This document shows, in pieces, positions 1 through 63,680 of a stretch of 63,680 nt of DNA. Both the position numbers and the translations under genes were made by a program. The DNA is from Geobacteraceae bacterium GWC2_55_20 (GTDB taxonomy: Bacteria; Desulfobacterota; Desulfuromonadia; Geobacterales; Pseudopelobacteraceae). Under the pieces are notes generated by a model. It was given only the letters and a program-made list of their open reading frames with translations. It made no database searches and was not told where the DNA came from. The stretch lies in the NCBI GenBank assembly GCA_001802125.1, contig MGZK01000106.1, positions 979-64,658 of the forward strand. The letters run 5' to 3'. How positions within the stretch are numbered: position 1 is the stretch's first letter; every line of letters begins with the position of its first letter.

Positions 1-824
1 TTTTCGATGGCCGCATCCACATCCCTGATCAGCCGTTCCCGGTCCTTGGGGTAGCTGCCGACCAAGTTCAGGAAGTTGGATACATGGTTGGAGCGCAGAA
101 TTGTAAAGCGGGGCTGCAGGTGCGTCAGCATTTCGCGCGCCTCAAGCATCAGTTCGCGCCGGGTGCACTGCTCAAGGGAGCGGATAAACCGGTCGTTGTG
201 GCGCAGAAACAGGGTCAGCAGCGAGAAGTATTCCGGGTTGACCCGGTTGACCCACTCGGCGGTGGCGCGGGCGTGCGCCATGCTACGCTGGCGTCCGGCC
301 AGCCCCAGGATGGCGGTCACCGACAGTTTCATGCCGGCTGCTCTCGCCTTCAGAGCCTGTTGCGCCATCTCTTCGGACGTGTAGCCCTTGTTGATCCGGG
401 TGAGTGTCTCGTCGTCTCCCGATTCCAGGCCGAAGTAGAGGATGCGCAGCTTCTTTTCGCGCAGCAGCGCCAGTTGCTCCGGGTTTTTTGTCGTCAGGCT
501 GGCTGGGGAGGCGTAGCAGGCCACCCTGGCAAGCTGCGGAAATGCATCGGCCAGGGCGTCGAGGATTTCCACCAGACCATCAAAGGGATATACCAGCGCG
601 TCCCCATCCGCAAGGAAAACACGGTCGATGCGCGGCCGGTGGATTTCAGGGATTCCGGCTATCTCAGCGATGATCTCCGGCGCCGGCCTCACCTGGAAGC
701 GTTTTCCCTTGTACATGCCGCAGAAGGTGCAGCTGTTCTGTGAACACCCCAGCGTGATCTGGAAGATCAGACTTCTGGCCTCGCTGGGGGGGCGGAACAG
801 CGGTTCTACATAGCGCGGCATCAT
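1..824 (-). CDS. radical SAM protein, partial (C-terminus outside window)
   Basis: The minus strand is open from an ATG at 824 to the window edge, giving about 274 residues without a stop. The protein begins MMPRYVEPLFRPP and carries a radical SAM cluster signature near residues 26-34 (C, four residues, C, two residues, C, in the context GCSQNSCTFCGMYK), which should bind a [4Fe-4S] cluster and SAM. Further on are a YFGLESGDD segment and an LGLAGR segment typical of the TIM-barrel core. The start overlaps the stop of the upstream DUF1499 gene in a TCATCAT/ATGA arrangement, so the two are probably translationally coupled. The substrate cannot be inferred. Confidence 0.88.
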   Translation of the reverse strand, partial: MMPRYVEPLFRPPSEARSLIFQITLGCSQNSCTFCGMYKGKRFQVRPAPEIIAEIAGIPEIHRPRIDRVFLADGDALVYPFDGLVEILDALADAFPQLARVACYASPASLTTKNPEQLALLREKKLRILYFGLESGDDETLTRINKGYTSEEMAQQALKARAAGMKLSVTAILGLAGRQRSMAHARATAEWVNRVNPEYFSLLTLFLRHNDRFIRSLEQCTRRELMLEAREMLTHLQPRFTILRSNHVSNFLNLVGSYPKDRERLIRDVDAAIE

Positions 825-1270
825 GGGGTGGTTCCCGTAAAGGCCCGCCGTATCTCCTCCATCCTCCCGCGATTCTTGCCCAGGTCCCAATAGCCGCTGC
901 GGGCGGCTGAACGGACATGGATCAGGCTGTTGGCGGAGTCCAGCAAAAACAGGCCGTCGTCAACGAAACCGAGAAAAGTCCTGAACTCCACCCGGATGGT
1001 TGCATCGTTCGTCGATATCAGCCTGGTGTCGCTGCGTTGGGTGAGAATGTTGCGAAGTTTCTCGAATGAAGCCTGCGCCTCTCCCGAGATCCTGAACGGC
1101 TCGATGTGGTGGCTGTCCGTGGCCTGGCTGGAAACGCAATTGGGCTTTGCGGGGCAGGGCGGAAGGGATTCCGCGTTGGCGGGTTGCACGTTTGTCGTCA
1201 TCAGTGTCACCATTAGCATTACCGAAGCAGAAACCGTTACAACAAATTTGCTGAAAGCGGTGAGACGCAT
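821..1270 (-). CDS. DUF1499 family exported protein
   Basis: This 149-residue protein starts MRLTAFSKFVVTV, a typical signal peptide ending near ANAES, followed by the DUF1499 pattern PCPAKPNCVSSQATDSHHIEPF and a C-terminal GYWDLGKNRGRMEEIRRAF. DUF1499 proteins are of unknown function. The ATG at 1270 is chosen over longer in-frame starts because AGAGGAAT precedes it and because the signal peptide begins there. The gene overlaps the start of the radical SAM gene by 4 bases. Cellular location is probably periplasmic or membrane-associated. Confidence 0.85.
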   Translation of the reverse strand: MRLTAFSKFVVTVSASVMLMVTLMTTNVQPANAESLPPCPAKPNCVSSQATDSHHIEPFRISGEAQASFEKLRNILTQRSDTRLISTNDATIRVEFRTFLGFVDDGLFLLDSANSLIHVRSAARSGYWDLGKNRGRMEEIRRAFTGTTP

Positions 1271-1457
1271 ATTATTCCTCTGCCCGTGAAAGAAGGTAAC
1301 GTTCTGTTTTTTCATTTCGGCATCATAAACTGTTACGCATATTTTGAGCAAATTTATTTGGCCCAGGGTTGCAATGTGGAAATCTTCGGGTAATATTTGG
1401 ATTTACTTTAATAAATAGCAGCCCATTTGTTGAACAATCTACAAACAGGAGGGAAAA

Positions 1458-1793
1458 ATGTTTTGTTTTCAGGATGAACTGGCGCTGCAGGACATGGGTA
1501 ACGGTGTGCTGCTCAAAAGACTCGGCGCGGGAAGCAAGATGAGCGTTCTCCACTGGAATATGGCGGACGGGAGCGTGGTTCCATTACACCAGCATCCCCA
1601 TGAGCAGTTCGGCTATGTGATCAGTGGCGGCTTCGACATGGTCATCGGCGATGAGCGCGCCACCCTCAAGGCCGGCGACTGCTACTTCATCCCCTGCGAC
1701 CTGCCGCACGGCTTTACGGCGCTGGGAGAGACCGAGGCGATCGACGTCTTCAGCCCGGTGCGGGAGGGGTTGCCTGGCGACAAAAAGGAATAG
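1458..1793 (+). CDS. cupin-domain protein (first copy)
   Basis: This is a small single-domain cupin of 111 residues. Metal-binding motif 1 is visible as PLHQHPHEQFGYVISGG and motif 2 as LKAGDCYFIPCDLPHGF, so a mononuclear metal site of His-His-Glu-His type is likely. The ATG at 1458 follows a strong AGGAGG. It is closely similar to the cupin at 6047-6376, and each cupin lies upstream of a DJ-1/PfpI gene. Family members include small dioxygenases, isomerases and sensors, so the reaction is not predictable. Confidence 0.88.
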   Translation: MFCFQDELALQDMGNGVLLKRLGAGSKMSVLHWNMADGSVVPLHQHPHEQFGYVISGGFDMVIGDERATLKAGDCYFIPCDLPHGFTALGETEAIDVFSPVREGLPGDKKE

Positions 1794-1856
1794 TGTGATT
1801 AAGTAATGGCGAGTTTCGTGATGTGCGTAATCTAACCCTGATAAAAGGAGAATGTC

Positions 1857-2618
1857 ATGGCTAAAAAGGTACTGTTGCTGGCAACCAATTATGGAGCATG
1901 GGCGGAAGAACTTCAGGCACCCTGGGATGCGCTGAAAAAGGCCGGGTTTGACGTCACGATGGCAACGCCCCAGGGCAAGAAGCCGCTTCCCTTCGCGCTC
2001 AGCGTCGATCCGGATTTTGACGACCCCCTGCAGCATTACAAGGTCAACCCTCCCGAGGTCTGCACCCGCGTGAAAGAGATCCTGGCCGGCAACGAATGGA
2101 ACAATCCGATCAAGATTGAAGATGCCAGAATGGCCGATTACGAAGCCATCGTGCTGACCGGCGGTCCCGGCGTCTGCCTTGATATCACCAATAACCCCAA
2201 GGTCCACACGCTGCTGCTGGACGCCTTCAACTCCGACAAGCTGATCGGCGCGATCTGCTATTCCGTCGGCGCGCTGGCCTTTACCCGCAATCCGGCCAAC
2301 GGTTTCAAAAGTATCATCAGCGGCAAGAAATCAACCGCCCACCCCAGGGCCTGGGATTTCGACTTCGAGCTGAGCTATGTTCTGGCCGGCACAACTCCTG
2401 ACAACAAGGGTACCGATGTGGTCACCCCCGGCTTCCTGCTACCGCTCCAGGACGTGGTCACCGATGCGGTCGCTCCCGGTGGCGCCTGCATCGCCGACGA
2501 ACAGGCCAATCGCGTGAATCCCTGTGTTGTGTACGACTGGCCCTTTGTTACCGCGCTTTCGGTGGAATCGTCGATCGCCTACGGACAGAAGCTGGTTGAA
2601 GTGCTTAACAGCAAATAA
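1857..2618 (+). CDS. DJ-1/PfpI family protein (class I glutamine amidotransferase-like)
   Basis: The 253-residue protein has the flavodoxin-like DJ-1/PfpI fold: an N-terminal VLLLATNYG strand, a Glu pair around residue 18, and the nucleophile elbow GAICYSVGAL with the reactive Cys near residue 132. The length and the insert around KVNPPEVCTRVKEIL match the Hsp31/HchA-like branch, whose members act as glutathione-independent glyoxalases or deglycases. A Shine-Dalgarno AAAGGAG precedes the ATG. It lies between a cupin and a ThDP enzyme and is probably co-transcribed with both. Confidence 0.85.
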   Translation: MAKKVLLLATNYGAWAEELQAPWDALKKAGFDVTMATPQGKKPLPFALSVDPDFDDPLQHYKVNPPEVCTRVKEILAGNEWNNPIKIEDARMADYEAIVLTGGPGVCLDITNNPKVHTLLLDAFNSDKLIGAICYSVGALAFTRNPANGFKSIISGKKSTAHPRAWDFDFELSYVLAGTTPDNKGTDVVTPGFLLPLQDVVTDAVAPGGACIADEQANRVNPCVVYDWPFVTALSVESSIAYGQKLVEVLNSK

Positions 2619-2646
2619 TTGCCAGTTCAGGAGCGGAGGGGAAAAT

Positions 2647-4302
2647 ATGAATGTAGCTCAGTCCATCGTCAAGATGCTCGAATCCCTGGGCGTTGACGCC
2701 ATTTTTACCGGATCGGGGCAGGGTTCGGGAGATATTTTGTTTGCCTTTGCCGAGTCAGAAAAGATCAGGACCATCATGACCCGCCACGAACAGGCCGCTT
2801 CGTTCATGGCCTACGGCTATGCCATGACCTCCGGGAAGCTGGGGGTCTGCAACGCCCAGGGCGGCCCCGGTTCCTACAACTTCTTTTCCGGCCTGGGCAT
2901 GGCCTACACCGGCTCCTTTCCGGTCATGTCCATCGCCTCCTACTCGCCCAGGAAGTGGCGGGGCATGGGCGACCTGGGAGAGGTCACCGGCCAGAACCGT
3001 ACCCCCAATTCCCAGGCCATGTTTAGCGGAACCACCAAGAAGACCTTCCTGATCGAACGGCCGGAGCAGGCCAGCGACCTGTTCGAAGAAGCCGTCAACC
3101 TGGCCTACGAGGGGCGCCCCGGCCCGGTCCATATCGATCTCCCCTATGATGTGGCGGCCACGGAGACCAAATATCACCGGGACATCCAGGTCAATGTGAA
3201 ACCGGTGCTGCCGCAGGAAAAAGATGTCCGCATCTTTGCCGAATATCTTGACCAGGCGATCCGTGCCAAGAAGCGTGTCATCGCCTACTTCGGCTACGGC
3301 TGTGTCCATAGCGGCGCGGGAGCGGAACTGCTGGAGTTCGTGGAACGGTTCCAGCTGCCGTTCATTACGACCATGGACGCCAAGGGGGTCATCGCCGACA
3401 ATCACCCGCTTTCCATCGGCATGGGCGGCACCTGCGGCGACATGGGGGCACGCCAGGCGCTGAAAGACGCCGAAGTGGTGCTGGCGGTGGGCTGTTCCTT
3501 TGCCAAGTGGCAGAGCTGGCGCTTCCAGGAAGACATCTTTGACAACAAGGTGCTGATGCACATCAATCTCGATGCCCATGAGATCGGCAAGGTTTTCAAG
3601 GCCGATTTTTCGATGGTCTCCGACGCCAGGCCGGCCATGCGGAAGTTGACCGATGCCCTTGCCTCCCGCATCAGCGTTACCGAAAAGGCCAGTCCGGTGA
3701 TCGACCGCCACTGTTTCCAGACCATCGACTACGACGGTGTCAAGGTGCATCCCGGACAGCTTTCGCAGCAGCTGGGACAGCTCCTGCCGGACAACGCTCT
3801 CGTGCTGGGAGACGCCGGCGCGCATATGATCTGGATGGCGGCCTACATGCAGCTTAACGGCGGCCAGACCTTCAAGAACCCCGGCAGCTTCGGACCCATG
3901 GCCTCGCACACCAACGCCTCCATCGGGGCCCAGATGGCCGCGCCCGGCCGGCGGGTGATCGTCGGCTGCGGCGACGGCTGCTACCAGATGGCCGGTTTCG
4001 AACTGATGACCGCGGTCCAGAACCGCATCCCGGTTATCTGGATCATCTACAACAACAGCGAATTCAACATCATCAAGCTCTTCAACCTGGTGGCCCACGG
4101 CAAGGAGGTCTTCAACCACCTGCTCGGCCCCGACTTCTCCGAGTATGCCAAGCTCTGCGGCGCCAACGGCTTCCGGGTCGACCGGCTGGAACAGTTCGAG
4201 CCGGCCTTCAAGGCGGCGCTGGCCTCGGACATGCCGACGGTGATCGATGTTCGTACCGACGAGCAGTGCGTGATGCCGTTCAAGTTCTACGATCAGGAGT
4301 AG
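2647..4302 (+). CDS. thiamine-diphosphate-dependent enzyme, acetolactate-synthase-like
   Basis: The 551-residue protein has the three-domain layout of the POX/ALS family. The N-terminal PYR domain has the catalytic Glu48 in RHEQAASFMA. A central FAD/nucleotide-type domain follows. The C-terminal PP domain carries the ThDP motif from GDG (about residue 442) to the paired Asn in WIIYNNSEFN. The ATG at 2647 follows GAGCGGAGGGG. The longer in-frame start at 2524 lies inside the preceding gene and is not supported. Relatives include acetolactate synthase, glyoxylate carboligase and sulfoacetaldehyde acetyltransferase, and no sequence feature decides among them. No small regulatory ALS subunit is nearby, so a catabolic carboligase or decarboxylase role is more likely than valine biosynthesis. 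Confidence 0.87.
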   Translation: MNVAQSIVKMLESLGVDAIFTGSGQGSGDILFAFAESEKIRTIMTRHEQAASFMAYGYAMTSGKLGVCNAQGGPGSYNFFSGLGMAYTGSFPVMSIASYSPRKWRGMGDLGEVTGQNRTPNSQAMFSGTTKKTFLIERPEQASDLFEEAVNLAYEGRPGPVHIDLPYDVAATETKYHRDIQVNVKPVLPQEKDVRIFAEYLDQAIRAKKRVIAYFGYGCVHSGAGAELLEFVERFQLPFITTMDAKGVIADNHPLSIGMGGTCGDMGARQALKDAEVVLAVGCSFAKWQSWRFQEDIFDNKVLMHINLDAHEIGKVFKADFSMVSDARPAMRKLTDALASRISVTEKASPVIDRHCFQTIDYDGVKVHPGQLSQQLGQLLPDNALVLGDAGAHMIWMAAYMQLNGGQTFKNPGSFGPMASHTNASIGAQMAAPGRRVIVGCGDGCYQMAGFELMTAVQNRIPVIWIIYNNSEFNIIKLFNLVAHGKEVFNHLLGPDFSEYAKLCGANGFRVDRLEQFEPAFKAALASDMPTVIDVRTDEQCVMPFKFYDQE

Positions 4303-4317
4303 CATGTCTTCATTTTC

Positions 4318-4350
4318 GCGGCCCGTTCCAGTGAGCGGGCCGCATGTTTT
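4318..4350 (+). terminator. Rho-independent terminator after the ThDP gene
   Basis: GCGGCCCG (4318-4325) pairs with CGGGCCGC (4336-4343), followed by ATGTTTT. It lies 16 bases after the ThDP enzyme stop and 24 bases before the DUF2878 start, so it may split the run of + strand genes into two transcripts or attenuate read-through. Confidence 0.6.
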
Positions 4351-4373
4351 CCGATTCCTGCGGAGGAGGGGAA

Positions 4374-4919
4374 ATGCCGGCAGTCAACATGATCAAATAC
4401 AGCCCGGTCGGCTTTTTCGTTACCGTGTTCGCCACCTACCAGGGGGCGCGCAACGGGATGCCCTGGCTTGGCCTGATATTTTTCGTGGCCACCGTCCTGG
4501 TTTTCCTCCCCTTCTCACCGCTCCGGAAGGAACGCATCCAACTGGCGTTGATAGTCGGCCTCGGCGGCTTTCTGATCGATTCGGCGCTGATAGCGTCCGG
4601 GGTCTACCATGCCGGCGAAAACGGACGCTGGCTGATCCCGCACCCGCTCTGTCCGGAATGGATCCTGACGCTATGGCTCAACTTCGGCTTTGCCCTCTTC
4701 GTCTTCAAACAGTTTCTTTCCCGTAACAGTCTGGTTCCGGTGATCGTGGGGATCGTGTTTGCCATGATGATCTACACCAATGCCAGCCGCATGGGGCTAC
4801 TGACTCTCCCGTCGCCCAGGATTGTTCCGCTCTGCATCATTGCCGCCAGCTTTGCCGTTTTCATACCGATCTGCACCCGGATTGCCAATAAAATCTGCGG
4901 AGGTCAGCATGTTTCTTAA
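4374..4919 (+). CDS. DUF2878-like integral membrane protein
   Basis: The 181-residue protein is strongly hydrophobic with about five membrane segments. The middle part (GGFLIDSALIASGVY, then PEWILTLWLNFGFAL) fits the DUF2878 family, which has no assigned function. The ATG at 4374 is preferred because GGAGGAGGGG lies just upstream. The ATG at 4389 is an alternative. The 3' end overlaps the next gene by 11 bases, indicating coupling to the formylglycine-generating-enzyme-like lipoprotein. Confidence 0.75.
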   Translation: MPAVNMIKYSPVGFFVTVFATYQGARNGMPWLGLIFFVATVLVFLPFSPLRKERIQLALIVGLGGFLIDSALIASGVYHAGENGRWLIPHPLCPEWILTLWLNFGFALFVFKQFLSRNSLVPVIVGIVFAMMIYTNASRMGLLTLPSPRIVPLCIIAASFAVFIPICTRIANKICGGQHVS

Positions 4920-6021
4920 AGTCTTTGGAATACCGGTGAAATCACTTGCAGTCATCAGCCTTGCCTGCCTGTTGTGGGGGTGCGGGGACGATCCCGAGAC
5001 CCCGGCAGTGGGGAGCAGCAGCATCACCAAGGTCCCGGAGTTGATCACTGTTCCGGCCGGCAGCGCCAAGATCGGTTACGACAACTATACCGGACTGCCT
5101 CCCTATCCCGGAGAAGCCGCGCCAGCCAACTATGTCCCGGCACAGGCCGGCCCGATCCATAAGATCACCTTGACCAACGACTTTCAGATGGGCAAGTACC
5201 AGATAACCAACGCCCAGTACTGCGACATGCTCAACTATGCCCTGTACAAGGGGTATCTGGCCGGCGACTTCGTACACAACGTATCCGTGAAGAACAGGGA
5301 AGGGGATTCACAGCACCTGCTGATCCTGGAAGCCAACTACGAGGGCAAACCGTGCGAGATCCAGTACCAGGGCAGCAGGTTCGTGGTTAAGGCGGGATTC
5401 GAGAACCGCCCGGTCGTGTACGTCTCCTGGTATGGCGCCGCCTTCTACTGCAACATCCTCGGCGAATGGCAGGGGCTGAACAAGCTGTACAATCTGCAGG
5501 ACTGGAGCTGCACCTTCAACGGGGTGAAAAGATTCTACGGCTTTCCCGGCTATCGTCTGCCGACCGAGGCTGAATGGGAGTACACCGCCAGGTATGACGC
5601 CGACAACATGAGCGCTTACCGCCGCGCTCTCCCCTGGGTAAGCAGTATGATTACAGCCATCCAGCAATACAACGCCGATCCCCTGTTAAGCCAGTATATG
5701 AACTACAAGAGCGGGCTGGGGACCTTGGATGTGGGCAGCTATGAACAGGGCAAGAGTCTTCTGGGCTTCTATGATTTCGGTGGCAATGCTTCCGACTGGA
5801 TCCAGGATTATTACTCCTCCTACACCTATTTCAAGAACTACACCAGTTACGACAAACGCACCAACCCGGTCAATGACGGCTCCGGGGTCTACCGCCAGAG
5901 ACGCGGCGGCTCATGGCTGGTTTACAGTAACAACTTCCCCTGGACGACCTATCACACCAACACCAACTGGGCCTACACCTATTATTGCGATTTCAGCTTC
6001 CGTGTCGTGAGAATCCAGTAG
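4909..6021 (+). CDS. SUMF1/EgtB-type (formylglycine-generating enzyme-like) lipoprotein
   Basis: The 370-residue protein begins with a lipoprotein signal peptide ending LLWGC, so Cys25 is the likely lipidated residue. The rest matches the FGE-sulfatase domain: an N-terminal block with a MGKYQITNAQYCDML segment, then VVYVSWYGAAFYC, YRLPTEAEWEYTARY, FGGNASDWIQDYY, RRGGSW and a terminal FSFRVVR. Family members include formylglycine-generating enzymes and EgtB sulfoxide synthases, but many bacterial lipoproteins of this type are non-catalytic or uncharacterised. No sulfatase is encoded nearby. The start overlaps the upstream DUF2878 gene by 11 bases and has GCGGAGGT upstream. Confidence 0.85.
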   Translation: MFLKVFGIPVKSLAVISLACLLWGCGDDPETPAVGSSSITKVPELITVPAGSAKIGYDNYTGLPPYPGEAAPANYVPAQAGPIHKITLTNDFQMGKYQITNAQYCDMLNYALYKGYLAGDFVHNVSVKNREGDSQHLLILEANYEGKPCEIQYQGSRFVVKAGFENRPVVYVSWYGAAFYCNILGEWQGLNKLYNLQDWSCTFNGVKRFYGFPGYRLPTEAEWEYTARYDADNMSAYRRALPWVSSMITAIQQYNADPLLSQYMNYKSGLGTLDVGSYEQGKSLLGFYDFGGNASDWIQDYYSSYTYFKNYTSYDKRTNPVNDGSGVYRQRRGGSWLVYSNNFPWTTYHTNTNWAYTYYCDFSFRVVRIQ

Positions 6022-6046
6022 CGTCGGGAGTGGAAGGAGTTTTTGC

Positions 6047-6376
6047 ATGTTCGTATTTAACGACAAACTGAAAGAGACCGCCTTCGGCTTTGGCATCCGC
6101 CTGACCGACCTGCAGGGCGCGGCCAACATGAATGCCCTGCACTGGCAAACCCCGGCCGGCACGATTTCTCCGGTGCATGACCATCCCGAGGAGCAGTTCG
6201 GCTATATCCTCAAAGGCTCGTTCGAGGTCACCATCGGCGACAAAAAAGAGCTGCTGAAGGCGGGCGACTGCTATTTCATTCCCGGCGGTGTGCCGCACCA
6301 GTTCCACATGATCGAGGATTCGGTGGCGATAGACGTTTTCAGTCCGAAGCGTCCGGTGCCGGAGCCGATGGGGTAG
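6047..6376 (+). CDS. cupin-domain protein (second copy)
   Basis: This 109-residue cupin is a paralogue of the one at 1458-1793. Both share the DHPEEQFGY / QHPHEQFGY motif, the LKAGDCYFIP segment and the AIDVFSP ending. Metal ligands are visible in PVHDHPEEQFGY and GGVPHQFH. AAGGAG precedes the ATG. It is followed, after a palindromic repeat, by the second DJ-1/PfpI gene, so the cupin + DJ-1 pair seems to be duplicated within the cluster. Confidence 0.87.
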   Translation: MFVFNDKLKETAFGFGIRLTDLQGAANMNALHWQTPAGTISPVHDHPEEQFGYILKGSFEVTIGDKKELLKAGDCYFIPGGVPHQFHMIEDSVAIDVFSPKRPVPEPMG

Positions 6377-6443
6377 GCAAAGTTCCCTCGTCCTTGTTGG
6401 GGGAGTCTGTATTGAAATCTGATTAGCACAGATGTTTCTCAAA

Positions 6444-6551
6444 TCCTTCTCCCTGAGGGAGAAGGTGGCCGAAGGCCGGATGAGGGGGTAACAGTGCCGT
6501 ATGATTGCAACATTCCCCCTCACCCTGGCCCTCTCCCTCATGGAGAGGGGA
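6444..6551. repeat. palindromic dispersed repeat, related to the DUF559 element family
   Basis: Two inverted arms of about 40 bases flank a short centre. The left arm has a CTCCCTGAGGGAG hairpin followed by GGATGAGGGGG. The right arm, read on the other strand, has CTCCATGAGGGAG followed by AGGGTGAGGGGG. The layout (hairpin plus G-rich tail, inverted) is the same as the elements at 11588, 14263, 15894 and 16977, but the sequence belongs to a different subfamily. Confidence 0.65.
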
Positions 6552-6610
6552 CTGTTGAGTCAGCAAAGCAGAAGATTAGTACTGATCAGGCACTACAAAA
6601 GGAGTTTCCG

Positions 6611-7174
6611 ATGAAGCTGCAAGGAAAAAAGATCGCCATTCTGATGGAAGCGGACTGGTATGAGCCGGAAATCTGGTACTACCGCCTCCGTTTTGCCGAA
6701 GAGGGGGCCGAGGTCCATCTGCTGACCCGGCTCTGGGGACAGAGTTCCCTTAGCTTCAAAGGTCATGAATACCAGGTCCCGATCGAGGTTAATCGATCTT
6801 TCGAGGGGATGGACGACGACACCCTGAGGAGTTATTCCGCCCTGATCGTCCCGGCCGGGATGGTGGCCGACCGCCTGCGTTACACCGAGGATATCAACCG
6901 GCTCCCGCCGGCGGTGGAGTTCCTGAAACGGGCTTTCGGCGAGCGATCGATCATCAAGGGTATCATCTGCCACGGCCTGTGGCTGGCGGCATCCGCGCCG
7001 GAACTGGTCCGGGGGCGGCGGCTGGTGGTCCACAACAACCTGCTGGGCGACGCCCGCAACATGGGGGCCGTGTACGTGGACGAAGACGTGGTGGTGGATG
7101 ACGATCTTGTCACGGGCCGCAGCGGCGGCCATTGCCACCTGTTCGCCCGCCGGATCATCGAGTTGCTCTCATGA
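6611..7174 (+). CDS. DJ-1/PfpI family protein (second copy)
   Basis: The 187-residue protein has a KIAILMEADWYEPE N-terminus with the conserved Glu and a nucleophile elbow GIICHGLWLAAS with the Cys near residue 119. It is shorter than the copy at 1857 and closer to the protease PfpI/YhbO branch. The ATG at 6611 follows AAAGGAGT. The longer in-frame start at 6494 would be encoded inside the palindromic repeat and is rejected. The stop overlaps the VOC start (ATGA). In the Synechocystis icfG region a DJ-1/PfpI gene also lies near the AGE, STAS and isoamylase genes (recalled, not checked). Confidence 0.83.
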   Translation: MKLQGKKIAILMEADWYEPEIWYYRLRFAEEGAEVHLLTRLWGQSSLSFKGHEYQVPIEVNRSFEGMDDDTLRSYSALIVPAGMVADRLRYTEDINRLPPAVEFLKRAFGERSIIKGIICHGLWLAASAPELVRGRRLVVHNNLLGDARNMGAVYVDEDVVVDDDLVTGRSGGHCHLFARRIIELLS

Positions 7175-7569
7175 CGGCCGCGGGCGGCATCAGGTTTGGA
7201 CATGTCGGGCTCAACTGCGTCGATGTAGAGGCCACCGAGCGCTTCTACTCCGATTTTTTCGGATTCGGGCGTGACAGCGAAATCCTGCTGGGCGACAACC
7301 GGCTGGTCTTCATCTCATCCGGTGATGTGGTCTTTGAACTTTTCGAGGCAAAAGGGCTTCCAGCGGATAACGGGGATGCCACCGGGCCGACGGAGCCCGG
7401 TTTTCGCCACCTGGCCCTGCAGGTGGACGATGTTGCGGCCGTACTGGCCGCTCTGGGTGGAGAGGCGGAAATCACGCAGGGTCCGCTGGATCTTTCCGGA
7501 TATGGACTCAGCGCGGCAATCGCCTGGCTGCGGGACCCGGACGGAAGAATCCTGGAAATCTATCAGTAA
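7171..7569 (+). CDS. VOC (glyoxalase/bleomycin resistance) family protein
   Basis: The 132-residue protein has two paired beta-alpha-beta-beta-beta modules. The first starts IRFGHVGLNCVDVEATERFYSDFFGF and the second FRHLALQVDDVAAVLAAL, ending WLRDPDGRILEIYQ. His in GHVGL and FRHLA plus the late Glu are candidate metal ligands. The ATG overlaps the stop of the DJ-1 gene by 4 bases, which supports 7171 over the longer in-frame start at 7132. The substrate is unknown, but the pairing with a DJ-1-type protein would fit handling of reactive aldehydes (inference). Confidence 0.82.
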   Translation: MTAAGGIRFGHVGLNCVDVEATERFYSDFFGFGRDSEILLGDNRLVFISSGDVVFELFEAKGLPADNGDATGPTEPGFRHLALQVDDVAAVLAALGGEAEITQGPLDLSGYGLSAAIAWLRDPDGRILEIYQ

Positions 7570-7577
7570 GGGGCATT

Positions 7578-8609
7578 ATGAATCCATTCATGACCAGACA
7601 TCTGCTCTGCCTTGCGCCGCTTGTCGGCCTGCTTTTTTGCGGAAACAGTGCCGTCCTGGCCGCCGACTCCTCAGAGCAGCCCTGGTTATTCAGTGCCCAG
7701 CCGTTCGGCATGCTGACCATGCCGGAGCTGGTGAAGCCGCCGCCTCCCGATAAGAAGCTGTTCCTGAAGATAACCACCGGCTACCAGTATGACACCAATG
7801 CGATCATGAACGCCCAGGGTACGCCGATCCCGGACGACATCGGCAAAAAAGACGATTCGCGCTTTGTGCTGAACCTGTCCGGCAGCTATCTGCCGTTCAA
7901 GTGGGCGCAGGGTGATCTGACGCTTAATTACGCTTTTTTCCAGAGTCAGCACGCCGATCTGGATGATTTCAACCTGACCCAGAACCTGGCGGAAATTGCC
8001 CTCAGGCATAAGATCGCCAAACAGGTCACCCTGCGCTACTCGACCGTGTTTCATCACATGCTGCTGGGCTCGAAACTGTTCGACTACGCGGTGATGACCG
8101 GCCCCTCCCTGATTATCGCCGAAGGGGCGGGACGCAGCACCGTGATCGACTTGCGCTATCGCTCCAGCGAATACGAGAACGTATCGATCTTCAAGAGCAA
8201 CTCGCTCAGGTCCGGCTCCAACTATTCGGGGGCCATCAGCCAGTCGCTGGCTTTCTCTCCGGAGATACTGCTGCGGGTCGGATATGCCGGGGACGTGGAC
8301 AGCACCCGCTCTCCGCTATGGGATGGAGTGGGGCACAAGGTCAGCCTGCAGGGAAGCTTCATCCTGCCCCGCGACTCGCTGCTGGATGTCTACGGCGAGT
8401 ATTACCGCAAGGATTACGACGGAATCTACAACTCCATCAGGGGGACACGCACAGACCAGGCCTGGTCCGCGGTCGTTACCGCCACCACCTATTTCGAGGA
8501 CAGGTACGGCATTTCCCTGCGGGCGCTCTACAGCAGGAACATCTCGAATGTGGCCGCCTTCAACATTTCACGCGTGATCCCGAGCATTTTATTCGATGTG
8601 CGATTCTAA
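7578..8609 (+). CDS. outer-membrane beta-barrel protein of unknown function
   Basis: The 343-residue protein has a signal peptide ending VLAADSS. A Pro-rich linker follows, then repeated amphipathic strands rich in aromatic and polar residues (KITTGYQYDTN, LNLSGSYLPF, LRVGYAGDV, LDVYGEYYRKDYDG, ISLRALYSRN). It ends SILFDVRF, and a terminal Phe is the usual outer-membrane insertion signature. I do not recognise a closer family. Transport of a substrate or anchoring for the upstream metabolic genes would fit, but this is inference. It starts 8 bases after the VOC stop. Confidence 0.72.
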   Translation: MNPFMTRHLLCLAPLVGLLFCGNSAVLAADSSEQPWLFSAQPFGMLTMPELVKPPPPDKKLFLKITTGYQYDTNAIMNAQGTPIPDDIGKKDDSRFVLNLSGSYLPFKWAQGDLTLNYAFFQSQHADLDDFNLTQNLAEIALRHKIAKQVTLRYSTVFHHMLLGSKLFDYAVMTGPSLIIAEGAGRSTVIDLRYRSSEYENVSIFKSNSLRSGSNYSGAISQSLAFSPEILLRVGYAGDVDSTRSPLWDGVGHKVSLQGSFILPRDSLLDVYGEYYRKDYDGIYNSIRGTRTDQAWSAVVTATTYFEDRYGISLRALYSRNISNVAAFNISRVIPSILFDVRF

Positions 8610-8637
8610 CCCGCACCACGGACAGAGGAGACAGAGC

Positions 8638-9660
8638 ATGGCCGCAACCATAAACCATGTATGGAGGCTTGCAACCCGTCCCTACGGCATGATCAAGCCG
8701 ACGGATTTCGAATTTCTGGCCGAGCCGCTCCAGGAACCGGATGATCAGCAGATACTGATCCGCAATGTCTACCTGTCGCTGGATCCGGCGATTCGCGGCT
8801 GGCTGTATGATGGCAAGAGTTATCTCCCCCCGGTGCAGATCGGCGAGGTCGTGCGCTGTCTGGGGGTCGGAATTGTTGAGCAATCCAGGCATCCCGGGCT
8901 TGCGGTGGGGGATCTGGTGCAGGGCCTTTTGGGGTGGCAGGAATACGCTGTTTCCAGCGGCGAGGGAATCTCCATCCTTCCTGCGAGCGAACTGCCGCTG
9001 TCGGCGCACCTGGGGCTGTTCGGCCTGGCCGGCCGGACAGCCTATTTCGGACTGCTGGACGTGGGTCAGCCGAAGGAGGGGGAAACCCTGCTGGTGTCGT
9101 CCGCGGCCGGCTCGGTCGGCTCCCTGGTGGGGCAGATCGGCAAGATCAGGGGACTGCACGTGACCGGCATCGCCGGCTCCGATGACAAGTGCGAATACCT
9201 CGTCGGGGAACTGGGCTTTGACGCCGCCGTAAACTACCGCAACAGCAACCTGCGCGAACTGGTGAAGGCCGCCTGTCCCGGTGGGGTGGATGTCTACTTC
9301 GACAACGTCGGCGGCGAAATTCTGGATATTGCTCTGACGGAGATGAACAACTTCGGCCGGGTGGTGGTCTGCGGCTCGATAGCCAAATACAACGCCACCG
9401 CGCCGGTGCCGGGACCGTACAATTTCTCGATGGTGACCTCCAAGAGGCTCAGGATTCAGGGGCTGGTCGCTTCGGACTTCATCGCGCGCGACCGGGAGAT
9501 GCTGGAGGATTTCACCCGCTGGTACAAGCAGGGGAAACTCAAATACCGGATCGACCTGGTAAAGGGGCTGGAGGCCGCGCCCTGTGCCGTCAACCGGCTG
9601 TTCGACGGGTCCAACAACGGCAAGCTGGTGGTGCAGGTGTCAGAGGCTCCCGGGGAATGA
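8638..9660 (+). CDS. zinc-independent MDR NADPH-dependent oxidoreductase (LTB4DH / CurA-like)
   Basis: The 340-residue protein matches medium-chain reductases that lack the catalytic zinc. It has YLSLDPAIRGWLYDGKSYLPPVQIGEVV in the N-terminal domain, an NADPH-binding VSSAAGSVGSLVGQIGK segment, VDVYFDNVGGEIL, and CGSIAKYN. Such enzymes reduce the alkene bond of enals, enones or curcumin-like compounds. The ATG at 8638 follows AGAGGAGACAGAGC. It is the last gene of the + strand cluster starting at 1458. Confidence 0.87.
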   Translation: MAATINHVWRLATRPYGMIKPTDFEFLAEPLQEPDDQQILIRNVYLSLDPAIRGWLYDGKSYLPPVQIGEVVRCLGVGIVEQSRHPGLAVGDLVQGLLGWQEYAVSSGEGISILPASELPLSAHLGLFGLAGRTAYFGLLDVGQPKEGETLLVSSAAGSVGSLVGQIGKIRGLHVTGIAGSDDKCEYLVGELGFDAAVNYRNSNLRELVKAACPGGVDVYFDNVGGEILDIALTEMNNFGRVVVCGSIAKYNATAPVPGPYNFSMVTSKRLRIQGLVASDFIARDREMLEDFTRWYKQGKLKYRIDLVKGLEAAPCAVNRLFDGSNNGKLVVQVSEAPGE

Positions 9661-9754
9661 CATCAGGCAGGTTGAGCCGATCCCGATAACAGTATCGCTT
9701 CTGATGCACTCGCAAATATCCAATAAACCAAAAAAATAAATCAGGGAGGAACGC

Positions 9755-11581
9755 ATGGGACAATTGAAATTCACCTTTTCCGACACGATTGCCGGCTACG
9801 TTACCGGCTTCAACCGCACCGAACGGTCATTCGCGCTGAAGACTTCGGAGGGGCGCGAATACACGCTTTTCATTACGCCGATGACCTATGCCCGCATCAC
9901 CCAGAACCTGGACGAAGGCTACATCGACGCCACCGGCAGGCTGGCCGAACTGCTGGATGAGGGCAACTTCGTCTACGCCTACTGCATCTTCTATCCCAAG
10001 TGGGATGACTACCTAATAGAGGTCAAGTCGATGATCTTCCCCGGCGACAAGGCCGGCAGCTACCGTCACGAAGAGCCGGAGTGGTGGATCAAACAGGTCA
10101 AATCCATTGCCGACAGCTATCTGAAATGGCAATTCGATTATCCCGAAAAAGAGATCGACTACAAAAACTACCGCACCTTCCTGCACCTGGGAGGGGGCAA
10201 GAAGGGCGATTACCTCCAAGAGACCGACACCATATCGCGGTTGGTGTACGGTTTTGCATCGGCCTACCTGATGACCGGCGAGGAGCGCTTCCTGGAAGGG
10301 GCCGAGATCGGCACCGAATACCTGCGCGAACACGTCCGTTTCTACGATAACGACGAGGACCTGGTCTACTGGTATCACGGCCTGCAGGTATCCGGCGAGC
10401 GGGAGCAGAAACTGCTGACCTCCGAGTTCGGCGACGACTATGATTCGCTGCCGATGTACGAACAGATCTACGCCCTGGCCGGACCGACCCAGACCTACCG
10501 CGTCACCGGCGACCCGCGCATCATGTTCGACATCGAAAAGACCATCGACCTGTTCGAGAAATACTACAAGGACGATGAAAAGGGGGGCTACTTCTCCCAT
10601 ATCGACCCGATCACGCTCGATCCCCGATCCAACACGCTGGACAAGGGAAACAACCGCGCCAAGAAGAACTGGAACTCGGTCGGCGACCATGCCCCGGCCT
10701 ACCTGATCAACCTCTGGCTGGCCACCGGCGAGGAAAAATACGCCGACTTCCTGGAGTACACCTTCGACACGATCGAACAGCATTTCCAGGATTACGACAA
10801 CAGCCCCTTCGTGCAGGAACGTTTCTTCGAGGACTGGAGCCACGACAAGAGCTGGGGCTGGCAGCAGGACAACGCGGTGGTCGGGCACAACCTGAAGATC
10901 GCCTGGAACCTGATGCGCATGAACAGCCTACGCCCCAAGGACGAATACGTGGCCTTTGCCCGCAAGATCGCCGGGCTGATGCCCGAGGCCGGCAGCGACC
11001 GGCAGCGCGGCGGCTGGTACGACGTGGTGGCCCGCACGCTGGCGCCGGGCGAGGAATATTACCGCTTCACCTGGCACGACCGCAAGGCCTGGTGGCAGCA
11101 GGAGCAGGCCATCCTGGCCTACATGATCCTGAAGGGTGTCCTCAAGGATGATGAATATCTGCTCCATGCCCGCGAGGCGGCCGCTTTCTACAACGCCCAT
11201 TTCCTGGACCGGGATGACGGTGCGGTCTATTTCAACGTGATGGCCAATGGTCTCCCCTATCTGTTGGGCAATGAGCGCTTCAAGGGGAGTCATTCCATGA
11301 GCGGCTACCACTCCACCGAACTCTGCTACCTGTCGGCGGTCTACACCAATCTGCTGATCAACAAGGTGCCGATGAATTTCTATTTCAAGCCGAAACCGGG
11401 CGGTTTCAAGGACAACATCCTCAGGGTCTCGCCCGATATCCTGCCGAAGGGGAGCGTCCGGTTGACCGCGGTGGAGATCGACGGCAAGCCCTATGACAAT
11501 TTCAACGCCGATGAGTTGTATGTTAAGCTGCCGGCAGCTGACAGGGATTTGAAGGTCAAGGTGACGATCACGCCGGTATAG
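9755..11581 (+). CDS. AGE (N-acylglucosamine 2-epimerase) family protein with extra N-terminal domain
   Basis: The 608-residue protein has a beta-rich N-terminal domain of about 90 residues, then a long alpha/alpha-barrel with AGE-family signatures: WWIKQVKSIADSYLKWQFDY, GYFSHID, KNWNSVGDHAPAYLINLWLATGE, WGWQQDNAVVGHNLKIAWNL and WWQQEQAILAYMILKG. A C-terminal beta segment ends TITPV. AGE enzymes epimerise sugars or isomerise aldoses, but the substrate here is unknown. AGGGAGG precedes the ATG. It sits 134 bases upstream of a STAS gene and glgX. I recall an AGE-like protein next to STAS and isoamylase genes in the Synechocystis icfG cluster. Confidence 0.8.
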   Translation: MGQLKFTFSDTIAGYVTGFNRTERSFALKTSEGREYTLFITPMTYARITQNLDEGYIDATGRLAELLDEGNFVYAYCIFYPKWDDYLIEVKSMIFPGDKAGSYRHEEPEWWIKQVKSIADSYLKWQFDYPEKEIDYKNYRTFLHLGGGKKGDYLQETDTISRLVYGFASAYLMTGEERFLEGAEIGTEYLREHVRFYDNDEDLVYWYHGLQVSGEREQKLLTSEFGDDYDSLPMYEQIYALAGPTQTYRVTGDPRIMFDIEKTIDLFEKYYKDDEKGGYFSHIDPITLDPRSNTLDKGNNRAKKNWNSVGDHAPAYLINLWLATGEEKYADFLEYTFDTIEQHFQDYDNSPFVQERFFEDWSHDKSWGWQQDNAVVGHNLKIAWNLMRMNSLRPKDEYVAFARKIAGLMPEAGSDRQRGGWYDVVARTLAPGEEYYRFTWHDRKAWWQQEQAILAYMILKGVLKDDEYLLHAREAAAFYNAHFLDRDDGAVYFNVMANGLPYLLGNERFKGSHSMSGYHSTELCYLSAVYTNLLINKVPMNFYFKPKPGGFKDNILRVSPDILPKGSVRLTAVEIDGKPYDNFNADELYVKLPAADRDLKVKVTITPV

Positions 11582-11587
11582 TGCATT

Positions 11588-11695
11588 CTCCCCCTCCCTT
11601 GACGGGAGGGGGTCGGGGGGTGGGTGAAGCTGCCAATGGAATCAAATGTGGCAACTCCCCCCCATCCTGACCCTCCCCCGACAAGGGGGAGGGAA
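11588..11695 (+). repeat. MITE-like palindromic element, DUF559-family
   Basis: Two G/C-rich inverted arms flank a short centre. The left arm reads CTCCCTTGACGGGAGGGGG then a GGGGGGTGGGTGAAGCTGCC tail. The right arm is its imperfect inverse (ACCCTCCCCCGACAAGGGGG). The bases just inside the left arm (GAAGCTGCCAATGGAATC) resemble the start-codon region of the DUF559 gene at 14310 (GAAGCTGCCATGAAATCC), so this looks like an internally deleted derivative in the same orientation. Confidence 0.75.
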
Positions 11696-11715
11696 CTTGA
11701 ATAAGGGAGCTGTTC

Positions 11716-12048
11716 ATGACCATAGAAACAAAACTGGATGGAGCGAATCTGATCGCCACTGTAAGCGGAGATATTGACGGCAAGAGCGCGCCCCAGGTGC
11801 AGTCGGAGCTGTTGGCCGCCTTGCAGACCGGGAACCGGCTGCTGGTGGATATGCGCGGGGTCGGTTACCTCTCCAGCGCCGGCCTGCGGATGCTGCTGCT
11901 TCTGTACCGGCAAGTGGCGGCCAGGAAGGGCAAGGTCGTGCTGGTGGGCGTTTCGGAAGAGATCAGGGATACCATGTCCATGACCGGATTCATCAATTTC
12001 TTCACCCTTGCCGATTCACAGGAAGCCGGCCTTTCGGCCCTGGCCTGA
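11716..12048 (+). CDS. STAS-domain protein, anti-sigma factor antagonist-like
   Basis: This 110-residue single STAS domain resembles SpoIIAA/RsbV and cyanobacterial Slr1856. The phosphorylatable Ser lies in the motif YLSSAGLRMLLLLYRQ near residue 58, after LLVDMRGVG. In partner switching the unphosphorylated form binds an RsbW-type kinase and the phosphorylated form is released until a PP2C phosphatase resets it. Candidate partners are at 16498 and 18730. The glgX start lies only 13 bases downstream. AAGGGAG precedes the ATG. Confidence 0.88.
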   Translation: MTIETKLDGANLIATVSGDIDGKSAPQVQSELLAALQTGNRLLVDMRGVGYLSSAGLRMLLLLYRQVAARKGKVVLVGVSEEIRDTMSMTGFINFFTLADSQEAGLSALA

Positions 12049-12061
12049 TTGGAGCATTGAC

Positions 12062-14224
12062 ATGTCTGCTGCTAATGCCGCAACGGGTCGTATCGACTCA
12101 CTGGAAGTCCGGATTGACTACTATCCGACCCACGAAATCGCCGGTTTCAGGCTGCGTCCCGGCAAGCCGTTCCCCTTCGGGGCCACGCTGGTGCCGGGTG
12201 GCGTAAACTTCTCGATCTTCTCCAGCCACGCCCTTTCCTGCACGCTGGTGCTGTTCGAAAAGGGGGAACAGGAGCCGCTGGTGGAGATCCCCTTTCCCGA
12301 TTCCTTCCGGATCGGCCATGTCTGGAGCATGATGGTCTTCGACCTGGACTGCGAAACCATCGAATACGGCTACCGCATGGACGGTCCCTTTGATCCGGCG
12401 GACGGCCAGCGCTTCAACCAGGACAAGATCCTGCTCGACCCGTATGCCAAGGCGGTCGGCGGCCGGGATGTGTGGGGAACTCCGCCGGATTGGGACAACC
12501 TGTTTCCCTACCGTGGCCGGCTGGTGTTCGAGGATTTCGACTGGGAGGACGACCGGCCGCTGGAGATACCGATCGAGGACCTGGTCATCTACGAGATGCA
12601 TGTGCGCAGCTTCACCCGCCACGCCTCGGCCGGCGTTAAACACCCCGGCACCTTTGCCGCGCTGCGCGACAAGATCCCCTACATCAGGGAACTGGGTGTC
12701 AACTGCGTCGAGCTGATGCCGGTCTATGAATTCGACGAATTCGAGAACAGCCGCCGCCATCCCGACAGCGGCGAGATGCTCTACAACTACTGGGGCTACA
12801 GCACGGTCAACTTCTTCGCCCCCAAGGCCGGCTTTGCCGCCACCGGCCGGCTGGGGATGCAGGTGGACGAGCTGAAGACCCTGGTCAAGGAGCTGCATAA
12901 AAACGGGATCGAGGTGATCCTGGACGTGGTCTTCAACCACACCGCCGAGGGGGACGAACGCGGTCCAACCTTCTCCTTCCGCGGCATTGACAACAAGACC
13001 TATTACATGCTGACTCCGGAAGGGTACTACTACAACTTTTCCGGTTGCGGCAATACCCTCAACTGCAACAACCCGATCGTGCGCAGCATCGTGCTGGACT
13101 GCCTGCGCTACTGGGCGGCCGAGTACCACATCGACGGATTCCGCTTCGACCTGGCCGCCATACTGGGGCGCGACCCGTGGGGCGCGCCGCTCTCCAATCC
13201 GCCGCTTCTGGAGTCGCTGGCCTTTGACCCGGTGCTGGGCAAATGCAAGCTGATCGCCGAAGCCTGGGACGCCGGCGGGCTCTACCAGGTCGGCTCGTTC
13301 CCGGCTTTCGGGCGCTGGGCCGAGTGGAACGGCAAGTACCGCGACGATTTGCGCTGTTTCCTGAAAGGGGATTCCGGAAAGGTGGGCGCGCTGGCCCAGC
13401 GGATTCAGGGCTCGCCCGACCTGTACGGCTGGAACGGGCGCGGGCCGACCGCCTCGATCAACTTCATCACCTGCCACGACGGTTTTACGCTGTACGACCT
13501 GTTCGCCTACAACGAAAAGCACAACCAGGCCAACGGCGAGAACAACAATGACGGCGGCAACGACAACGACAGCTGGAACTGCGGTTGGGAAGGGGAGACC
13601 GATAACCCCGGCATCAACTCACTCAGGATGCGTCTGGTAAGGAACGCCTGGGCGATCCTGATGGTCAGCCACGGCATCCCGATGGTGCTGATGGGGGACG
13701 AGCTGGGGCGCACCCAGCGCGGCAACAACAACACCTACTGCCAGGACAACGACCTGAACTGGCTGGACTGGGGGCTGGCCGAAAAAAACGCCGGCCTGCT
13801 CCGTTTCGCCCGCAACATGGTCGCCTTCCGCAAGGCGCACCCGGTGTTGCGCAACCGTTATCACCTCAGCAACCGCGATTGTATCGGCAGCGGTTACGCT
13901 GACATCAGCTGGCACGGGGAAAAGGCCTGGAACGCGGACTGGTCCGAAGAGAGCCGCATGCTGGCCTTCATGCTCTGCGGCAGGCACGCCAAAAGCGGCA
14001 CGGTCTGTGACGACTACATCTACGTGGCCATGAACAGCCACTGGGAGACGCAATATTTCGAGATCCCGATGCCGGTGCCCGGCAGCGGCAAATGGCATGT
14101 GGCGGTCAACACCGGCATGCCCTCACCGGAGGATATCTTCGAACCGGGCAGCGAACCGGAACTGGGCGACCAGGGGCATTTCCTGGTGGCCCCCTATTCG
14201 GTGGTCGTGCTGGTGGCAAGGTGA
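12062..14224 (+). CDS. glgX: glycogen debranching enzyme GlgX (isoamylase-type GH13)
   Basis: The 720-residue protein hydrolyses alpha-1,6 branches of glycogen. An N-terminal CBM48-like domain (RPGKPFPFGATLVPGGVNFSIFSS) precedes a GH13 barrel with EVILDVVFNHTAEGDERG, the nucleophile Asp in GFRFDLAAILGRD, the acid/base Glu in IAEAWDAGG and the transition-state Asp region FITCHDGFTLYD. A PMVLMGDELGRTQRGNNNTYCQDN segment follows, as usual for GlgX/isoamylase. The ATG at 12062 is 13 bases after the STAS stop. The longer in-frame start at 12008 lies within the STAS gene. Coupling to STAS suggests post-translational control of glycogen use. Confidence 0.93.
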   Translation: MSAANAATGRIDSLEVRIDYYPTHEIAGFRLRPGKPFPFGATLVPGGVNFSIFSSHALSCTLVLFEKGEQEPLVEIPFPDSFRIGHVWSMMVFDLDCETIEYGYRMDGPFDPADGQRFNQDKILLDPYAKAVGGRDVWGTPPDWDNLFPYRGRLVFEDFDWEDDRPLEIPIEDLVIYEMHVRSFTRHASAGVKHPGTFAALRDKIPYIRELGVNCVELMPVYEFDEFENSRRHPDSGEMLYNYWGYSTVNFFAPKAGFAATGRLGMQVDELKTLVKELHKNGIEVILDVVFNHTAEGDERGPTFSFRGIDNKTYYMLTPEGYYYNFSGCGNTLNCNNPIVRSIVLDCLRYWAAEYHIDGFRFDLAAILGRDPWGAPLSNPPLLESLAFDPVLGKCKLIAEAWDAGGLYQVGSFPAFGRWAEWNGKYRDDLRCFLKGDSGKVGALAQRIQGSPDLYGWNGRGPTASINFITCHDGFTLYDLFAYNEKHNQANGENNNDGGNDNDSWNCGWEGETDNPGINSLRMRLVRNAWAILMVSHGIPMVLMGDELGRTQRGNNNTYCQDNDLNWLDWGLAEKNAGLLRFARNMVAFRKAHPVLRNRYHLSNRDCIGSGYADISWHGEKAWNADWSEESRMLAFMLCGRHAKSGTVCDDYIYVAMNSHWETQYFEIPMPVPGSGKWHVAVNTGMPSPEDIFEPGSEPELGDQGHFLVAPYSVVVLVAR

Positions 14225-14262
14225 TTGAGAATGTGAATATGGATGATTTGAGGCCGGTAAAA

Positions 14263-14699
14263 TTCCCCCGCCCCTTGCGGGAGGGGGTTAGGGGGTGGGG
14301 GAAGCTGCCATGAAATCCAGTAATTCCCTTCGCGCATTTGCCAGAGAACTACGTAACAACAGTACTGATGCGGAGCGCCATCTGTGGCGGTATTTGAGAA
14401 ACAGTCAGCTGGAAGGCGCCAAGTTCCGAAGGCAGCAACCGATTGAAGCATATATTGTTGATTTCGTTTCCTTTGACAAAAGGATTGTTGTAGAGCTTGA
14501 CGGTGGCCAGCATGCGGAAAATCCTGAGTACGACGGACAGAGAGATGCCTGTCTGCGCAGGAATGGTTTTGAAGTGCTAAGATTCTGGAACAATGAGGTA
14601 TTCGAAAATATTGAGGGAGTGCTCGAAGTCATCAGGCAGCTGTGCCTGGAAGGGGCTTCCCCCACCCCCCAACCCCCTCCCGCCAGGGGAGGGGGAGTT
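14263..14699 (+). mobile_element. DUF559-encoding palindromic element (full-length copy)
   Basis: Inverted arms of about 45 bases enclose the DUF559 gene. The left arm (14263-14309) reads CCCTTGCGGGAGGGGG then TTAGGGGGTGGGGGAAGC. The right arm (14655-14697), read on the minus strand, reads CCCTGGCGGGAGGGGG then TTGGGGGGTGGGGGAAGC. The pentamer TAAAA lies directly outside both ends (14258-14262 and 14700-14704) and may be a target duplication. The gene's last codons read through the right arm. Four shorter palindromic copies lie nearby, at 6444, 11588, 15894 and 16977. Confidence 0.7.
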
Positions 14700-14702
14700 T
14701 AA
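14310..14702 (+). CDS. DUF559 domain protein (Vsr/PD-(D/E)XK endonuclease-like)
   Basis: The 130-residue protein contains the DUF559 core: LRNNSTDAERHLWRYLRNSQLEGAKFRRQQPIEAYIVDFVSFDKRIVVELDGGQHAE, then RDACLRRNGFEVLRFWNNEVFENIEGVLEVI. The Asp in VDF, the ELDGGQH motif and the RFWN motif are those of Vsr-related restriction-endonuclease folds. The ATG at 14310 sits exactly at the inner end of the left arm, and a GTG at 14295 in the arm is the alternative. The C-terminus (SPTPQPPPARGGGV) is encoded by the right arm. No partner gene is present. Its confinement between inverted repeats suggests a role in spreading or maintaining that repeat family (inference). Confidence 0.85.
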   Translation: MKSSNSLRAFARELRNNSTDAERHLWRYLRNSQLEGAKFRRQQPIEAYIVDFVSFDKRIVVELDGGQHAENPEYDGQRDACLRRNGFEVLRFWNNEVFENIEGVLEVIRQLCLEGASPTPQPPPARGGGV

Positions 14703-14763
14703 AAGCAGGTTCCAGTCTTCAGGTTTCAGTTTGAGATAAATGTTCTAGTTGGGTAGATCACCG

Positions 14764-14787
14764 GTTCACGGGCGCGTGCGCGTGAAC
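14764..14787. other. hairpin before the integron-like cassette
   Basis: GTTCACG (14764-14770) and CGTGAAC (14781-14787) form a perfect 7-base stem around a G/C-rich loop. It ends 14 bases before the putative recombination point at 14801/14802. A GTTGGGT (14748-14754) that also fits the core-site consensus GTTRRRY lies a little upstream. It may be a remnant of a recipient site or an unrelated hairpin. Confidence 0.4.
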
Positions 14788-14801
14788 TGTTCAAGAACGA
14801 G

Positions 14802-15334
14802 TTGGACAGAAGGAAAAATTAATGGATAAAGTTCGCGTTATAGATAATTGGCCTACACCTGAAGCAGGTGCGCCGAATCCCCAAGTGCTTGCAGATGATA
14901 ATCGCTTGGTTTTACGTTACTACACCACAGACGAGAGAATTGCTGTTATCGAGTTCCCTCTTGTATACATCTTCACTTTTGGAAGCCCAGGTGACGAGTC
15001 GCTGAATGGGCATCCTTTATACAAGCATGGACTTGAGTTTTACCGCGTTCATGAAATTGAAGATTCATCCTGGATAACAGAACTAGAAAAACAAAATTCA
15101 GTTCATCCTCGTCACGATAGGGCATGGTTTCTTAAAGACAAGCGGCATTATGTTTTCACCTTTCACGATTCCACCTTAGAATGTGTCGCAATTGAAAAAG
15201 ACAACAGTTTGCCATCAGTACATATCTGTGAAACAAAAGAAGAGGCGGATCGTCTATTTCATTAAAGAGAAGGATGTCCAACATCGCGGCGGCACGCGGT
15301 CTCCGCTTCGCTCCGCCGGTGCGCCCCGGCCACG
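14802..15334 (+). mobile_element. candidate single integron gene cassette
   Basis: The 533-base segment has the anatomy of an integron cassette. It begins with TTGGAC preceded by G (GTTGGAC, 14801-14807, matching GTTRRRY). A single gene begins 20 bases later, and an attC-like palindrome starts 11 bases after the stop. In the circular form the 3' end would join the 5' end to give GTCCAAC...GTTGGAC, perfectly complementary core sites. The downstream junction GTTACAC (15334-15340) breaks the consensus and would be recipient DNA, as expected for insertion into a secondary site. No integrase gene is in the window. Confidence 0.6.
14822..15265 (+). CDS. hypothetical protein, candidate cassette gene
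   Basis: I do not recognise this 147-residue protein. It is soluble, acidic and rich in aromatic residues (VIEFPLVYIFTFGSPGDES, GLEFYRVHEIEDSSWITELEKQNSVHP, HYVFTFHDSTLECVAIE), with no signal peptide or membrane segment. The DNA is clearly AT-richer than its neighbours, a sign of recent acquisition. AAGGA precedes the ATG. The gene fills almost the whole candidate integron cassette. Cassette genes of this size often encode orphan or toxin/antitoxin-like proteins, but nothing here decides its function. Confidence 0.75.
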   Translation: MDKVRVIDNWPTPEAGAPNPQVLADDNRLVLRYYTTDERIAVIEFPLVYIFTFGSPGDESLNGHPLYKHGLEFYRVHEIEDSSWITELEKQNSVHPRHDRAWFLKDKRHYVFTFHDSTLECVAIEKDNSLPSVHICETKEEADRLFH

Positions 15335-15340
15335 TTACAC
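15276..15340 (+). other. attC-like recombination site
   Basis: It starts with GTCCAAC (15276-15282), fitting RYYYAAC, and ends at GTTACAC (15334-15340), where the recombination point would be between G15334 and T15335. The intervening 51 bases form an imperfect G/C-rich fold, with GGCACGCGG opposite CCGCCGGTGCGCC around a TTCG centre. The mismatched, bulged stem is characteristic of attC rather than of a terminator. Confidence 0.55.
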
Positions 15341-15376
15341 ACTACAAAACCAAATTTAAAACCAGGAAAGTTCAAA

Positions 15377-15844
15377 ATGACATCAATCCTCACTCCACGA
15401 ATCCACGCCGCCTGCCTGATGCTGATTGGACTATTGCTGACAGCTCCGTCCGCATTCTCAGCCGACTACAACTCCGGTGTAACAGCAAAAGTGCTGACAA
15501 AAACCAGCGTAACCGGCAACGGCCAGAAGATCAGCTATCCACAGACCGACCGGGCCGAGGTTACCGCCATGACCGTGGAGCTGGCGCCGGGCGCGGAAAC
15601 CGGCTGGCATAAACACCCTGTGCCGGTGTATGCCTATGTGGTATCCGGAAACCTGACGGTCGAACTCGAAGAGCGCAAACAGCTTGCATTCAAAGCCGGG
15701 GATGCCATCATCGAGGTGGTCAACACGCTGCACAACGGCAGGAACAGCGGGAGCGAGCCGGTCAGGCTGGCAGTGTTCTACCTGGGAGCCGAAGGAGTCC
15801 CCAATGTCATCAAACCGGAACCGGTGGCAAAATACGGAAAATAG
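15377..15844 (+). CDS. exported cupin-domain protein
   Basis: The 155-residue protein has a signal peptide (MTSILTPRIHAACLMLIGLLL...SAFSAD) and one cupin domain, with motif 1 GAETGWHKHPVPVYAYVVSGNLTVEL and motif 2 FKAGDAIIEVVNTLHNGRN. It is likely periplasmic. Similar small exported cupins are common in proteobacteria without known substrates. AGGAAAG precedes the ATG. Its upstream region is abutted by the attC-like site, so the cassette insertion may have separated it from an original promoter. Confidence 0.85.
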   Translation: MTSILTPRIHAACLMLIGLLLTAPSAFSADYNSGVTAKVLTKTSVTGNGQKISYPQTDRAEVTAMTVELAPGAETGWHKHPVPVYAYVVSGNLTVELEERKQLAFKAGDAIIEVVNTLHNGRNSGSEPVRLAVFYLGAEGVPNVIKPEPVAKYGK

Positions 15845-15893
15845 AATTATCAATCCTGATACCTACGTAGCTCCTGGTTGCAATAAAAACATG

Positions 15894-16001
15894 TTCCCCC
15901 TCCCTTGACGGGAGGGGGTTAGGGGGTGGGTGAAGCAGCAACTTTGGGTATTCCATTGCAACTTCCCCCCTCCCTGGCCCTCCCCCGCAAGGGGGGAGGG
16001 G
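15894..16001 (-). repeat. MITE-like palindromic element, DUF559-family (inverted orientation)
   Basis: The arms CCCTTGACGGGAGGGGG and CCCGCAAGGGGGG each carry the G-rich tail. On the minus strand the inner end of the right arm reads GAAGTTGCAATGGAATACC, again close to the DUF559 start region (GAAGCTGCCATGAAATCC), so this copy lies opposite to the full element at 14263. Confidence 0.72.
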
Positions 16002-16102
16002 ATGCTTTACCGATTGAAAAATGTTATTTAAATAAGCGCGACCCACCTTGGGCGTATCTAAAAATCACAAACCCGATATCATCAAACCTAAAGGAGAATC
16101 AC

Positions 16103-16426
16103 ATGGCATTCGACGCGCAACTCGCAATGACCGACAGTATCGCCAAAATCACCCTGACCGGCTCCCTGGACGCCAGCTCGGCCCCCCGTTTCAAGGAGGT
16201 CATCGAACAGGCCGCCGTCCAGTCTCCCTCGCGGCTGGTGCTGCTGATGAAAGACCTGGAATTTCTGGCCAGCGCCGGCCTGCGGGTGCTGATCTTCGCC
16301 AAGCAGAAGATGGGGGCCAAGGTGGATATCTACGTGGTCGGCAGTCAGGGGCCGGTGCTGGGAACCCTGGAGATGAGCGGTTTCCACCACAGCGTCTATA
16401 TCCAGGATACCTACGCCGACGCCTGA
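16103..16426 (+). CDS. STAS-domain anti-sigma factor antagonist
   Basis: This 107-residue STAS protein starts MAFDAQLAMTDSIAKITLTGSLDASSAPRF and carries the phosphoacceptor Ser region DLEFLASAGLRVLIFAKQ. AAAGGAG precedes the ATG at 16103, and the in-frame upstream extension runs through the palindromic repeat and is not real. An RsbW-like kinase gene follows 71 bases downstream, the expected kinase/antagonist pair of a partner-switching module. It corresponds in type and position to Slr1859 of the icfG cluster (recalled). Confidence 0.9.
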   Translation: MAFDAQLAMTDSIAKITLTGSLDASSAPRFKEVIEQAAVQSPSRLVLLMKDLEFLASAGLRVLIFAKQKMGAKVDIYVVGSQGPVLGTLEMSGFHHSVYIQDTYADA

Positions 16427-16497
16427 CAATCAGATTCTCTCCCCGCATGCGGGGAAGCGGAACTTTCACCGGAATGCGCCTCCAGCAAGGGGTTGTT

Positions 16498-16932
16498 ATG
16501 AAACCAATATGTTTGCCCGCCACACTGGATTCACTGGATGAGATCGGAAAATACGTGGTGGCCGCGACCACCGAGGCCGGGCTTGATACCAAGGCCGCCT
16601 ACGGCATGAGGCTTGCCGTGGACGAGATCGCCACCAATATCATCACCCACGGCTATGAAGAGGCCGGCAGGAGCGGGGAGATCAACCTGAGCGGAGTGTT
16701 GAGCGATTCCTCCCTGACCATGGTGCTGGAAGATACCGGCATCCCTTTCGATCCGCGCAGCCAGGCTGCGCCGGATGAGGACGACCTCTGTCTGCCGCTG
16801 GAGGAGCGTTCCATCGGTGGCCTGGGAATCTTCCTGGTGTTGAAGGGGGTGGATGATTTCAGCTACGAGTACGCGGAGGGGCGCAACCGCAATATTCTGG
16901 TGGCCAAGCGCCAGTCTGTCGCAAACTCATAA
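16498..16932 (+). CDS. RsbW/SpoIIAB-like serine kinase (HATPase_c anti-sigma regulatory factor)
   Basis: The 144-residue protein has a GHKL ATPase fold: N-box VDEIATNIITHGYEEA, G1-like LEDTGIPFDPR and G2-like IGGLGIFLVLKGVDDFSYEY. These kinases phosphorylate STAS antagonists on Ser and can bind sigma factors or other targets. The ATG at 16498 follows AGGGGTTGTT. The longer in-frame frame beginning at 16048 covers the STAS gene in another frame and is spurious. Partners in the window are the STAS proteins at 11716 and 16103 and the PP2C at 18730. Confidence 0.88.
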   Translation: MKPICLPATLDSLDEIGKYVVAATTEAGLDTKAAYGMRLAVDEIATNIITHGYEEAGRSGEINLSGVLSDSSLTMVLEDTGIPFDPRSQAAPDEDDLCLPLEERSIGGLGIFLVLKGVDDFSYEYAEGRNRNILVAKRQSVANS

Positions 16933-16976
16933 AATGACAGTTTCTTCCAGGTAGGTTCTTGCAGTGGCCTTAAAAG

Positions 16977-17084
16977 TCCCCCTCCCTTGGCGGGAGGGGG
17001 GCAGGGGGTGGGGGAAATTGCCACGAAGGTATTTCATTGCAGCTTCACCCACCCCTCAATCCCCTCCCGTCAAGGGAGGGGAGG
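16977..17084 (-). repeat. MITE-like palindromic element, DUF559-family (inverted orientation)
   Basis: The arms CTCCCTTGGCGGGAGGGGGG and CCCCTCCCGTCAAGGGAGGGG surround a short centre. Read on the minus strand, the inner end is GAAGCTGCAATGAAATACC, which matches the DUF559 start region best of all the short copies. TAAAA lies outside both ends (16971-16975 and 17086-17090), as it does for the full element. Confidence 0.75.
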
Positions 17085-17131
17085 CTAAAAGCAAAACATA
17101 ACCGGACAGAACCCGTAAAAAGGAGCATGCC

Positions 17132-17662
17132 GTGGATATGCTGGAAACCATCTGCAGCCGTCGCAGTATCCGTAAATACCTGGACAAACCGGTTGAACCG
17201 GAAAAGATAGATTCGCTGCTCAAGGCCGCCATGTATGCCCCTTCGGCAATGAACGAGCAGCCCTGGCGCTTCATCGTCATTAGCGACCGGAGCCTGTTCG
17301 GGAAGATCATGCGGGCGCACCCCTACGCTTCGATGCTGAACAGCGCTCCGCTGGCGATCCTGGTCTGCGGCGATACCGGCTTGGAGAAGGCGCCCGGCAA
17401 CTGGCCGCTGGACTGTTCCAACGCCACCCAGAACATGCTGCTGGCGGCCCATGCCATGGGCCTGGGCGCGGTCTGGTGCGGAGTCTATCCCGAACGGGAG
17501 CGGATGAACGCTCTGGCCGGGATGTTCCATCTTCCGGGGACGGTGCTCCCGTTTGCCCTGGTGTCCGTCGGATATGCGGACTCCAGGCCGGCGCCTCCAC
17601 CCCAAAGGTTCAACCCCGAGAGGGTTTGTCTGAATGACTGGAGTAACCGCTATCCGGCCTGA
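17132..17662 (+). CDS. nitroreductase family protein
   Basis: This 176-residue FMN-dependent nitroreductase-fold protein begins with ETICSRRSIRKYLDKPVEP (FMN-phosphate-binding RRSIRKY), followed by APSAMNEQPWRFIV and GLGAVWCGVYPERERMNALAGMFHLPGTVLPFALVSVGY. Family members reduce nitro-compounds, quinones or flavins, usually as dimers. The GTG at 17132 is chosen because AAGGAG lies 6 bases upstream, and an ATG at 17138 is possible. It is placed between the kinase and the solute-binding protein. Confidence 0.85.
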   Translation: MDMLETICSRRSIRKYLDKPVEPEKIDSLLKAAMYAPSAMNEQPWRFIVISDRSLFGKIMRAHPYASMLNSAPLAILVCGDTGLEKAPGNWPLDCSNATQNMLLAAHAMGLGAVWCGVYPERERMNALAGMFHLPGTVLPFALVSVGYADSRPAPPPQRFNPERVCLNDWSNRYPA

Positions 17663-17675
17663 GGAGCATGAACTC

Positions 17676-18743
17676 ATGTTGAAAAATGTTCCCGTACATC
17701 GTGAAATTCCTTTCAAGCCGAATGACTGTTCGCCTCCGGAGCGGATCGTCACGTCATCAATCTGTTTATTCAGCTTGCTGCTGACCCTTATGGTTGTCAC
17801 CTTTTCCCCGCTTCCGGCCGATGCCGCTCCGGCCGCGCTGAAAAAGGCTTCCCTGATACCGCTCTGGTCTCCCCAGGCACAGTTTGCCGGTTACTACGTT
17901 GCATTGAACAAAGGCATCTACCGCAAACATGGCATTGACCTGACCATACTTCCCGGCGGTCCCGAGCAGTCACCCTCCCGGCTCCTGAAGAGCGGCAAGG
18001 CCGATTTTGCCGTGCTCTGGCTCGGCACCGCCCTTCAGCAGTACTCCGCCGGTGTCCGGTTGACCAACCTGGCGCAAATCGTTCAGAAATCGTCCCTGAT
18101 GCTGGTGGCCAGGAAATCCGGCGGAATTGCGTCGCCGGCGGACATGCGCGGCAGGAAGGTCGGGTTGTGGGGGGGCGATTTTGCCGTGCCGTTTCAGGCT
18201 TTCCTGAAGAAATATCGTCTGCAGGTACGGGAGATTCCCCAGTCCTACACCGTGAACCTCTTTCTGCGCGGCGGGATCGATGTGACTTCCGCCATGTGGT
18301 ACAACGAGTATCACACCATAATCAATTCCGGGATCAATCACGAGGAGTTGAATCTGTTTTTCCTGCACGAGCACGGCATAAATTTCCCCGAGGACGGCCT
18401 CTACGCGCTTGAGGAGAACTGCCGCAAGGATCCCGCTCTGGCCGACGCCTTTGTCAAGGCTTCGCTGGAAGGGTGGCGCTATGCGTTTGACCATTCTGAT
18501 GAGGCGCTGGAAATTGTCCTGGGATATATGAAGGAGGCCAGCATTCCGGCCAACCGATCTCACCAGAAATGGATGCTGGAGAAGATGCGGGAACTGATCC
18601 TGCCCGAAAATGCCGCTGAAGTGATGGGACAGCTGAAACCATCTGACTATCAGAGTGTCAGCGCGGAATTGCTCGCTAGTGGAGTGGTCGGGTCCGTACC
18701 AGGGTTCGAAAGTTTCATCCGGAGATCAAATGTGCGCCAATAG
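17676..18743 (+). CDS. NMT1/THI5-like ABC-type solute-binding protein
   Basis: The 355-residue protein has a long N-terminus with a hydrophobic signal segment (SSICLFSLLLTLMVVTF, cleavage near ADAAP). The SsuA/NMT1 fold follows: LIPLWSPQAQFAGYYVALNKGIYRKHGIDLTILPGG, then the FAVLWLGTALQQYSAGV and MRGRKVGLWGGDFAVPF segments and the C-terminal HQKWMLEKMRELI. Such proteins bind pyrimidine, taurine-like or nitrate-like ligands. No permease or ATPase is next to it. Its 3' end overlaps the PP2C gene by 14 bases, so it may act as a ligand-sensing partner of that membrane phosphatase (inference). Confidence 0.83.
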   Translation: MLKNVPVHREIPFKPNDCSPPERIVTSSICLFSLLLTLMVVTFSPLPADAAPAALKKASLIPLWSPQAQFAGYYVALNKGIYRKHGIDLTILPGGPEQSPSRLLKSGKADFAVLWLGTALQQYSAGVRLTNLAQIVQKSSLMLVARKSGGIASPADMRGRKVGLWGGDFAVPFQAFLKKYRLQVREIPQSYTVNLFLRGGIDVTSAMWYNEYHTIINSGINHEELNLFFLHEHGINFPEDGLYALEENCRKDPALADAFVKASLEGWRYAFDHSDEALEIVLGYMKEASIPANRSHQKWMLEKMRELILPENAAEVMGQLKPSDYQSVSAELLASGVVGSVPGFESFIRRSNVRQ

Positions 18744-20688
18744 GAGCATCGCCCACAAACTTATCCTTGTAATCACGCTGTGCTGTGTCCTGATATTCAC
18801 AGTAACCATCGGGTATTTTTATTACAGTTCCCGACTGTTGCTGGAGCGCGAACTGAAGGATGATGCCCGCAACCTTGTGCTTTCATCGGTAAACAGGGTG
18901 GAAACGGCGCTGGCATCCGTCGGCAAGGCCACCGAGGGCATGGCTCACTCCCTGGAAACAGGCAAATACACCGATAAGTCGCTTAGCAGGCTGCTCATGG
19001 ACGTATTGGAGAGCAACCGGGAAATATACGGCGCCGGCGTGGCCTTTGAACCGGATGCCGCCGCTGCCTCACGACCGCTGGAGCCCTATTTCTACCGGAA
19101 GGATGGCAAGATAGTCCCGACTCCCGACGATGAATTTCACAACCCCACCTCCGACTGGTACCAGATACCGAAGGAATTGGGAAAAAAGGAGTGGAGTGAG
19201 CCGTATATCGACGAGAGTTGCGGCAGAGCGCTGATGAGTTCCTGCTCGGTTCCGATTTATGAGGGGGACGGCGATAAACGGCGTTTTCGCGGGATTGTGG
19301 TGAGCGATGTCTCGCTGCACCGGCTGACCGAAATCGTCAGCTCGATCAAGGTGCTTGAAACCGGCTACAGTTTCCTTTTGTCGAGGAACGGGACCATCCT
19401 GACCCATCCCGACAAGGAAATGATCATGAACGAGACCGTCTTCAGTCTGGCCGAGTCCCGCAACAACCCGACCCTGCGCGACATCGGCCGCAGGATGATC
19501 CGTGGCGAGTCCGGATTCATACCCTACACCGACACCAGGGGGGTAGACAGCTGGATGTATTACGCGCCGGTTTCGTTAACCGGTTGGACGCTGGCGGTCG
19601 TGTTCCCCAAGGCGGAGCTGTTTGCCGGGATACGCTCGCTGACCATGACCGTCGCTTTAATGCTGTTTGCCGGAATCCTGCTGCTTGGGGCGGCGGTGGC
19701 GGCAATAGCGCGTTCCATCACCACACCGCTGCATGCGCTGGCAGAGGCAACCGAGGTGATAGCTTCCGGAAATTTCGATGCGGAGCTTCCGCCGGTTTGT
19801 TCAGGGGATGAGGTGGGAACACTCACCAAGGCCTTTGTCTCCATGAGAGATGCCCTCAAGGAGTATATCCGTGAGCTGACCGAGACCACCGCCGCCAAGG
19901 AACGCATCCAGAGCGAACTCCGCCTGGCCACCGAGATCCAGACCAGCCTTTTGCCGCGGATTTTCCCCCCTTTTCCCGACCGCAACGAGTTCGACATCTT
20001 TGCCTCGATGGACCCGGCCAAGGAGGTCGGGGGGGATTTCTACGACTTCTTCTTCATCGATGACGACCGTTTCTGCTTCCTGATTGCGGACGTGGCCGAC
20101 AAGGGGGTCCCGGCGGCGCTCTACATGATGGTGGCCAAGACCCTGCTCAAGACCGAGGCCCAGCGACTGGGGGCTCCCGAGCTGATACTGGGCGCCGTCA
20201 ACAACATCCTGGCGGCGGACAACGAAAACTGCATGTTCGTCACGGTGTTCTGCGCCATCCTCGACACCCGCAGCGGCGAGGTGTGCTTCGCCAATGCCGG
20301 CCACAATCCGCCGCTGGTCTGCGGCCCGGCCGGTATCTCATATATGACCCTCAAGGCCGGTTTCGTGCTGGGCCCAATCCCGGATTCGGCCTACGAATGC
20401 GAGTGCCTGACCCTCCAGCCTGGCGACACGCTGTTTCTCTACACCGACGGTGTTACCGAGGCCAAGAACCCCGAAGCGGAGCTATATGGTGAAGCCCGGC
20501 TGCTGGAGGCCCTGAAACGGAGCCCGTCCGGGAATCTGGCGGATATGATCCACTTCATCCGGGACGAGGTGCAACGGCACGCCAACGGTGCCCCCCAGTC
20601 CGACGATGTTACCATGCTGGCGGTCAGGTATACGGGGCGCGACAGGGCCGGCAGGGGTGTGGAGGCTGGCAATGCGCTACAGCGGTGA
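18730..20688 (+). CDS. membrane PP2C (SpoIIE/RsbU-type) serine phosphatase with Cache and HAMP domains
   Basis: The 652-residue protein has a transmembrane helix near residues 11-33, a periplasmic dCache-type sensor with WYQIPKELGKKEWSEPYIDE and GYSFLLSRNGTILTHPD, a second transmembrane helix, HAMP, a short coiled coil (AAKERIQSELRLATEIQTSLLP), then the PP2C domain. The metal-binding motifs DPAKEVGGDFYDF, IADVADKGVPAALYM, ANAGHNPP, LYTDGVTEA and SDDVTML are intact. It should dephosphorylate STAS proteins, paralleling IcfG. The ATG at 18730 lies inside the end of the solute-binding protein gene, and its own end overlaps the channel gene by 17 bases. Confidence 0.9.
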   Translation: MCANRSIAHKLILVITLCCVLIFTVTIGYFYYSSRLLLERELKDDARNLVLSSVNRVETALASVGKATEGMAHSLETGKYTDKSLSRLLMDVLESNREIYGAGVAFEPDAAAASRPLEPYFYRKDGKIVPTPDDEFHNPTSDWYQIPKELGKKEWSEPYIDESCGRALMSSCSVPIYEGDGDKRRFRGIVVSDVSLHRLTEIVSSIKVLETGYSFLLSRNGTILTHPDKEMIMNETVFSLAESRNNPTLRDIGRRMIRGESGFIPYTDTRGVDSWMYYAPVSLTGWTLAVVFPKAELFAGIRSLTMTVALMLFAGILLLGAAVAAIARSITTPLHALAEATEVIASGNFDAELPPVCSGDEVGTLTKAFVSMRDALKEYIRELTETTAAKERIQSELRLATEIQTSLLPRIFPPFPDRNEFDIFASMDPAKEVGGDFYDFFFIDDDRFCFLIADVADKGVPAALYMMVAKTLLKTEAQRLGAPELILGAVNNILAADNENCMFVTVFCAILDTRSGEVCFANAGHNPPLVCGPAGISYMTLKAGFVLGPIPDSAYECECLTLQPGDTLFLYTDGVTEAKNPEAELYGEARLLEALKRSPSGNLADMIHFIRDEVQRHANGAPQSDDVTMLAVRYTGRDRAGRGVEAGNALQR

Positions 20689-21940
20689 ACAGTTGCGGCT
20701 TTTGCGTGATCGCTGGCACCAACCGCTGCGCTCTCCCGATAGTGGGGCTGCCATGGAACGTGACGGCTGCAAAACGTTTCACGAGCTGCTGCAGCTGCGG
20801 TTTGAAAAGATCTCTGCGTTGGCATCCGGGGCCTGCGACCGGGCCGTGACGGCCGGAAGTACCGAGTCATGTCGCGCCACGTTACACGATCGTTGGAGTG
20901 CTGAGTGCGAAGGGCTCTTTGCCGCTCTGATGGATGAGCTGCAGCAGTTGGGGCTGCCGTTGACGATTGAGATCGAGGCGTCTCGTTACGAGATCAGGGA
21001 ACCCTGGGACCTGCGCGGCGCGGATCTGCGCGGGGCGGCATTGTGCGGCGCTTTTCTGGAAAACGCCCGTTTTGAGGGGGCCGATCTTAGCAATGCCCGT
21101 TTTGATGGGACGCGCTGTTTCGAAACCCATTTTGAAGACGCTGTCTGCGAAAAGGCCTCGTTTGCGGGGGCGGAATGCCATTTTGCCGGTTTCCAGGGGG
21201 CGCTTTGCGACCATGCCCTGTTTGAAAACGCCGACTGCACCATGGTGCGTTTCGATCAGGCCCGTCTGCGGCATGCCCGCTTTGACGCCGCCGTCTGTTT
21301 TGCCGCTGTGTTCGATGGCGCCTTCATGGCGCAGGCCTCGTTGGGCGCGATGCGCATCAATCACCTGACCCGCTTCGGCAGGCCGGGGGAGCAGGTCGAG
21401 GCCGAGCGGAGCAAGCCGGCCCGCAGGGAGACCAGCAGTGAAGGGGAGGACTGGTACATCGTGGAGCTGTTCCCGGTCTGGCTGCGCGCCGCCGAGGTCA
21501 ACTCGCAGATACGCTCCCTGCTCAAGGCGCACGGTTATTACCTGGAAGCGGACGAATACCAGTATCTGGAGATGGTCTGCCGTCGGCATGTGCTGCATCA
21601 AAACCCGTTAAGCGAGTTTTTCGAGTGGTTTTTCAAGGATCTGATGTTCGGTTACGGTCTGAAGTGGAAGCGGCCGCTGATCAGCGTGCTGATCATCATA
21701 CTGGTCTGGGGCGGCGGATTTGCCCTGCATTTCCGGCTCAACGGACTGCACGACCTTTTCACCAGTATCGGCTACGGGCTCTATTATTCGGTGATCTCGT
21801 TCACAACGCTCGGTTTCGGCAACGCTCCGGACCTGGCCGGAGCCTGGCCCAAGCTGCTGCTCTGTTCGGAGGCCCTTCTGGGGACCGTGCTGATGCCGCT
21901 ATTCCTTCTGGCCTACGCCAGGAAGATCCTGCAGGACTGA
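20672..21940 (+). CDS. pentapeptide-repeat protein fused to a 2TM potassium-channel-like domain
   Basis: The 422-residue protein has a helical N-terminus. About residues 110-230 form pentapeptide repeats of A(D/N/R)(L/F)xx type (GADLRGAALCGA, FEGADLSNARFDG, FENADCTMVRFD), predicted to make a right-handed quadrilateral beta-helix. A linker follows, then two membrane segments around a pore loop with the filter-like sequence TTLGFGN. The fusion would give a cytosolic repeat domain regulating an ion channel. It overlaps the PP2C gene and uses the ATG at 20672 with GGAGG upstream. Ion selectivity is unproven. Confidence 0.82.
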   Translation: MRYSGEQLRLLRDRWHQPLRSPDSGAAMERDGCKTFHELLQLRFEKISALASGACDRAVTAGSTESCRATLHDRWSAECEGLFAALMDELQQLGLPLTIEIEASRYEIREPWDLRGADLRGAALCGAFLENARFEGADLSNARFDGTRCFETHFEDAVCEKASFAGAECHFAGFQGALCDHALFENADCTMVRFDQARLRHARFDAAVCFAAVFDGAFMAQASLGAMRINHLTRFGRPGEQVEAERSKPARRETSSEGEDWYIVELFPVWLRAAEVNSQIRSLLKAHGYYLEADEYQYLEMVCRRHVLHQNPLSEFFEWFFKDLMFGYGLKWKRPLISVLIIILVWGGGFALHFRLNGLHDLFTSIGYGLYYSVISFTTLGFGNAPDLAGAWPKLLLCSEALLGTVLMPLFLLAYARKILQD

Positions 21941-22330
21941 CACCGTATGCAGGCGCGGGACAAGCACGGGGTCCAGCTGATCGATCCGCTCCGGTCCCAG
22001 TCCCTCCAAGGCTTCACGCATCCTGTTTGCATCCCGCACCAGCCGGGCCAGGTCCACCCACATGCAGGTTTCCGGCACCTGGTCCAGCAGCTTTACTCCA
22101 CCCTTGAGAAGGCTGATCGCGCCGCCGTAGTTTCCGTTGCGCCTGTGATGCAGGGCCACCGCAATTTGCAGCACCCCCTGGAAAAAACAGCGCACTTCAC
22201 CCTCTTCGCCGAGCCACAACTCTTCCAGTGTTTCATGGCATTCAAACCATTGCCCGCTGTTGAACTGGCGGATAGCCAGCAGCAGTTGGCCCGGTGGTGA
22301 TTCTTGACAATGTCGCATAATGAAATCCAT
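21899..22330 (-). CDS. DUF309 family protein
   Basis: The 143-residue all-helical protein carries the DUF309 signature FNSGQWFECHETLEELWLGEEGEVRCFFQGVLQIAVALHHRRNGNYGGAISLLKGG. The conserved E-C-H-E-x-L-E-x-x-W motif is present. Function is unknown. Its 3' end overlaps the convergent channel gene by 42 bases, so one of the two extreme C-termini may be shorter in relatives. The starts at 22330 and 22318 are both possible. Confidence 0.85.
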   Translation of the reverse strand: MDFIMRHCQESPPGQLLLAIRQFNSGQWFECHETLEELWLGEEGEVRCFFQGVLQIAVALHHRRNGNYGGAISLLKGGVKLLDQVPETCMWVDLARLVRDANRMREALEGLGPERIDQLDPVLVPRLHTVSVLQDLPGVGQKE

Positions 22331-22488
22331 CCTTTCATCTGTACAATGCTTCGATATATGAAAATGATACCATACCAGAGGAGATTAAGGCGAATGTCAG
22401 CCCGGAATTTTGCGATCTGGGAGCTGCCAAAATAATCCGGAAATGGTAATCTGATATTGGACGTGACTGTTATTACAAGGAGCTGAGC

Positions 22489-22791
22489 ATGAAAAGGTAT
22501 GCGTTTGTTTTATTCTTCGTTATGTTTGCGGCAATACAGGCCCATAGTGCGGACAACAACTGGTATGTAGGTGATGAACGCTGTCCGCCACCCAAGGATG
22601 ATGGAACCTATTCCGCCCCTTACAAGGCTTTGGATTATCCACAAGACTATCCCACCTTCTTCGGAGCCGACAAGCCGGGTTGGTCATGCTCCTACCAGAG
22701 GGAGGATGGGGTGATCGTGCAGTATGGCGACAGCCGGACGCCGCAGCAGCAGTGGCTCGCCCTGTGGGCGGGCGGCGATAATGAAAACTGA
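22489..22791 (+). CDS. small exported hypothetical protein
   Basis: The 100-residue protein has a clear signal peptide (MKRYAFVLFFVMFAAIQAHSAD). The mature part of about 79 residues has two Cys (ERCPPP and WSCSYQ) that could form a disulfide, and many aromatic residues. I do not recognise a family. AAGGAGCTGAGC precedes the ATG. It lies 69 bases upstream of the frameshifted DUF3750 gene and is probably in the same transcript. Confidence 0.7.
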   Translation: MKRYAFVLFFVMFAAIQAHSADNNWYVGDERCPPPKDDGTYSAPYKALDYPQDYPTFFGADKPGWSCSYQREDGVIVQYGDSRTPQQQWLALWAGGDNEN

Positions 22792-22860
22792 TTGTCAGGC
22801 AAGAGAATCTATCCTGATTGATGGCCAGCGGCATGAATTGGCGGCAGGGAGGCTTCAGCC

Positions 22861-23401
22861 ATGAGCAGACTGTTAACATTTTTCGTGATGTGTTCTGCTA
22901 ATGGCCGGTTGCAGCGCCGGGGACTGGCGCACCGCAAGCCGCGAACCGGCCGGAATTGCCCCGTCCCCGGCGACAACCAGCGAGAGCGTGATCCAGATAT
23001 ACGGCGCTCCCGCTTGGGGCTGGCGGGGCTGGTTCGCGATTCACACCTGGATTTCGGTCAAAGCGACCAACGCAGCTTCCTACACGGTCTATGAAGTGAT
23101 CGGCTGGCGGCAGCGGAGGGGCCTGCCGGTCGTGCGGATCGAACAGGATCTGCCTGACCGTTACTGGTTCGGGGAACGTCCGCGTCTGCTCAGGGAATTC
23201 AGGGGGGCGGGGGTGGATAAGCTGATTGCGGAGATTGACAAGGCTGCCAGAAGCTATCCCTGGCCGGATACATACAAAGCCTTCCCCGGCCCGAACAGCA
23301 ACACCTTCATTGCCTGGATATCCAGGGAGGTGCCGGAACTGGGCCTGGAGCTTCCTTTTACAGCCATCGGGAGCGGATACGTTGATACGGCGGCACGGTG
23401 A
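22861..23401 (+). pseudogene. DUF3750-like lipoprotein gene with apparent frameshift near 22890
   Basis: The main frame from 22901 encodes a DUF3750-like protein (VIQIYGAPAWGWRGWFAIHTWISVK, PNSNTFIAWISREVPELGLELPFTAIGSGY), but that ATG has no ribosome site and begins inside a lipobox. A good site (GGGAGG) and ATG lie at 22861 in another frame: MSRLLTFFVM. Removing one base near 22891 joins the two frames and gives a perfect lipoprotein leader, MSRLLTFFVMVLLMAGC. The gene is therefore either a recent pseudogene or carries a sequencing error. The downstream domain is intact to its stop at 23401. Confidence 0.65.
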
Positions 23402-23489
23402 GGGCGCTTGGTTTACTCTGATGGCGGGATGCTGATGCGCGGAAAATAGCTTGTGTGAAGGTAATAATTACGGGATGGATTTCAGGATA

Positions 23490-23717
23490 CTATTTTACGG
23501 CATGCACAACCAGGCCGTTGCCGGTAACTTCCACCCGGCAGTTTGAAAAGCCTCGCCGTTTCAGGCGGAACATGATCAGCGGCGCCAGCAGCGGATGTAC
23601 TCCGGGAAGTATCTGCGGGAAATGATGGAAAGAGAAGCGCCAGATTGCATTCCAGGTTGCCTGGAACGAACTCCGGCGCTGTTTTGCCGCCTGTATCCGT
23701 TTCTTGCCGTAGGACAT
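23490..23717 (-). CDS. small basic hypothetical protein downstream of prfC
   Basis: The 75-residue reading frame starts 4 bases after the prfC stop on the same strand. It is very basic at the N-terminus (SYGKKRIQAAKQRRSS) with a hydrophobic middle (HHFPQILPGVHPLLAPLIMF). No good ribosome site is visible, so expression would depend on coupling to prfC. I do not recognise it, and it could be chance. Confidence 0.4.
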   Translation of the reverse strand: MSYGKKRIQAAKQRRSSFQATWNAIWRFSFHHFPQILPGVHPLLAPLIMFRLKRRGFSNCRVEVTGNGLVVHAVK

Positions 23718-23721
23718 GTTT

Positions 23722-25305
23722 TCAGCTGTGCTCGCTGGTTTCGTGGAACTCCAGTCCCTTCCAGCTTTCGATGGTGTTGTCCAGACGCCACTGGCTGCCG
23801 GCCATGTAGGTCAGTTTGCCTTCGCCATCGATATAGACATGCATGGCCTCTTTTTTCTCGAATTCCTCGATCTGTTTCTTCTCGCCGGTGACCCAGCGGG
23901 CGGTGACATAACTGACCGGTTCGAAGGCCACCTTGACGCTGTACTCATGTTCAAGGCGGTGCATGACCACCTCGAACTGCAACAGACCGACCGCGCCGAT
24001 GACCCAGTCGGAGCCCATCACCGGTTTGAAGACCTGGGTTGCGCCCTCTTCGGCCAGCTGCACCAGGCCCTTTTCAAGCGCCTTGGATTTCATCGGGTTC
24101 AACAGGCGCACCTTGCGGAAATGCTCCGGCGCAAAGCTGGGAATGCCGGTGAATTTCAGCTCTTCACCCATCGTGAAGGTGTCGCCGATCTTGATCGTGC
24201 CGTGGTTGTGGATGCCGATGATGTCGCCAGGCCAGGCTTCCTCGACGTTGGTGCGGTCCTGGGCCATGAAGATGGTGGCGTTGGCGATCTGGACTTCGCG
24301 TCCCAGGCGCACGTGGCGGACCTTCATGCCGCGGGTGAACTTGCCGGAGCAGATGCGGAAGAATGCAATGCGGTCCCGGTGGGCCGGGTCCATGTTTGCC
24401 TGGATCTTGAAGGCAAAGCCGCTGAATGGTTCCTCATAGGGCGATACGGCGCGGCTGGTTGTTTCTCGTGGGAGCGGGTGCGGAGCGTATTCGACAAATG
24501 CATCCAGCAGCTGCTGCACGCCGAAGGTGTTGATGGCGCTGCCGAAGAAGACCGGTGTCTGGCGGCCGGCCAGGTAGGCTTCCCGGTCAAAGGGGTGGCC
24601 GGCGCCCTCCAGGAGTTCGATGTCGTTGCGTAGTTCCTCGACCTGGCTCCCCAGTAGCTCGTCCAGGCGCGGATCTTCCAGGCCGGTAACGGTCAGGATC
24701 TCGCCGACGCCGTCGGCCGATTCAGGATCGAAAAAGGTGAGTTCCTTGGTGTAGAGGTGGTATGTTCCCCGAAATCGCTTGCCCATGCCGATCGGCCAGG
24801 TGATCGGCGCGGTCTGCATGTTCAGGTTCTTTTCGATGTCGTCCAGCAGGTCGAACGGTTCCTGCCCCTCGCGGTCCAGTTTGTTCATGAAGGTCATGAT
24901 CGGGGTGTGGCGCAGGCGGCAGACTTCCAGCAGCTTCCTGGTCTGGCTTTCGACCCCCTTGACCGAGTCGATCACCATCAGTACCGAGTCCACCGCGGTC
25001 AGCACCCGGTATGTGTCTTCGGAGAAGTCGTTGTGGCCGGGGGTGTCCAGCAGATTTATCTCGCAGTTGTCATAGGTGAACTTCATCACCGATGATGTGA
25101 CGGAAATGCCGCGCTGTTTTTCAAGTTCCATCCAGTCGGAGGTGGCGTGGCGGGCGCTCTTTCTGGCGCGGACCTCACCGGCCTGCTGGATCGCGCCGCC
25201 AAACAGCAGCAGCTTCTCGGTAATGGTGGTCTTGCCGGCGTCGGGGTGGCTGATGATGGCGAAGGTGCGGCGTTTTTCGACTTCTTCGGTGTTAAACAAT
25301 TCCAC
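23722..25305 (-). CDS. prfC: peptide chain release factor 3
   Basis: The 527-residue translational GTPase recycles RF1/RF2 from the ribosome after termination. The G1 motif [13 protein letters not shown] is at residues 19-31. The switch I region ([32 protein letters not shown]), the DTPGH motif and the NKLDREG motif all fit RF3. The length is that of E. coli PrfC. The start is a GTG with AAGGAG upstream. It is transcribed alone or with the small reading frame after it. Confidence 0.95.
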
Positions 25306-25361
25306 TGGTGTTACTCCTTGTAATAAATCGAAAGGCGGGCAGGCCCCGCCTTGGTGTCATA

Positions 25362-25808
25362 TTATGATCTGAATACCAAGCGGTCCAGGCACCATTTGCC
25401 GCCGCCGGAGAGCAGCAGATAGAGCGCCATTCCCAAAAGTGCGATGTTGTATTCGATCCCGTGCCCGCGGCCAGGCACACAGCCCGCGTTGAGGAAAAAG
25501 CCGTTTATCCAGTGCACCTTGTAGATTGCCACCAGCATAACCGCCGAGAGGCTTGCGGCTGAAAGGCGAGTCAGGAAACCGGTCAATACTCCGAAGCCGC
25601 CGCCGAATTCGGCGATGATCGCCAACAGCGTGAAGATCGGCGGGATGCCCATCTTCTCTTCAAAAGTTTTAAAGGTTCCGGTCAGACCCTGCCCGCCAAA
25701 GAGTCCCAGCAGTTTCTGTGAGCCATGTGCCATGAAAATCAGTCCCAGCGGTATGCGCAGCATCAGCGGCGCAATCAGGTCGGTTACTTCGAAATTTCCC
25801 TTAGCCAT
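25362..25808 (-). CDS. DoxX family membrane protein
   Basis: The 148-residue protein has four hydrophobic segments and DoxX signatures: LIAPLMLRIPLGLIFMAHGSQKLLGLFGG near the N-terminus, EFGGGFGVLTGFLTRLSA, and a C-terminal LLLSGGGKWCLDRLV. DoxX-like proteins are associated with quinone or thiosulfate redox chemistry, but most are uncharacterised. It starts inside the end of the GGDEF gene (8-base overlap) with GGAGGATAATC upstream, so the two are probably co-transcribed. Confidence 0.85.
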   Translation of the reverse strand: MAKGNFEVTDLIAPLMLRIPLGLIFMAHGSQKLLGLFGGQGLTGTFKTFEEKMGIPPIFTLLAIIAEFGGGFGVLTGFLTRLSAASLSAVMLVAIYKVHWINGFFLNAGCVPGRGHGIEYNIALLGMALYLLLSGGGKWCLDRLVFRS

Positions 25809-26676
25809 GATTATCCTCCAAAATCTCCTTGTGCAGTAACCTGCTCTTGCCGCTATGTTTGACCTGATACATCAGTTCGTCGGCCTTATGGATAGCTTCG
25901 TCAGCGGTTTCCGGCGCCTTGAGATAGGTTGCCGCACCGATGCTGAAACTCACCGGCCAGTTGTTCTGCTCCATCTGCTGATCGAGATGGCTGTGTATCT
26001 TTTTCAGAAACGTCATGGCCGCTTCGCCGCCGGTTTCCGGCAACAGTATTACAAATTCATCACCGCCGAACCTGGCCAGGATGTCGGTGCTCCTGATATT
26101 GGAGCGAAAAGTGGAAACGACGTTTACCAGAAGCTGGTCACCAACTCTGTGACCCAACTGGTCATTGATCCATTTGAAATTGTCCAGATCAATATATGCC
26201 ACAGTGAAGGGAAGTCCGTAGCGATGTGACCGGTTGATTTCATATTCGGCCAGATCGAAGAAGGAGCGGCGATTCAAGGCTCCGGTAAGCGGATCTCGGC
26301 TTGACAGCTCCTTTTCGGTATTAAGATTCTTTCTGAGTGCAGAAAAGAGCGTGCTCATGATCAGCAGGAAAATGAACTCGATCAGGTCGTTCCAATAATG
26401 CATCACGGAATGACTGAAACTGAAGGTCGATTCGCTTTCGTCTATGGTTAGCCGTACCGTTACCGACAGAAAACAAAAAAGTATCCCGCTGCGATTGCCG
26501 ACGAACCAGGCCACCAGCGAAACCGGGATCAAGTAGAATATAATCAGGGAGTAGTCGCCGGTGATCAGATCAATCCAGCCCAGTAAAATCAGTAATAACA
26601 AGCTGAACAGCAGTATGGCCGCCGGGCTTTTGGGAGAAAATATCTCGATTATTTTGCGGTGGATCTGCAGGAACAT
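25801..26676 (-). CDS. membrane diguanylate cyclase (GGDEF)
   Basis: The 291-residue protein has about five membrane segments in the first 115 residues and then a GGDEF domain. The active site is RFGGDEFVILLPE, and a product-inhibition I-site RSTD lies five residues before it, so it is probably an active, feedback-inhibited c-di-GMP synthase. The sequence SRDPLTGALNRRSF marks the domain start. It has no periplasmic sensor, unlike the second GGDEF protein at 35934. Overlap with doxX suggests a two-gene unit. Confidence 0.9.
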   Translation of the reverse strand: MFLQIHRKIIEIFSPKSPAAILLFSLLLLILLGWIDLITGDYSLIIFYLIPVSLVAWFVGNRSGILFCFLSVTVRLTIDESESTFSFSHSVMHYWNDLIEFIFLLIMSTLFSALRKNLNTEKELSSRDPLTGALNRRSFFDLAEYEINRSHRYGLPFTVAYIDLDNFKWINDQLGHRVGDQLLVNVVSTFRSNIRSTDILARFGGDEFVILLPETGGEAAMTFLKKIHSHLDQQMEQNNWPVSFSIGAATYLKAPETADEAIHKADELMYQVKHSGKSRLLHKEILEDNHG

Positions 26677-26780
26677 ACGATTTCCACAAGATGTGAATTA
26701 AGGCCGCTATTTTATAAATTATCAAACTAGCACGATAATCGGCTTCCTACAATTGTTTCGTCAAGCTTGTGCCGCAAATG

Positions 26781-26810
26781 AAAAAGCGCCGGAGAATTAA
26801 CCTCTGGCGC
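26781..26810 (-). terminator. terminator that originally followed tRNA-Arg
   Basis: On the minus strand a GCGCC-GAG hairpin (26786-26794 with 26802-26810) is followed by TTTTT. It lies immediately beyond the left att repeat, so before insertion of the 6.2-kb element it would have been about 12 bases after the CCA end of the tRNA. Confidence 0.65.
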
Positions 26811-26821
26811 TCGGATGTCAA

Positions 26822-26841
26822 AATTGGCGGGCGGCATGGGA
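26822..26841. other. left attachment site of the integrated element
   Basis: AATTGGCGGGCGGCATGGGA occurs here and again at 32996-33015, where it is the 3' end of tRNA-Arg. The identity is exactly 20 bases. It marks the element boundary distal to the integrase. Confidence 0.8.
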
Positions 26842-27249
26842 AAACCCGCCATTTCAAATAACATCACAATAACATATAGTTAGCTTTGTGATTTTGTGTA
26901 AAAACATGCTATTTGTATAGCAAAATGTATAGCAACTGTCAACAACATAGGCTATTCATTATATCCACCAGCCTATATTATCACCGCATCCATCGTTGCA
27001 CGATCAATCTTTATGGTCTGTTTTCGTCTATAGCCATAGCTACCTGTTAGCATGGTATTGGCCCCGCTATACCGAGATATATTCAGTGACTTGAATATAT
27101 GCTAACCTGCATATAACACCCTCCACGCCGTTCAGCGGCACCCCTCATTAAATACCCAGCTACATACAATTTAATTATCATAAATTAACAATTAATGACG
27201 CTTTCACGTACATAAAACTAATAGATGGATTAAACCACTAGGAGTTTTT
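26842..27249. other. non-coding left end of the element
   Basis: There is no gene in these 408 bases. They hold two TGTATAGCAA repeats with a 12-base period (26914-26923 and 26926-26935), a nested palindrome (27046-27106) and an AT-rich leader before the rep gene with AGGAG at its end. The stretch from 26677 to 26780, just outside the element, shows only the upstream region of the GGDEF gene. Confidence 0.6.
27046..27106. other. nested palindromes, candidate replication origin
   Basis: The outer arms GTTAGCAT (27046-27053) and ATGCTAAC (27099-27106) enclose two inner hairpins: GGTAT/ATACC (27054-27073) and ATATATTCA/TGAATATAT (27077-27100). Such a structure close upstream of a rolling-circle Rep gene is a plausible double- or single-strand origin. 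Confidence 0.5.
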
Positions 27250-28152
27250 ATGTCAGTAGTTGGCGGGATTGACAAATTGTACATTTCATTTTCGGCATCT
27301 CTTCCGCTGGATACACTGATTGAACGGCTGTTCATTCGCCTTTCGCTCAAGCAGTTTGAACGACACGACGGAGGTGGCAATTACTATCGGATGCGTCACA
27401 GCCTCAAAGCTGGTGGACAAACACTAGTCAACGTCTACAGTCAGCCCAGAAACTCCGACCGGAAACTATACAGGAACGATAGGAACCTTGTAGCCATCAA
27501 CGGTCTTGCCCTCAGTGACTCTGCTCTTAATGGTCTTAGGCCACACCCTAACTATCCCAATGACTCCGCGCTAGACCTGCAGCACCTATGTAATGCCATT
27601 ATTGATCTAGGTGGCCACGTAACACAGCTAGACTGCTACCTAGACGATATCGGCTGCAACCATCTGGACATTGAACATTTGATCCACGATTTAAGCAGGC
27701 CACGCTCGTATAAGCTGAACATACGTAGCAATCTTATTAAAGACATTAACGGCAGGTCAAACCCTCCTCGCCCCGTAGGTACAGGTTGTTACTACGGTGT
27801 GAAAAACTTTACTCAGGCGCTTCTTTACCGCAAAGATTCTTCCCCACATCAGGGAATCTTCACTAAAGATAATCCCTTGAAGTACCAGCATATCCGCTTT
27901 GAGATGAGATTCCGCAAGCTACAGGCGCGGAAAATCGGGCAGGAGATCATAGAGGGCATAGCATATCTGGGATGCAGCTTTGCAGAGAAGCAGCCGGTGT
28001 CAGTCACTCAGGTAACGGCAGCTGTGATTACCAAGTATTTCAACTTTATCAAACGGACCGGAACCAATAAGCACCGTGCGGCGCTCGAACCCAGTTGGAA
28101 AGCATTTATTGACGCTGGACTAGCCGCAAACGCAGATATAGCAAGGGTTTAG
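27250..28152 (+). CDS. Rep_trans-like replication initiation protein (rolling circle)
   Basis: The 300-residue protein resembles replication initiation factors of small plasmids and filamentous phages. HVTQLDCYLDDIG corresponds to the beta-strand with acidic metal ligands. YYGVKNFTQALLYRKD corresponds to the segment before the catalytic Tyr, and YQHIRFEMRFRKLQARKIG to the conserved RxE strand. These enzymes nick one strand at the origin and stay bound through Tyr. AGGAG precedes the ATG. The assignment rests on motif resemblance only and the catalytic Tyr is not pinpointed. Confidence 0.65.
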   Translation: MSVVGGIDKLYISFSASLPLDTLIERLFIRLSLKQFERHDGGGNYYRMRHSLKAGGQTLVNVYSQPRNSDRKLYRNDRNLVAINGLALSDSALNGLRPHPNYPNDSALDLQHLCNAIIDLGGHVTQLDCYLDDIGCNHLDIEHLIHDLSRPRSYKLNIRSNLIKDINGRSNPPRPVGTGCYYGVKNFTQALLYRKDSSPHQGIFTKDNPLKYQHIRFEMRFRKLQARKIGQEIIEGIAYLGCSFAEKQPVSVTQVTAAVITKYFNFIKRTGTNKHRAALEPSWKAFIDAGLAANADIARV

Positions 28153-28263
28153 AGGCAACAGCATGTGCCTATATTAATATACCTCATCTTAACACAAACA
28201 GTCTCCTAGACCGCTATCTATACGGCTTCACACCAATAAAATCAACCCACTCAGGAGTCAACT

Positions 28264-28473
28264 TTGAGAATCAAGATTAAGTCAATCGGCATGACCGTTA
28301 AAGAGTTTCTTGCAGTACTTAAAAGAGTTCTAATAGACAACGACATCACCAAAATAGACAGCCCTAATATCTACATCGGCTCTTGCAAGAGAATCATAGA
28401 AACCTCACTACACCGTAAAGAGATCGATCAAGAAACCCGTGAGCAAGAAGGATTCGATCAAGTTGCTTTTTAG
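28264..28473 (+). CDS. small hypothetical protein of the element
   Basis: This 69-residue protein with a TTG start has AGGAG 6 bases upstream. It is basic at the N-terminus (RIKIKSIGMTVKEFLAVLKRVL) and acidic at the end. I do not recognise it. Its place directly after rep suggests a replication or copy-control role (inference). Confidence 0.55.
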   Translation: MRIKIKSIGMTVKEFLAVLKRVLIDNDITKIDSPNIYIGSCKRIIETSLHRKEIDQETREQEGFDQVAF

Positions 28474-28522
28474 GCTAACTGCCTTGAACCTTAATATGAC
28501 CCCGCAAAAGGAAATCTAACTA

Positions 28523-28693
28523 ATGAACATCATAGACGCACTTCAAAGAATTGGTAACCATGCCGCCGCACTTAGAGTGACATCCTACCTCCTGAAAACA
28601 TACGATACCGCCCTTGTCGGTTGTGAGAACGACAACGAGCGCCAGATACTCAAAGAATCCTTTTCCACTCTACTTCGTTCCGAAGTGTACTAA
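28523..28693 (+). CDS. small hypothetical protein of the element (56 aa)
   Basis: It starts MNIIDALQRIGNHAAALRVTSYLL and ends LLRSEVY, with AAAGGAAA upstream of the ATG. It is helical and soluble. It resembles no family I know. It has the same orientation as rep and the preceding small gene. Confidence 0.5.
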   Translation: MNIIDALQRIGNHAAALRVTSYLLKTYDTALVGCENDNERQILKESFSTLLRSEVY

Positions 28694-28800
28694 ACGGCAA
28701 TCACCGCCGCCTCATAACCGGCACGATTGCAGCCGCTGACAGCTCTCCTACTGGGCAGCGGCACCCCTTCAAATCCCAATAACCCACATAGAGGTATATC

Positions 28801-29571
28801 ATGACAACCAAAGAACAGCTCGAAGAGCTTCTAGCCATCAGCCCAATGACAGCTGCAACTATAGCCAGAATCAAAGAACTACTTGCCGATCCATCCGAAG
28901 CAACCGCCAAGGCGAAACAGGCGTTTCAAGATCAACGTGAGATTGCAAACCTGAAGAAAACCATCAAGGCCTTGAAAGACCAGCTAGCCCCCATGCAGGA
29001 CACCAAAAGCGACCTTGACAGCAAAGAGGATATGCTTGATCAACTCTATACACTACAGGCAAAGCGTACCACCAAAATCGAGACTAGGGGCGAGACTGTG
29101 ACATTCAACACATCCGAGCGGAGCTACAAAGCCTTGAATGCGTCTCCAGACACTTTATATTTTTCTCCAGGCACACCCGTCACTGTCGGCACGAAAGTTA
29201 AATCTGACAGGCTTGGTCTCTGCATCGTTACCGGGTTTAAACACGTCGCTGGAAGGATTGAGGCGACTATATGGACTCCACGCCAAACTTGCCAGACCTG
29301 GACAGCAACATCCACAAAAACCGGAACCAACCTGAAGCAGGCCGGATCAGACACCCCTTGCACAATCTTCAAGGATACCTTGACAGTTTTCGGCCAGCCC
29401 CTGGCAACTGGACAGATTATCAAATGTGTTGGCAGCTTCTTCGAGGTAGCAGGCTTCTACAAAGAAGGGAACCTGGTTATCCATCAGCTTAAGTGCTACG
29501 GAGAGCAACCTGCATCAAGCGGCCTTTCCTGGAAAACTCCTATCACATTAACAGGTCGAGTAATCAACTAA
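28801..29571 (+). CDS. hypothetical protein with N-terminal coiled coil
   Basis: The 256-residue protein has a predicted helical and coiled-coil region from about residue 1 to 90 (AKAKQAFQDQREIANLKKTIKALKDQ) and a beta-rich C-terminal half with several short repeats of TxTxT type. No signal peptide, membrane segment or known motif is seen. GAGGTATATC precedes the ATG. It is the largest element gene apart from rep and int, and its function is unknown. Confidence 0.65.
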   Translation: MTTKEQLEELLAISPMTAATIARIKELLADPSEATAKAKQAFQDQREIANLKKTIKALKDQLAPMQDTKSDLDSKEDMLDQLYTLQAKRTTKIETRGETVTFNTSERSYKALNASPDTLYFSPGTPVTVGTKVKSDRLGLCIVTGFKHVAGRIEATIWTPRQTCQTWTATSTKTGTNLKQAGSDTPCTIFKDTLTVFGQPLATGQIIKCVGSFFEVAGFYKEGNLVIHQLKCYGEQPASSGLSWKTPITLTGRVIN

Positions 29572-29671
29572 TCTTAACTAATCTTAATTAATACCCCTGC
29601 AAGCTCCATATTTGCCCTGTAAAGGCCGAACGGCGTCAACCCCTTAACCTAGCCTGAACCAATTTAACATT

Positions 29672-29836
29672 ATGCCCATAACCATTGAAATTCGACCCAT
29701 GGAACCTGCCAGCACATGCATGTTCTGCCACTGTACCGCAGTCGTCGGCATCACCTGCCAGCAGTGCGGTACAGTATTTCCACCGGCACCCCGCCGGATA
29801 CCTTACAAAAATTATGACGATTTTATAGGAGAATAA
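29672..29836 (+). CDS. small zinc-ribbon protein (54 aa)
   Basis: It begins MPITIEIRPMEPASTC and contains CMFC and CQQC pairs separated by ten residues, a minimal zinc ribbon. It ends 3 bases before the next small gene, whose ribosome site (AGGAG) lies in its last codons. It may be a small DNA- or protein-binding regulator. Confidence 0.55.
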   Translation: MPITIEIRPMEPASTCMFCHCTAVVGITCQQCGTVFPPAPRRIPYKNYDDFIGE

Positions 29837-29839
29837 CCA

Positions 29840-30049
29840 ATGGAACCACGAATCGAATGTGCCGTTGCAGTCAAGTTGCTTTTTACGAATGGCAGAACTA
29901 CCACCGAGATTATTAAAGTAAAAGCCACCGATCCTGCAGGGGCCATCCGGCTTGCTTGCGGTATCGCTCGAAGTATGCACTGCGACGCCATAGAAGACCT
30001 CACACCAACATTTATTGGTGTGACAGAACCAATTCCGGAACCAGTCTAA
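29840..30049 (+). CDS. small hypothetical protein of the element (69 aa)
   Basis: The protein reads MEPRIECAVAVKLLFTNGRTTTEIIKVKATDPAGAIRLACGIARS and then an acidic tail. It looks like a small alpha/beta fold with no recognised motif. AGGAG precedes the ATG, and it is coupled to the zinc-ribbon gene 3 bases upstream. Confidence 0.55.
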   Translation: MEPRIECAVAVKLLFTNGRTTTEIIKVKATDPAGAIRLACGIARSMHCDAIEDLTPTFIGVTEPIPEPV

Positions 30050-30109
30050 CCTATGCAGCAACGCTTAACAATGCAGCGCTGCATTAAGTACTTAATTTTA
30101 TTAGAGTTG

Positions 30110-30137
30110 TTGCCTTTTCCTGCAAGCTGTGTATACT
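30110..30137 (+). promoter_or_regulatory. sigma-70-type promoter for the 47-aa zinc-ribbon gene
   Basis: TTGCCT (30110-30115), a 16-base spacer and TATACT (30132-30137) lie 40 bases before the ATG at 30178. Confidence 0.5.
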
Positions 30138-30177
30138 ACCTCCCATGCAATTTACTTCAACTTTAGGAGGTTTACCA

Positions 30178-30321
30178 ATGCCATGCACTGCTTGCCCTAA
30201 CTGTTACGAGAATTTACCGGAAACTGTGTCGTTCGAGGGACTAACCCCGGAACAGCATGACAACGTCATTCAGGGGTTATGCCGGGATTGCCCCGACCCC
30301 GCTAATCCAGACCGATATTAG
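30178..30321 (+). CDS. small zinc-ribbon protein (47 aa)
   Basis: It starts MPCTACPNCYENLPETVSFEG and ends with CRDCPDPANPDRY, so CxxCxxC and CxxC clusters could bind zinc. A strong AGGAGG at 30165-30170 and a consensus-like promoter precede it, and a Rho-independent terminator follows 9 bases after the stop. It is thus a stand-alone expressed small gene. Confidence 0.65.
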   Translation: MPCTACPNCYENLPETVSFEGLTPEQHDNVIQGLCRDCPDPANPDRY

Positions 30322-30332
30322 TATCAGACAAG

Positions 30333-30359
30333 AAAGGCCGGGAAATCTCCCGGCCTTTT
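30333..30359. terminator. bidirectional terminator between the zinc-ribbon gene and the serine recombinase
   Basis: AAAGGCCGGGA (30333-30343) pairs with TCCCGGCCTTT (30348-30358), flanked by A and T runs on both sides. It serves the convergent genes 30178-30321 and 30370-31029. Confidence 0.8.
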
Positions 30360-30369
30360 ACTTATCTAC

Positions 30370-31029
30370 TTATTTACTCTCCCCACGCGCCGCAGCATTC
30401 TTGACCGCTGTAGCTGTCCACTGCTTACCCCTTGCCGTCAATACTCCCAGTTTATTCAGTTCAGCTGCCACGCCTCTAAGGCTCAATCCCTGGCCCTTCA
30501 ACGCCTCTATGGTAGGCATTACCCTGGCAGCGAATACATCAGCAACTTCCTTGATGGTCTTGACACCTGCAGCATTGCCCCTGACTCTTCCATCTGCAGT
30601 CAGATTCGGATTACCCAATTTAACGCCCCTGGCTTTTGCCTGAGCAAGCGCAACTTTAGTTCTAGCTGAAATGGCCCTAGTTTCAAATTCTGCCACTGCA
30701 GACATTATGTGAAGTGTCAGCGGGGAAGCTTCTGGAAAGTCGCAGGCCACAAAGTCAACCTTGCTTTCCATCAACGATGATATAAAAAACACGTTTCGCG
30801 CTAATCTGTCGAGCTTGGCCACGATCAGAGTTGAACCAGTCAGTTTACAATGTGCTAGCGCTTTCATCAACTCAGGCCGATCCTTACGCTTGCCGGATTC
30901 GACTTCCGAGAACTTAGCAACCACGTTGCCGTTATATGCTTTAATGGCCTGCTCTTGTGCTGCCATGCCTAAACCGTCGAGGCCTTGCTTGTTGGTTGAT
31001 ACTCTCAGATAAGCAACGTAAGTTTTCAT
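30370..31029 (-). CDS. serine recombinase, resolvase/invertase family
   Basis: The 219-residue protein has the resolvase N-terminal domain with the catalytic Ser in YLRVSTNKQGLDG, then VAKLDRLARNVFFI, and FETRAISARTKVALAQAKARGVKLGNP leading into the E-helix. A C-terminal helix-turn-helix-like domain follows (IEALKGQGLSLRGVAAELNKLGVLTARGKQWTATAV). It is more similar to plasmid and phage recombinases than to Tn3 resolvase in its C-terminus. A 14-base inverted repeat upstream may be its target or operator. It would resolve multimers or regulate the element. Confidence 0.88.
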   Translation of the reverse strand: MKTYVAYLRVSTNKQGLDGLGMAAQEQAIKAYNGNVVAKFSEVESGKRKDRPELMKALAHCKLTGSTLIVAKLDRLARNVFFISSLMESKVDFVACDFPEASPLTLHIMSAVAEFETRAISARTKVALAQAKARGVKLGNPNLTADGRVRGNAAGVKTIKEVADVFAARVMPTIEALKGQGLSLRGVAAELNKLGVLTARGKQWTATAVKNAAARGESK

Positions 31030-31037
31030 GGTTCAGC

Positions 31038-31083
31038 CCCCTGTATAAAATTCAATTGTTCGTTTAAGTATTTTATACAGGGG
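31038..31083. promoter_or_regulatory. long inverted repeat upstream of the serine recombinase (operator or res-like site)
   Basis: CCCCTGTATAAAAT (31038-31051) and ATTTTATACAGGGG (31070-31083) are perfect inverted copies separated by 18 bases, directly before the recombinase start at 31029. The two half-sites lie 32 bases apart, three helical turns. Confidence 0.65.
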
Positions 31084-31106
31084 ATTAAGCAGGAAGTCAA
31101 CACAAG

Positions 31107-31133
31107 AAAAGCTACCCGGTAGCGAGTAGCTTT
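31107..31133 (-). terminator. terminator after the integrase
   Basis: On the minus strand AAAGCTAC and GTAGCTTT pair around a short loop and are followed by TCTT. It lies between the integrase stop (31234) and the serine recombinase start (31029). Confidence 0.55.
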
Positions 31134-31233
31134 GATTATTGCCAGCGGTGGCGGTGGCCTTAATGTGAGCATTAACCATACAACGGCCGAACCGATCCCC
31201 AGACTCGCGAAAAAATCCTGTAAATACACATAC

Positions 31234-32922
31234 TTACATACCAAAAAGTTCTACAGCACGCGCTTTAAGGCGCTCCAAGTCGATACCGTCACGACTCATT
31301 TTATCAGAAATCGCTTTCAAGGTTTCGGCTTTAGTCGCTTTCGTATAGCGTGCCGTCACACTCCCCCCGGTGCTGTGACCCATCATGTCAGATGTAATTT
31401 TGTAATCTCCGGTAACATCGAACACGTTACCGGCGAAAGAATGCCTGAGACTATACAGACACTTCTTCCTATCTCTGGTTATGAAAGCAGCTTCGAATCC
31501 TTCATACTTAGTGCCATCCGGTCTGGTGTCCGTCCGGTTGTACCATTTCGAGAAACTATCAGCAGAGTCTTGAAATAGCCGATCACGATTAAGTGAATTT
31601 ACCCAATCCAGGAACCCCAGCAACTGCAACGAATCGCATATTGCAACCGGCCTTACAGTCGCTTTAGTCTTACCACTGCGCAGATTAAACACCCATGCCC
31701 CTTTATCAGTCTGGCATATATCACGCTTAGTCAACCCCACGATGTTACCCAGTCGAAAACCTTGGAATAGTGCAATCAGGATTATCCAGAACCGTTCAGG
31801 CTTCGCCGGGTTATATCTCCATAGCGGCTTGGTACACATCGCGTCAATCAGTCTGGTAATGTCTGCAGTGTCGTAGGCGCTTCGCTCTTCTTCTTCCGCT
31901 TTCTCAGTGCAGAATAACTCACCCGTTACCACATTGACAGAATTTAATGCTTTTGCCTTGTTTGCATAATCCAGAACCGCTTTTAATCTTTTGATGTACT
32001 CATTAGCTGTTTTAATAGCTATGACAGGATAGCCCGTTACCTTTAAAATAGCGCTTAGAGCTTGATTAGGAAACTTCTGAACACGATTCAGCGGATACCT
32101 ACGGAGTATCGTTTTAACTCGGGTTAGTGTGTCCAGCGTGTTAACTTCTGCAATTGAGATATTACCTATAATTTCTAATAGCACCCTACATTCAACGTGC
32201 ATATCATCCAGTGTTCCCGCCTTAATGTTTGGGCGTGATGCAGAATACCATAATGCATATTTTTCCAGTACATCAGCAAGTAGTGCATACGGTTTTGATA
32301 GTTCAGCGTCAACCCGATCTTTCAGCGCTTCATATAAACCCCATTCGCCCCGGTGTATTCCTGCCTCAGCTTCTGACAGCTTCTTAGATGCATTCTCGTA
32401 CTGCCTCACCAAGACTTTCTTGTCTGCATTGGATACCGATACGCCGTGCTGTTCCTGTAGCATGCAAGCTACCTTAGCGGCGTATTCGTTGTGCATCCAA
32501 GAGTCACCCGCAGCAAGATCCGCCTTGCTATAGCCTGCCATTTTTTCAGCTATAGTAGCCCGTAGCTCCTGCCTATCCTCGTTAGTCAGTGCATAGCCTG
32601 CCTGCGCTTCCTTGCGCTGGACAATGTCTTCATACGGAACCTTAGTTCCGTTAGCGATAGCCTGCAGCTCGTTTAGTCCGTTACGCAAATACAGATTTAT
32701 AAGCAGGCGCTGTAATGTGGCATCTAGCATTCCCGACCTCAGCTGGACAAACAATTGTTTAGTGGCGTAGTCAATCGAAACCCCAAGCAGCGCTGCACTT
32801 TTTTTATCATCTGTATGCAGTGCGCGGGATATTACAGGAGAGGGGAAAACGTGGAGAAGATCAGCAGGGACACGGCAAATATAATGATATTTACTTCCCC
32901 GCTTCCGAATATGCTTAGACAT
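31234..32922 (-). CDS. tyrosine recombinase / integrase
   Basis: The 562-residue integrase has a long N-terminal and core-binding region and a C-terminal catalytic domain: first Arg in FQGFRLGNIVGL, YSLRHSFAGNV with the second Arg, MGHSTGGSVTARYTK with His and the nucleophile Tyr. The usual HxxR is YxxR here, as in some phage integrases. The ATG at 32922 follows GAGGGGGGCC. The longer in-frame start at 32982 lacks a site and would sit in the att-proximal region. It lies 76 bases downstream of tRNA-Arg in the same orientation. Confidence 0.9.
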   Translation of the reverse strand: MSKHIRKRGSKYHYICRVPADLLHVFPSPVISRALHTDDKKSAALLGVSIDYATKQLFVQLRSGMLDATLQRLLINLYLRNGLNELQAIANGTKVPYEDIVQRKEAQAGYALTNEDRQELRATIAEKMAGYSKADLAAGDSWMHNEYAAKVACMLQEQHGVSVSNADKKVLVRQYENASKKLSEAEAGIHRGEWGLYEALKDRVDAELSKPYALLADVLEKYALWYSASRPNIKAGTLDDMHVECRVLLEIIGNISIAEVNTLDTLTRVKTILRRYPLNRVQKFPNQALSAILKVTGYPVIAIKTANEYIKRLKAVLDYANKAKALNSVNVVTGELFCTEKAEEEERSAYDTADITRLIDAMCTKPLWRYNPAKPERFWIILIALFQGFRLGNIVGLTKRDICQTDKGAWVFNLRSGKTKATVRPVAICDSLQLLGFLDWVNSLNRDRLFQDSADSFSKWYNRTDTRPDGTKYEGFEAAFITRDRKKCLYSLRHSFAGNVFDVTGDYKITSDMMGHSTGGSVTARYTKATKAETLKAISDKMSRDGIDLERLKARAVELFGM

Positions 32923-32937
32923 ATGGCCCCCCTCAAA

Positions 32938-32959
32938 TGTACAGCAATTTGTACTACAA
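32938..32959. promoter_or_regulatory. arm-type integrase-binding repeats, integrase side
   Basis: TGTACAGCAA (32938-32947) and TGTACTACAA (32950-32959) have a 12-base period. They match the TGTATAGCAA pair at 26914-26935, also with a 12-base period, near the opposite att site. They lie just upstream of the integrase start. Confidence 0.5.
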
Positions 32960-32995
32960 TCGCTATTTTTGAAGCTAACCATATGATATTAAAAG

Positions 32996-33015
32996 AATTG
33001 GCGGGCGGCATGGGA
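32996..33015. other. right attachment site, within tRNA-Arg 3' end
   Basis: This is the second copy of AATTGGCGGGCGGCATGGGA. Bases 32999-33015 are the last 17 bases of the tRNA gene including CCA, so integration restored a complete tRNA. Confidence 0.8.
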
Positions 33016-33075
33016 TTCGAACCCACGACCCCAGGCTTCGGAGGCCTGTACTCTATCCAGCTGAGCTAACCGCCC
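32999..33075 (-). tRNA. tRNA-Arg (anticodon CCG)
   Basis: The minus strand folds as a tRNA. The acceptor GGGCGGT pairs with GCCGCCC, with G as the discriminator base and an encoded CCA. The D-arm is GCTCAGCTGGATAGAGT. The anticodon stem CAGGC/GCCTG encloses loop CTCCGAA, so the anticodon is CCG, reading CGG. The T-arm is GTGGGTTCGAATCCCAT. It is the integration site of the 6.2-kb element and is now followed by the integrase gene instead of its own terminator. Confidence 0.95.
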
Positions 33076-33197
33076 GCATGACGGTCTGCAGATGCAACCG
33101 CAGACCGAAATAAGTACACTATTTACCGCTCCAACTCAAGCCAAAAATCTGTCAATTTCACCTCCGCTCTGCTAGGATGGCGAATTGGAGGATCGTG

Positions 33198-34040
33198 ATG
33201 AAGCGAATGCTGCTGATGATGGTGTTGCTGATGCTGCTACCGATAACAGCTTCGGCGGCCAATTTCAAGTTCCAGAAAGTCAGGAATAACGTCTATGCCG
33301 CCATTGCTGAACCGGGAGGCAAGGCTGCCAGCAACAGTCTCATCATCATTACCAATTATCAGGTGATTCTGGCCGGCTCTCACTTTGTTCCCGAGACAAC
33401 CAGGGAAATTCTGGATTTTGTAAGTACGCTGACACCGATTCCGGTCCGTTATATCATTTTGACACACCATCATCGCGGTTTCAATCATATCGATTTCGAC
33501 CTGCCCGCCAATGCCGAGATTATCACATCCGGTCCGACCTGGCAGGCGCTCAGGAGCGAATTTCGCCAGATCAGGAACCAGGTTACATTCTTTGACCGCG
33601 GTTTGACCATGAAGAGGGGCAACACCCTGATTGTGATAAGCGCCACCGAACGGGGGCATAGCGAGGGCGATCTGTTCGTGTATCTGCCTGAAGAAGGGAT
33701 ACTGTTTACCTCGGATCTGTTTTTCAATGACGTGGCCGGATACATGGGAGACGGCTCCTTTCGCGACTGGATCGGCAGCCTGGAGATCATGTCCGGCATC
33801 GATGCCGCTGTTGTAGTTCCCGGATTGGGCGCTGTCACCAATACCGATGGCATTCTGCGATTCCAGGCTTTTTTTCGGGCGTTTACGACGGAAGTGCTGC
33901 GACTGATCGGCAAAGGGCTGGAGATTGAGGCCGCCAAGCGCCAGTTCAGCCTGCCGCAGTACGAAAACATGCCCGGTTACAAGGTCTTCTTTGATGTCAA
34001 TTTCAGGCGGGCCTACAACGAGTTGAAGGCGCTCAGGTGA
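33198..34040 (+). CDS. exported metallo-beta-lactamase-fold protein with degenerate metal site
   Basis: The 280-residue protein has a signal peptide (MKRMLLMMVLLMLLPITASAAN) and an MBL fold: NNVYAAIAEPGGKAASNSLIIITNYQVILAGSH, RYIILTHHHRGFNH, ATERGHSEGDLFVYLPEEGILFTSDLFF and VVPGLGAVT. In the usual HxHxDH motif the last Asp-His is replaced by Gly-Phe, and the final PGHG His is Leu. At least the second metal site is thus lost. It may bind one metal or none, and its reaction cannot be named. The ATG at 33198 follows GGAGGATC. Its stop overlaps coaE. Confidence 0.82.
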   Translation: MKRMLLMMVLLMLLPITASAANFKFQKVRNNVYAAIAEPGGKAASNSLIIITNYQVILAGSHFVPETTREILDFVSTLTPIPVRYIILTHHHRGFNHIDFDLPANAEIITSGPTWQALRSEFRQIRNQVTFFDRGLTMKRGNTLIVISATERGHSEGDLFVYLPEEGILFTSDLFFNDVAGYMGDGSFRDWIGSLEIMSGIDAAVVVPGLGAVTNTDGILRFQAFFRAFTTEVLRLIGKGLEIEAAKRQFSLPQYENMPGYKVFFDVNFRRAYNELKALR

Positions 34041-34654
34041 TTTATCCCGGCGTCAGGATAATCGGTCTCACCGGCGGTATTGCCAGTGGCAAGAGCAGTG
34101 TCGCCGGAATTCTCGAGGAGTTTGGCGTTCCGGTGATTGATGCCGATCAACTGGCGCGCCAGGCCGTGTCGCCGGGGAGCCGTTCGCTTGCACGCATAGC
34201 AGAGGTCTTCGGCGATGATGTGATCGCGGTCGATGGCACGCTGGACCGCAAACGCCTGGGAACTCTGGTTTTTGGCGATTCGGAGAAACGCTGCCAGTTG
34301 GAAGGCATACTGCATCCGGAAATCAGGCGCCTGGGTGTGGAACGCATCGCCAGGGAGATAGCCGCCGGGCATGATTTGATTGTGTATATGGCTCCTCTAT
34401 TGATCGAAGCCGGTGCGCTTGATCGTGTTGACGAAATCTGGGTAGTGACCGTGCGGCCGGAGATACAGCTGGAGCGTTTGATGGCAAGGGACGGAATTGG
34501 CCGGGAAGAGGCGCGGCGGATTATTGACAGCCAGATGCCTCTGGCGGAAAAAGCCACCTACGGCAAGGTTCTGATCGATAACAGCGGTTCGTCGGAAGAA
34601 ACCAGGCGAATTGTTACGGATATCTGGAAGAAAGAAGCAGGGGAACATCAATGA
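34037..34654 (+). CDS. coaE: dephospho-CoA kinase
   Basis: The 205-residue P-loop kinase catalyses the last step of coenzyme A synthesis. The Walker A motif GGIASGKSS is at residues 12-20, VIDADQLARQAV carries the conserved Asp residues, and the lid region is MARDGIGREEARRII. It starts with GTG overlapping the stop of the preceding gene (GTGA) and ends overlapping the methyltransferase gene (ATGA), so three genes are translationally coupled. Confidence 0.94.
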   Translation: MIYPGVRIIGLTGGIASGKSSVAGILEEFGVPVIDADQLARQAVSPGSRSLARIAEVFGDDVIAVDGTLDRKRLGTLVFGDSEKRCQLEGILHPEIRRLGVERIAREIAAGHDLIVYMAPLLIEAGALDRVDEIWVVTVRPEIQLERLMARDGIGREEARRIIDSQMPLAEKATYGKVLIDNSGSSEETRRIVTDIWKKEAGEHQ

Positions 34655-35910
34655 ACGAAAAGAAGCACATCCTGAGGCCCGGTCTACGATTGGCCGCCAA
34701 GCGCATTGACAAAAGCGCCCTTTCTCCAGAAACTGCAGCTGGGAGCGTTTCGCGGAAAGCCGTGCCCAATCTGCCTAAGCCGGACGTGTTGATGACCTGT
34801 TTTGCCGCTGTTCCGCGCGGAGCCGAGGAGATAGCGGCGCTTGAGCTGGAGCAGCTGGGGATTGGCGATGTCAGGCCGGGGAAGGGTGGCGTCGCCTTTG
34901 TCACCGGCCGTGCCGGGCTGTACAACGCCAACCTCTGGCTGCGCACCGCCAGCCGTGTGTTGGTGCAACTGTCGGTATTTCCCTGTAAGGGGCCGGATGA
35001 ACTCTATGCCGGTGTGTTTGCGATCGATTGGCCGGAGCTGATTACTCCGGAGATGACTCTGGCGGTTGACAGCAGCCTGCGGGATTCCGCCTTGACCCAT
35101 TCCGGATTCGTATCGCTTAAGACCAAGGATGCGGTTGTGGACCGGATCCGCGAGGCATGCGGCAGCCGTCCCAACGTGAATACGGATTCACCGGACGTTC
35201 GCATCAACGTGCATCTGCACAAGAACGTCTGCACCGTCAGCCTGGACAGCTCAGGTGATTCGTTAGATCGACGCGGCTATCGCATCGAACGCAACGAGGC
35301 GCCGCTGCGGGAAACGCTGGCTGCCGCCGTTGTCGCCCTGACCGGTTGGGATGGTTCCGTGCCGCTGGTGGATCCCATGTGCGGTTCCGGGACGATTCCC
35401 GCCGAAGCGGCCCTGTTGGCGGCACGGATGCCGCCCGGACTGCAGCGTTCTTTCGGATTTCAGCGCTGGCTGGATTTTGATCACCGGCTGTGGGATGACT
35501 TGCTCCGAGAAGCCGAAGCTGGAGTCAGGAAGGTTCCGGCCGGACTGGTAACCGGGTATGACCTGGATAACCGGGCGCTTCTGCTGGCCGGGCGTAATAT
35601 CGCCAAGGCTGGTCTTGAGGGGCAGGTACATTTTTTTCACGCTGCTCTTCAGGAGTTTCAGCCCCAGGGTGACAGTGGGGTGATTATTATCAACCCGCCT
35701 TATGGCATGCGCATGGGAGCGGATGACGATCTGAGGGAGCTGTACTGCCAGATCGGCGATATTATGAAAAAACGCTGCCGGGGGTGGACCGGGTTCGTGC
35801 TGACCGGAAATCTGGAATTGGCCAAGTATATCGGCCTGAAAGCCTCACGGCGTTATGTCCTGTTCAATGGGCCGATCGAATGCCGCTTGTTGAAGTACGA
35901 GCTTTACTGA
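34651..35910 (+). CDS. THUMP-domain class I RNA methyltransferase (RlmL/RlmK-N domain-like)
   Basis: The 419-residue protein has a THUMP domain (about residues 48-205) and a Rossmann methyltransferase domain with VDPMCGSGTIPAEAALLA and the catalytic IINPPYGMRMG motif. A RRGYRIERNEAPLRETLAAAVV segment links the two, as in bacterial RlmL, which makes m2G2445 in 23S rRNA. The C-terminal RlmK part of E. coli RlmKL is absent. About 45 residues of basic N-terminus precede THUMP. It overlaps coaE by 4 bases. Confidence 0.88.
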   Translation: MNEKKHILRPGLRLAAKRIDKSALSPETAAGSVSRKAVPNLPKPDVLMTCFAAVPRGAEEIAALELEQLGIGDVRPGKGGVAFVTGRAGLYNANLWLRTASRVLVQLSVFPCKGPDELYAGVFAIDWPELITPEMTLAVDSSLRDSALTHSGFVSLKTKDAVVDRIREACGSRPNVNTDSPDVRINVHLHKNVCTVSLDSSGDSLDRRGYRIERNEAPLRETLAAAVVALTGWDGSVPLVDPMCGSGTIPAEAALLAARMPPGLQRSFGFQRWLDFDHRLWDDLLREAEAGVRKVPAGLVTGYDLDNRALLLAGRNIAKAGLEGQVHFFHAALQEFQPQGDSGVIIINPPYGMRMGADDDLRELYCQIGDIMKKRCRGWTGFVLTGNLELAKYIGLKASRRYVLFNGPIECRLLKYELY

Positions 35911-35933
35911 AACGGCACTGTCTGTCCAATAGC

Positions 35934-37175
35934 TCAGAAACGGCAGAAAACCTGATTTCGTCCATTGCGCTTTGCCTCGTACAGCAGATTGTCCACCCGG
36001 CTCAAAACAGTGTCCAGGCTCTCGTCGCTGCCGTCGGTCCATGTGCACCCGATACTGGTTGTTACCGTGAGAGGCTGCTCACCGGCCTGGTAAGGCTGCC
36101 CGCTGACGGCATTCAGAACCCGGCAGGAGATCATCTTGGCTTCATCGCAGGATGTGTTGGGAAGGAAAATCATGAATTCTTCTCCACCGTAACGTCCGAA
36201 GACGTCGTATGGCCGCAGGGCCGTCTCGATTCTTTTGGTCAGGTCGCTCAGGATGCTGTCGCCCACCAGATGGCCATGGGTATCGTTGACCATTTTGAAG
36301 TAGTCCACGTCGATCATCACGACCCCCAGTCCGATTCCCTCTGTTACCTTGTCACGTGAACGTTGCATCATCGAATACAGTTCAGCGGCACGGACCAGCA
36401 ATTGCCTGCGGTTGTATATCCCGGTCAGTGCATCGGTGGTGGCCAGGGTCTCGAGCAGCTGATAGGCCGTGCGAAGGGCCGCGGATTCTCTGGTTATCAC
36501 AACGTACGATGTGAACGACAAAAACAGCAGTGCGATGAATATGGTTGCCAGTGAATATGTCAGGTGTCTCTGGAAACCGACTTTCAGGTCACTGATGTCG
36601 TTATAGAGCTCAAAGGCGCCGACGATCTGCCCCTGCTCGTCACGCACCGGAACATAAACCTCGGCCACATCGATCTCCAGTCGCTGTTCATCAACAAGGT
36701 CGGTAACGCTCTGCCTGTTTTTTATGGTCGTCTGCCGCTGACCTTCCAAAGCGTTGGCAAGCCGGAGATTGTTTCTGTCAGACTTGCCGATCAGCGCCGG
36801 TTCCGTGCTGTAGATGACGCGTTTGTTCATGTTGTATATCTTGATTTTGACGATACTGAAGGGATGCAGAAAAAATCTGATGTTGCTGTCAAGGGAAGGT
36901 ATCTGGGATGCGTCTATCGCAAGCGTTCTGATGCCGTCAATTGTCTTTGTCAGGATTATGTCGCTTTCGCTGGAAAGCAGCGCCGCGGCGATTTTATCCG
37001 AGTGGAAACCCGCATCTTCAATAAGATTGTTTTTATTCTGCCGGGATATGACCGTGAATGACAGTGCAAGGATCAGAACCAGGCAGGAAAAAGCCAATAG
37101 AAGGTAGATCCGTTTGAATCTTTCCGGTGAATCATTGGCTCCTAGATTCTGAACTACATCGGATAAGGGTCGCAT
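35934..37175 (-). CDS. diguanylate cyclase with periplasmic sensor domain
   Basis: The 413-residue protein has a transmembrane helix near residues 25-45 and a periplasmic region to about 195 with single-Cache character (KIYNMNKRVIYSTEPALIGKS, VPVRDEQGQIVGAFELYND). A second membrane helix follows, then GGDEF. The active site is RYGGEEFMIFLPN, with an I-site RPYD five residues before it. It should make c-di-GMP in response to an extracytoplasmic signal. It is convergent with the RlmL-like gene, with 23 bases between stops. Confidence 0.92.
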   Translation of the reverse strand: MRPLSDVVQNLGANDSPERFKRIYLLLAFSCLVLILALSFTVISRQNKNNLIEDAGFHSDKIAAALLSSESDIILTKTIDGIRTLAIDASQIPSLDSNIRFFLHPFSIVKIKIYNMNKRVIYSTEPALIGKSDRNNLRLANALEGQRQTTIKNRQSVTDLVDEQRLEIDVAEVYVPVRDEQGQIVGAFELYNDISDLKVGFQRHLTYSLATIFIALLFLSFTSYVVITRESAALRTAYQLLETLATTDALTGIYNRRQLLVRAAELYSMMQRSRDKVTEGIGLGVVMIDVDYFKMVNDTHGHLVGDSILSDLTKRIETALRPYDVFGRYGGEEFMIFLPNTSCDEAKMISCRVLNAVSGQPYQAGEQPLTVTTSIGCTWTDGSDESLDTVLSRVDNLLYEAKRNGRNQVFCRF

Positions 37176-37501
37176 GGTAAAGCTCCCACGATCAGCTGCT
37201 GATGCATGCGGTAAAATGTTGACGGGTGTGTGGTAGCGGCCGCCGCCGGGTTAAAATGTATTCCGCATAAATATACTTGTAATTAAAAATTTGTACATAA
37301 AAAACAGCTGACGGCCAAAGTCAGGGTGACTTCCCGGCGAAGTTGAACTCATCAGCGGTTTTGAATGCATGATTGCCGCTGGTCAATGTGTCGACATTGT
37401 ATTTTATCCGCAATAGCACAGATAACAATCCAGACGGCTCTCAATCTGTGTTAACATGTTTTTTATGAATCTCATTACAACGAATTGGAAAGAACACGCA
37501 C
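37176..37501. other. intergenic region between divergent GGDEF and rbgA genes
   Basis: These 326 bases carry divergent promoters and no reading frame that can be supported. A GC-poor stretch around 37265-37305 is the most promoter-like part. I compared the stretch around 37305-37370 with c-di-GMP (GEMM) riboswitch motifs and saw no match. Confidence 0.4.
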
Positions 37502-38398
37502 ATGACGATTAGATGGTATCCGGGGCATATGAGCAAGGCTCTGGAAAAAATGTCCGAAGCTATACGCAAGATCGATGTTGTGATTGAAGTGCTGGATGCC
37601 CGCCTGCCATATTCCAGTTCCAATCACCAGCTTCGGGAAATACGGCGCAACAAACCCTGCATCAAGTTGCTGAATAAACATGATCTGGCCGATCCTGCCG
37701 TTACCAAGGCCTGGATCCGCGATTTTGAAAAAGAGGATGGCGTTTACGCGTTGCCGATATCGGCCAAGCAGCATTCGGAAACAAAGCAGTTGATCAAGCT
37801 CTGTCAGCGTTTGGCTCCGAATCGTGGCCGCCCCGGCTGGCCCTTGCGGGCCATGGTGTTCGGTATTCCGAATGTCGGCAAGTCCACCCTGATCAACACG
37901 CTGGCAGGCAGAAACATGGCCAAGGTTGGCGACAAACCGGCCATCACCACCTGCAACCAGCAGATCGACCTGCGCAACGGCATCATTCTTTCCGATACTC
38001 CCGGTGTGCTCTGGCCGGACATGGCAGATCAGGACGTGGCTTACCGACTTGCCACCAGTGGCGCCATCGGAGCAAGTGCCCTGGATTATACCTGCGTTGG
38101 CCTTTTTGCCGCTGAATTCATGATGCGGTGCTATCCTCAAATGCTTGGTGATCGCTATAAACTGGATTGCATGCCGGAAACTCCTACCGCACTACTGGAA
38201 GCGATCGGGCGGCGACTGGGATGCCTCGTCAGCGGTGGAGGGATCGATGTGCACCGGGCGGCGGAAGCCTTTTTGCGGGAGTTGCGGGCAGGGAAAATCG
38301 GGCGGGTCAGCCTGGAAGAACCTGGAGACGTCGTTGGTGCTGCAGCCGATGAAGTCAATCCGGATGAGGAGTTACCGCTGACTTGCGACGGGGAGTAG
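37502..38398 (+). CDS. rbgA: ribosome biogenesis GTPase YlqF/RbgA
   Basis: The 298-residue protein is a circularly permuted GTPase. G4 (LNKHDLAD) comes first, then G1 (GIPNVGKSTLIN near residue 121), then G3 (DTPGVLWP). The N-terminus RWYPGHMSKALEKM matches YlqF/RbgA, which acts in late 50S assembly. The ATG at 37502 follows TTGGAAAGAAC. It ends before a long bidirectional terminator. Confidence 0.92.
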   Translation: MTIRWYPGHMSKALEKMSEAIRKIDVVIEVLDARLPYSSSNHQLREIRRNKPCIKLLNKHDLADPAVTKAWIRDFEKEDGVYALPISAKQHSETKQLIKLCQRLAPNRGRPGWPLRAMVFGIPNVGKSTLINTLAGRNMAKVGDKPAITTCNQQIDLRNGIILSDTPGVLWPDMADQDVAYRLATSGAIGASALDYTCVGLFAAEFMMRCYPQMLGDRYKLDCMPETPTALLEAIGRRLGCLVSGGGIDVHRAAEAFLRELRAGKIGRVSLEEPGDVVGAAADEVNPDEELPLTCDGE

Positions 38399-38452
38399 GA
38401 ACTGCCGCTTTTGGCCGTTGCTCCGTGTCATTACAAACGACTTATCAAATGA

Positions 38453-38491
38453 AGAGGCCGCGGTAGCTGAATTGGCTACCGCGGCCTCTTT
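38453..38491. terminator. strong bidirectional terminator
   Basis: AGAGGCCGCGGTAGC and GCTACCGCGGCCTCT form a perfect stem of 15 or more base pairs around a 7-base loop, with TTTTT on the + side. It separates the convergent rbgA and cytochrome genes. Confidence 0.88.
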
Positions 38492-38803
38492 TTACTGTTT
38501 CAGTTTGTGGCAGAACAGACAGCGGTTCTTGGGAGGGTGGTTGGGAGGGAAGGGAACCCCTTTTTCCTTGTGACATGGTTCGCAGTATACCTCGGCCGCC
38601 TTCTTGTCCGGTTTGAAGAAAGTCCGCTTGAACAATGGCGCATCCGGGCCGGGAGCGTTCTTGTAGGCGGCGTCGTAAACGATCTTGTGCATGGTGTCGT
38701 TAGGCACCACGGTCGTTTTTTCCTTTCCCGAAATTCCGATAAAGATAGCGAGAACCAAAACAATAATACCTATAAACAGCCAGTCACGTTTATCAATTTT
38801 CAT
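38492..38803 (-). CDS. small membrane-anchored dihaem cytochrome c
   Basis: The 103-residue protein has an N-terminal membrane anchor (DWLFIGIIVLVLAIFIGI). Two haem-binding CxxCH motifs lie near the C-terminus: CEPCH and CLFCH, the latter after KGVPFPPNHPPKNR. It resembles small tetra- or dihaem electron carriers of Geobacter membranes. It may be expressed with the upstream 112-residue membrane protein, 24 bases away. Confidence 0.83.
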   Translation of the reverse strand: MKIDKRDWLFIGIIVLVLAIFIGISGKEKTTVVPNDTMHKIVYDAAYKNAPGPDAPLFKRTFFKPDKKAAEVYCEPCHKEKGVPFPPNHPPKNRCLFCHKLKQ

Positions 38804-38827
38804 ATGAATCTGTTCCTTTAAGGATAT

Positions 38828-39166
38828 TCAGTCTGATTTTATCAGTGAAAAATAGATGATTACGCCGCCAACCACCAAGCCTCCTCCTATGAAGGGCAGC
38901 ATTGATTTCATAGAGATGTCGTCACCCGGAACCGGCATGGCATAACGCAGGATGACAATCAGGCCGATCAGCATAAACAGCGTCAGCAGCACAGGTTTTG
39001 AACGCTTGATAACTCCGAAGAAGAAAACTGCAAGTATGAAAAACAGCACCGCGGGATGAGAAAATACCTTTTCTATGGTCAGGGTCTGCATGGTATTGAT
39101 CACATTGGCAGTTTCGAAGGGACGCAACGTCTCGGTGGTTTTTTCAACCAGTTGCTGTTTATCCAT
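38828..39166 (-). CDS. hypothetical membrane protein (3 TM)
   Basis: The 112-residue protein has three predicted membrane helices (VLFFILAVFFFGVI, VLLTLFMLIGLIVILRYAM, FIGGGLVVGGVIIYFSLI) and a soluble N-terminus of about 35 residues. I do not recognise a family. It lies directly upstream of the dihaem cytochrome on the same strand, so a small membrane redox module is possible (inference). Confidence 0.7.
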   Translation of the reverse strand: MDKQQLVEKTTETLRPFETANVINTMQTLTIEKVFSHPAVLFFILAVFFFGVIKRSKPVLLTLFMLIGLIVILRYAMPVPGDDISMKSMLPFIGGGLVVGGVIIYFSLIKSD

Positions 39167-39246
39167 TTAACGTCTCCCTGCTGGCCGGTTAACAGATTTG
39201 ATCGTGAATATTAAAAGATATCATCCGCGTAGGCAAGAAAATAAGT

Positions 39247-39268
39247 GAGCCCGCTTTTAGGCGGGCTC
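39247..39268 (-). terminator. terminator downstream of dnaJ
   Basis: GAGCCCGC (39247-39254) pairs with GCGGGCTC (39261-39268), 8 bases after the dnaJ stop. On the minus strand it is followed by ACTTATTTTC. Confidence 0.6.
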
Positions 39269-39275
39269 CGTGGTA

Positions 39276-40409
39276 TCAACTCAGAAAATCCATGACTTTA
39301 TCGAGAAAGCCCTTTTTCATCGGGTGGACATCCTCGCCGCTGATTTTGGCGAACTCTTCCAGCAGTTCCTTCTGTTTCCGGTTGAGATTGGTTGGTGTTT
39401 CCACCCTGATAACAACCAGTTGATCGCCTCGCCCATAACCCTGCAGCGAGGGGATCCCCTTGCCCTTCAGGCGATAGATCTTTCCGGACTGGGTGCCTTC
39501 AGGAATTTTCATTGCGACTTTTCCGTCAAGGGTGGGGACATCGAACTCGCAACCCAGGGAGGCCTGGATGAAGCTGATCGGAATCTCGCAGATCACATTA
39601 TTGTCCTCGCGCTGGAACAGGGCATGATCCGCAACACTGATGGCAACGTACAGGTCTCCGTTGGGGCCGCCTTTGCCCTGGCCGCCTTCACCGGTAAGCT
39701 TCAGGCGTGATCCGGTTTCCACGCCGGCAGGTACCTTGACCGACAGCATCTTGGTGTCTTTGACACTGCCCTTGCCGCGGCAATCCGGGCATGGGTTGTC
39801 CACCACCTTGCCTTCACCGTTGCATTGGCCGCAAGTCTTGCTGACACTGAAAAAACCCTGTTGGTAACGCACCTGGCCGGCTCCACGGCAGGTGGGGCAG
39901 ACCTTGGGGTCCGTGCCGGGCTTGGCTCCGGAACCGTTGCAGGCGCCGCAGCGCTTGGCAAAAGGAACTTCAATCTTCTTTTCGACTCCGAAGGCGGCTT
40001 CCTCGAAGCTGATTTCCATGTTGTAGAGCAGGTCATCGCCGCGTCTTCCCTGGGTGCGGCCACGTCCTCCTCCGCCACCTCCGAATATATCGCCGAATAT
40101 ATCGCCGAATATGTCACCGAAAGGAGTGCCCGCGCCAAAACCGCCGAACCCTCCTCCCGAGTATCCGCCGGCTCCGGATACGCCGGCGTGGCCGAATTGA
40201 TCATACTGGGCGCGCTTTTGGGCGTCGGAGAGTACCTCGTAAGCCTCGGTAGCTTCCTTGAACTTGTCTTCGGATGCCTTATCGCCAGGATTTTTGTCCG
40301 GGTGAAACTGGATCGCCTGCTTACGGAAGGCCTTTTTGATTTCGGTTTCAGAGGCGTTGCGATGTACGCCAAGCACCTCGTAATAGTCACGTTTTTCCGC
40401 GTTAGCCAC
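39276..40409 (-). CDS. dnaJ: molecular chaperone DnaJ
   Basis: This 377-residue class I J-protein has a J domain with the HPD motif ([10 protein letters not shown]), a Gly/Phe-rich stretch, and four zinc-binding CxxCxGxG motifs ([32 protein letters not shown]). The C-terminal substrate-binding domains are complete. The start is GTG with AAAGGAAC upstream. It is the last gene of the heat-shock operon and stimulates DnaK ATPase. Confidence 0.96.
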
Positions 40410-40438
40410 AGTCAGGTTCCTTTGGTTTCAAAATGAAT

Positions 40439-40469
40439 GTAGGGGCGGGTTTGAAAAACCCGTCCCTAC
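40439..40469. repeat. palindrome between dnaK and dnaJ
   Basis: GTAGGGGCGGGTTT and AAACCCGTCCCTAC are near-perfect inverted copies. Palindromes of this type recur in many bacterial genomes as dispersed repeats. Here it may also reduce read-through or stabilise the dnaK transcript. Confidence 0.6.
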
Positions 40470-40495
40470 GGTGTCACACCGGCCGTTCAGCCGGT

Positions 40496-42412
<1,917 letters not shown>

Positions 42413-42491
42413 GACTTATTAGTCCTCCTTTGAAATTCCTCTGATCTGAAGGTATTCATCAGTTCTCTAAAATACAAGGTCTGAAGAAAAA

Positions 42492-43043
42492 TTATTTTGC
42501 AGGCGTTGCCACGGTTACCATGGCCGGGCGCAGCAGCCGCTCCTTAAGCATGTAGCCCTTCTGAAATACTTCGACCACGGTGTTTGGAGCGTGCTCATCG
42601 GTTGGCACCTGGGCCATGGCCTGGTGATAGGCCGAGTCGAACGGGGCTCCGGCGGCTTCTATCTGAGTGACGTTGAATTTCTTGAGGGCCGCCAACAGCA
42701 TGCCGTGCGTCATGCGGATACCTTCAATGACCGCTCCCAAGCCGTCTTCCGAGGCATGTTCCAGGGCCCGTTCCAGGTTGTCGATTACCGGCAGAATCTC
42801 TTCGATCAGCGATTTGTTGCCGTAGTTGAGAAGTTCTTCCTTCTCGCGATTGACCCGCTTGCGGTAATTTTCCAGGTCTGCCCGTTCCCGTACAAAACGG
42901 TCCCAGTTGTCACGGGCCTCTTTTTCCTTGGCCTGAAGTTGCTCCTCGACAGAGGCGGCTGTCTCCGCTTCCGGTTCGGTGGCGCTCTCTTCGGTCGGTG
43001 CGTTCTCCACTGTGGTAAGTTCTACGCTGTCCTTTGTTTCCAT
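42492..43043 (-). CDS. grpE: nucleotide exchange factor GrpE
   Basis: The 183-residue protein has an acidic N-terminus, a long dimerising helix ([39 protein letters not shown]), then the beta-domain with [21 protein letters not shown] and [44 protein letters not shown], the GrpE signature. It releases ADP from DnaK. Confidence 0.96.
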
Positions 43044-43080
43044 GATCTATCTTGTCCTTTTTTGTTTAGTGGTCTGACGG

Positions 43081-44112
43081 TCAAGCTTCACTCAGCAGGC
43101 GACTGATCATTCTTGCGGTGTAGTCAACGATCGGGATCACGCTGGAATACCCCATGCGGGTTGGGCCGATAACTCCCAGCATTCCGACCGTGTTGCTGCT
43201 GGTGACGAAGCGGGATGTTACCAGGCTGACACCGGCCGAGCGGCTTAGGGATGTTTCCGACCCGATGTAGATCTGTACTCCATCCGCGGACATGCAGCGT
43301 GACAACAGCTGGAGAATGATCCCCTTCTTTTCAAAAGCCTCGTAGATCTCCTTCATTCTGGCCGCATCGCTGAACTCGGGCTGATCAAGTATGCGGGCCT
43401 GTCCCTCGACAAAGACATCATCACCGTCCACGGTAACAGCCTGTTCACTGATACGGAGGGCGCGGGACATGAGATGGTCGTACTTTGTTTTTTCGTTCTT
43501 CATCTCCGCCAGAACGCGCTCGCGTGCCTGGGTGATGGTCAGGCCCTGCATCATCTCGTTGAGGTAATTGCCCATTCTGACCAGCTCTTCCGGATCGTGG
43601 TCCTCCTCGGTTTCTATCAGGCGGTTCTGGACAGCTCCGTTGCTGGAAACCAGGATGGCCAGGATCTTGCGGTGGCCGAGGCGGATGAACTCGATGTGGC
43701 GGAATACATCCGAGTTGAAGCTGGGGGCGACAACTATGCCCATGTAGTTTGAGAGTTGCGACAGGGTGCGGCTGGTCTCTTTCAGTATGTCGGAAAGTCC
43801 GGCGCCGGCCTTTCTGCAATGGTTGATGATCTGGCGTTTCTCATCACGACTGACCTGACGCAACGCAACCAGTGAATCAACGTAAAAGCGATAGGCTTTC
43901 TCCGTGGGGATTCTGCCGGCGGATGTGTGCGGTGAGGTAAGCAGCCCCATCTCTTCCAGGTTGGCCATTACGTTTCGCACCGTGGCGGATGAGAGCGTCA
44001 TGGCGTGACGGCGCGCGACGGCGCTACTGCCGACCGGTTCGGCCGTGGCGATGTAGTCTTCGACAATTGCTTCCAGTATCTGTCTGCTACGTGCTGAAAG
44101 TTCGACATTCAT
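43081..44112 (-). CDS. hrcA: heat-inducible transcription repressor HrcA
   Basis: The 343-residue repressor has an N-terminal winged helix (SARSRQILEAIVEDYIATAEPVGSSAVARRHAMTLSSATVRNVMANLEEMGLL), a GAF-like middle domain, and the conserved end GVIGPTRMGYSSVIPIVDYTARMIS. It binds the CIRCE operator directly upstream. The ATG at 44112 is chosen because the longer frame from 44136 begins inside CIRCE. It is the first gene of hrcA-grpE-dnaK-dnaJ. Confidence 0.95.
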   Translation of the reverse strand: MNVELSARSRQILEAIVEDYIATAEPVGSSAVARRHAMTLSSATVRNVMANLEEMGLLTSPHTSAGRIPTEKAYRFYVDSLVALRQVSRDEKRQIINHCRKAGAGLSDILKETSRTLSQLSNYMGIVVAPSFNSDVFRHIEFIRLGHRKILAILVSSNGAVQNRLIETEEDHDPEELVRMGNYLNEMMQGLTITQARERVLAEMKNEKTKYDHLMSRALRISEQAVTVDGDDVFVEGQARILDQPEFSDAARMKEIYEAFEKKGIILQLLSRCMSADGVQIYIGSETSLSRSAGVSLVTSRFVTSSNTVGMLGVIGPTRMGYSSVIPIVDYTARMISRLLSEA

Positions 44113-44129
44113 GGTAAGACCCCAAAAAA

Positions 44130-44156
44130 ATAGCACTCGACACCTTTGAGTGCTAA
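44130..44156 (-). promoter_or_regulatory. CIRCE operator
   Basis: TAGCACTC, nine bases and GAGTGCTAA match the CIRCE inverted repeat, with one change at the first position. HrcA binds it and represses the operand genes until heat shock. It lies 18 bases before the hrcA start and right after the promoter. Confidence 0.92.
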
Positions 44157-44163
44157 CAGTTCA

Positions 44164-44192
44164 AAGGTAATAAGTGCCCCGGACTTTGTCAA
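44164..44192 (-). promoter_or_regulatory. promoter of the hrcA operon
   Basis: On the minus strand TTGACA (44192-44187), a 17-base spacer and TACCTT (44169-44164) precede CIRCE, which would overlap the transcription start. Confidence 0.65.
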
Positions 44193-44344
44193 GGAGATTT
44201 GAGGAAAAGTAGATCGAATTGATTACAGCAGTCATATTTTACAGCTGCCGGATCTGTTGAGGCTGAGAAAGGATCCGGCGGCAACCGGCGTGGTTGGCGA
44301 TATTTATAGATAAACCGATTGAACTTGCCCGGTAGAACAGTTGA

Positions 44345-44878
44345 TTACTCCTCCACAGGCATCCTGCCGTTTCTTTTGACGAACTCCAGTTGCTCACGTT
44401 TGCGGGTCATGGCCTCTTTACAGTAGCTCCATATCCGATAACTTTCCACGCTGAGGATGGTTATGCCGGATCCGAAAACCGCCCAGTAGTTGTCATCCAG
44501 TGCTTTGGCGAAATGGTAGAAAAGAAAAAAGGCGGTCAGATAACCGACATGGCAAAAGCTGCTCTTATGTTCGACTCCCGCCATCATGCGGGACAGACTG
44601 AGTATGATCGCGGAAAATGTGTAGAGCAGAAGCACCAGGTTGATCATGTGCGGGGGCGGAGGTGCCCCGAGTAAGGCTCGTGCGGCGTCCGGGTGCGGAA
44701 GCATGGGGAACCCCCTCCATGCCAGCATGCTGACAACCATGAACAGTGACATGGCCAGCAATCCGCGGTTGGAGAAGTAAGACAGACGCTTGATGTCCGC
44801 ACTGATCTCCATAAGCAGCGAGTCGCGCTGGCTTTGGGTTGCGCCTGGCGCCGGCTGGTTGTCGGTGTTTTCCGTCAT
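44345..44878 (-). CDS. hypothetical membrane protein (about 4 TM)
   Basis: The 177-residue protein has a soluble N-terminus, then hydrophobic segments at GLLAMSLFMVVSMLAW, NLVLLLYTFSAIILSL, VGYLTAFFLFYHFA and WAVFGSGITILSV. The C-terminus is basic. I do not recognise a family. It is 48 bases downstream of the haem-sensor gene, on the same strand, so it may belong to the cbc regulon. Confidence 0.7.
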   Translation of the reverse strand: MTENTDNQPAPGATQSQRDSLLMEISADIKRLSYFSNRGLLAMSLFMVVSMLAWRGFPMLPHPDAARALLGAPPPPHMINLVLLLYTFSAIILSLSRMMAGVEHKSSFCHVGYLTAFFLFYHFAKALDDNYWAVFGSGITILSVESYRIWSYCKEAMTRKREQLEFVKRNGRMPVEE

Positions 44879-44926
44879 GATTGTCTGGTGGCTGCTTTAC
44901 GCCTGTTGCCGCTTATGTCTGGGAAC

Positions 44927-45766
44927 TCAGCTTGGAGGATCAATGCTGTCATTCGGAGTGTCCGTGCCATTTCGAGCCGCCCGCAGTTTCTTACTCAGGT
45001 TATAGAGAGATTGGGCTATTCTGTCAAGTTCCCGCGGAAAGTGTGCAGGAGGTGTTGCGGGAAGCTCATCGTTTTCCGCCTGCAGAGCCAGACTGCTCAA
45101 TTTCTGCAAGGGCTGGAAGACGCTTCTCAACAGAAGCGCGGTGACACCGCCGACGGTAAGAACCAGAATCATCAGGGTGAAGGCGATCATCTGGTTCCTG
45201 ATCGAGGACATGGACTCCAGCAGTGCTTTTCTGGAAAGCCCGATATCCAGGGTTCCCAGAACTTTCTGCCCCGCCGGATGGACATGGCAGGAGGCATTTG
45301 AGCACTCCGGTTCGTTGTAGATCGGCGTCGTGATGGAGATGGTCTCTTCACCCGCGCCGTTTTTGAAGATCCGAACCTGCTCCATTCTGCCGAGTGTGGA
45401 TACAGGGACCTTTCCCGCGTGACAGATAATGCACCCCTCGGCGGTCTTGTCAACCTGACGGTTCAACTCTTCGGCATGCGTCGAGATATTGACGATCCCC
45501 TTCTTGTTGAAAATGCGGATATGTTCGACCCCCTTTTGCTGGCCGACGTTGTGAATGATCGTAGTCAGTATCTCGTTGTCGTTCTTCAGCATGGCATAGC
45601 GGGTCGATTTCAGAACCGTGTCGGCCAGATTTGTAGCATTCACCGCGCTGTCACGATCGACAATGTTTTTTATTGCCGAATACAGCATCAGGAAACAGAC
45701 TACGACAAATCCGGTAACTGCTATTCCAACCGGGATCAGTGCCCGGCCTGCGAGACTTTTGAACAT
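44927..45766 (-). CDS. membrane sensor with periplasmic haem-binding domain and HAMP, no output domain
   Basis: The 279-residue protein has a membrane helix at residues 9-31 and a periplasmic domain with CIICH (residues 112-116) and CSNASCHVHP. A second helix and a short HAMP-like segment follow, and then it ends. The CxxCH and CxxxxCH sites should carry covalent haem. The same sensor layout occurs in the histidine kinase at 51703. With no kinase or methyl-accepting region it may work by associating with another protein. It is downstream of the OmcQ-like gene, behind a terminator. Confidence 0.8.
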   Translation of the reverse strand: MFKSLAGRALIPVGIAVTGFVVVCFLMLYSAIKNIVDRDSAVNATNLADTVLKSTRYAMLKNDNEILTTIIHNVGQQKGVEHIRIFNKKGIVNISTHAEELNRQVDKTAEGCIICHAGKVPVSTLGRMEQVRIFKNGAGEETISITTPIYNEPECSNASCHVHPAGQKVLGTLDIGLSRKALLESMSSIRNQMIAFTLMILVLTVGGVTALLLRSVFQPLQKLSSLALQAENDELPATPPAHFPRELDRIAQSLYNLSKKLRAARNGTDTPNDSIDPPS

Positions 45767-45805
45767 GATTTGCTACTCCTGTGGGTTATTACGGGCCATA
45801 TATAA

Positions 45806-45845
45806 AATCAGACCTCCGAAACATTGAAATTCCGGAGGTCTGACT
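45806..45845 (-). terminator. terminator between the OmcQ-like gene and the haem sensor gene
   Basis: CAGACCTCCG and CGGAGGTCTG form a 10-base stem. On the minus strand it is followed by ATTTTATA. Confidence 0.65.
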
Positions 45846-45878
45846 GCAACCAGCTCCATGCTGACTACAAACCGCGCG

Positions 45879-46877
45879 TTACTCCGTCTTGTGACATGTA
45901 GCGCAATTTGCTGCTACTGTAAAGGCCGTTTTTCCGTCATGGCATGCGCCGCATGATTTGCCTTTTTCCATGGCCTTCATGCTGACTTTGATCTTGCTCT
46001 TGCCTGTTGGGAACAGTTTGGGATGGCATTTGTCGCACCCATAGAGTCCTGTGTGCGCGGAGTGGCTGAACTTGACATTGCCGGCGCCCTTGATGATGTA
46101 TTTCTGGTCTACGGTCGGATGACAGCCACCGCATTTCTTGATGTCAAAGGCCTTTTTCCCGTCGTGGCAGGCTCCGCATGATTTTCCCTTGTACATTTCA
46201 GCCATGCTGACGCTGCTCTTGCTGCGTGCTGTGGCGTACAGCCTTGTATGGCATTTGTCGCAAGAATGACTTTCCGCGTGTTTGGCGTGGCTGAAACCGA
46301 CGACGCCGGCACTGCTTATCGTGAATTTCAGATCTTTTACAGGATGGCAACCGGAGCAGTTCTTGATGCTGAAAGCCTTCTTGCTGTCGTGGCATGCTCC
46401 GCATGATTTTCCTTTGTACATCTCCGCCATTGTTACCCGCTTGTTGGGACCGGCGGCAAACAGGGCCGGATGGCAGGTGTTGCAGTCGGGAGAAACGGCA
46501 AGATGTTTCTTGTGGCTGAAATAAGTTGGACCAGTCGCCTTGACTTGGTAAGTGATCTCTTTTACGTGGTGGCAACGGATACATTCTTTTAAAGCAAATG
46601 CTTTAGCGCCGTTGTGGCAGGCGCCGCATGATTTCCCTTTTTCCATGTCCGCCATCGTGTAGCGGACTTTTTTCTTGATTATATAGATGCCGTCGTGGCA
46701 GGCGCTGCATTTGTTGGTCATGCCGCTCTGTTTCAAGTGATCCTTGTGGCTGAACTTTACTTTGCCGGCCCCTTTTGTTGTGAAAGTAATATCCCTTATT
46801 TCGACAGCTTCGGCAGCCATGCAACCAATTAATACAACAATCAGCGTGGCTATGGCATTCACAAAACTACGATGCAT
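45879..46877 (-). CDS. dodecahaem c7-type cytochrome, OmcQ-like
   Basis: The 332-residue exported protein contains twelve CxxCH haem motifs arranged as four tandem c7-type domains of three haems each. Each domain runs GAGKVKFSHKDH ... CSACH ... MEKGKSCGACHNG ... CIRCHH or a close variant. This is the layout of G. sulfurreducens GSU1996 and OmcQ, in which haems form a linear wire. The signal peptide ends AEAVEI. GAGGAGG precedes the ATG. Its place after cbcB matches the omcQ-cbcBA order I recall for G. sulfurreducens. The likely role is periplasmic electron transfer. Confidence 0.9.
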   Translation of the reverse strand: MHRSFVNAIATLIVVLIGCMAAEAVEIRDITFTTKGAGKVKFSHKDHLKQSGMTNKCSACHDGIYIIKKKVRYTMADMEKGKSCGACHNGAKAFALKECIRCHHVKEITYQVKATGPTYFSHKKHLAVSPDCNTCHPALFAAGPNKRVTMAEMYKGKSCGACHDSKKAFSIKNCSGCHPVKDLKFTISSAGVVGFSHAKHAESHSCDKCHTRLYATARSKSSVSMAEMYKGKSCGACHDGKKAFDIKKCGGCHPTVDQKYIIKGAGNVKFSHSAHTGLYGCDKCHPKLFPTGKSKIKVSMKAMEKGKSCGACHDGKTAFTVAANCATCHKTE

Positions 46878-46999
46878 GAAATCCTCCTCTTAATTAACAT
46901 TCAGTGTATTTGGAATCGTGTTTACTGTTAACCGGTCCGCTTTCGTGGGAACAATTATTTCCCAAAACCGGTCTCCATGCCGTTTGAACCTTTGCAAGA

Positions 47000-47662
47000 T
47001 CAATGGGAATGGGGATCTGCATGCGGATCAGCATGTTCTACTTCTTCCCATCCGTCCCACATCGGTTTGAAGTAGGCCAGAGGAGTATGCCCAAGGGTTG
47101 CCAGATAGATGTGTACGAAGAGGAAAGCGCAGAAACAGCATGCAATCAGGTAATGAGCGCTTACCAGGGTCTTGATGCCCCCGATTATCAGGATGATTTC
47201 CCGAAGTGGAGCAACGTACATCAAAATAATTCCGGAGAAGATTACCAGCGGTAAGAGCACAAGCATTATAACCAGATAGGCGGCTTTCTGCATCGGGTTG
47301 AACTTGTTGTCAGGGGTTCCGTGATGCGGGTTGGGTTGCCCCTTGAAGTATTTGAAAAAATAGAAGAAGGCTTGGCGGAATATTCCGGATTTGATGTCGT
47401 TAAATGTCGGAATATATAACTTGGCCAATGTGCCTGCCACAAACATGTAATAGAATAACCAGAGTATATACGAGATGGAAACCACGATTCCGGCGGTGTT
47501 ATGAAGTTCGATGGCGGCCTTGTAGGTGCCGAAAATATTCAGAACGTCCGGGAATCTGATGTTGATCCCGGTTACGCAGAGCGTGACGATCCCGAAGGCA
47601 TTCAGCCAGTGCCAGATCCTGACGGGCATGGGGGTGAGGTAGACGTATTCTGTGTGTTTCAT
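47000..47662 (-). CDS. cbcB: b-type cytochrome, CbcB-like
   Basis: The 220-residue protein has four membrane helices and His residues fitting a dihaem b-type cytochrome of the hydrogenase/formate dehydrogenase gamma type. These include RIWHWLNAFGIVTLC, ELHNTAGIVVSISYILWLF, KTLVSAHYLIACCF and LFVHIYLATLGH. It ends with a His/Asp-rich tail. AAGGAGC precedes the ATG. Together with the 7-haem protein upstream it forms the CbcBA menaquinol-oxidising complex used near the thermodynamic limit of Fe(III) respiration in Geobacter. Confidence 0.83.
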   Translation of the reverse strand: MKHTEYVYLTPMPVRIWHWLNAFGIVTLCVTGINIRFPDVLNIFGTYKAAIELHNTAGIVVSISYILWLFYYMFVAGTLAKLYIPTFNDIKSGIFRQAFFYFFKYFKGQPNPHHGTPDNKFNPMQKAAYLVIMLVLLPLVIFSGIILMYVAPLREIILIIGGIKTLVSAHYLIACCFCAFLFVHIYLATLGHTPLAYFKPMWDGWEEVEHADPHADPHSH

Positions 47663-47666
47663 TATT

Positions 47667-48731
47667 TTAATGCTCCTTTCTGTTTCTTCTCGTCAGGAAT
47701 CTGAATGAGCCGTGAACGATAGGCATCATCATGCCGCCGGCAATGATCATTGCGCCGATTATGTTGAGCGCTGTGCTGCGAGTGGAGCCCATCATGTAGA
47801 AATCCGGCGTGCCGTACAGAATATCCAGAATGGCGCCGTTTTCAACTTCCACACGGGTGTACCCTCCGCTGGTGTCCGGGAAAGCCATGAAGCTTTTCTG
47901 CATGGCTTTCGGCCCTGAAGCGTGACAGAAGGAACAGTCCCAGCGGTTTTCCAGAATCTGGAAGCTGTGGGTAGCCACCTCTGGCATCATCATGCCCCAT
48001 AGCCGCATATCTTTCTTGCGAACTTCAAAGTTGAAATCCCTTAACTCTTTAAGCGAAATCAGCCGGTCGCCGTTTTTATCAATCAGTCTGCTGACATCTC
48101 CATTTATAGGATTCAGCGCGGCCAGTTCTTCATGATTGGCTGTTTTAAAGTCGCCGTATGATGTCTTGCCGGCCTGCCGTTTCTGGATGGACATGGTAAT
48201 GACATAGTTTTTAGAGCTGGTATGGCAGGTAACGCAGGGCAGGGCGTCGATGTGCAGGTCTGCCTGCGGCAGCCATTTGTCATGACTTTTGACGATCTTG
48301 CCAAGATTGTGGCACTTTGCACATTTTTCGTTAATGTCACTGCCGGAAACGGCAACCAGGGATTTGACCTCATGCGGGTTGTGGCAATCGTTACATGCAG
48401 CCTTGCCGCCGTGGATGCTGGCGGCGTATTCGCTTTGTACTGAAGAGTGACACTCTTTGCAACTGGCTTTGGACGGCTTGAAACCGTCATTTGGGTGATT
48501 TGCGGTTACCGAGTCATGACATGTGCTGCAACCTATCGCTGCGTGACTGGTAACGGCAAACATGGCCGGATCCAGATACAGCCGTTCTCCGGACTTTTTA
48601 ATAATGTCCTTGTTGCTGTGGCACGACAGGCACTTGTCGTTACCGGTGTCTTCTGCCGATGACACTGTAACGGCCAGCATCGTGAGTGCTGTTACAAGAA
48701 CTGCCAGCTTCCATGCGAGAATCTTTTTCAC
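47667..48731 (-). CDS. cbcA: seven-haem c-type cytochrome with C-terminal membrane anchor, CbcA-like
   Basis: The 354-residue protein has a signal peptide and seven CxxCH motifs (CLSCH, CSTCH, CKECH, CNDCH, CAKCH, CVTCH, CSFCH). An EF-hand-like loop [13 protein letters not shown] and a C-terminal membrane helix ([21 protein letters not shown]) follow. The start is GTG. The gene ends 5 bases before cbcB. Haem count, anchor and neighbours match G. sulfurreducens CbcA. It should take electrons from CbcB in the periplasm. Confidence 0.83.
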
Positions 48732-48832
48732 AATTGCTCTCTTTCTCCGGTCTGCTTTTTACACGTCCGGATAGATTGGTTTGAGTCTGTAGCATTATAT
48801 TTATAATGGTTATTTAATGGTGAAGTCCCCTG

Positions 48833-49069
48833 TTAGTGGTGTTTTACGGCGTGCGGTTCGGCGACTTTGTTTTTGCTGAGTCCCTTGGCAAAGCCCAGGA
48901 ACATAAGTATTGCGGGTATGACCTGGACTACAACTATCAGAGCGCAGAATCCGAGGAATGCCCAAACAAATAACCCGCTATTGTCTTCCCTGGTGCCGCC
49001 CGCAGCAAAAGCGCTGGAAGCGGAGCATAACAACATCATGAGTGCATGTTTCGTGGCTGTTGCTTTCAT
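48833..49069 (-). CDS. small membrane protein (paralogue of 49578-49823)
   Basis: The 78-residue protein has a signal-like N-terminus (MKATATKHALMMLLCSASSAFAAGGTREDNSG), one strong membrane helix (LFVWAFLGFCALIVVVQVIPAILMFLGFAKGL) and a basic, His-rich tail. The neighbour at 49578 has the same layout. AAGGGGG precedes the ATG. The pair may be small subunits of the Cbc complex or helper proteins (inference). Confidence 0.7.
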   Translation of the reverse strand: MKATATKHALMMLLCSASSAFAAGGTREDNSGLFVWAFLGFCALIVVVQVIPAILMFLGFAKGLSKNKVAEPHAVKHH

Positions 49070-49135
49070 AACATCCCCCTTGTTCGTGTTTGATTTAGTG
49101 TACCGCTAGTTGCCAGAATTGAAAGTAAATTACTT

Positions 49136-49531
49136 TTATTTATCTGCAGTTTGCAGCTTTTCCATGTTTTTGAAGGCACATTCGACCGCTTGGAGTATTT
49201 CTTCACGGTCTTCCGCGTCGACCGGTTTCAGGGCATGGTAAAATATCCCTTCGGCTCTCAGCTTTTTGATGCGCAACAGCGATGTATCGGCAGCCACAAG
49301 GATTATTGACAGTTTACGATTGCACTGTTTGAGAAGCGGAATTAGTTCGGCGGCATTGATTTCATCAAATTTTGTTCCCAAAAGCACAACTTGAGCGGTT
49401 TTTTTGAGTATGCCGTACAGGGCGTTTGCTACTGAATTGGTTACGATCACATTGTAGCCGGACTCTATGAACATATCAGCCATCTGCTTTCTGCTGACCA
49501 GATCTTCGTCCACTATTAATAGTCCTTGCAT
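49136..49531 (-). CDS. receiver-like protein lacking the phosphoacceptor Asp
   Basis: The 131-residue protein has a CheY fold: MQGLLIVDEDLVSRKQMADMF, VVLLGTKFDEINAAELIPLLKQ and the conserved Lys in FYHALKPVDAED. Where a receiver has the phosphorylated Asp (VLLD), this protein has Gly (VLLG), and the Thr/Ser of the switch is Ala. It is thus a pseudo-receiver. The ATG at 49531 follows GGGGGTGATATT. It lies inside the cbc operon between the two small membrane proteins. Confidence 0.78.
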   Translation of the reverse strand: MQGLLIVDEDLVSRKQMADMFIESGYNVIVTNSVANALYGILKKTAQVVLLGTKFDEINAAELIPLLKQCNRKLSIILVAADTSLLRIKKLRAEGIFYHALKPVDAEDREEILQAVECAFKNMEKLQTADK

Positions 49532-49577
49532 AATATCACCCCCACTTGCTCCGGAGGGCACTTTCTCGGTCTTTGTC

Positions 49578-49823
49578 TTACGCTGTTTTGTCGGCACGGG
49601 CCAAATCCTTGCCGGAATTCTTTTCGCCGGTTTTAAACAGTCCCGCAATCATTCCTCCAAACAATAACAAGGCTGGAACAAACTGAAACAGGACGATCAG
49701 TACTCCAAAAGATATGAATCCAATGGCCAGTATGCCGAGGTCCTCACCATTGCCTGCTCCACTTGAAGCAAATGCACGGGTGGCCGTGAGCATGGCCAAT
49801 GCGGTTGTCGTAATTGTTTTCAT
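49578..49823 (-). CDS. small membrane protein, first gene of the cbc operon
   Basis: The 81-residue protein resembles the one at 48833-49069: a cleavable or signal-anchor N-terminus (MKTITTTALAMLTATRAFASSGAGNGEDLG), one helix (ILAIGFISFGVLIVLFQFVPALLLFGGMIAGLF) and a charged tail. TAGGAG precedes the ATG. It is the gene nearest to the sigma-54 promoter. Confidence 0.72.
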   Translation of the reverse strand: MKTITTTALAMLTATRAFASSGAGNGEDLGILAIGFISFGVLIVLFQFVPALLLFGGMIAGLFKTGEKNSGKDLARADKTA

Positions 49824-49888
49824 GACGTTCTCCTATAAAATAGTTTCAAGTGTTCATATGAAATTGATGCGGCTTTCGTGAAGACTAT

Positions 49889-49904
49889 AGCAGCCTTTAT
49901 GCCA
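49889..49904 (-). promoter_or_regulatory. sigma-54 (RpoN) promoter of the cbc operon
   Basis: On the minus strand TGGCATAAAGGCTGCT has GG and GC exactly ten bases apart, with TGGCA at -24 and TGCT at -12. It is 66 bases upstream of the first gene, and a sigma-54 activator is encoded divergently, as expected. Confidence 0.78.
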
Positions 49905-50278
49905 AAAGTATAAATATTTGTAATGTGCTTATAATACTGAATAATATTTAATTATTAATTTGCCGCTCGAAATTTTGATAAATTGGTGTATAATATTTTC
50001 ATACAGTTTTGCATTGCAAATATGTTAAATATTATTTACCTGCTTGCCGTTATTGCTCGATATATCTAGTTATTTTCCTGATGCCTGCAATGTATGGCTT
50101 TTTTATACACAGTTTAGCCGATCTAGCGGTTTATTGCCCTGATTCGGTCGAAACCGGAGTTGAAACAGGGCAAATATTGAGTAAATATCATTGACTTGCG
50201 CCGATTAAACGGGGTAATGTGTAGCAACGTATACACAATATACAAATGAATTATCGATATTGTTGAAAGGTGGAATAG
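49905..50278. other. intergenic region between the cbc operon and the sigma-54 activator
   Basis: These 374 AT-rich bases contain no gene I can support. They should hold activator-binding sites for the sigma-54 promoter. CCCTG/CAGGG (around 50137-50171) encloses CGGT/ACCG and is the most obvious inverted repeat, but its role is unknown. Confidence 0.4.
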
Positions 50279-51694
50279 ATGGGCAAGATCGCTATTCTTG
50301 TGGTTGATGATGAAGCGGTGATAAGGGACGGTCTGCAGCGGACGCTTGCTGGTGATCGTTTTGAAGTGGAAACCTGCAAAAGTGGGCATGCCGCCATCGA
50401 ACTTCTTCAAGATAAGGAGTACGATCTGATAATTACAGATCTGAAGATGCCGGGTATGAACGGCATTGAAGTTCTGAAGGCGGTCAAGGGGTTGCAGCCG
50501 GATATCCCGGTGATAATGATTACCGGTTACGCCACTGTGGACACTGCCGTGGAAGCGATGAAAAACGGGGCCACGGATTACATCACCAAGCCATTTACTC
50601 CACAACAGATACTTGAAAAGATCGAGAGGTCGCTTGAACAGCGGTCGGTTATGATTGATGATATGTTCCTGAAGAAGGAGATCACCAGTCATCACGGTTT
50701 TGACGCTTTTGTCGGTGAAAGCCGTGAAATGCAGAAAGTATATCGCCGCATCATTCAGGTGGCTTCTTCCGACAGCACCGTCTTGATAACCGGTGAAAGT
50801 GGAACAGGCAAGGAGTTGGTGGCCCGGGCAATCCACCGCAACAGTCCCCGCCGGGATCAGCCCTTTGTGGCCCTGGATTGCAGCTCACTCGCTGAAAATC
50901 TGCTGGAAAGCGAGTTGTTCGGACATGTGAAAGGTTCATTTACCGGGGCGATCCAGACCAAGATGGGGCTTTTCAGGGTAGCGGACGGCGGCACACTTTT
51001 CCTCGATGAGGTCGCCAATATCAGCATGTCGACACAGGCCAAACTTCTGAGGGTGTTGCAGGAGAGAATGGTTACTCCGATCGGCGGCACTCAGCCGATT
51101 CCAATCAACATCCATCTGGTTGCCGCCACCAACCGTAGTCTGAAGTCGATGGTGTCCGAGGGGAGCTTTCGTGAGGATCTCTTTTTTAGACTGAATATCA
51201 TTCCGATCGACCTGCCGCCACTCAGGGAGCGCAAGGGTGATATATCATTGATGATCAGCCATTTCATGAGAAAATATAACGCCGATTTTGGCAAACAGAT
51301 CCGTGGCATGGCTCCTGACGCCATGGCTTTTTTGGAAGAGTATCCATTTCCGGGGAATGTCCGTGAACTTGAAAACACGATTGAGCGTGCTGTCGTGCTT
51401 GCCGAGGGTGATATCATTCACAAGGAGGATCTTGAACTTGCAGAACGGGACGGTCAGGAATCGCCTGTTACAAGCGCCTACGTGCCGACAAGTGCAGAAG
51501 AGCTCAAGGAGATGAAGCGCCATATCAGGGACAAGGCGGTTGAGGATATTGAGAAGGCCTTCGTAATCAGCGCATTGGAACGCAATAACTGGAATGTTAC
51601 CCATGCCGCCGAGGAAACCGGAATATTGCGGCCCAATTTCCAGGGGATGCTGAAACGTCTCGGAATATCGATCAAGACACAATTTGCGAAATAG
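50279..51694 (+). CDS. sigma-54-dependent response regulator, BccR-like
   Basis: The 471-residue NtrC-type protein has a receiver with phosphoacceptor Asp near residue 54 (YDLIITDLKMPGMNG) and a AAA+ domain with Walker A GESGTGKE. The loop contacting sigma-54 is GSFTGA, a variant of GAFTGA. Walker B is GGTLFLDEV. A Fis-type helix-turn-helix lies at the C-terminus (NNWNVTHAAEETGILRPNFQGMLKRLGI). It is divergent from the cbc operon, whose promoter is of the sigma-54 type. In G. sulfurreducens the activator BccR controls cbcBA. This is probably the counterpart, but I cannot confirm orthology. Confidence 0.87.
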   Translation: MGKIAILVVDDEAVIRDGLQRTLAGDRFEVETCKSGHAAIELLQDKEYDLIITDLKMPGMNGIEVLKAVKGLQPDIPVIMITGYATVDTAVEAMKNGATDYITKPFTPQQILEKIERSLEQRSVMIDDMFLKKEITSHHGFDAFVGESREMQKVYRRIIQVASSDSTVLITGESGTGKELVARAIHRNSPRRDQPFVALDCSSLAENLLESELFGHVKGSFTGAIQTKMGLFRVADGGTLFLDEVANISMSTQAKLLRVLQERMVTPIGGTQPIPINIHLVAATNRSLKSMVSEGSFREDLFFRLNIIPIDLPPLRERKGDISLMISHFMRKYNADFGKQIRGMAPDAMAFLEEYPFPGNVRELENTIERAVVLAEGDIIHKEDLELAERDGQESPVTSAYVPTSAEELKEMKRHIRDKAVEDIEKAFVISALERNNWNVTHAAEETGILRPNFQGMLKRLGISIKTQFAK

Positions 51695-51702
51695 CCGCAG
51701 TA

Positions 51703-53292
51703 TCAGGCGGTGAAGTCATCAATCAGTGATCTGTTGTAAGCAGGCAGTGTTACTGTAAATGTTGTGCCCTCGCCCAGAACGCTTTTCACTTCAATAGTCC
51801 CGCCGTTGTTTTCAACTATTCCGTACGAGATCGACAATCCCAGACCGGTGCCTTCCGACTTGGTGGTAAAAAACGGGTCAAAAATATGGCTGAGATTCTC
51901 CTTGGAAATGCCGCTGCCGGTATCGGTGATCTCGGTGCTGACCGACGAACGGTTTTCGTCGGTGGAGGTTGATATGGTCAGGGTGCCGCCATCGGGCATG
52001 GCATGACTGGCATTCAATATCATGTTTATTAAAACCTGATGTATCTGCCCCGGATCAACCAGGACATCCGGAAGGTTATCGGCATAGTTTTTTACGAACG
52101 CAATGTCATGGAAACTCGGCTGCTTGTAAACGAGATCGATGACCTTGTCTATCAGTGAGTTGAGGCAGATCGCCTCTTTGTGGGGCATCGCCTCGCGCGA
52201 GAATTCAAGCAACCTGCTGACAATGTCGGCGCATCTTCTCGTCTCTGATATGATCTTCTCTATATCCGGCTTGAGCTCGGGGTCAAGGCGGGCGTCGCTG
52301 TCTATGATTGAAGAGTAGAGCAGTACTCCCGTCAGAGGATTGTTGATCTCATGAGCTATACCCGCCACCAGTTTTCCCAGTGATGCCAGCTTTTCCGAAC
52401 GATGCAGATGGTGCTCGATGCGTTTGATTTCTTCCGAGCGTTCTTCAACCTTGCTTTCAAGGCTGTTCCCCCACTCCTGCAATTCTTCATGTGCCTTTTT
52501 CAGGTTGACGGTCATCATGTTGACCGATTCTGAAAGCCTGCCTAGTTCATCGTCGGATACTGCCGTGACCTTGGCGTCAAGTTTTCCTTCGGCCACCAGA
52601 TTGGCATGATTTGTCAAGAGTTTTACCGGCCTGTTTACCATTCTCTGGATGAGAACATTTATAAGTATGCCGGTGAATATCAGCAAAAAACAGGTGAACA
52701 GGAAAAACTCCAGCCGGTACTCGTGAGATTTGTTGTTCATGTCCTCCATGGATACGATGATGTCCAGCATTCCGAGCACATTATGGCTCTGGGGATGAAC
52801 ATGGCAGGCTGCGGTAATGCAGGCCGGCTGATTGTAGATCGCCTTGGTGAATCCCAGCACCTCCTTGTCGTCACAGTTCGTAAAAATCCGACTCCGTTGC
52901 GTTGGTGAAACATGCAGGCGCGGATTGTCATTCTCCTGGTGGCACATGGTGCATGCCTCGGCATTCTTGTCCAGAACTATGCCGATTTCATCCTTGGTAC
53001 TTGAAAAGACGACCTTGCCTTCTCTGTCAATCAACCTGATATGGACGAAATTCGGATCCTGGCCGATGCGACTGATCATGTCGTACATTCTGCCCTTGTC
53101 ATTTTTGAGCATCGCGTCGTAGGCGCTCTGATTGATGACTTCGGCCACCTGGTCGGCGTTGGATACGGCATATTTCAGCATTGCGTTACGAAAGTTTTTT
53201 ACATTGATGTAATCCAGCAGGGCCATGAATACTGCCAGTATCAGGGATATTACCAGGGTGAGTTTGGTGATCAGGCTGAGGCCGAGTTTCAT
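51703..53292 (-). CDS. sensor histidine kinase with periplasmic haem-binding domain
   Basis: The 529-residue protein has a membrane helix at about 8-28 and a periplasmic domain with CTMCH and CITAACHVHPQ haem sites. A second helix and HAMP follow, then a coiled coil, the His-box LVAGIAHEINNPLTGVLLYSS, and an ATPase domain with N-box INMILNASHAMPDGG and GTGLGLSISYGIVENNGG. It is convergent with the sigma-54 regulator (8 bases between stops) and is its likely partner. The ATG at 53292 is chosen over the longer start at 53358, which adds a hydrophilic segment before the helix. Confidence 0.87.
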   Translation of the reverse strand: MKLGLSLITKLTLVISLILAVFMALLDYINVKNFRNAMLKYAVSNADQVAEVINQSAYDAMLKNDKGRMYDMISRIGQDPNFVHIRLIDREGKVVFSSTKDEIGIVLDKNAEACTMCHQENDNPRLHVSPTQRSRIFTNCDDKEVLGFTKAIYNQPACITAACHVHPQSHNVLGMLDIIVSMEDMNNKSHEYRLEFFLFTCFLLIFTGILINVLIQRMVNRPVKLLTNHANLVAEGKLDAKVTAVSDDELGRLSESVNMMTVNLKKAHEELQEWGNSLESKVEERSEEIKRIEHHLHRSEKLASLGKLVAGIAHEINNPLTGVLLYSSIIDSDARLDPELKPDIEKIISETRRCADIVSRLLEFSREAMPHKEAICLNSLIDKVIDLVYKQPSFHDIAFVKNYADNLPDVLVDPGQIHQVLINMILNASHAMPDGGTLTISTSTDENRSSVSTEITDTGSGISKENLSHIFDPFFTTKSEGTGLGLSISYGIVENNGGTIEVKSVLGEGTTFTVTLPAYNRSLIDDFTA

Positions 53293-53408
53293 GTGGTGGT
53301 ATCCGTCATGGGGATGAAGTGGGCATAATTTGTTAATTTTTATATTGTTTGGAGGCAAGAGTCAATACAGGTTTGATGCTGGCGCATATTTAGCGCTTCT
53401 GTTCCTGT

Positions 53409-54365
53409 CTAAACGTGATTACGCAGCATCAATTGTGACGGATGTGGTGAAAGATAAACCTGTCCGGCCAGATACTGCTGGCCGTATTTGGAAATATAGT
53501 GTTTAAGCAGCGTCACCGGAACTATCAGCGGCAGCAGATGGTTCCGGTACTGGTCGATAATTTCCAGAAGCTCACTCTTTTCGGCCGGAGATAGTTCCTG
53601 TTTGAAATATCCCATGATGTGGTGCAACACGTTGGTATTCTTTTTAACGGTAGCCTGCAGCGCCAGTCCCTTCATGAATAGTTCCTGGTAGCGCCGGAGC
53701 AGTTCTGTTAAATTCAACTCCTTGCCATGCGCCACTAATGCGCCCATTTCACGGTAGAGCTGCGGACTGTGGGCCATCATCAACAGTTTTTGGGCGGTAT
53801 GGAACTCAACCAGTTTACCCGCAGTTGGGCCTGCTTTCAGAAAATCCTTCCAGCGCCGATAGCAGAATACCCTCTCGATGAAGTTTTCCCTGATAATCAG
53901 GTCGTTCAGGCGTCCCTCCTCCTCCATCGGTAAAAGCGGAAATGCCTTGACCACCTCGGCGGCAAACAGGCCGGTGCCATTTTTTACAGCAACTCCGTTG
54001 TTGTAGATTTTCACACGAAACAGACCGGAACTGGGGGAGTCTTTCTTGAAGATGAAGCCGCAAAGATCCTGTGATTCCAGTTCCCTGACCTTTGCCTTGC
54101 AGAAGGCTGACATCTGATCCGTTTTGTCGATGCGGCTTTTGCCTGTGATCAGTCGTGGGGCGTCCTGTTCTCCCTCCAGTCGCATCGATTCCCGAGGAAC
54201 AGGCAGGCCACAGCCGACTTCGGGGCAGACCGGAACGAAGTTAAAGAAGGCGCCAAGAACATCGGTGATGTAACGGTCATGCTTGTGGCCGCCGTCGTAC
54301 CTGACGCGCTCACCCAGCAGGCAGGCGCTGACACCGATGTTAATGCTGGTTGACTTTGATGACAT
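53409..54365 (-). CDS. DUF523 and DUF1722 fusion protein
   Basis: The 318-residue protein has an N-terminal DUF523 domain (NIGVSACLLGERVRYDGGHKHDRYI, VCPEVGCGLPVPRESMRL, CGFIFKKDSPSSGLFRVKIY) with conserved Cys residues, and a C-terminal DUF1722 domain (FHTAQKLLMMAHSPQLYREMGALVAHGKE). The fusion is widespread (YbgA-like) but its function is unknown, although association with photolyase or redox genes has been noted. The ATG at 54365 follows GGGAGAG. Confidence 0.87.
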   Translation of the reverse strand: MSSKSTSINIGVSACLLGERVRYDGGHKHDRYITDVLGAFFNFVPVCPEVGCGLPVPRESMRLEGEQDAPRLITGKSRIDKTDQMSAFCKAKVRELESQDLCGFIFKKDSPSSGLFRVKIYNNGVAVKNGTGLFAAEVVKAFPLLPMEEEGRLNDLIIRENFIERVFCYRRWKDFLKAGPTAGKLVEFHTAQKLLMMAHSPQLYREMGALVAHGKELNLTELLRRYQELFMKGLALQATVKKNTNVLHHIMGYFKQELSPAEKSELLEIIDQYRNHLLPLIVPVTLLKHYISKYGQQYLAGQVYLSPHPSQLMLRNHV

Positions 54366-54481
54366 GCGGTCTCTCCCTGGAACCGGAATTACATGAATTT
54401 GGGTGACAGTTAATAACAGATTCGCTATTAAAAGCAATCATTCGCACAGTATTTAATCAGATCGGAACAGGAGAACTAAAA

Positions 54482-55299
54482 ATGCTTGATTTTAACGTCA
54501 ACAATTCACTGTGCACGCGCTGCGGCGAATGCATCGATGACTGCCCGGCCCGGATCATTTCCATGCTGGATGGCGCCCCCACAATTGTCCCCGACAAGGA
54601 GTCCGCCTGTTACCGTTGCCAACATTGCCTGGCGATCTGCCCAACCGGCGCGCTCTCCATACTCGGAGTCGGTCCGGCCGACTGCCGTCCGTTGAACGAT
54701 GTTTTTCCGGAGCCCGACAGGCTGGAAACGCTGATCAGGGGACGCCGCTCGGTTCGCCGCTACAAACAGGAAAACCTGGAGCCGGAACTGATGCAGCATC
54801 TGCTGGACGTGGCCTGGCAGGCTCCGACCGGAGTCAACTCACGGGATGTGCTCTTCACCGTGGTGGATGAGCGCCTAAAGCTGGCACGGCTGCGGGACGT
54901 GGTCATGGATGGGCTCGGACGCCTGGTCCGTGAAATGCGGCTTCCGGCGGAGATGGCGTTCTTCGCCAATTTTGTCAGACTGTGGGAGGAAAAAAAGGTG
55001 GATATCCTCTTTCGCGATGCGCCGCATCTGCTGATTGCCAGCGCGCCCCGCGATGCGGCATCTCCGCTGCCCGACTGCCTGATCGCGCTTTCATACTTCG
55101 AACTGTATGCCCAGTGCCAGGGGGTGGGTACGCTCTGGAACGGACTGGCCAAGTGGGGCCTCTTCGAGGCATGCGCGGTCTGCTGGGCATTCCGGAAGAT
55201 CATATGATCGGCTACGCCATGACCTTTGGCAGGCCTGCCGTGCAGTACGCCAGAACGGTTCAGCACGGTCCGGCAAATGTTATCCGGGTGTCCATATAA
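54482..55299 (+). pseudogene. ferredoxin-nitroreductase fusion with frameshift near 55170
   Basis: The N-terminal 60 residues hold two [4Fe-4S] motifs (CTRCGECIDDCPA, CYRCQHCLAICPTGA). A nitroreductase domain follows (RRSVRRYKQENLEP, WQAPTGVNSRDVLFTVV). After GTLWNGLAKWGLFEA the frame runs into a premature TGA at 55207. The missing end (MRGLLGIPEDHMIGYAMTFGRPAVQYARTVQ...) continues in another frame to 55299. A one-base change near 55168-55175 would restore a normal protein of about 272 residues. The gene is either inactivated or carries a sequence error. Confidence 0.72.
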
Positions 55300-55317
55300 C
55301 ATGAGAGTCCGGGAATG

Positions 55318-55776
55318 TTACCGGTTATGATAAAACCAGGCCAGCAACGCTTCAACGGACTGGTTTCCGGCCAGTTGATCGATAACCCGTCCGCCCTTCA
55401 ACAACATTGTGACCGGTATGCCGCGTACTCCATAGCGGGATGCCAGGGCCGGATTTTCTTCAGTATTGATCTGGATGACGGCCGCTTTTCCGGCCAGTTT
55501 TTCTGCTGTGTTTCGCACCGCCGGTGCGAATGATGTGCAGTGCGGTCACCAGGGTGCCCAAAACTCGGCCAGTACCGGTCCGGGATAGCTTGCCAGGAAG
55601 GCATCGAAGTTGCCGGCGTTCAGCGCCATGGGCTGATAGTACATCGGCGGCAATGTTTTACGGCAGTTTCCGCAGCGTCCCTGCATTCCTTCCTTGTCAG
55701 CTGGAATGCGGTTGTCCGTTCCGCACGACCGGCAGGTGACCATATAGGCCGGCATCTGCTTCTCGCTTTTGGTCAT
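55318..55776 (-). CDS. selenocysteine-containing thioredoxin (UxxC active site)
   Basis: Reading the in-frame TGA at 55548-55546 as selenocysteine gives a complete 152-residue thioredoxin. An N-terminal zinc ribbon (CRSC, CGNC) comes first, then LAEFWAPW-U77-PHC-TSFAPAV in place of the WCGPC active site, then GVRGIPVTMLLKGGRVIDQLAG with the cis-Pro. A SECIS-like hairpin follows the TGA. AAGGAG is 7 bases before the ATG at 55776. The layout is that of TrxC (thioredoxin 2). Ordinary gene calling would split it into two fragments (55546-55776 and 55318-55518). Confidence 0.85.
55512..55530 (-). promoter_or_regulatory. SECIS-like hairpin for selenocysteine insertion
   Basis: On the minus strand TTCGCACC pairs perfectly with GGTGCGAA around a GGC loop. 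The stem begins 15 bases after the TGA, and the loop, with G first, lies 23 bases after it. This is within the usual distance for bacterial SECIS elements bound by SelB. Confidence 0.75.
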
Positions 55777-55996
55777 GGTTTGTCTCCTTTTAACTATGAA
55801 ATGGCATGTGACGGTCAGATGTTCAAGTGCACTGGCGTCTTCCATGACACCCCCTGTCTAAAATAATATCGATTTCACTGATGTCAAGCAACGCCCTACA
55901 GGGTCACTTCACAAACAGCAAATATCCGCTATACTTCAAAATCAGGCTGAACAAATTGCATCAATACAACGGCCAAAACCATAACGGAGGTGCATG

Positions 55997-56467
55997 ATGG
56001 TGGTATTTCACGTCAACGGTAAGGAACGGCGGGTTGATGTAACTCCTGACACCCCGCTGCTTTGGGTTCTCCGGGAAAAACTGGGGCTTGCCGGTTCCAA
56101 GTTCGGCTGTGGCGAAGGGCTGTGCGGCGCCTGCACGGTCCATGTTGACGGGCAACCGTTGCGCTCGTGTGTCACCCCGGTGGGAGACGTGCGGGGGAAG
56201 AAAGTCATGACCATCGAAGGGATACCGGAAAATCATCCGGTCAAGAAAGCCTGGCTGGCACAGGAGGTCTCCCAATGCGGCTATTGCCAGCCGGGGCAGA
56301 TCATGTCTGCGGTGGCGCTGCTCAAGAAAAAGCCGAAACCTACCGATGCCGACATCGATAGCGCGATGAGTGGCAATCTCTGTCGCTGCGGCACCTATGG
56401 GCGCATCCGCCGCGCAATCCATGCCGTCGGTGCCGGAGCGTCAACGAAGGGAGGAAAGAAGCCATGA
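55997..56467 (+). CDS. 2Fe-2S subunit of an isoquinoline 1-oxidoreductase-like molybdenum hydroxylase
   Basis: The protein of 156 residues carries a plant-type [2Fe-2S] site ([23 protein letters not shown]) and a second, helical [2Fe-2S] site ([10 protein letters not shown] ... [16 protein letters not shown]), as in IorA, CoxS and aldehyde oxidoreductases. It would pass electrons from the molybdenum subunit encoded next. GGAGG lies 6 bases before the ATG at 55997. The ATG at 55994 is also possible. It overlaps the following gene by 4 bases. Confidence 0.9.
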
Positions 56468-58635
56468 GCGAAGGAACCGGAATCAGCCGGAGACAGTTCA
56501 TCAAGACTAGCGCACTGGCCGGAGGCGGCCTGCTGCTGGCCTGTCATATTCCTTTTGGCAATCGCGATGCGGCAGCTGCCGGCGAAGCTTCGTTTGCCCC
56601 TAACGCCTTTCTGCGCATCGGAACGGACGAGTCGGTGACGGTGATTGTCAACAAATCCGAAATGGGGCAGGGTGTCTATACTTCACTGCCGATGCTGCTG
56701 GCCGAAGAGCTGTGCTGTGACTGGCAAAAGGTGCGCTTCCAGCCATCGCCGGTTGCTCCCGAGTACAACCACGCCCAGTTCGGGCCGATCATGGTCACCG
56801 GCGGCAGCACCAGCGTGCGTTCCGAGTGGGAGCGGCTCTCGCTGGCCGGAGCCGCGGCGCGTGAGATGCTGATCGCTGCCGCTGCCGGAAGATGGAAGGT
56901 AGGCCCGTCCGCCTGTCGGGCCGAGAACGGGGTCGTGCTTGGCCCTGGCGGGAAGCAACTCAGCTTTGGCAAGCTGGCTGCCAGCGCCGCGAAACTGGCG
57001 GTGCCCAGGGAGCCACGGCTGAAAACCGGAGCCAGGAAGCTGCTCGGTAAGCCGCTGCACCGTCTGGACAGCCCGGCCAAGATCAACGGTTCCGCCATTT
57101 TCGGCATCGATGTGGCCGTGCCCGGCATGCTGACCGCCGTGATCGCCAGGCCGCCGGTCTTCGGCGGAAGGGTCAAAAGCTTCGATGCTTCCGGGGCGCT
57201 GGCCGTTCCCGGAGTAAAGCGGGTGCTGGCGGTGGATGCCGGCGTGGCGGTTGTGGGCGACGGCTTCTGGCCGGCCATGAATGGCCGTGAAAAGTTGCAG
57301 ATCATTTGGGAGGAGCCGGAGGAGTCTAAAATCTCCACCTCCGCCATGCGCGAGGAGTATGCCCGATTATCCGCCACCCCCGGCTTGCCGGCGAGAAAGG
57401 ACGGCGATGCTCCCGCAGTGCTTTCAGCCGCAAAAAAGCGCTTCGAGGCTGAGTACGAAGTGCCCTACCTGGCTCATGCTCCGATGGAACCGCTCAACTG
57501 TTTCGTGGATTTGAAGGCTGACAGCTGTCTGATTCGCACCGGCAGCCAGTTTCAGACCGTGGACCGCAATGCCGCAGCGCGGGTAGCCGGCCTCAAGCCG
57601 GAACAGGTAACGCTGGAGACCACCTTCCTGGGGGGCGGTTTTGGCCGGCGGGCCTGCACCGGCTCCGATTTTGTGATCGAAGCGGTCCAGGTGGCCAAGG
57701 CGATCAAGCTGCCGGTCAAGGTGATCCGTACCCGTGAGGACGACATGCGTGCCGGATACTACCGCCCGATGTGGTATGACCGGATCACTGCCTGCCTGGA
57801 TGACAAGGGGCTGCCGCTGGCCTGGCACCACCGCATCGTGGGACAGTCGATCATCGCCGGGACTCCTTTCGAGTCGGCCATGGTCAAGGATGGAATTGAC
57901 GACACTTCGGTGGAAGGCGCCGCCAACACTCCCTATGCCATCCCCAACCTGCAGGTGGAACTGCACAGTCCGAAGAACGCGGTGCCGGTACTCTGGTGGC
58001 GTTCGGTGGGACACTCCCACACTGCCTTCGTGATGGAGTGTTTTCTGGACGAACTGGCCCATGCCGCCGGCATCGACCCCTTTCAGTACCGCCGGCGGCT
58101 GCTGGCCAAACATCCCCGTACCCTGAAAGTTTTGGAAACCGCCGCTAAAAAAGCCGGCTGGAGTAAACCGCTTCCCCGTGGGCACGGTCGCGGCATCGCC
58201 GTGCATGAATCCTTTGGAAGCTTCGTTGCCCAGGTGGCCGAAGTGTCCATCGATAAAAAGGGACAGTTGAAGGTCCTGAGGGTGGTCTGCGCCATCGACT
58301 GCGGCCGTATCGTCAATCCGGACACGATCAAGGCCCAGATGGAGTCCGGCATCACCTTCGGCCTCTCGGCGGCGCTCTTCGGGGCAATCACCCTCAAAAA
58401 CGGGCGGGTGGAGCAGGGCAATTTCCACGATTACCAGCTGGTGCGCATGCAGGGCATGCCCAAGGTAGAGGCGTATGTCATCGACAGCAACGAGCCTCCC
58501 GGAGGCGTGGGCGAGCCGGGCGTGCCCCCGATCGCTCCGGCGGTTGCCAATGCGCTTTTTGCCGCAACCGGCGCAAGGGTCCGCTCGCTGCCGATTACTG
58601 CTGAAAAGATTTCCGTGGCGCTTGGAAAGGGGTGA
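56464..58635 (+). CDS. molybdopterin-binding large subunit, IorB-like aldehyde/xanthine dehydrogenase family
   Basis: The 723-residue protein starts with a twin-arginine signal ([21 protein letters not shown]), so it should be exported folded with its cofactor. Molybdenum-hydroxylase motifs follow: [28 protein letters not shown], and near the end [19 protein letters not shown] with the catalytic Glu of GEPG. The length and the single fused chain match IorB-type enzymes that hydroxylate aldehydes or N-heterocycles. No cytochrome c subunit is adjacent. The electron acceptor may be one of the many periplasmic cytochromes. Confidence 0.88.
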
Positions 58636-58639
58636 CCGC

Positions 58640-59407
58640 TTGACCGAGCTCGAACTGTACGAGGAAATGGTGAAATTGAGCCGCCGGGGTGAGCAGTTTG
58701 TCCTGGCAACCGTGGTCTCCCATGGCGGTTCGTCCCCGCGCAAGGCCGGCGCCAAGATGCTGGTGAGGAGTGACGGCAGCTGTTTGGGAACGGTGGGGGG
58801 CGGCCGTGTCGAACAGGAAACAATTGCGGCTGCAGTTGAGACCCTGGCCGGTGGCGATCCGCGCACGCTGGAGTTCATTCTGACCGAGGAGAACGGCTAT
58901 GCCTGTGGCGGCAGCATGTCGGTGTTTGTTGAAGCGCGAGGCCGCCTGCCGTTGCTGGTGATGTTCGGTGCCGGGCATGTGGGGCGAGCCGTGACCCGGC
59001 TGGCCCATGGCTGCGGTTTCCGGGTGATCGTGGTCGATGAACGGCCCGATTGCGCCCTGCCGGAACTGCTGCCAGGCGCCGACCGGATCGTCTGCGCAGC
59101 GGTTGACGATGCATTTGGGCAACTGCAACTGGATCGGAGGAGTTTCGCGGTGATCGCCACTCCGGCGCATCTGCACGACTTTGATGCCGTGCGTGGCTGC
59201 CTGGCCACCGAGGCTGCTTTCATCGGCCTGCTGGGCAGCCGGCGCAAGCGGGAGACTCTGCTGAAGACACTTGAATCCGAAGGGTACGATGCCGCCCAGC
59301 TGGCGCGAGTGGTCACGCCGGTGGGACTCGATATCGGAGCGCAAACACCGGAGGAAATCGCCGTCAGTATTGTCGGGCAGTTGATCGCCATCAGGAACGG
59401 CAAATGA
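58640..59407 (+). CDS. XdhC family molybdenum hydroxylase maturation protein
   Basis: The 255-residue protein has the N-terminal XdhC domain (FVLATVVSHGGSSPRKAGAKMLVRSDGSCLGTVGGGRVEQ, with CGGSM later) and a Rossmann-like C-terminal domain (LVMFGAGHVGRAVTRLAHGCGFRVIVVDERPD ... FIGLLGSRRKRETLLKTLE). XdhC proteins protect and insert the molybdenum cofactor, with sulfuration. The TTG at 58640 has AAAGGGG upstream and fits the family start. The gene overlaps mocA by 4 bases. Confidence 0.88.
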   Translation: MTELELYEEMVKLSRRGEQFVLATVVSHGGSSPRKAGAKMLVRSDGSCLGTVGGGRVEQETIAAAVETLAGGDPRTLEFILTEENGYACGGSMSVFVEARGRLPLLVMFGAGHVGRAVTRLAHGCGFRVIVVDERPDCALPELLPGADRIVCAAVDDAFGQLQLDRRSFAVIATPAHLHDFDAVRGCLATEAAFIGLLGSRRKRETLLKTLESEGYDAAQLARVVTPVGLDIGAQTPEEIAVSIVGQLIAIRNGK

Positions 59408-60000
59408 GCGGCACAGTCGCGGCGATCCTGCTGGCGGCCGGAAAATCCCGACGCATGGGGAGCTGCAAACAGTTGCTGCCGCTGGGCGGAACCACGGTGA
59501 TCGGCCGTTGCCTTGATACTCTGGTTGCTGCGGGTATAAGTGAAATCGTGGTGGTGGTCTCGCCGGAAGGCGGGCTGGTGGCGGAAGCCGCCAGGGAATT
59601 CCAGGTGCGGGTCGTGGTCAACAGTACTCCCGGAGGGGATATGGCCTCATCGGTCAGGGTCGGACGGGATGCCGTTTCTGCCCAGGCCAGCGGGGTGATC
59701 GTTACCCTGTGCGATTATCCACTGGTGGCGTCCGCCACGCTTGAACATCTGGCCAGGCAGCATGATACTTCACCGGACAGCATCGTCATGCCGACCCATG
59801 CCGGACTCCGTGGCCATCCACTGCTGTTCCCGCGCTTCGTTCTGGATGAACTGACATCCTGTCTGACACTGCGGGACCTGACAGGACAATACAGAGACAG
59901 GATATGTCATATTAATGTAGACGATGCCGGCATACTTACGGACATGGACACTCCAGAGGATTACCGGCGTGTCTGCGGTAGCGTTTTGTCGTCGGCTTAG
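59404..60000 (+). CDS. mocA: molybdenum cofactor cytidylyltransferase, MocA-like NTP transferase
   Basis: The 198-residue protein has the nucleotidyltransferase signature ILLAAGKSRRMGSCKQLLPLGG, then VTLCDYPLVASATLEHLA and HAGLRGHPLLFPRFVLDELT, ending HINVDDAGILTDMDTPEDYRRV. Such enzymes add CMP (MocA) or GMP (MobA) to molybdopterin. The location after an XdhC gene and a hydroxylase favours MocA, since this enzyme family uses the cytosine dinucleotide form. Confidence 0.87.
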   Translation: MSGTVAAILLAAGKSRRMGSCKQLLPLGGTTVIGRCLDTLVAAGISEIVVVVSPEGGLVAEAAREFQVRVVVNSTPGGDMASSVRVGRDAVSAQASGVIVTLCDYPLVASATLEHLARQHDTSPDSIVMPTHAGLRGHPLLFPRFVLDELTSCLTLRDLTGQYRDRICHINVDDAGILTDMDTPEDYRRVCGSVLSSA

Positions 60001-60262
60001 TGAACAGGCTGATTCACGTATTTGTGCAACACCTGAAGAAATATTTTTGGACCAGGTAAAAGAGGGTGCTGTTTTTCGGCTTGCTTTGGATTATGGTTCA
60101 GGCATAAAAGATAATAACGGTCTTGTTGAGTGGTGACGCCGGTTCACCATCCGGACCGGAGTTGAACCGGCAGCGCTCAAAACGCAAGACTGACCATATT
60201 GTGCGGGTCCACCGCATGTGTCACTGTAACAGACGTAATTCAAGACAGAAGGGAGCCCCGCC

Positions 60263-61165
60263 ATGACCATCCGCCGTATTGCCAAGATCTTCAAAAGCCG
60301 TCCCACAATCGAAGGGGCCGGAGTGCATCTGAAACGGGCCTTTGGATATTCCCAGGTGCCGCAGTTCGATCCGTTCCTGATGTTGGACGATTTCCACACC
60401 TCCAACCCTGATGAGTATCTGGCCGGTTTCCCCTGGCACCCCCACCGTGGCATCGAGACCATCACCTACGTGCTGGAGGGGCTGGTTGAGCATGGCGACA
60501 GCATGGGCAACAAAGGGGAGATTGGCGCAGGCGACGTGCAGTGGATGACCGCCGGCAGCGGCATCATTCACCAGGAGATGCCGCAATTGAGTCCCACCGG
60601 CACCATGTGGGGATTCCAGTTCTGGGCCAATCTGCCGGCTGTGCAGAAGATGATGGCGCCGCGCTACCGCGACGTCAAGGCGGCCGATATCCCGCAGGTA
60701 GAGCTGGATAGCGGTGTGCTGGTAAAGGTAATCGCCGGGGAAGTGGGGGGCGTAAAGGGGCCGGTGGCTGATATCGTGATCGAACCGGAAATGCTGGATG
60801 TCAGCGTGCCGGCCGGCACGGTATTCACACATGGGCTGCTTTTTGGGCATACAGCCTTTGCCTACATTCTGTCCGGAGAAGGTTATTTTGATGACCAGCG
60901 CGATGCCTATGCCTATGAAATGGTCGGTCACGGCTGGTCGGACACCGAGCGCCGCTGCGCCTGTGCGGCCGAAACCGTGGTGCTGTTCGAGCATGCCGGA
61001 GATGCGGTTACGGTCACTACCACTGACAAAGCGGTGCGCTTCCTGTTTGTATCCGGAAAACCGCTGGGTGAGCCGGTGGCCTGGTACGGTCCGATAGTGA
61101 TGAATACCCAGGAGGAGTTGAAGCTTGCCTTCGAGGAGTACAAACAGGGGACGTTTGTCAAATGA
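60263..61165 (+). CDS. pirin family protein
   Basis: The 300-residue bicupin has the pirin metal site FPWHPHRGIETITYVLEG and the later ASGHIHQE-type segment TAGSGIIHQEMPQLS. N-terminal residues FGYSQVPQFDPFLMLDDF are also typical. Bacterial pirins include quercetinases and redox-responsive regulators. AAGGGAGCCC precedes the ATG. It is followed 28 bases later by wrbA, suggesting a small redox-stress operon. Confidence 0.9.
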   Translation: MTIRRIAKIFKSRPTIEGAGVHLKRAFGYSQVPQFDPFLMLDDFHTSNPDEYLAGFPWHPHRGIETITYVLEGLVEHGDSMGNKGEIGAGDVQWMTAGSGIIHQEMPQLSPTGTMWGFQFWANLPAVQKMMAPRYRDVKAADIPQVELDSGVLVKVIAGEVGGVKGPVADIVIEPEMLDVSVPAGTVFTHGLLFGHTAFAYILSGEGYFDDQRDAYAYEMVGHGWSDTERRCACAAETVVLFEHAGDAVTVTTTDKAVRFLFVSGKPLGEPVAWYGPIVMNTQEELKLAFEEYKQGTFVK

Positions 61166-61193
61166 GTCCCCAAAATAACGGGAGGAACAAACC

Positions 61194-61808
61194 ATGTGCA
61201 GGATATTGATAGTACATTACAGCATGTATGGACATGTTTACCGGATGGCCGAAGCGGTTGCCGAGGGGGTGCGCGGTGTGGCCGGATGTGAGGCGCTCAT
61301 CAAACGGGTGCCCGAAACCTTGCCGGATGAAGTGCTGGAAAAGATGGGAGCGCTGGAGGCTGGCAAGGGTATGGCCCATGTTCCGGTCGCCACGGTTGAA
61401 GATCTGGTCGAGGCCGATGCCATCATATTCGGCACTCCGACCCGTTTCGGCAACATGTGCGGCCAGATGCGCCAGTTCCTGGATGCCACCGGCGGTTTAT
61501 GGATGAAAGGCGCGCTGGTGGGCAAGGTCGGCAGTGTGTTCACCAGTTCAGCCACCCAGCACGGAGGCCAGGAATCCACGCTTCTCAGTTTCCATATCAC
61601 GCTGCTGCACCAGGGGATGGTGGTGGTCGGCCTGCCCTATACATTTGCAGGGCAGATGGGGATCGGGGAAATCACCGGATGTTCGCCTTACGGCGCCTCC
61701 ACCATCAGCGGCGGCCAGGGTGAACGGATGCCGAGCGAGAATGAACTGGCCGGAGCTAGGTTCCAGGGCGCCCACGTGGCCGGAATCGCCGCCAGACTGA
61801 AAGGTTGA
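61194..61808 (+). CDS. wrbA: NAD(P)H:quinone oxidoreductase WrbA
   Basis: The 204-residue flavodoxin-like protein begins [22 protein letters not shown], the FMN-phosphate loop, followed by [44 protein letters not shown] and [12 protein letters not shown]. This fits tetrameric WrbA, which reduces quinones by two electrons and limits semiquinone radical formation. GGGAGGAAC precedes the ATG. It shares a short intergenic space with the pirin gene. Confidence 0.93.
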
Positions 61809-61875
61809 TTCGAAACAGTAACATCTGTATCGTTCGGGTGTGATCTGAAATCAAATTTGACAAAGGAGAAAATCA

Positions 61876-62379
61876 ATGGGATCAAAAGGGCGCGAGATTA
61901 TCGGGATGGACGTTGATGAACTGCTGGGGTTACTCAAAAAAGCATACAGCGACGAGTGGCTGGCCTACTACCAGTACTGGCTGGGAGCCAAGCTGGTCAA
62001 GGGGCCGATGAAGGATGCGGTCGGGGCCGAACTGCTGCAGCATGCCACCGAGGAGTTGCTGCACGCCGATATGGTGGCCATGCGCATCATCCAGTTGGGC
62101 GGTACGCCGGTTACCAGGCCGGAAGAGTGGTACAAGCATACCAACTGCGGCTATGACGCCCCTGATGACCCCTTTGTCAGGGTGCTGCTGGAGCAGAACA
62201 TAAAGGGCGAGCAATGCGCCATCGGTGTCTACAAGCGGCTGATGGATATAACCAGGGAGAAGGATCCGGTTACCTACAACATGGTGCTGACCATACTGCA
62301 GCAGGAGGTGGAGCACGAGGAGGATCTGCAGGCTCTGCTGGAAGATTATGAACTGTTGGTCAGGGCGATGAAGGAGTAA
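61876..62379 (+). CDS. ferritin-like domain protein
   Basis: The 167-residue four-helix protein has di-iron-type ligands in DEWLAYYQYW, HATEELLHADMVAMRI, EQNIKGEQCAIGVY and EVEHEEDLQALL (ExxH patterns). This fits a bacterioferritin- or Dps-related ferritin-like protein, perhaps storing iron or removing peroxide. AAAGGAG precedes the ATG. It follows pirin and WrbA, consistent with an oxidative-stress role (inference). Confidence 0.88.
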   Translation: MGSKGREIIGMDVDELLGLLKKAYSDEWLAYYQYWLGAKLVKGPMKDAVGAELLQHATEELLHADMVAMRIIQLGGTPVTRPEEWYKHTNCGYDAPDDPFVRVLLEQNIKGEQCAIGVYKRLMDITREKDPVTYNMVLTILQQEVEHEEDLQALLEDYELLVRAMKE

Positions 62380-62427
62380 GTAATCCGGGCCTTTTGGGCG
62401 CGTATTAATTGCGGATTGCGGAGTGAA

Positions 62428-62465
62428 AAGGGGAGAATGCGCCGACATTCTCCCCTTTCTCTTTT
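62428..62465. terminator. bidirectional terminator between ferritin-like and glgC genes
   Basis: AAAGGGGAGAATG (62428-62440) pairs with CATTCTCCCCTTT (62446-62458), followed by CTCTTTT. It is placed between the convergent stops. Confidence 0.85.
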
Positions 62466-62495
62466 ATAGATATCCCGGCCACCCGGATGATTCTA

Positions 62496-63680
62496 TCATC
62501 TGTCCTTGCGTGGCACTACCACGATTCCCGAGTCGGTCACGGTATAACCGTTGCGACGGTCGTCGTCATGATTGTAGCCGATAGTTGAACCATCCGGAAT
62601 CACGACGCCCTTGTCGATTATGGCGCGTTTAATTTTAGCGTAGCGACCCACGTTGACATTTTCAAAGAAGATGGAATCTTCCACCAGGCTGTAGCTGTTG
62701 ATCTTGCAGAGCGGGCCGATGACCGAACGCCGGACCGTGCTGCCGCTGGTTATGCATCCGGCGCAGACGTACGAATCGATATTCTGGCCGCGGCGGTCGT
62801 CATCGTCAAAGACCGTCTTGGCTGGCGGCAGATTGCCCTGGTTGGTGAGGATCGGCCACTTGTAGTTATACAGGTTCAGTTGCGGAGACACATGAATCAG
62901 GTCCATGTTGGCCTCGTAGTATGATTCGATTGTACCCACATCCTTCCAGTAACCGCGTTCTTCGGCTCTCATGCCCGGAATCACGTTGTCGTTGAAGTTG
63001 TAGGCAAATACCCGGTCGTTGTTTTTCAGCATCATCGGGATCACATGCTTGCCGAAATCAAGATCCTCGTACTGTTTTTTTCCTTCCAACAGAACTTCAA
63101 TCAACTTTTTTGTCGAAAAGATGTAATTGCCCATCGAGGCGAAACAGGTTTCGCGTCCAGGTATGGTTTCGGGAACTTCCGGTTTTTCGTTAAAGGCGGT
63201 CACCCTGGCATCGTCGTCAACGGAAAAGACACCGAAACGCACCGCCTCCACAGCCGGCACTTCCAGCGCGGCAATGGTAATATCGGCCCGATTCATGCGG
63301 TGAAAGTTAATCATCTGCGTAATGTCCATCTTGTATATGTGATCACCTCCGAAGATGGCCACATAGTCTGCGTCAGAGGACTCGACAAAGCGCAGGTACT
63401 GGAGAATCGCGTCGGCGGTACCCTTGAACCACTCTTCGCTTTCGCTGCTGGTTTCAGGGGAGATGGCAACATAGAACTCGCCCAGTCCGGTCCATTTACC
63501 CCAGGACTCACGGATATGCTTGTTCAGCGAATAGGCGCGGTATTGGGTTAGTATGTAGACCTTTTTGATGCCTGAGTTGAAAAGATTACTCAATACAAAA
63601 TCGATGATTTTGTATTTGCCGCCAAAGGCGACACTGGGCTTGGCGCGCCGCAAAGTGAGCGGGCTGAGCCGTTCGCCTTT
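62496..63680 (-). CDS. glgC: glucose-1-phosphate adenylyltransferase, partial (5' end outside window)
   Basis: The open frame continues through the right edge of the window (KGERLSPLTLRRAKPSVAFGG is visible there), so only about the last 394 codons are present. Conserved blocks are RAKPSVAFGGKYKIIDFVLSN, WFKGTADAILQ, VAIFGGDHIYKMD, FNEKPEVPE, FASMGNYIFS and YWKDVGTIESYYEANMDL, and a C-terminal beta-helix ends GYTVTDSGIVVVPR. It makes ADP-glucose for glycogen synthesis and complements glgX at 12062. Confidence 0.94.
   Translation of the reverse strand, partial: KGERLSPLTLRRAKPSVAFGGKYKIIDFVLSNLFNSGIKKVYILTQYRAYSLNKHIRESWGKWTGLGEFYVAISPETSSESEEWFKGTADAILQYLRFVESSDADYVAIFGGDHIYKMDITQMINFHRMNRADITIAALEVPAVEAVRFGVFSVDDDARVTAFNEKPEVPETIPGRETCFASMGNYIFSTKKLIEVLLEGKKQYEDLDFGKHVIPMMLKNNDRVFAYNFNDNVIPGMRAEERGYWKDVGTIESYYEANMDLIHVSPQLNLYNYKWPILTNQGNLPPAKTVFDDDDRRGQNIDSYVCAGCITSGSTVRRSVIGPLCKINSYSLVEDSIFFENVNVGRYAKIKRAIIDKGVVIPDGSTIGYNHDDDRRNGYTVTDSGIVVVPRKDR

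What the first reader, a model, noticed from the sequence alone, without database searches (positions are those of the whole stretch)
14263..14699. DUF559 endonuclease-like gene enclosed by inverted repeats, with MITE-like offspring
The DUF559 gene starts at the inner edge of one 45-base G/C-rich arm and its last codons are encoded by the other. Four palindromes of about 110 bases in the first 17 kb share this layout. In three (11588, 15894, 16977) the base string just inside one arm resembles the DUF559 start region (GAAGCTGCCATGAAATCC), as though the gene had been deleted from inside a full element. TAAAA flanks both ends of two copies. This parallels RAYT transposases with REP palindromes and would make DUF559 a candidate enzyme of an undescribed repeat-spreading system.
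Basis: partly seen in the sequence, partly recalled or inferred. Interest (0 to 1): 0.82.

Follow-up and report, generated by a model that had tools for sequence, protein, structure and literature searches.

The report
Endonuclease gene in mobile hairpin repeats
A tiny bacterial DNA-cutting enzyme gene sits between two G/C-rich hairpin arms as a jumping element, and short copies that have lost the gene are scattered between other genes; this offers a likely parent for a widespread class of bacterial repeats.

Summary
The DUF559 gene (14310-14702) lies between inverted arms with the layout of the published 'intrastrand triplex' repeats: a C-rich tract, its complement, three bases, then a mirror copy. 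All three DUF559 genes of this genome lie between such arms, each of a different family. In a genus set plus a cross-phylum set, 96 of 129 DUF559 loci have flanking inverted repeats scoring 18 or more, most of arm type; Vsr genes have none (0 of 27). DUF559 and arm sequences change together.

The unit is mobile. Against a sister genome about 95% identical, 11 sites could be compared and none holds the same element: six are empty (two with exact 5-bp target duplications), four hold other sequence or repeats, one keeps a hairpin scar. Short copies match both ends of a full DUF559 element from a third genome, with the gene missing. DUF559 is constrained (dN/dS about 0.1) and folds like the homing endonuclease I-Bth0305I and, more weakly, Vsr.

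That DUF559 itself catalyses movement is inferred; association in trans is only suggestive. My searches found no paper linking DUF559 to these repeats. It works like REPIN/RAYT with an unrelated enzyme.

The parts
14260..14305 (+). Left arm, family a: C-rich tract, loop, complementary G-rich tract, TTA, mirror G-rich tract
   Evidence: layout read from the sequence
14310..14702 (+). DUF559 gene (Vsr/EDxHD-type endonuclease fold); last codons encoded by the right arm; an upstream GTG at 14295 is also possible
14655..14700 (-). Right arm, family a, inverted, 91% complementary to the left
11588..11693 (.). Short copy, family a; sister genome G027 carries a different (family e) repeat at this intergenic site
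15894..16004 (.). Short copy, family a; G027 carries another triplex-type repeat here
16935..17115 (.). Short copy, family a (arms about 16979-17081), whole inserted unit of 181 bp; absent in G027
16930..16934 (.). Left TAAAA of the 5-bp target duplication
17116..17120 (.). Right TAAAA of the target duplication (one extra A follows)
6445..6549 (.). Short copy, family c, same arm family as the DUF559 locus L003 of this genome; insertion about 6377-6598, empty in G027

Best explanation
This is an autonomous mobile element of about 500 bp: outer ends, two inverted triplex-type arms, and one gene for a DUF559 endonuclease of the Vsr/EDxHD fold. Short, gene-less derivatives (about 160-190 bp, arms around a loop of about 35 nt) are its non-autonomous offspring and insert between genes. 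Shown here: enclosure of the gene, co-variation of gene and arms, derivation of short copies from a full element, recent insertion with short target duplications at some sites, purifying selection on the gene. Inferred: DUF559 recognises the folded arm of its own family and makes the cuts that release a copy and open the target with a staggered cut of about 5 nt; host replication and repair finish the insertion.
For: All 3 DUF559 genes of this genome lie between inverted arms of three families. Genus: 37 of 54 loci with both flanks score >=18. Named survey: 55 of 74 reach the 99th percentile of 1222 same-locus control positions after dropping L122. By one shared ORF-edge method, >=18 in DUF559 72 of 121, Y1_Tnp 12 of 28, Vsr 0 of 27. 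Arm and protein similarity correlate: Mantel r 0.64 (37 genus loci) and 0.30 (59 named loci), 0 of 5000 permutations each; different DUF559 genes in one genome have unlike arms (mean 0.33, 23 pairs), genes >=60% identical in other genomes like arms (bin means 0.66-0.72). Short copies = full element minus gene. 11 comparable sites against G027: 6 empty, 4 with other sequence or repeats, 1 hairpin scar, none shared. dN/dS 0.04-0.15 where calculable. Model pLDDT 89.2; the only fold matches with E <= 0.001 are 3hrl and I-Bth0305I (two chains); Vsr follows at E 0.039.
Against: No enzymatic test. Copy number in trans is weak when only intact genes count (family a p=0.057, family e p=0.11); p=6e-4 only if three genomes with gene remnants are added, a choice made after seeing the counts. 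G001 and G009 have 17 and 19 family-a arms but no family-a gene. A family-e gene in G001 (L244) has no scoring arms and that genome only one family-e match. 33 of 129 DUF559 loci score below 18, and a few of the 96 (e.g. L242) are not of arm type. Exact 5-bp duplications at 2 of 6 empty sites, 3 bp at one, unclear at three. A lone nuclease has no obvious strand-transfer step. Physical linkage alone would make gene and arms co-vary.
Confidence: 0.7

Rival explanations
1. DUF559 is a passenger. Another enzyme of the host (for example a Y1/RAYT-type transposase or an unknown recombinase) moves anything that carries these arms.
For: Y1_Tnp genes occur in 35 of 39 genus genomes, ten matches in this one. 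Some genomes keep many arms without a matching DUF559 gene.
Against: Seven of the ten Y1_Tnp places of this genome were read: none carries family a, b, c or e arms, and four of the six with both flanks show other inverted repeats. None of 30 Y1_Tnp loci of the genus contains the exact family-a motif. Arms go with DUF559 type, not host genome. DUF559 is constrained.
Confidence: 0.17
2. The repeats are not mobile; they arise and vanish by replication slippage at unstable triplex/hairpin DNA (the instability view of Holder et al. 2015).
For: Single-hairpin scars at three sites (G027 at the DUF559 site, E. coli strains War and AVS0575) look like slippage losses. Holder et al. report high variability around TM_ECO sites (PMC4666352, sections read).
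Against: Slippage explains loss, not copies of one 160-190-bp unit at many unrelated sites, empty sites without any arm, 5-bp duplications, or outer ends shared with a full element in another genome.
Confidence: 0.05
3. Homing-type gene: DUF559 cuts one homologous site and is copied into it; the arms only protect or terminate it.
For: Nearest solved folds are NGO0050 (3hrl) and the homing endonuclease I-Bth0305I (3r3p).
Against: Copies lie at many unrelated places; short copies without the gene spread as well; different repeat families occupy the same site in sister genomes.
Confidence: 0.05
4. DUF559 here is a repair or defence nuclease (Vsr-like) and the arms are ordinary terminators.
For: Vsr-like fold; a DUF559 protein of Caulobacter (VsrA) has been proposed to act in mismatch repair (PMC12907096, passages read).
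Against: Vsr genes lack such arms (0 of 27; drawn from the phylum, not from the same genomes as the DUF559 set). PADLOC gives only weak local matches to parts of large proteins.
Confidence: 0.05

Closest known systems
REPIN / RAYT (TnpA-REP) systems
   Same: Short inverted hairpin pairs scattered between genes, one nuclease gene enclosed by such hairpins, enzyme and repeat co-diversify
   Different: Enzyme is of the PD-(D/E)XK/EDxHD type, not a Y1 HUH transposase; arms are mirror-tract triplex type; short target duplications at some sites; some gene-deleted copies keep the ends of the gene
TM_ECO / PIT intrastrand triplex repeats of E. coli and others (Holder et al. 2015, PMC4666352)
   Same: Arm architecture Y-loop-R-NNN-mirror R; paired inverted types; by reading, both arms around a Desulfobacterales DUF559 (L125) fit the published TM_ECO consensus, one with loop TTA, one with CCG
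   Different: The paper reports no associated mobile element; here the arms enclose DUF559, and E. coli ycjD (DUF559) has such arms only on its 3' side (by eye) and looks like a relic
Vsr very-short-patch repair endonuclease
   Same: Fold (1vsr E 0.039, 1cw0 E 0.07)
   Different: Vsr genes are not enclosed by arms (0 of 27)
EDxHD homing endonuclease I-Bth0305I (PDB 3r3p)
   Same: Second best solved fold; a selfish nuclease (recalled)
   Different: Here many unrelated target sites and spread of gene-less short copies
MITEs of insertion sequences
   Same: Internally deleted, multicopy, inverted ends, short target duplications at some sites
   Different: The parent encodes only a DUF559 endonuclease, no known transposase

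Membership tests
REPIN/RAYT | Y1 HUH transposase enclosed by the repeats | tested here: not met
   The enclosed protein is DUF559; seven own Y1_Tnp loci carry no arms of families a, b, c or e
REPIN/RAYT | Paired inverted hairpins dispersed in the genome | tested here: met
   26 of 37 arms in the loci listed for G000 and 40 of 42 in the G014 loci have an inverted partner (the 37 include one arm of E. coli locus L008 and at least one chance match in coding DNA)
REPIN/RAYT | GTAG/CGTC tag at the palindrome | not tested
   Feature known from the title and listing of PMC3733652; no systematic scan of the arms was done
Intrastrand triplex motif (TM_ECO/PIT) | Y tract, loop, complementary R tract, 3-nt loop, second R tract able to lie antiparallel on the first | tested here: met
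   157 arms: mirror score at 3-nt spacing 0.68, direct 0.54, shuffled tails mean 0.549 max 0.583; in the 84 best arms A or T over A in 157 of 165 places, G over G in 594 of 605
Intrastrand triplex motif (TM_ECO/PIT) | Exact TM_ECO consensus CCCTCNCCC-N3-6-GGGNGAGGG-N3-GGGNGAGGG | tested here: not met
   Window arms read GGGAGGGGG-NNR-GGGGGTGGG; the L125 arms printed fit the consensus by reading
Vsr repair endonuclease | Vsr fold | tested here: met
   1vsr E 0.039, 1cw0 E 0.07 in Foldseek, prob 0.99; weaker than I-Bth0305I
Vsr repair endonuclease | T:G mismatch nicking | not testable with these tools
   needs an enzyme assay
EDxHD homing endonuclease | Related catalytic domain | tested here: met
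   profile match to 3r3p E 0.0028; fold E 1e-4, TMq 0.68
EDxHD homing endonuclease | Insertion at one homologous allele | tested here: not met
   copies at many unrelated places
IS/MITE | Multicopy gene-deleted derivatives sharing both ends with a full element | tested here: met
IS/MITE | Target site duplication | tested here: inconclusive
   exact 5 bp at 2 of 6 empty sites, 3 bp at 1, unclear at 3

The most novel reading that the evidence does not exclude
DUF559 is the mobilising enzyme of a bacteria-wide class of transposable elements that use a lone Vsr/EDxHD endonuclease and arms selected for a three-stranded DNA fold; the intrastrand-triplex repeats of E. coli and many other bacteria are the gene-less offspring of such elements, with ycjD as a relic of the parent in E. 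coli.
Probability: 0.55. Interest if true: 0.93.

Novelty: categorically new. Interest (0 to 1): 0.85.

Why it matters
The study of G/C-rich triplex-type repeats that I read (PMC4666352) found no mobile element behind them and left the mechanism of their variability open. This finding links the class to one small, constrained enzyme gene in many phyla and makes the origin of the repeats directly testable. If right, it is a transposition system built on an enzyme fold known for repair and homing, and it offers a natural setting in which an intramolecular triplex layout appears to be kept by selection.

Tried and rejected
RAYT as the mover: not my main reading, because the Y1_Tnp loci read bear other inverted repeats or none and no family a, b, c or e arms. 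Vsr repair gene: Vsr loci have no arms. Defence system: only weak PADLOC matches to parts of large proteins. TAAAA next to the arms as target duplication: rejected, it recurs next to the arms at other copies. G027 as a virgin empty site for the DUF559 element itself: rejected, it keeps a hairpin scar of about 24 bp, so it is a loss. Copy-number association as proof of action in trans: weak. Pattern search of 20 named genomes: its reversed-pattern control is meaningless because that pattern is mirror-symmetric; all 9 genomes that I had picked by eye for that arm type have at least 2 matches, but 4 of the other 11 do too. E. coli ycjD as an intact element: rejected, arms lie only on its 3' side and in the three other strains read efflux genes sit there. 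Empty sites for 6 of the 12 extra copies could not be judged (flanks missing or on different contigs).

Full report
WHAT IS THERE. The DUF559 gene at 14310-14702 lies between inverted arms 14260-14305 and 14655-14700; the right arm encodes its last codons. The window lies in a 4.55-Mb genome of 186 contigs (G000). The genome has three DUF559 matches. All three sit between inverted arms, of three families: a (window), b (L002), c (L003).

ANATOMY OF AN ARM. Each arm reads: C-rich tract, short loop, complementary G-rich tract, three bases, second G-rich tract. The second tract is the mirror image of the first, with A or T over A. From 96 loci (192 arms) my finder gave 160 arms; 31 had no purine-rich hairpin and were left out. 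For 157 with enough tail, the score at 3-nt spacing is 0.68 for mirror and 0.54 for direct order; dealing tails out among arms gives mean 0.549, maximum 0.583 in 1000 shuffles. In the 84 arms with mirror score >=0.75 the letter over A is A 88, T 69, G 7, C 1, and over G is G 594 of 605; these 84 were chosen by mirror score, so this describes and does not test. In some families the link is longer and can form a small hairpin (GGCC-GAA-GGCC type). This is the layout of the class II intrastrand triplex motif TM_ECO of Holder et al. 2015 (PMC4666352; abstract, part of methods, most of the results up to the K-12 section, the instability section, and part 1 of 2 of the discussion read). That paper reports no association with transposons, phages or plasmids and calls the mechanism of variability unclear.

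HOW GENERAL. I scored the best inverted repeat between the flanks of each DUF559 gene. Genus: of 65 matches listed I used 57 (the 8 left out are weak or partial), 54 with both flanks; 37 score >=18 and 32 >=22. Same-locus control positions in the first 29 genus loci had maximum 17 (108 positions). Named survey: the 80 best of 571 confirmed loci, so biased towards proteins like this one; 5 dropped for contig ends; 56 of 75 reached the 99th percentile (21.9) of 1222 control positions (95th percentile 17.5, maximum 49); one of the 56 (L122) owes its score to runs of N, leaving 55 of 74. Together 96 of 129 loci reach 18; at least two places (L052/L115, L041/L151) were reached by both routes, and a few of the 96 (for example L242, L167) are not of arm type. 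By their titles the records with scoring repeats include Proteobacteria, Nitrospirae, Chloroflexi, Melainabacteria and Omnitrophota. By one shared method based on ORF edges, >=18 was reached by 72 of 121 DUF559 loci (136 given), 12 of 28 Y1_Tnp loci (30 given; expected to carry REPs, so a positive control) and 0 of 27 Vsr loci (30 given; from the phylum, so other genomes). DUF559 against Y1_Tnp by rank test: p=0.051.

CO-VARIATION. Protein identity and arm similarity correlate (Mantel r 0.64, 37 genus loci; r 0.30, 59 named loci; 0 of 5000 permutations each). Host is not the cause: 23 pairs of different DUF559 genes in one genome have mean arm similarity 0.33, like the 0.29-0.35 of unlike genes in different genomes, while genes >=60% identical in different genomes have bin means 0.66-0.72. 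Since gene and arms are neighbours, linkage alone could give this.

SHORT COPIES ARE THE ELEMENT WITHOUT ITS GENE. A BLAST of one 181-base stretch gives 44 matches in G000, both strands of palindromes counted apart. In genome G014 four copies keep the first 57-90 and last 86-136 bases that match the window element, with the gene middle missing, share near-identical outer ends (GAGTTTGGAC ... GTCCAAACTC) and lie in different surroundings; G025 has one such copy. G014 has only weak DUF559 fragments, best E 4.6e-8. A full element in G017 (L052) has at its ends the outer sequence and arms of short copies elsewhere: the G014 copy in L210 matches full-element positions 58-144 at 90% and 488-548 at 93%; the G000 copy in L021 matches 64-136 at 85% and 488-548 at 93%; missing is the stretch from about the start codon to the last codons. 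Twelve stretches (two loci twice) were compared; all gave matches, the weaker ones at 73-79%.

MOBILITY. Genome G027 contig C24 is collinear with window 2-23407 at about 95% (main blocks 94.6-95.8%, two shorter ones 86-91%). Six breaks of more than 100 window bases interrupt this block; all five element sites are among them. At 16977 G027 has CTCATAAAAGGAGCATG, and the window has a 181-bp insert between TAAAA (16930-16934) and TAAAA (17116-17120), between a stop codon and the next putative ribosome-binding site. At 6377-6598 G027 is empty, with no exact duplication; this too lies just before a putative ribosome-binding site. At 11588 and 15894 G027 carries other triplex-type repeats. At the DUF559 site G027 keeps one hairpin of about 24 bp, so the element was lost there. 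The sixth break (14784-15335) holds different gene content. Twelve more family-a copies were tested by flanks: six had both flanks on one G027 contig; four of these are empty (L021, L015, L014, L019), one holds a family-e pair (L023), one holds other sequence including a family-c pair (L016); six could not be judged. So 11 sites are comparable and none is shared. Target duplications: exact 5 bp at 16977 (TAAAA) and L019 (TCGGA), 3 bp at L015 (TGA), unclear at L021, L014 and 6377.

E. COLI. K-12 ycjD (DUF559) has a TM_ECO arm on its 3' side and a decayed one at its 3' end, none seen upstream. Of 5426 genomes, 3330 have one place covering >=80% of the ycjD region; three loci read from other strains have efflux genes there, as PMC12817139 reports (passages). 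At paired TM_ECO sites I read nine alleles of other strains aligned with MG1655: five lack arms (AP022261, CP062824, CP009104, AP045049, CP107114), two are single-hairpin scars (CP074717, CP124483), one keeps part of one arm (CP032515), one (CP053599) has different sequence; a tenth (CP049077, ygfF-gcvP site) shows no arm in the printed stretch. Many other rows were listed, not read.

ENZYME. DUF559 within clades has dN/dS 0.04-0.15 where calculable; synonymous sites are near saturation and many pairs give no value. Invariant residues over 54 sequences include E22, D51, E62, D64, H68, D75. The AlphaFold model (pLDDT 89.2, pTM 0.83) matches 3hrl (NGO0050, TMq 0.72), 3r3p (homing endonuclease I-Bth0305I, TMq 0.68) and, more weakly, Vsr; by sequence 3hrl E 1.3e-38 and 3r3p E 0.0028. 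That YcjD is a PD-(D/E)XK member whose profile finds Vsr was published (PMC1189080, passages).

IN TRANS. Family-a arms: eight genomes with a family-a gene or remnant have 2-50; 31 without have 0-19, 24 of them 0 or 1. After removing each element's own arms: p=6e-4 with remnants (added after the counts were seen), p=0.057 with intact genes only; family e p=0.11, with one family-e gene (L244, G001) lacking arms and copies. Between the sisters, G000 has DUF559 families a, b, c with 21 a-arms and 6 e-arms; G027 has one DUF559, of family e, with 2 a-arms and 24 e-arms.

HOW IT MAY WORK. Inference: the enzyme binds the folded arm of its own family, perhaps when the strand is single during replication, cuts near the outer ends, and makes a staggered cut in open intergenic DNA; host repair fills the gap and leaves 3-5 bp duplications. 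The stretch 16936-17113 folds strongly as a single DNA strand (z -8.0, 0 of 200 shuffles). Whole-unit hairpins also explain loss by slippage, leaving one hairpin.

LITERATURE. Searches: DUF559 (all 14 papers listed), DUF559 with repeat terms (20 of 4,757 listed), ycjD (all 8), Box C with triplex terms (3), COG2852 (all 4), triplex/PIT terms (20 of 563), Vsr with repeat terms (13 of 14), EDxHD (12 of 15), Geobacter repeats (12 of 268), REPIN/RAYT with nuclease terms (6). No listed title or abstract start links DUF559 to these repeats; of the 14 DUF559 papers I read passages of two (PMC12907096; PMC9403480, which assigns a DUF559 gene to the EDxHD homing family). Passages of two Geobacter genome papers describe multicopy, partly palindromic intergenic sequences without that link (PMC2996986, PMC2700814; supplements not read). 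A MITE review has none of the words DUF559, endonuclease, triplex, BoxC or RAYT (PMC10969869). Most subscription papers are not in the library.

Noticed in passing
G000 loci L349, L350, L351, L352: Y1_Tnp (RAYT-like) genes of the same genome are flanked by their own inverted repeats (e.g. GGGACGTAGTTGCTTTATTGC), so a second repeat-nuclease system seems to live beside this one.
   Followed up: partly
L016 and L032 (G000 C16 and C18): Two short copies share nearly the same extra stretch in one hairpin loop (CTAGAGGCACCTACTTTTGG), which suggests that one was copied from the other.
   Followed up: no
window 11588 and 15894; L023: Different repeat families occupy the same short intergenic gap in sister genomes, as if the gap is a preferred or tolerated site.
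   Followed up: partly
L003, L046, L249 arms: In some arm families the three-base link is replaced by a longer one that can form a small hairpin, while the mirror tract is kept.
   Followed up: no
E. coli hrpB-mrcB (CP074717), alx-sstT (CP124483); G027 C24 near 10345: Single-hairpin scars recur where an arm pair or whole element has been lost, fitting recombination between an inner and an outer tract.
   Followed up: partly
window 14784-15335: Next to the DUF559 element the sister genome G027 carries different gene content at the same place.
   Followed up: no
L008 1270-1450 (E. coli K-12): Between the TM_ECO arm and ycjD there is a stretch resembling a second copy of the 3' end of ycjD, perhaps a truncated former element (by eye).
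   Followed up: no
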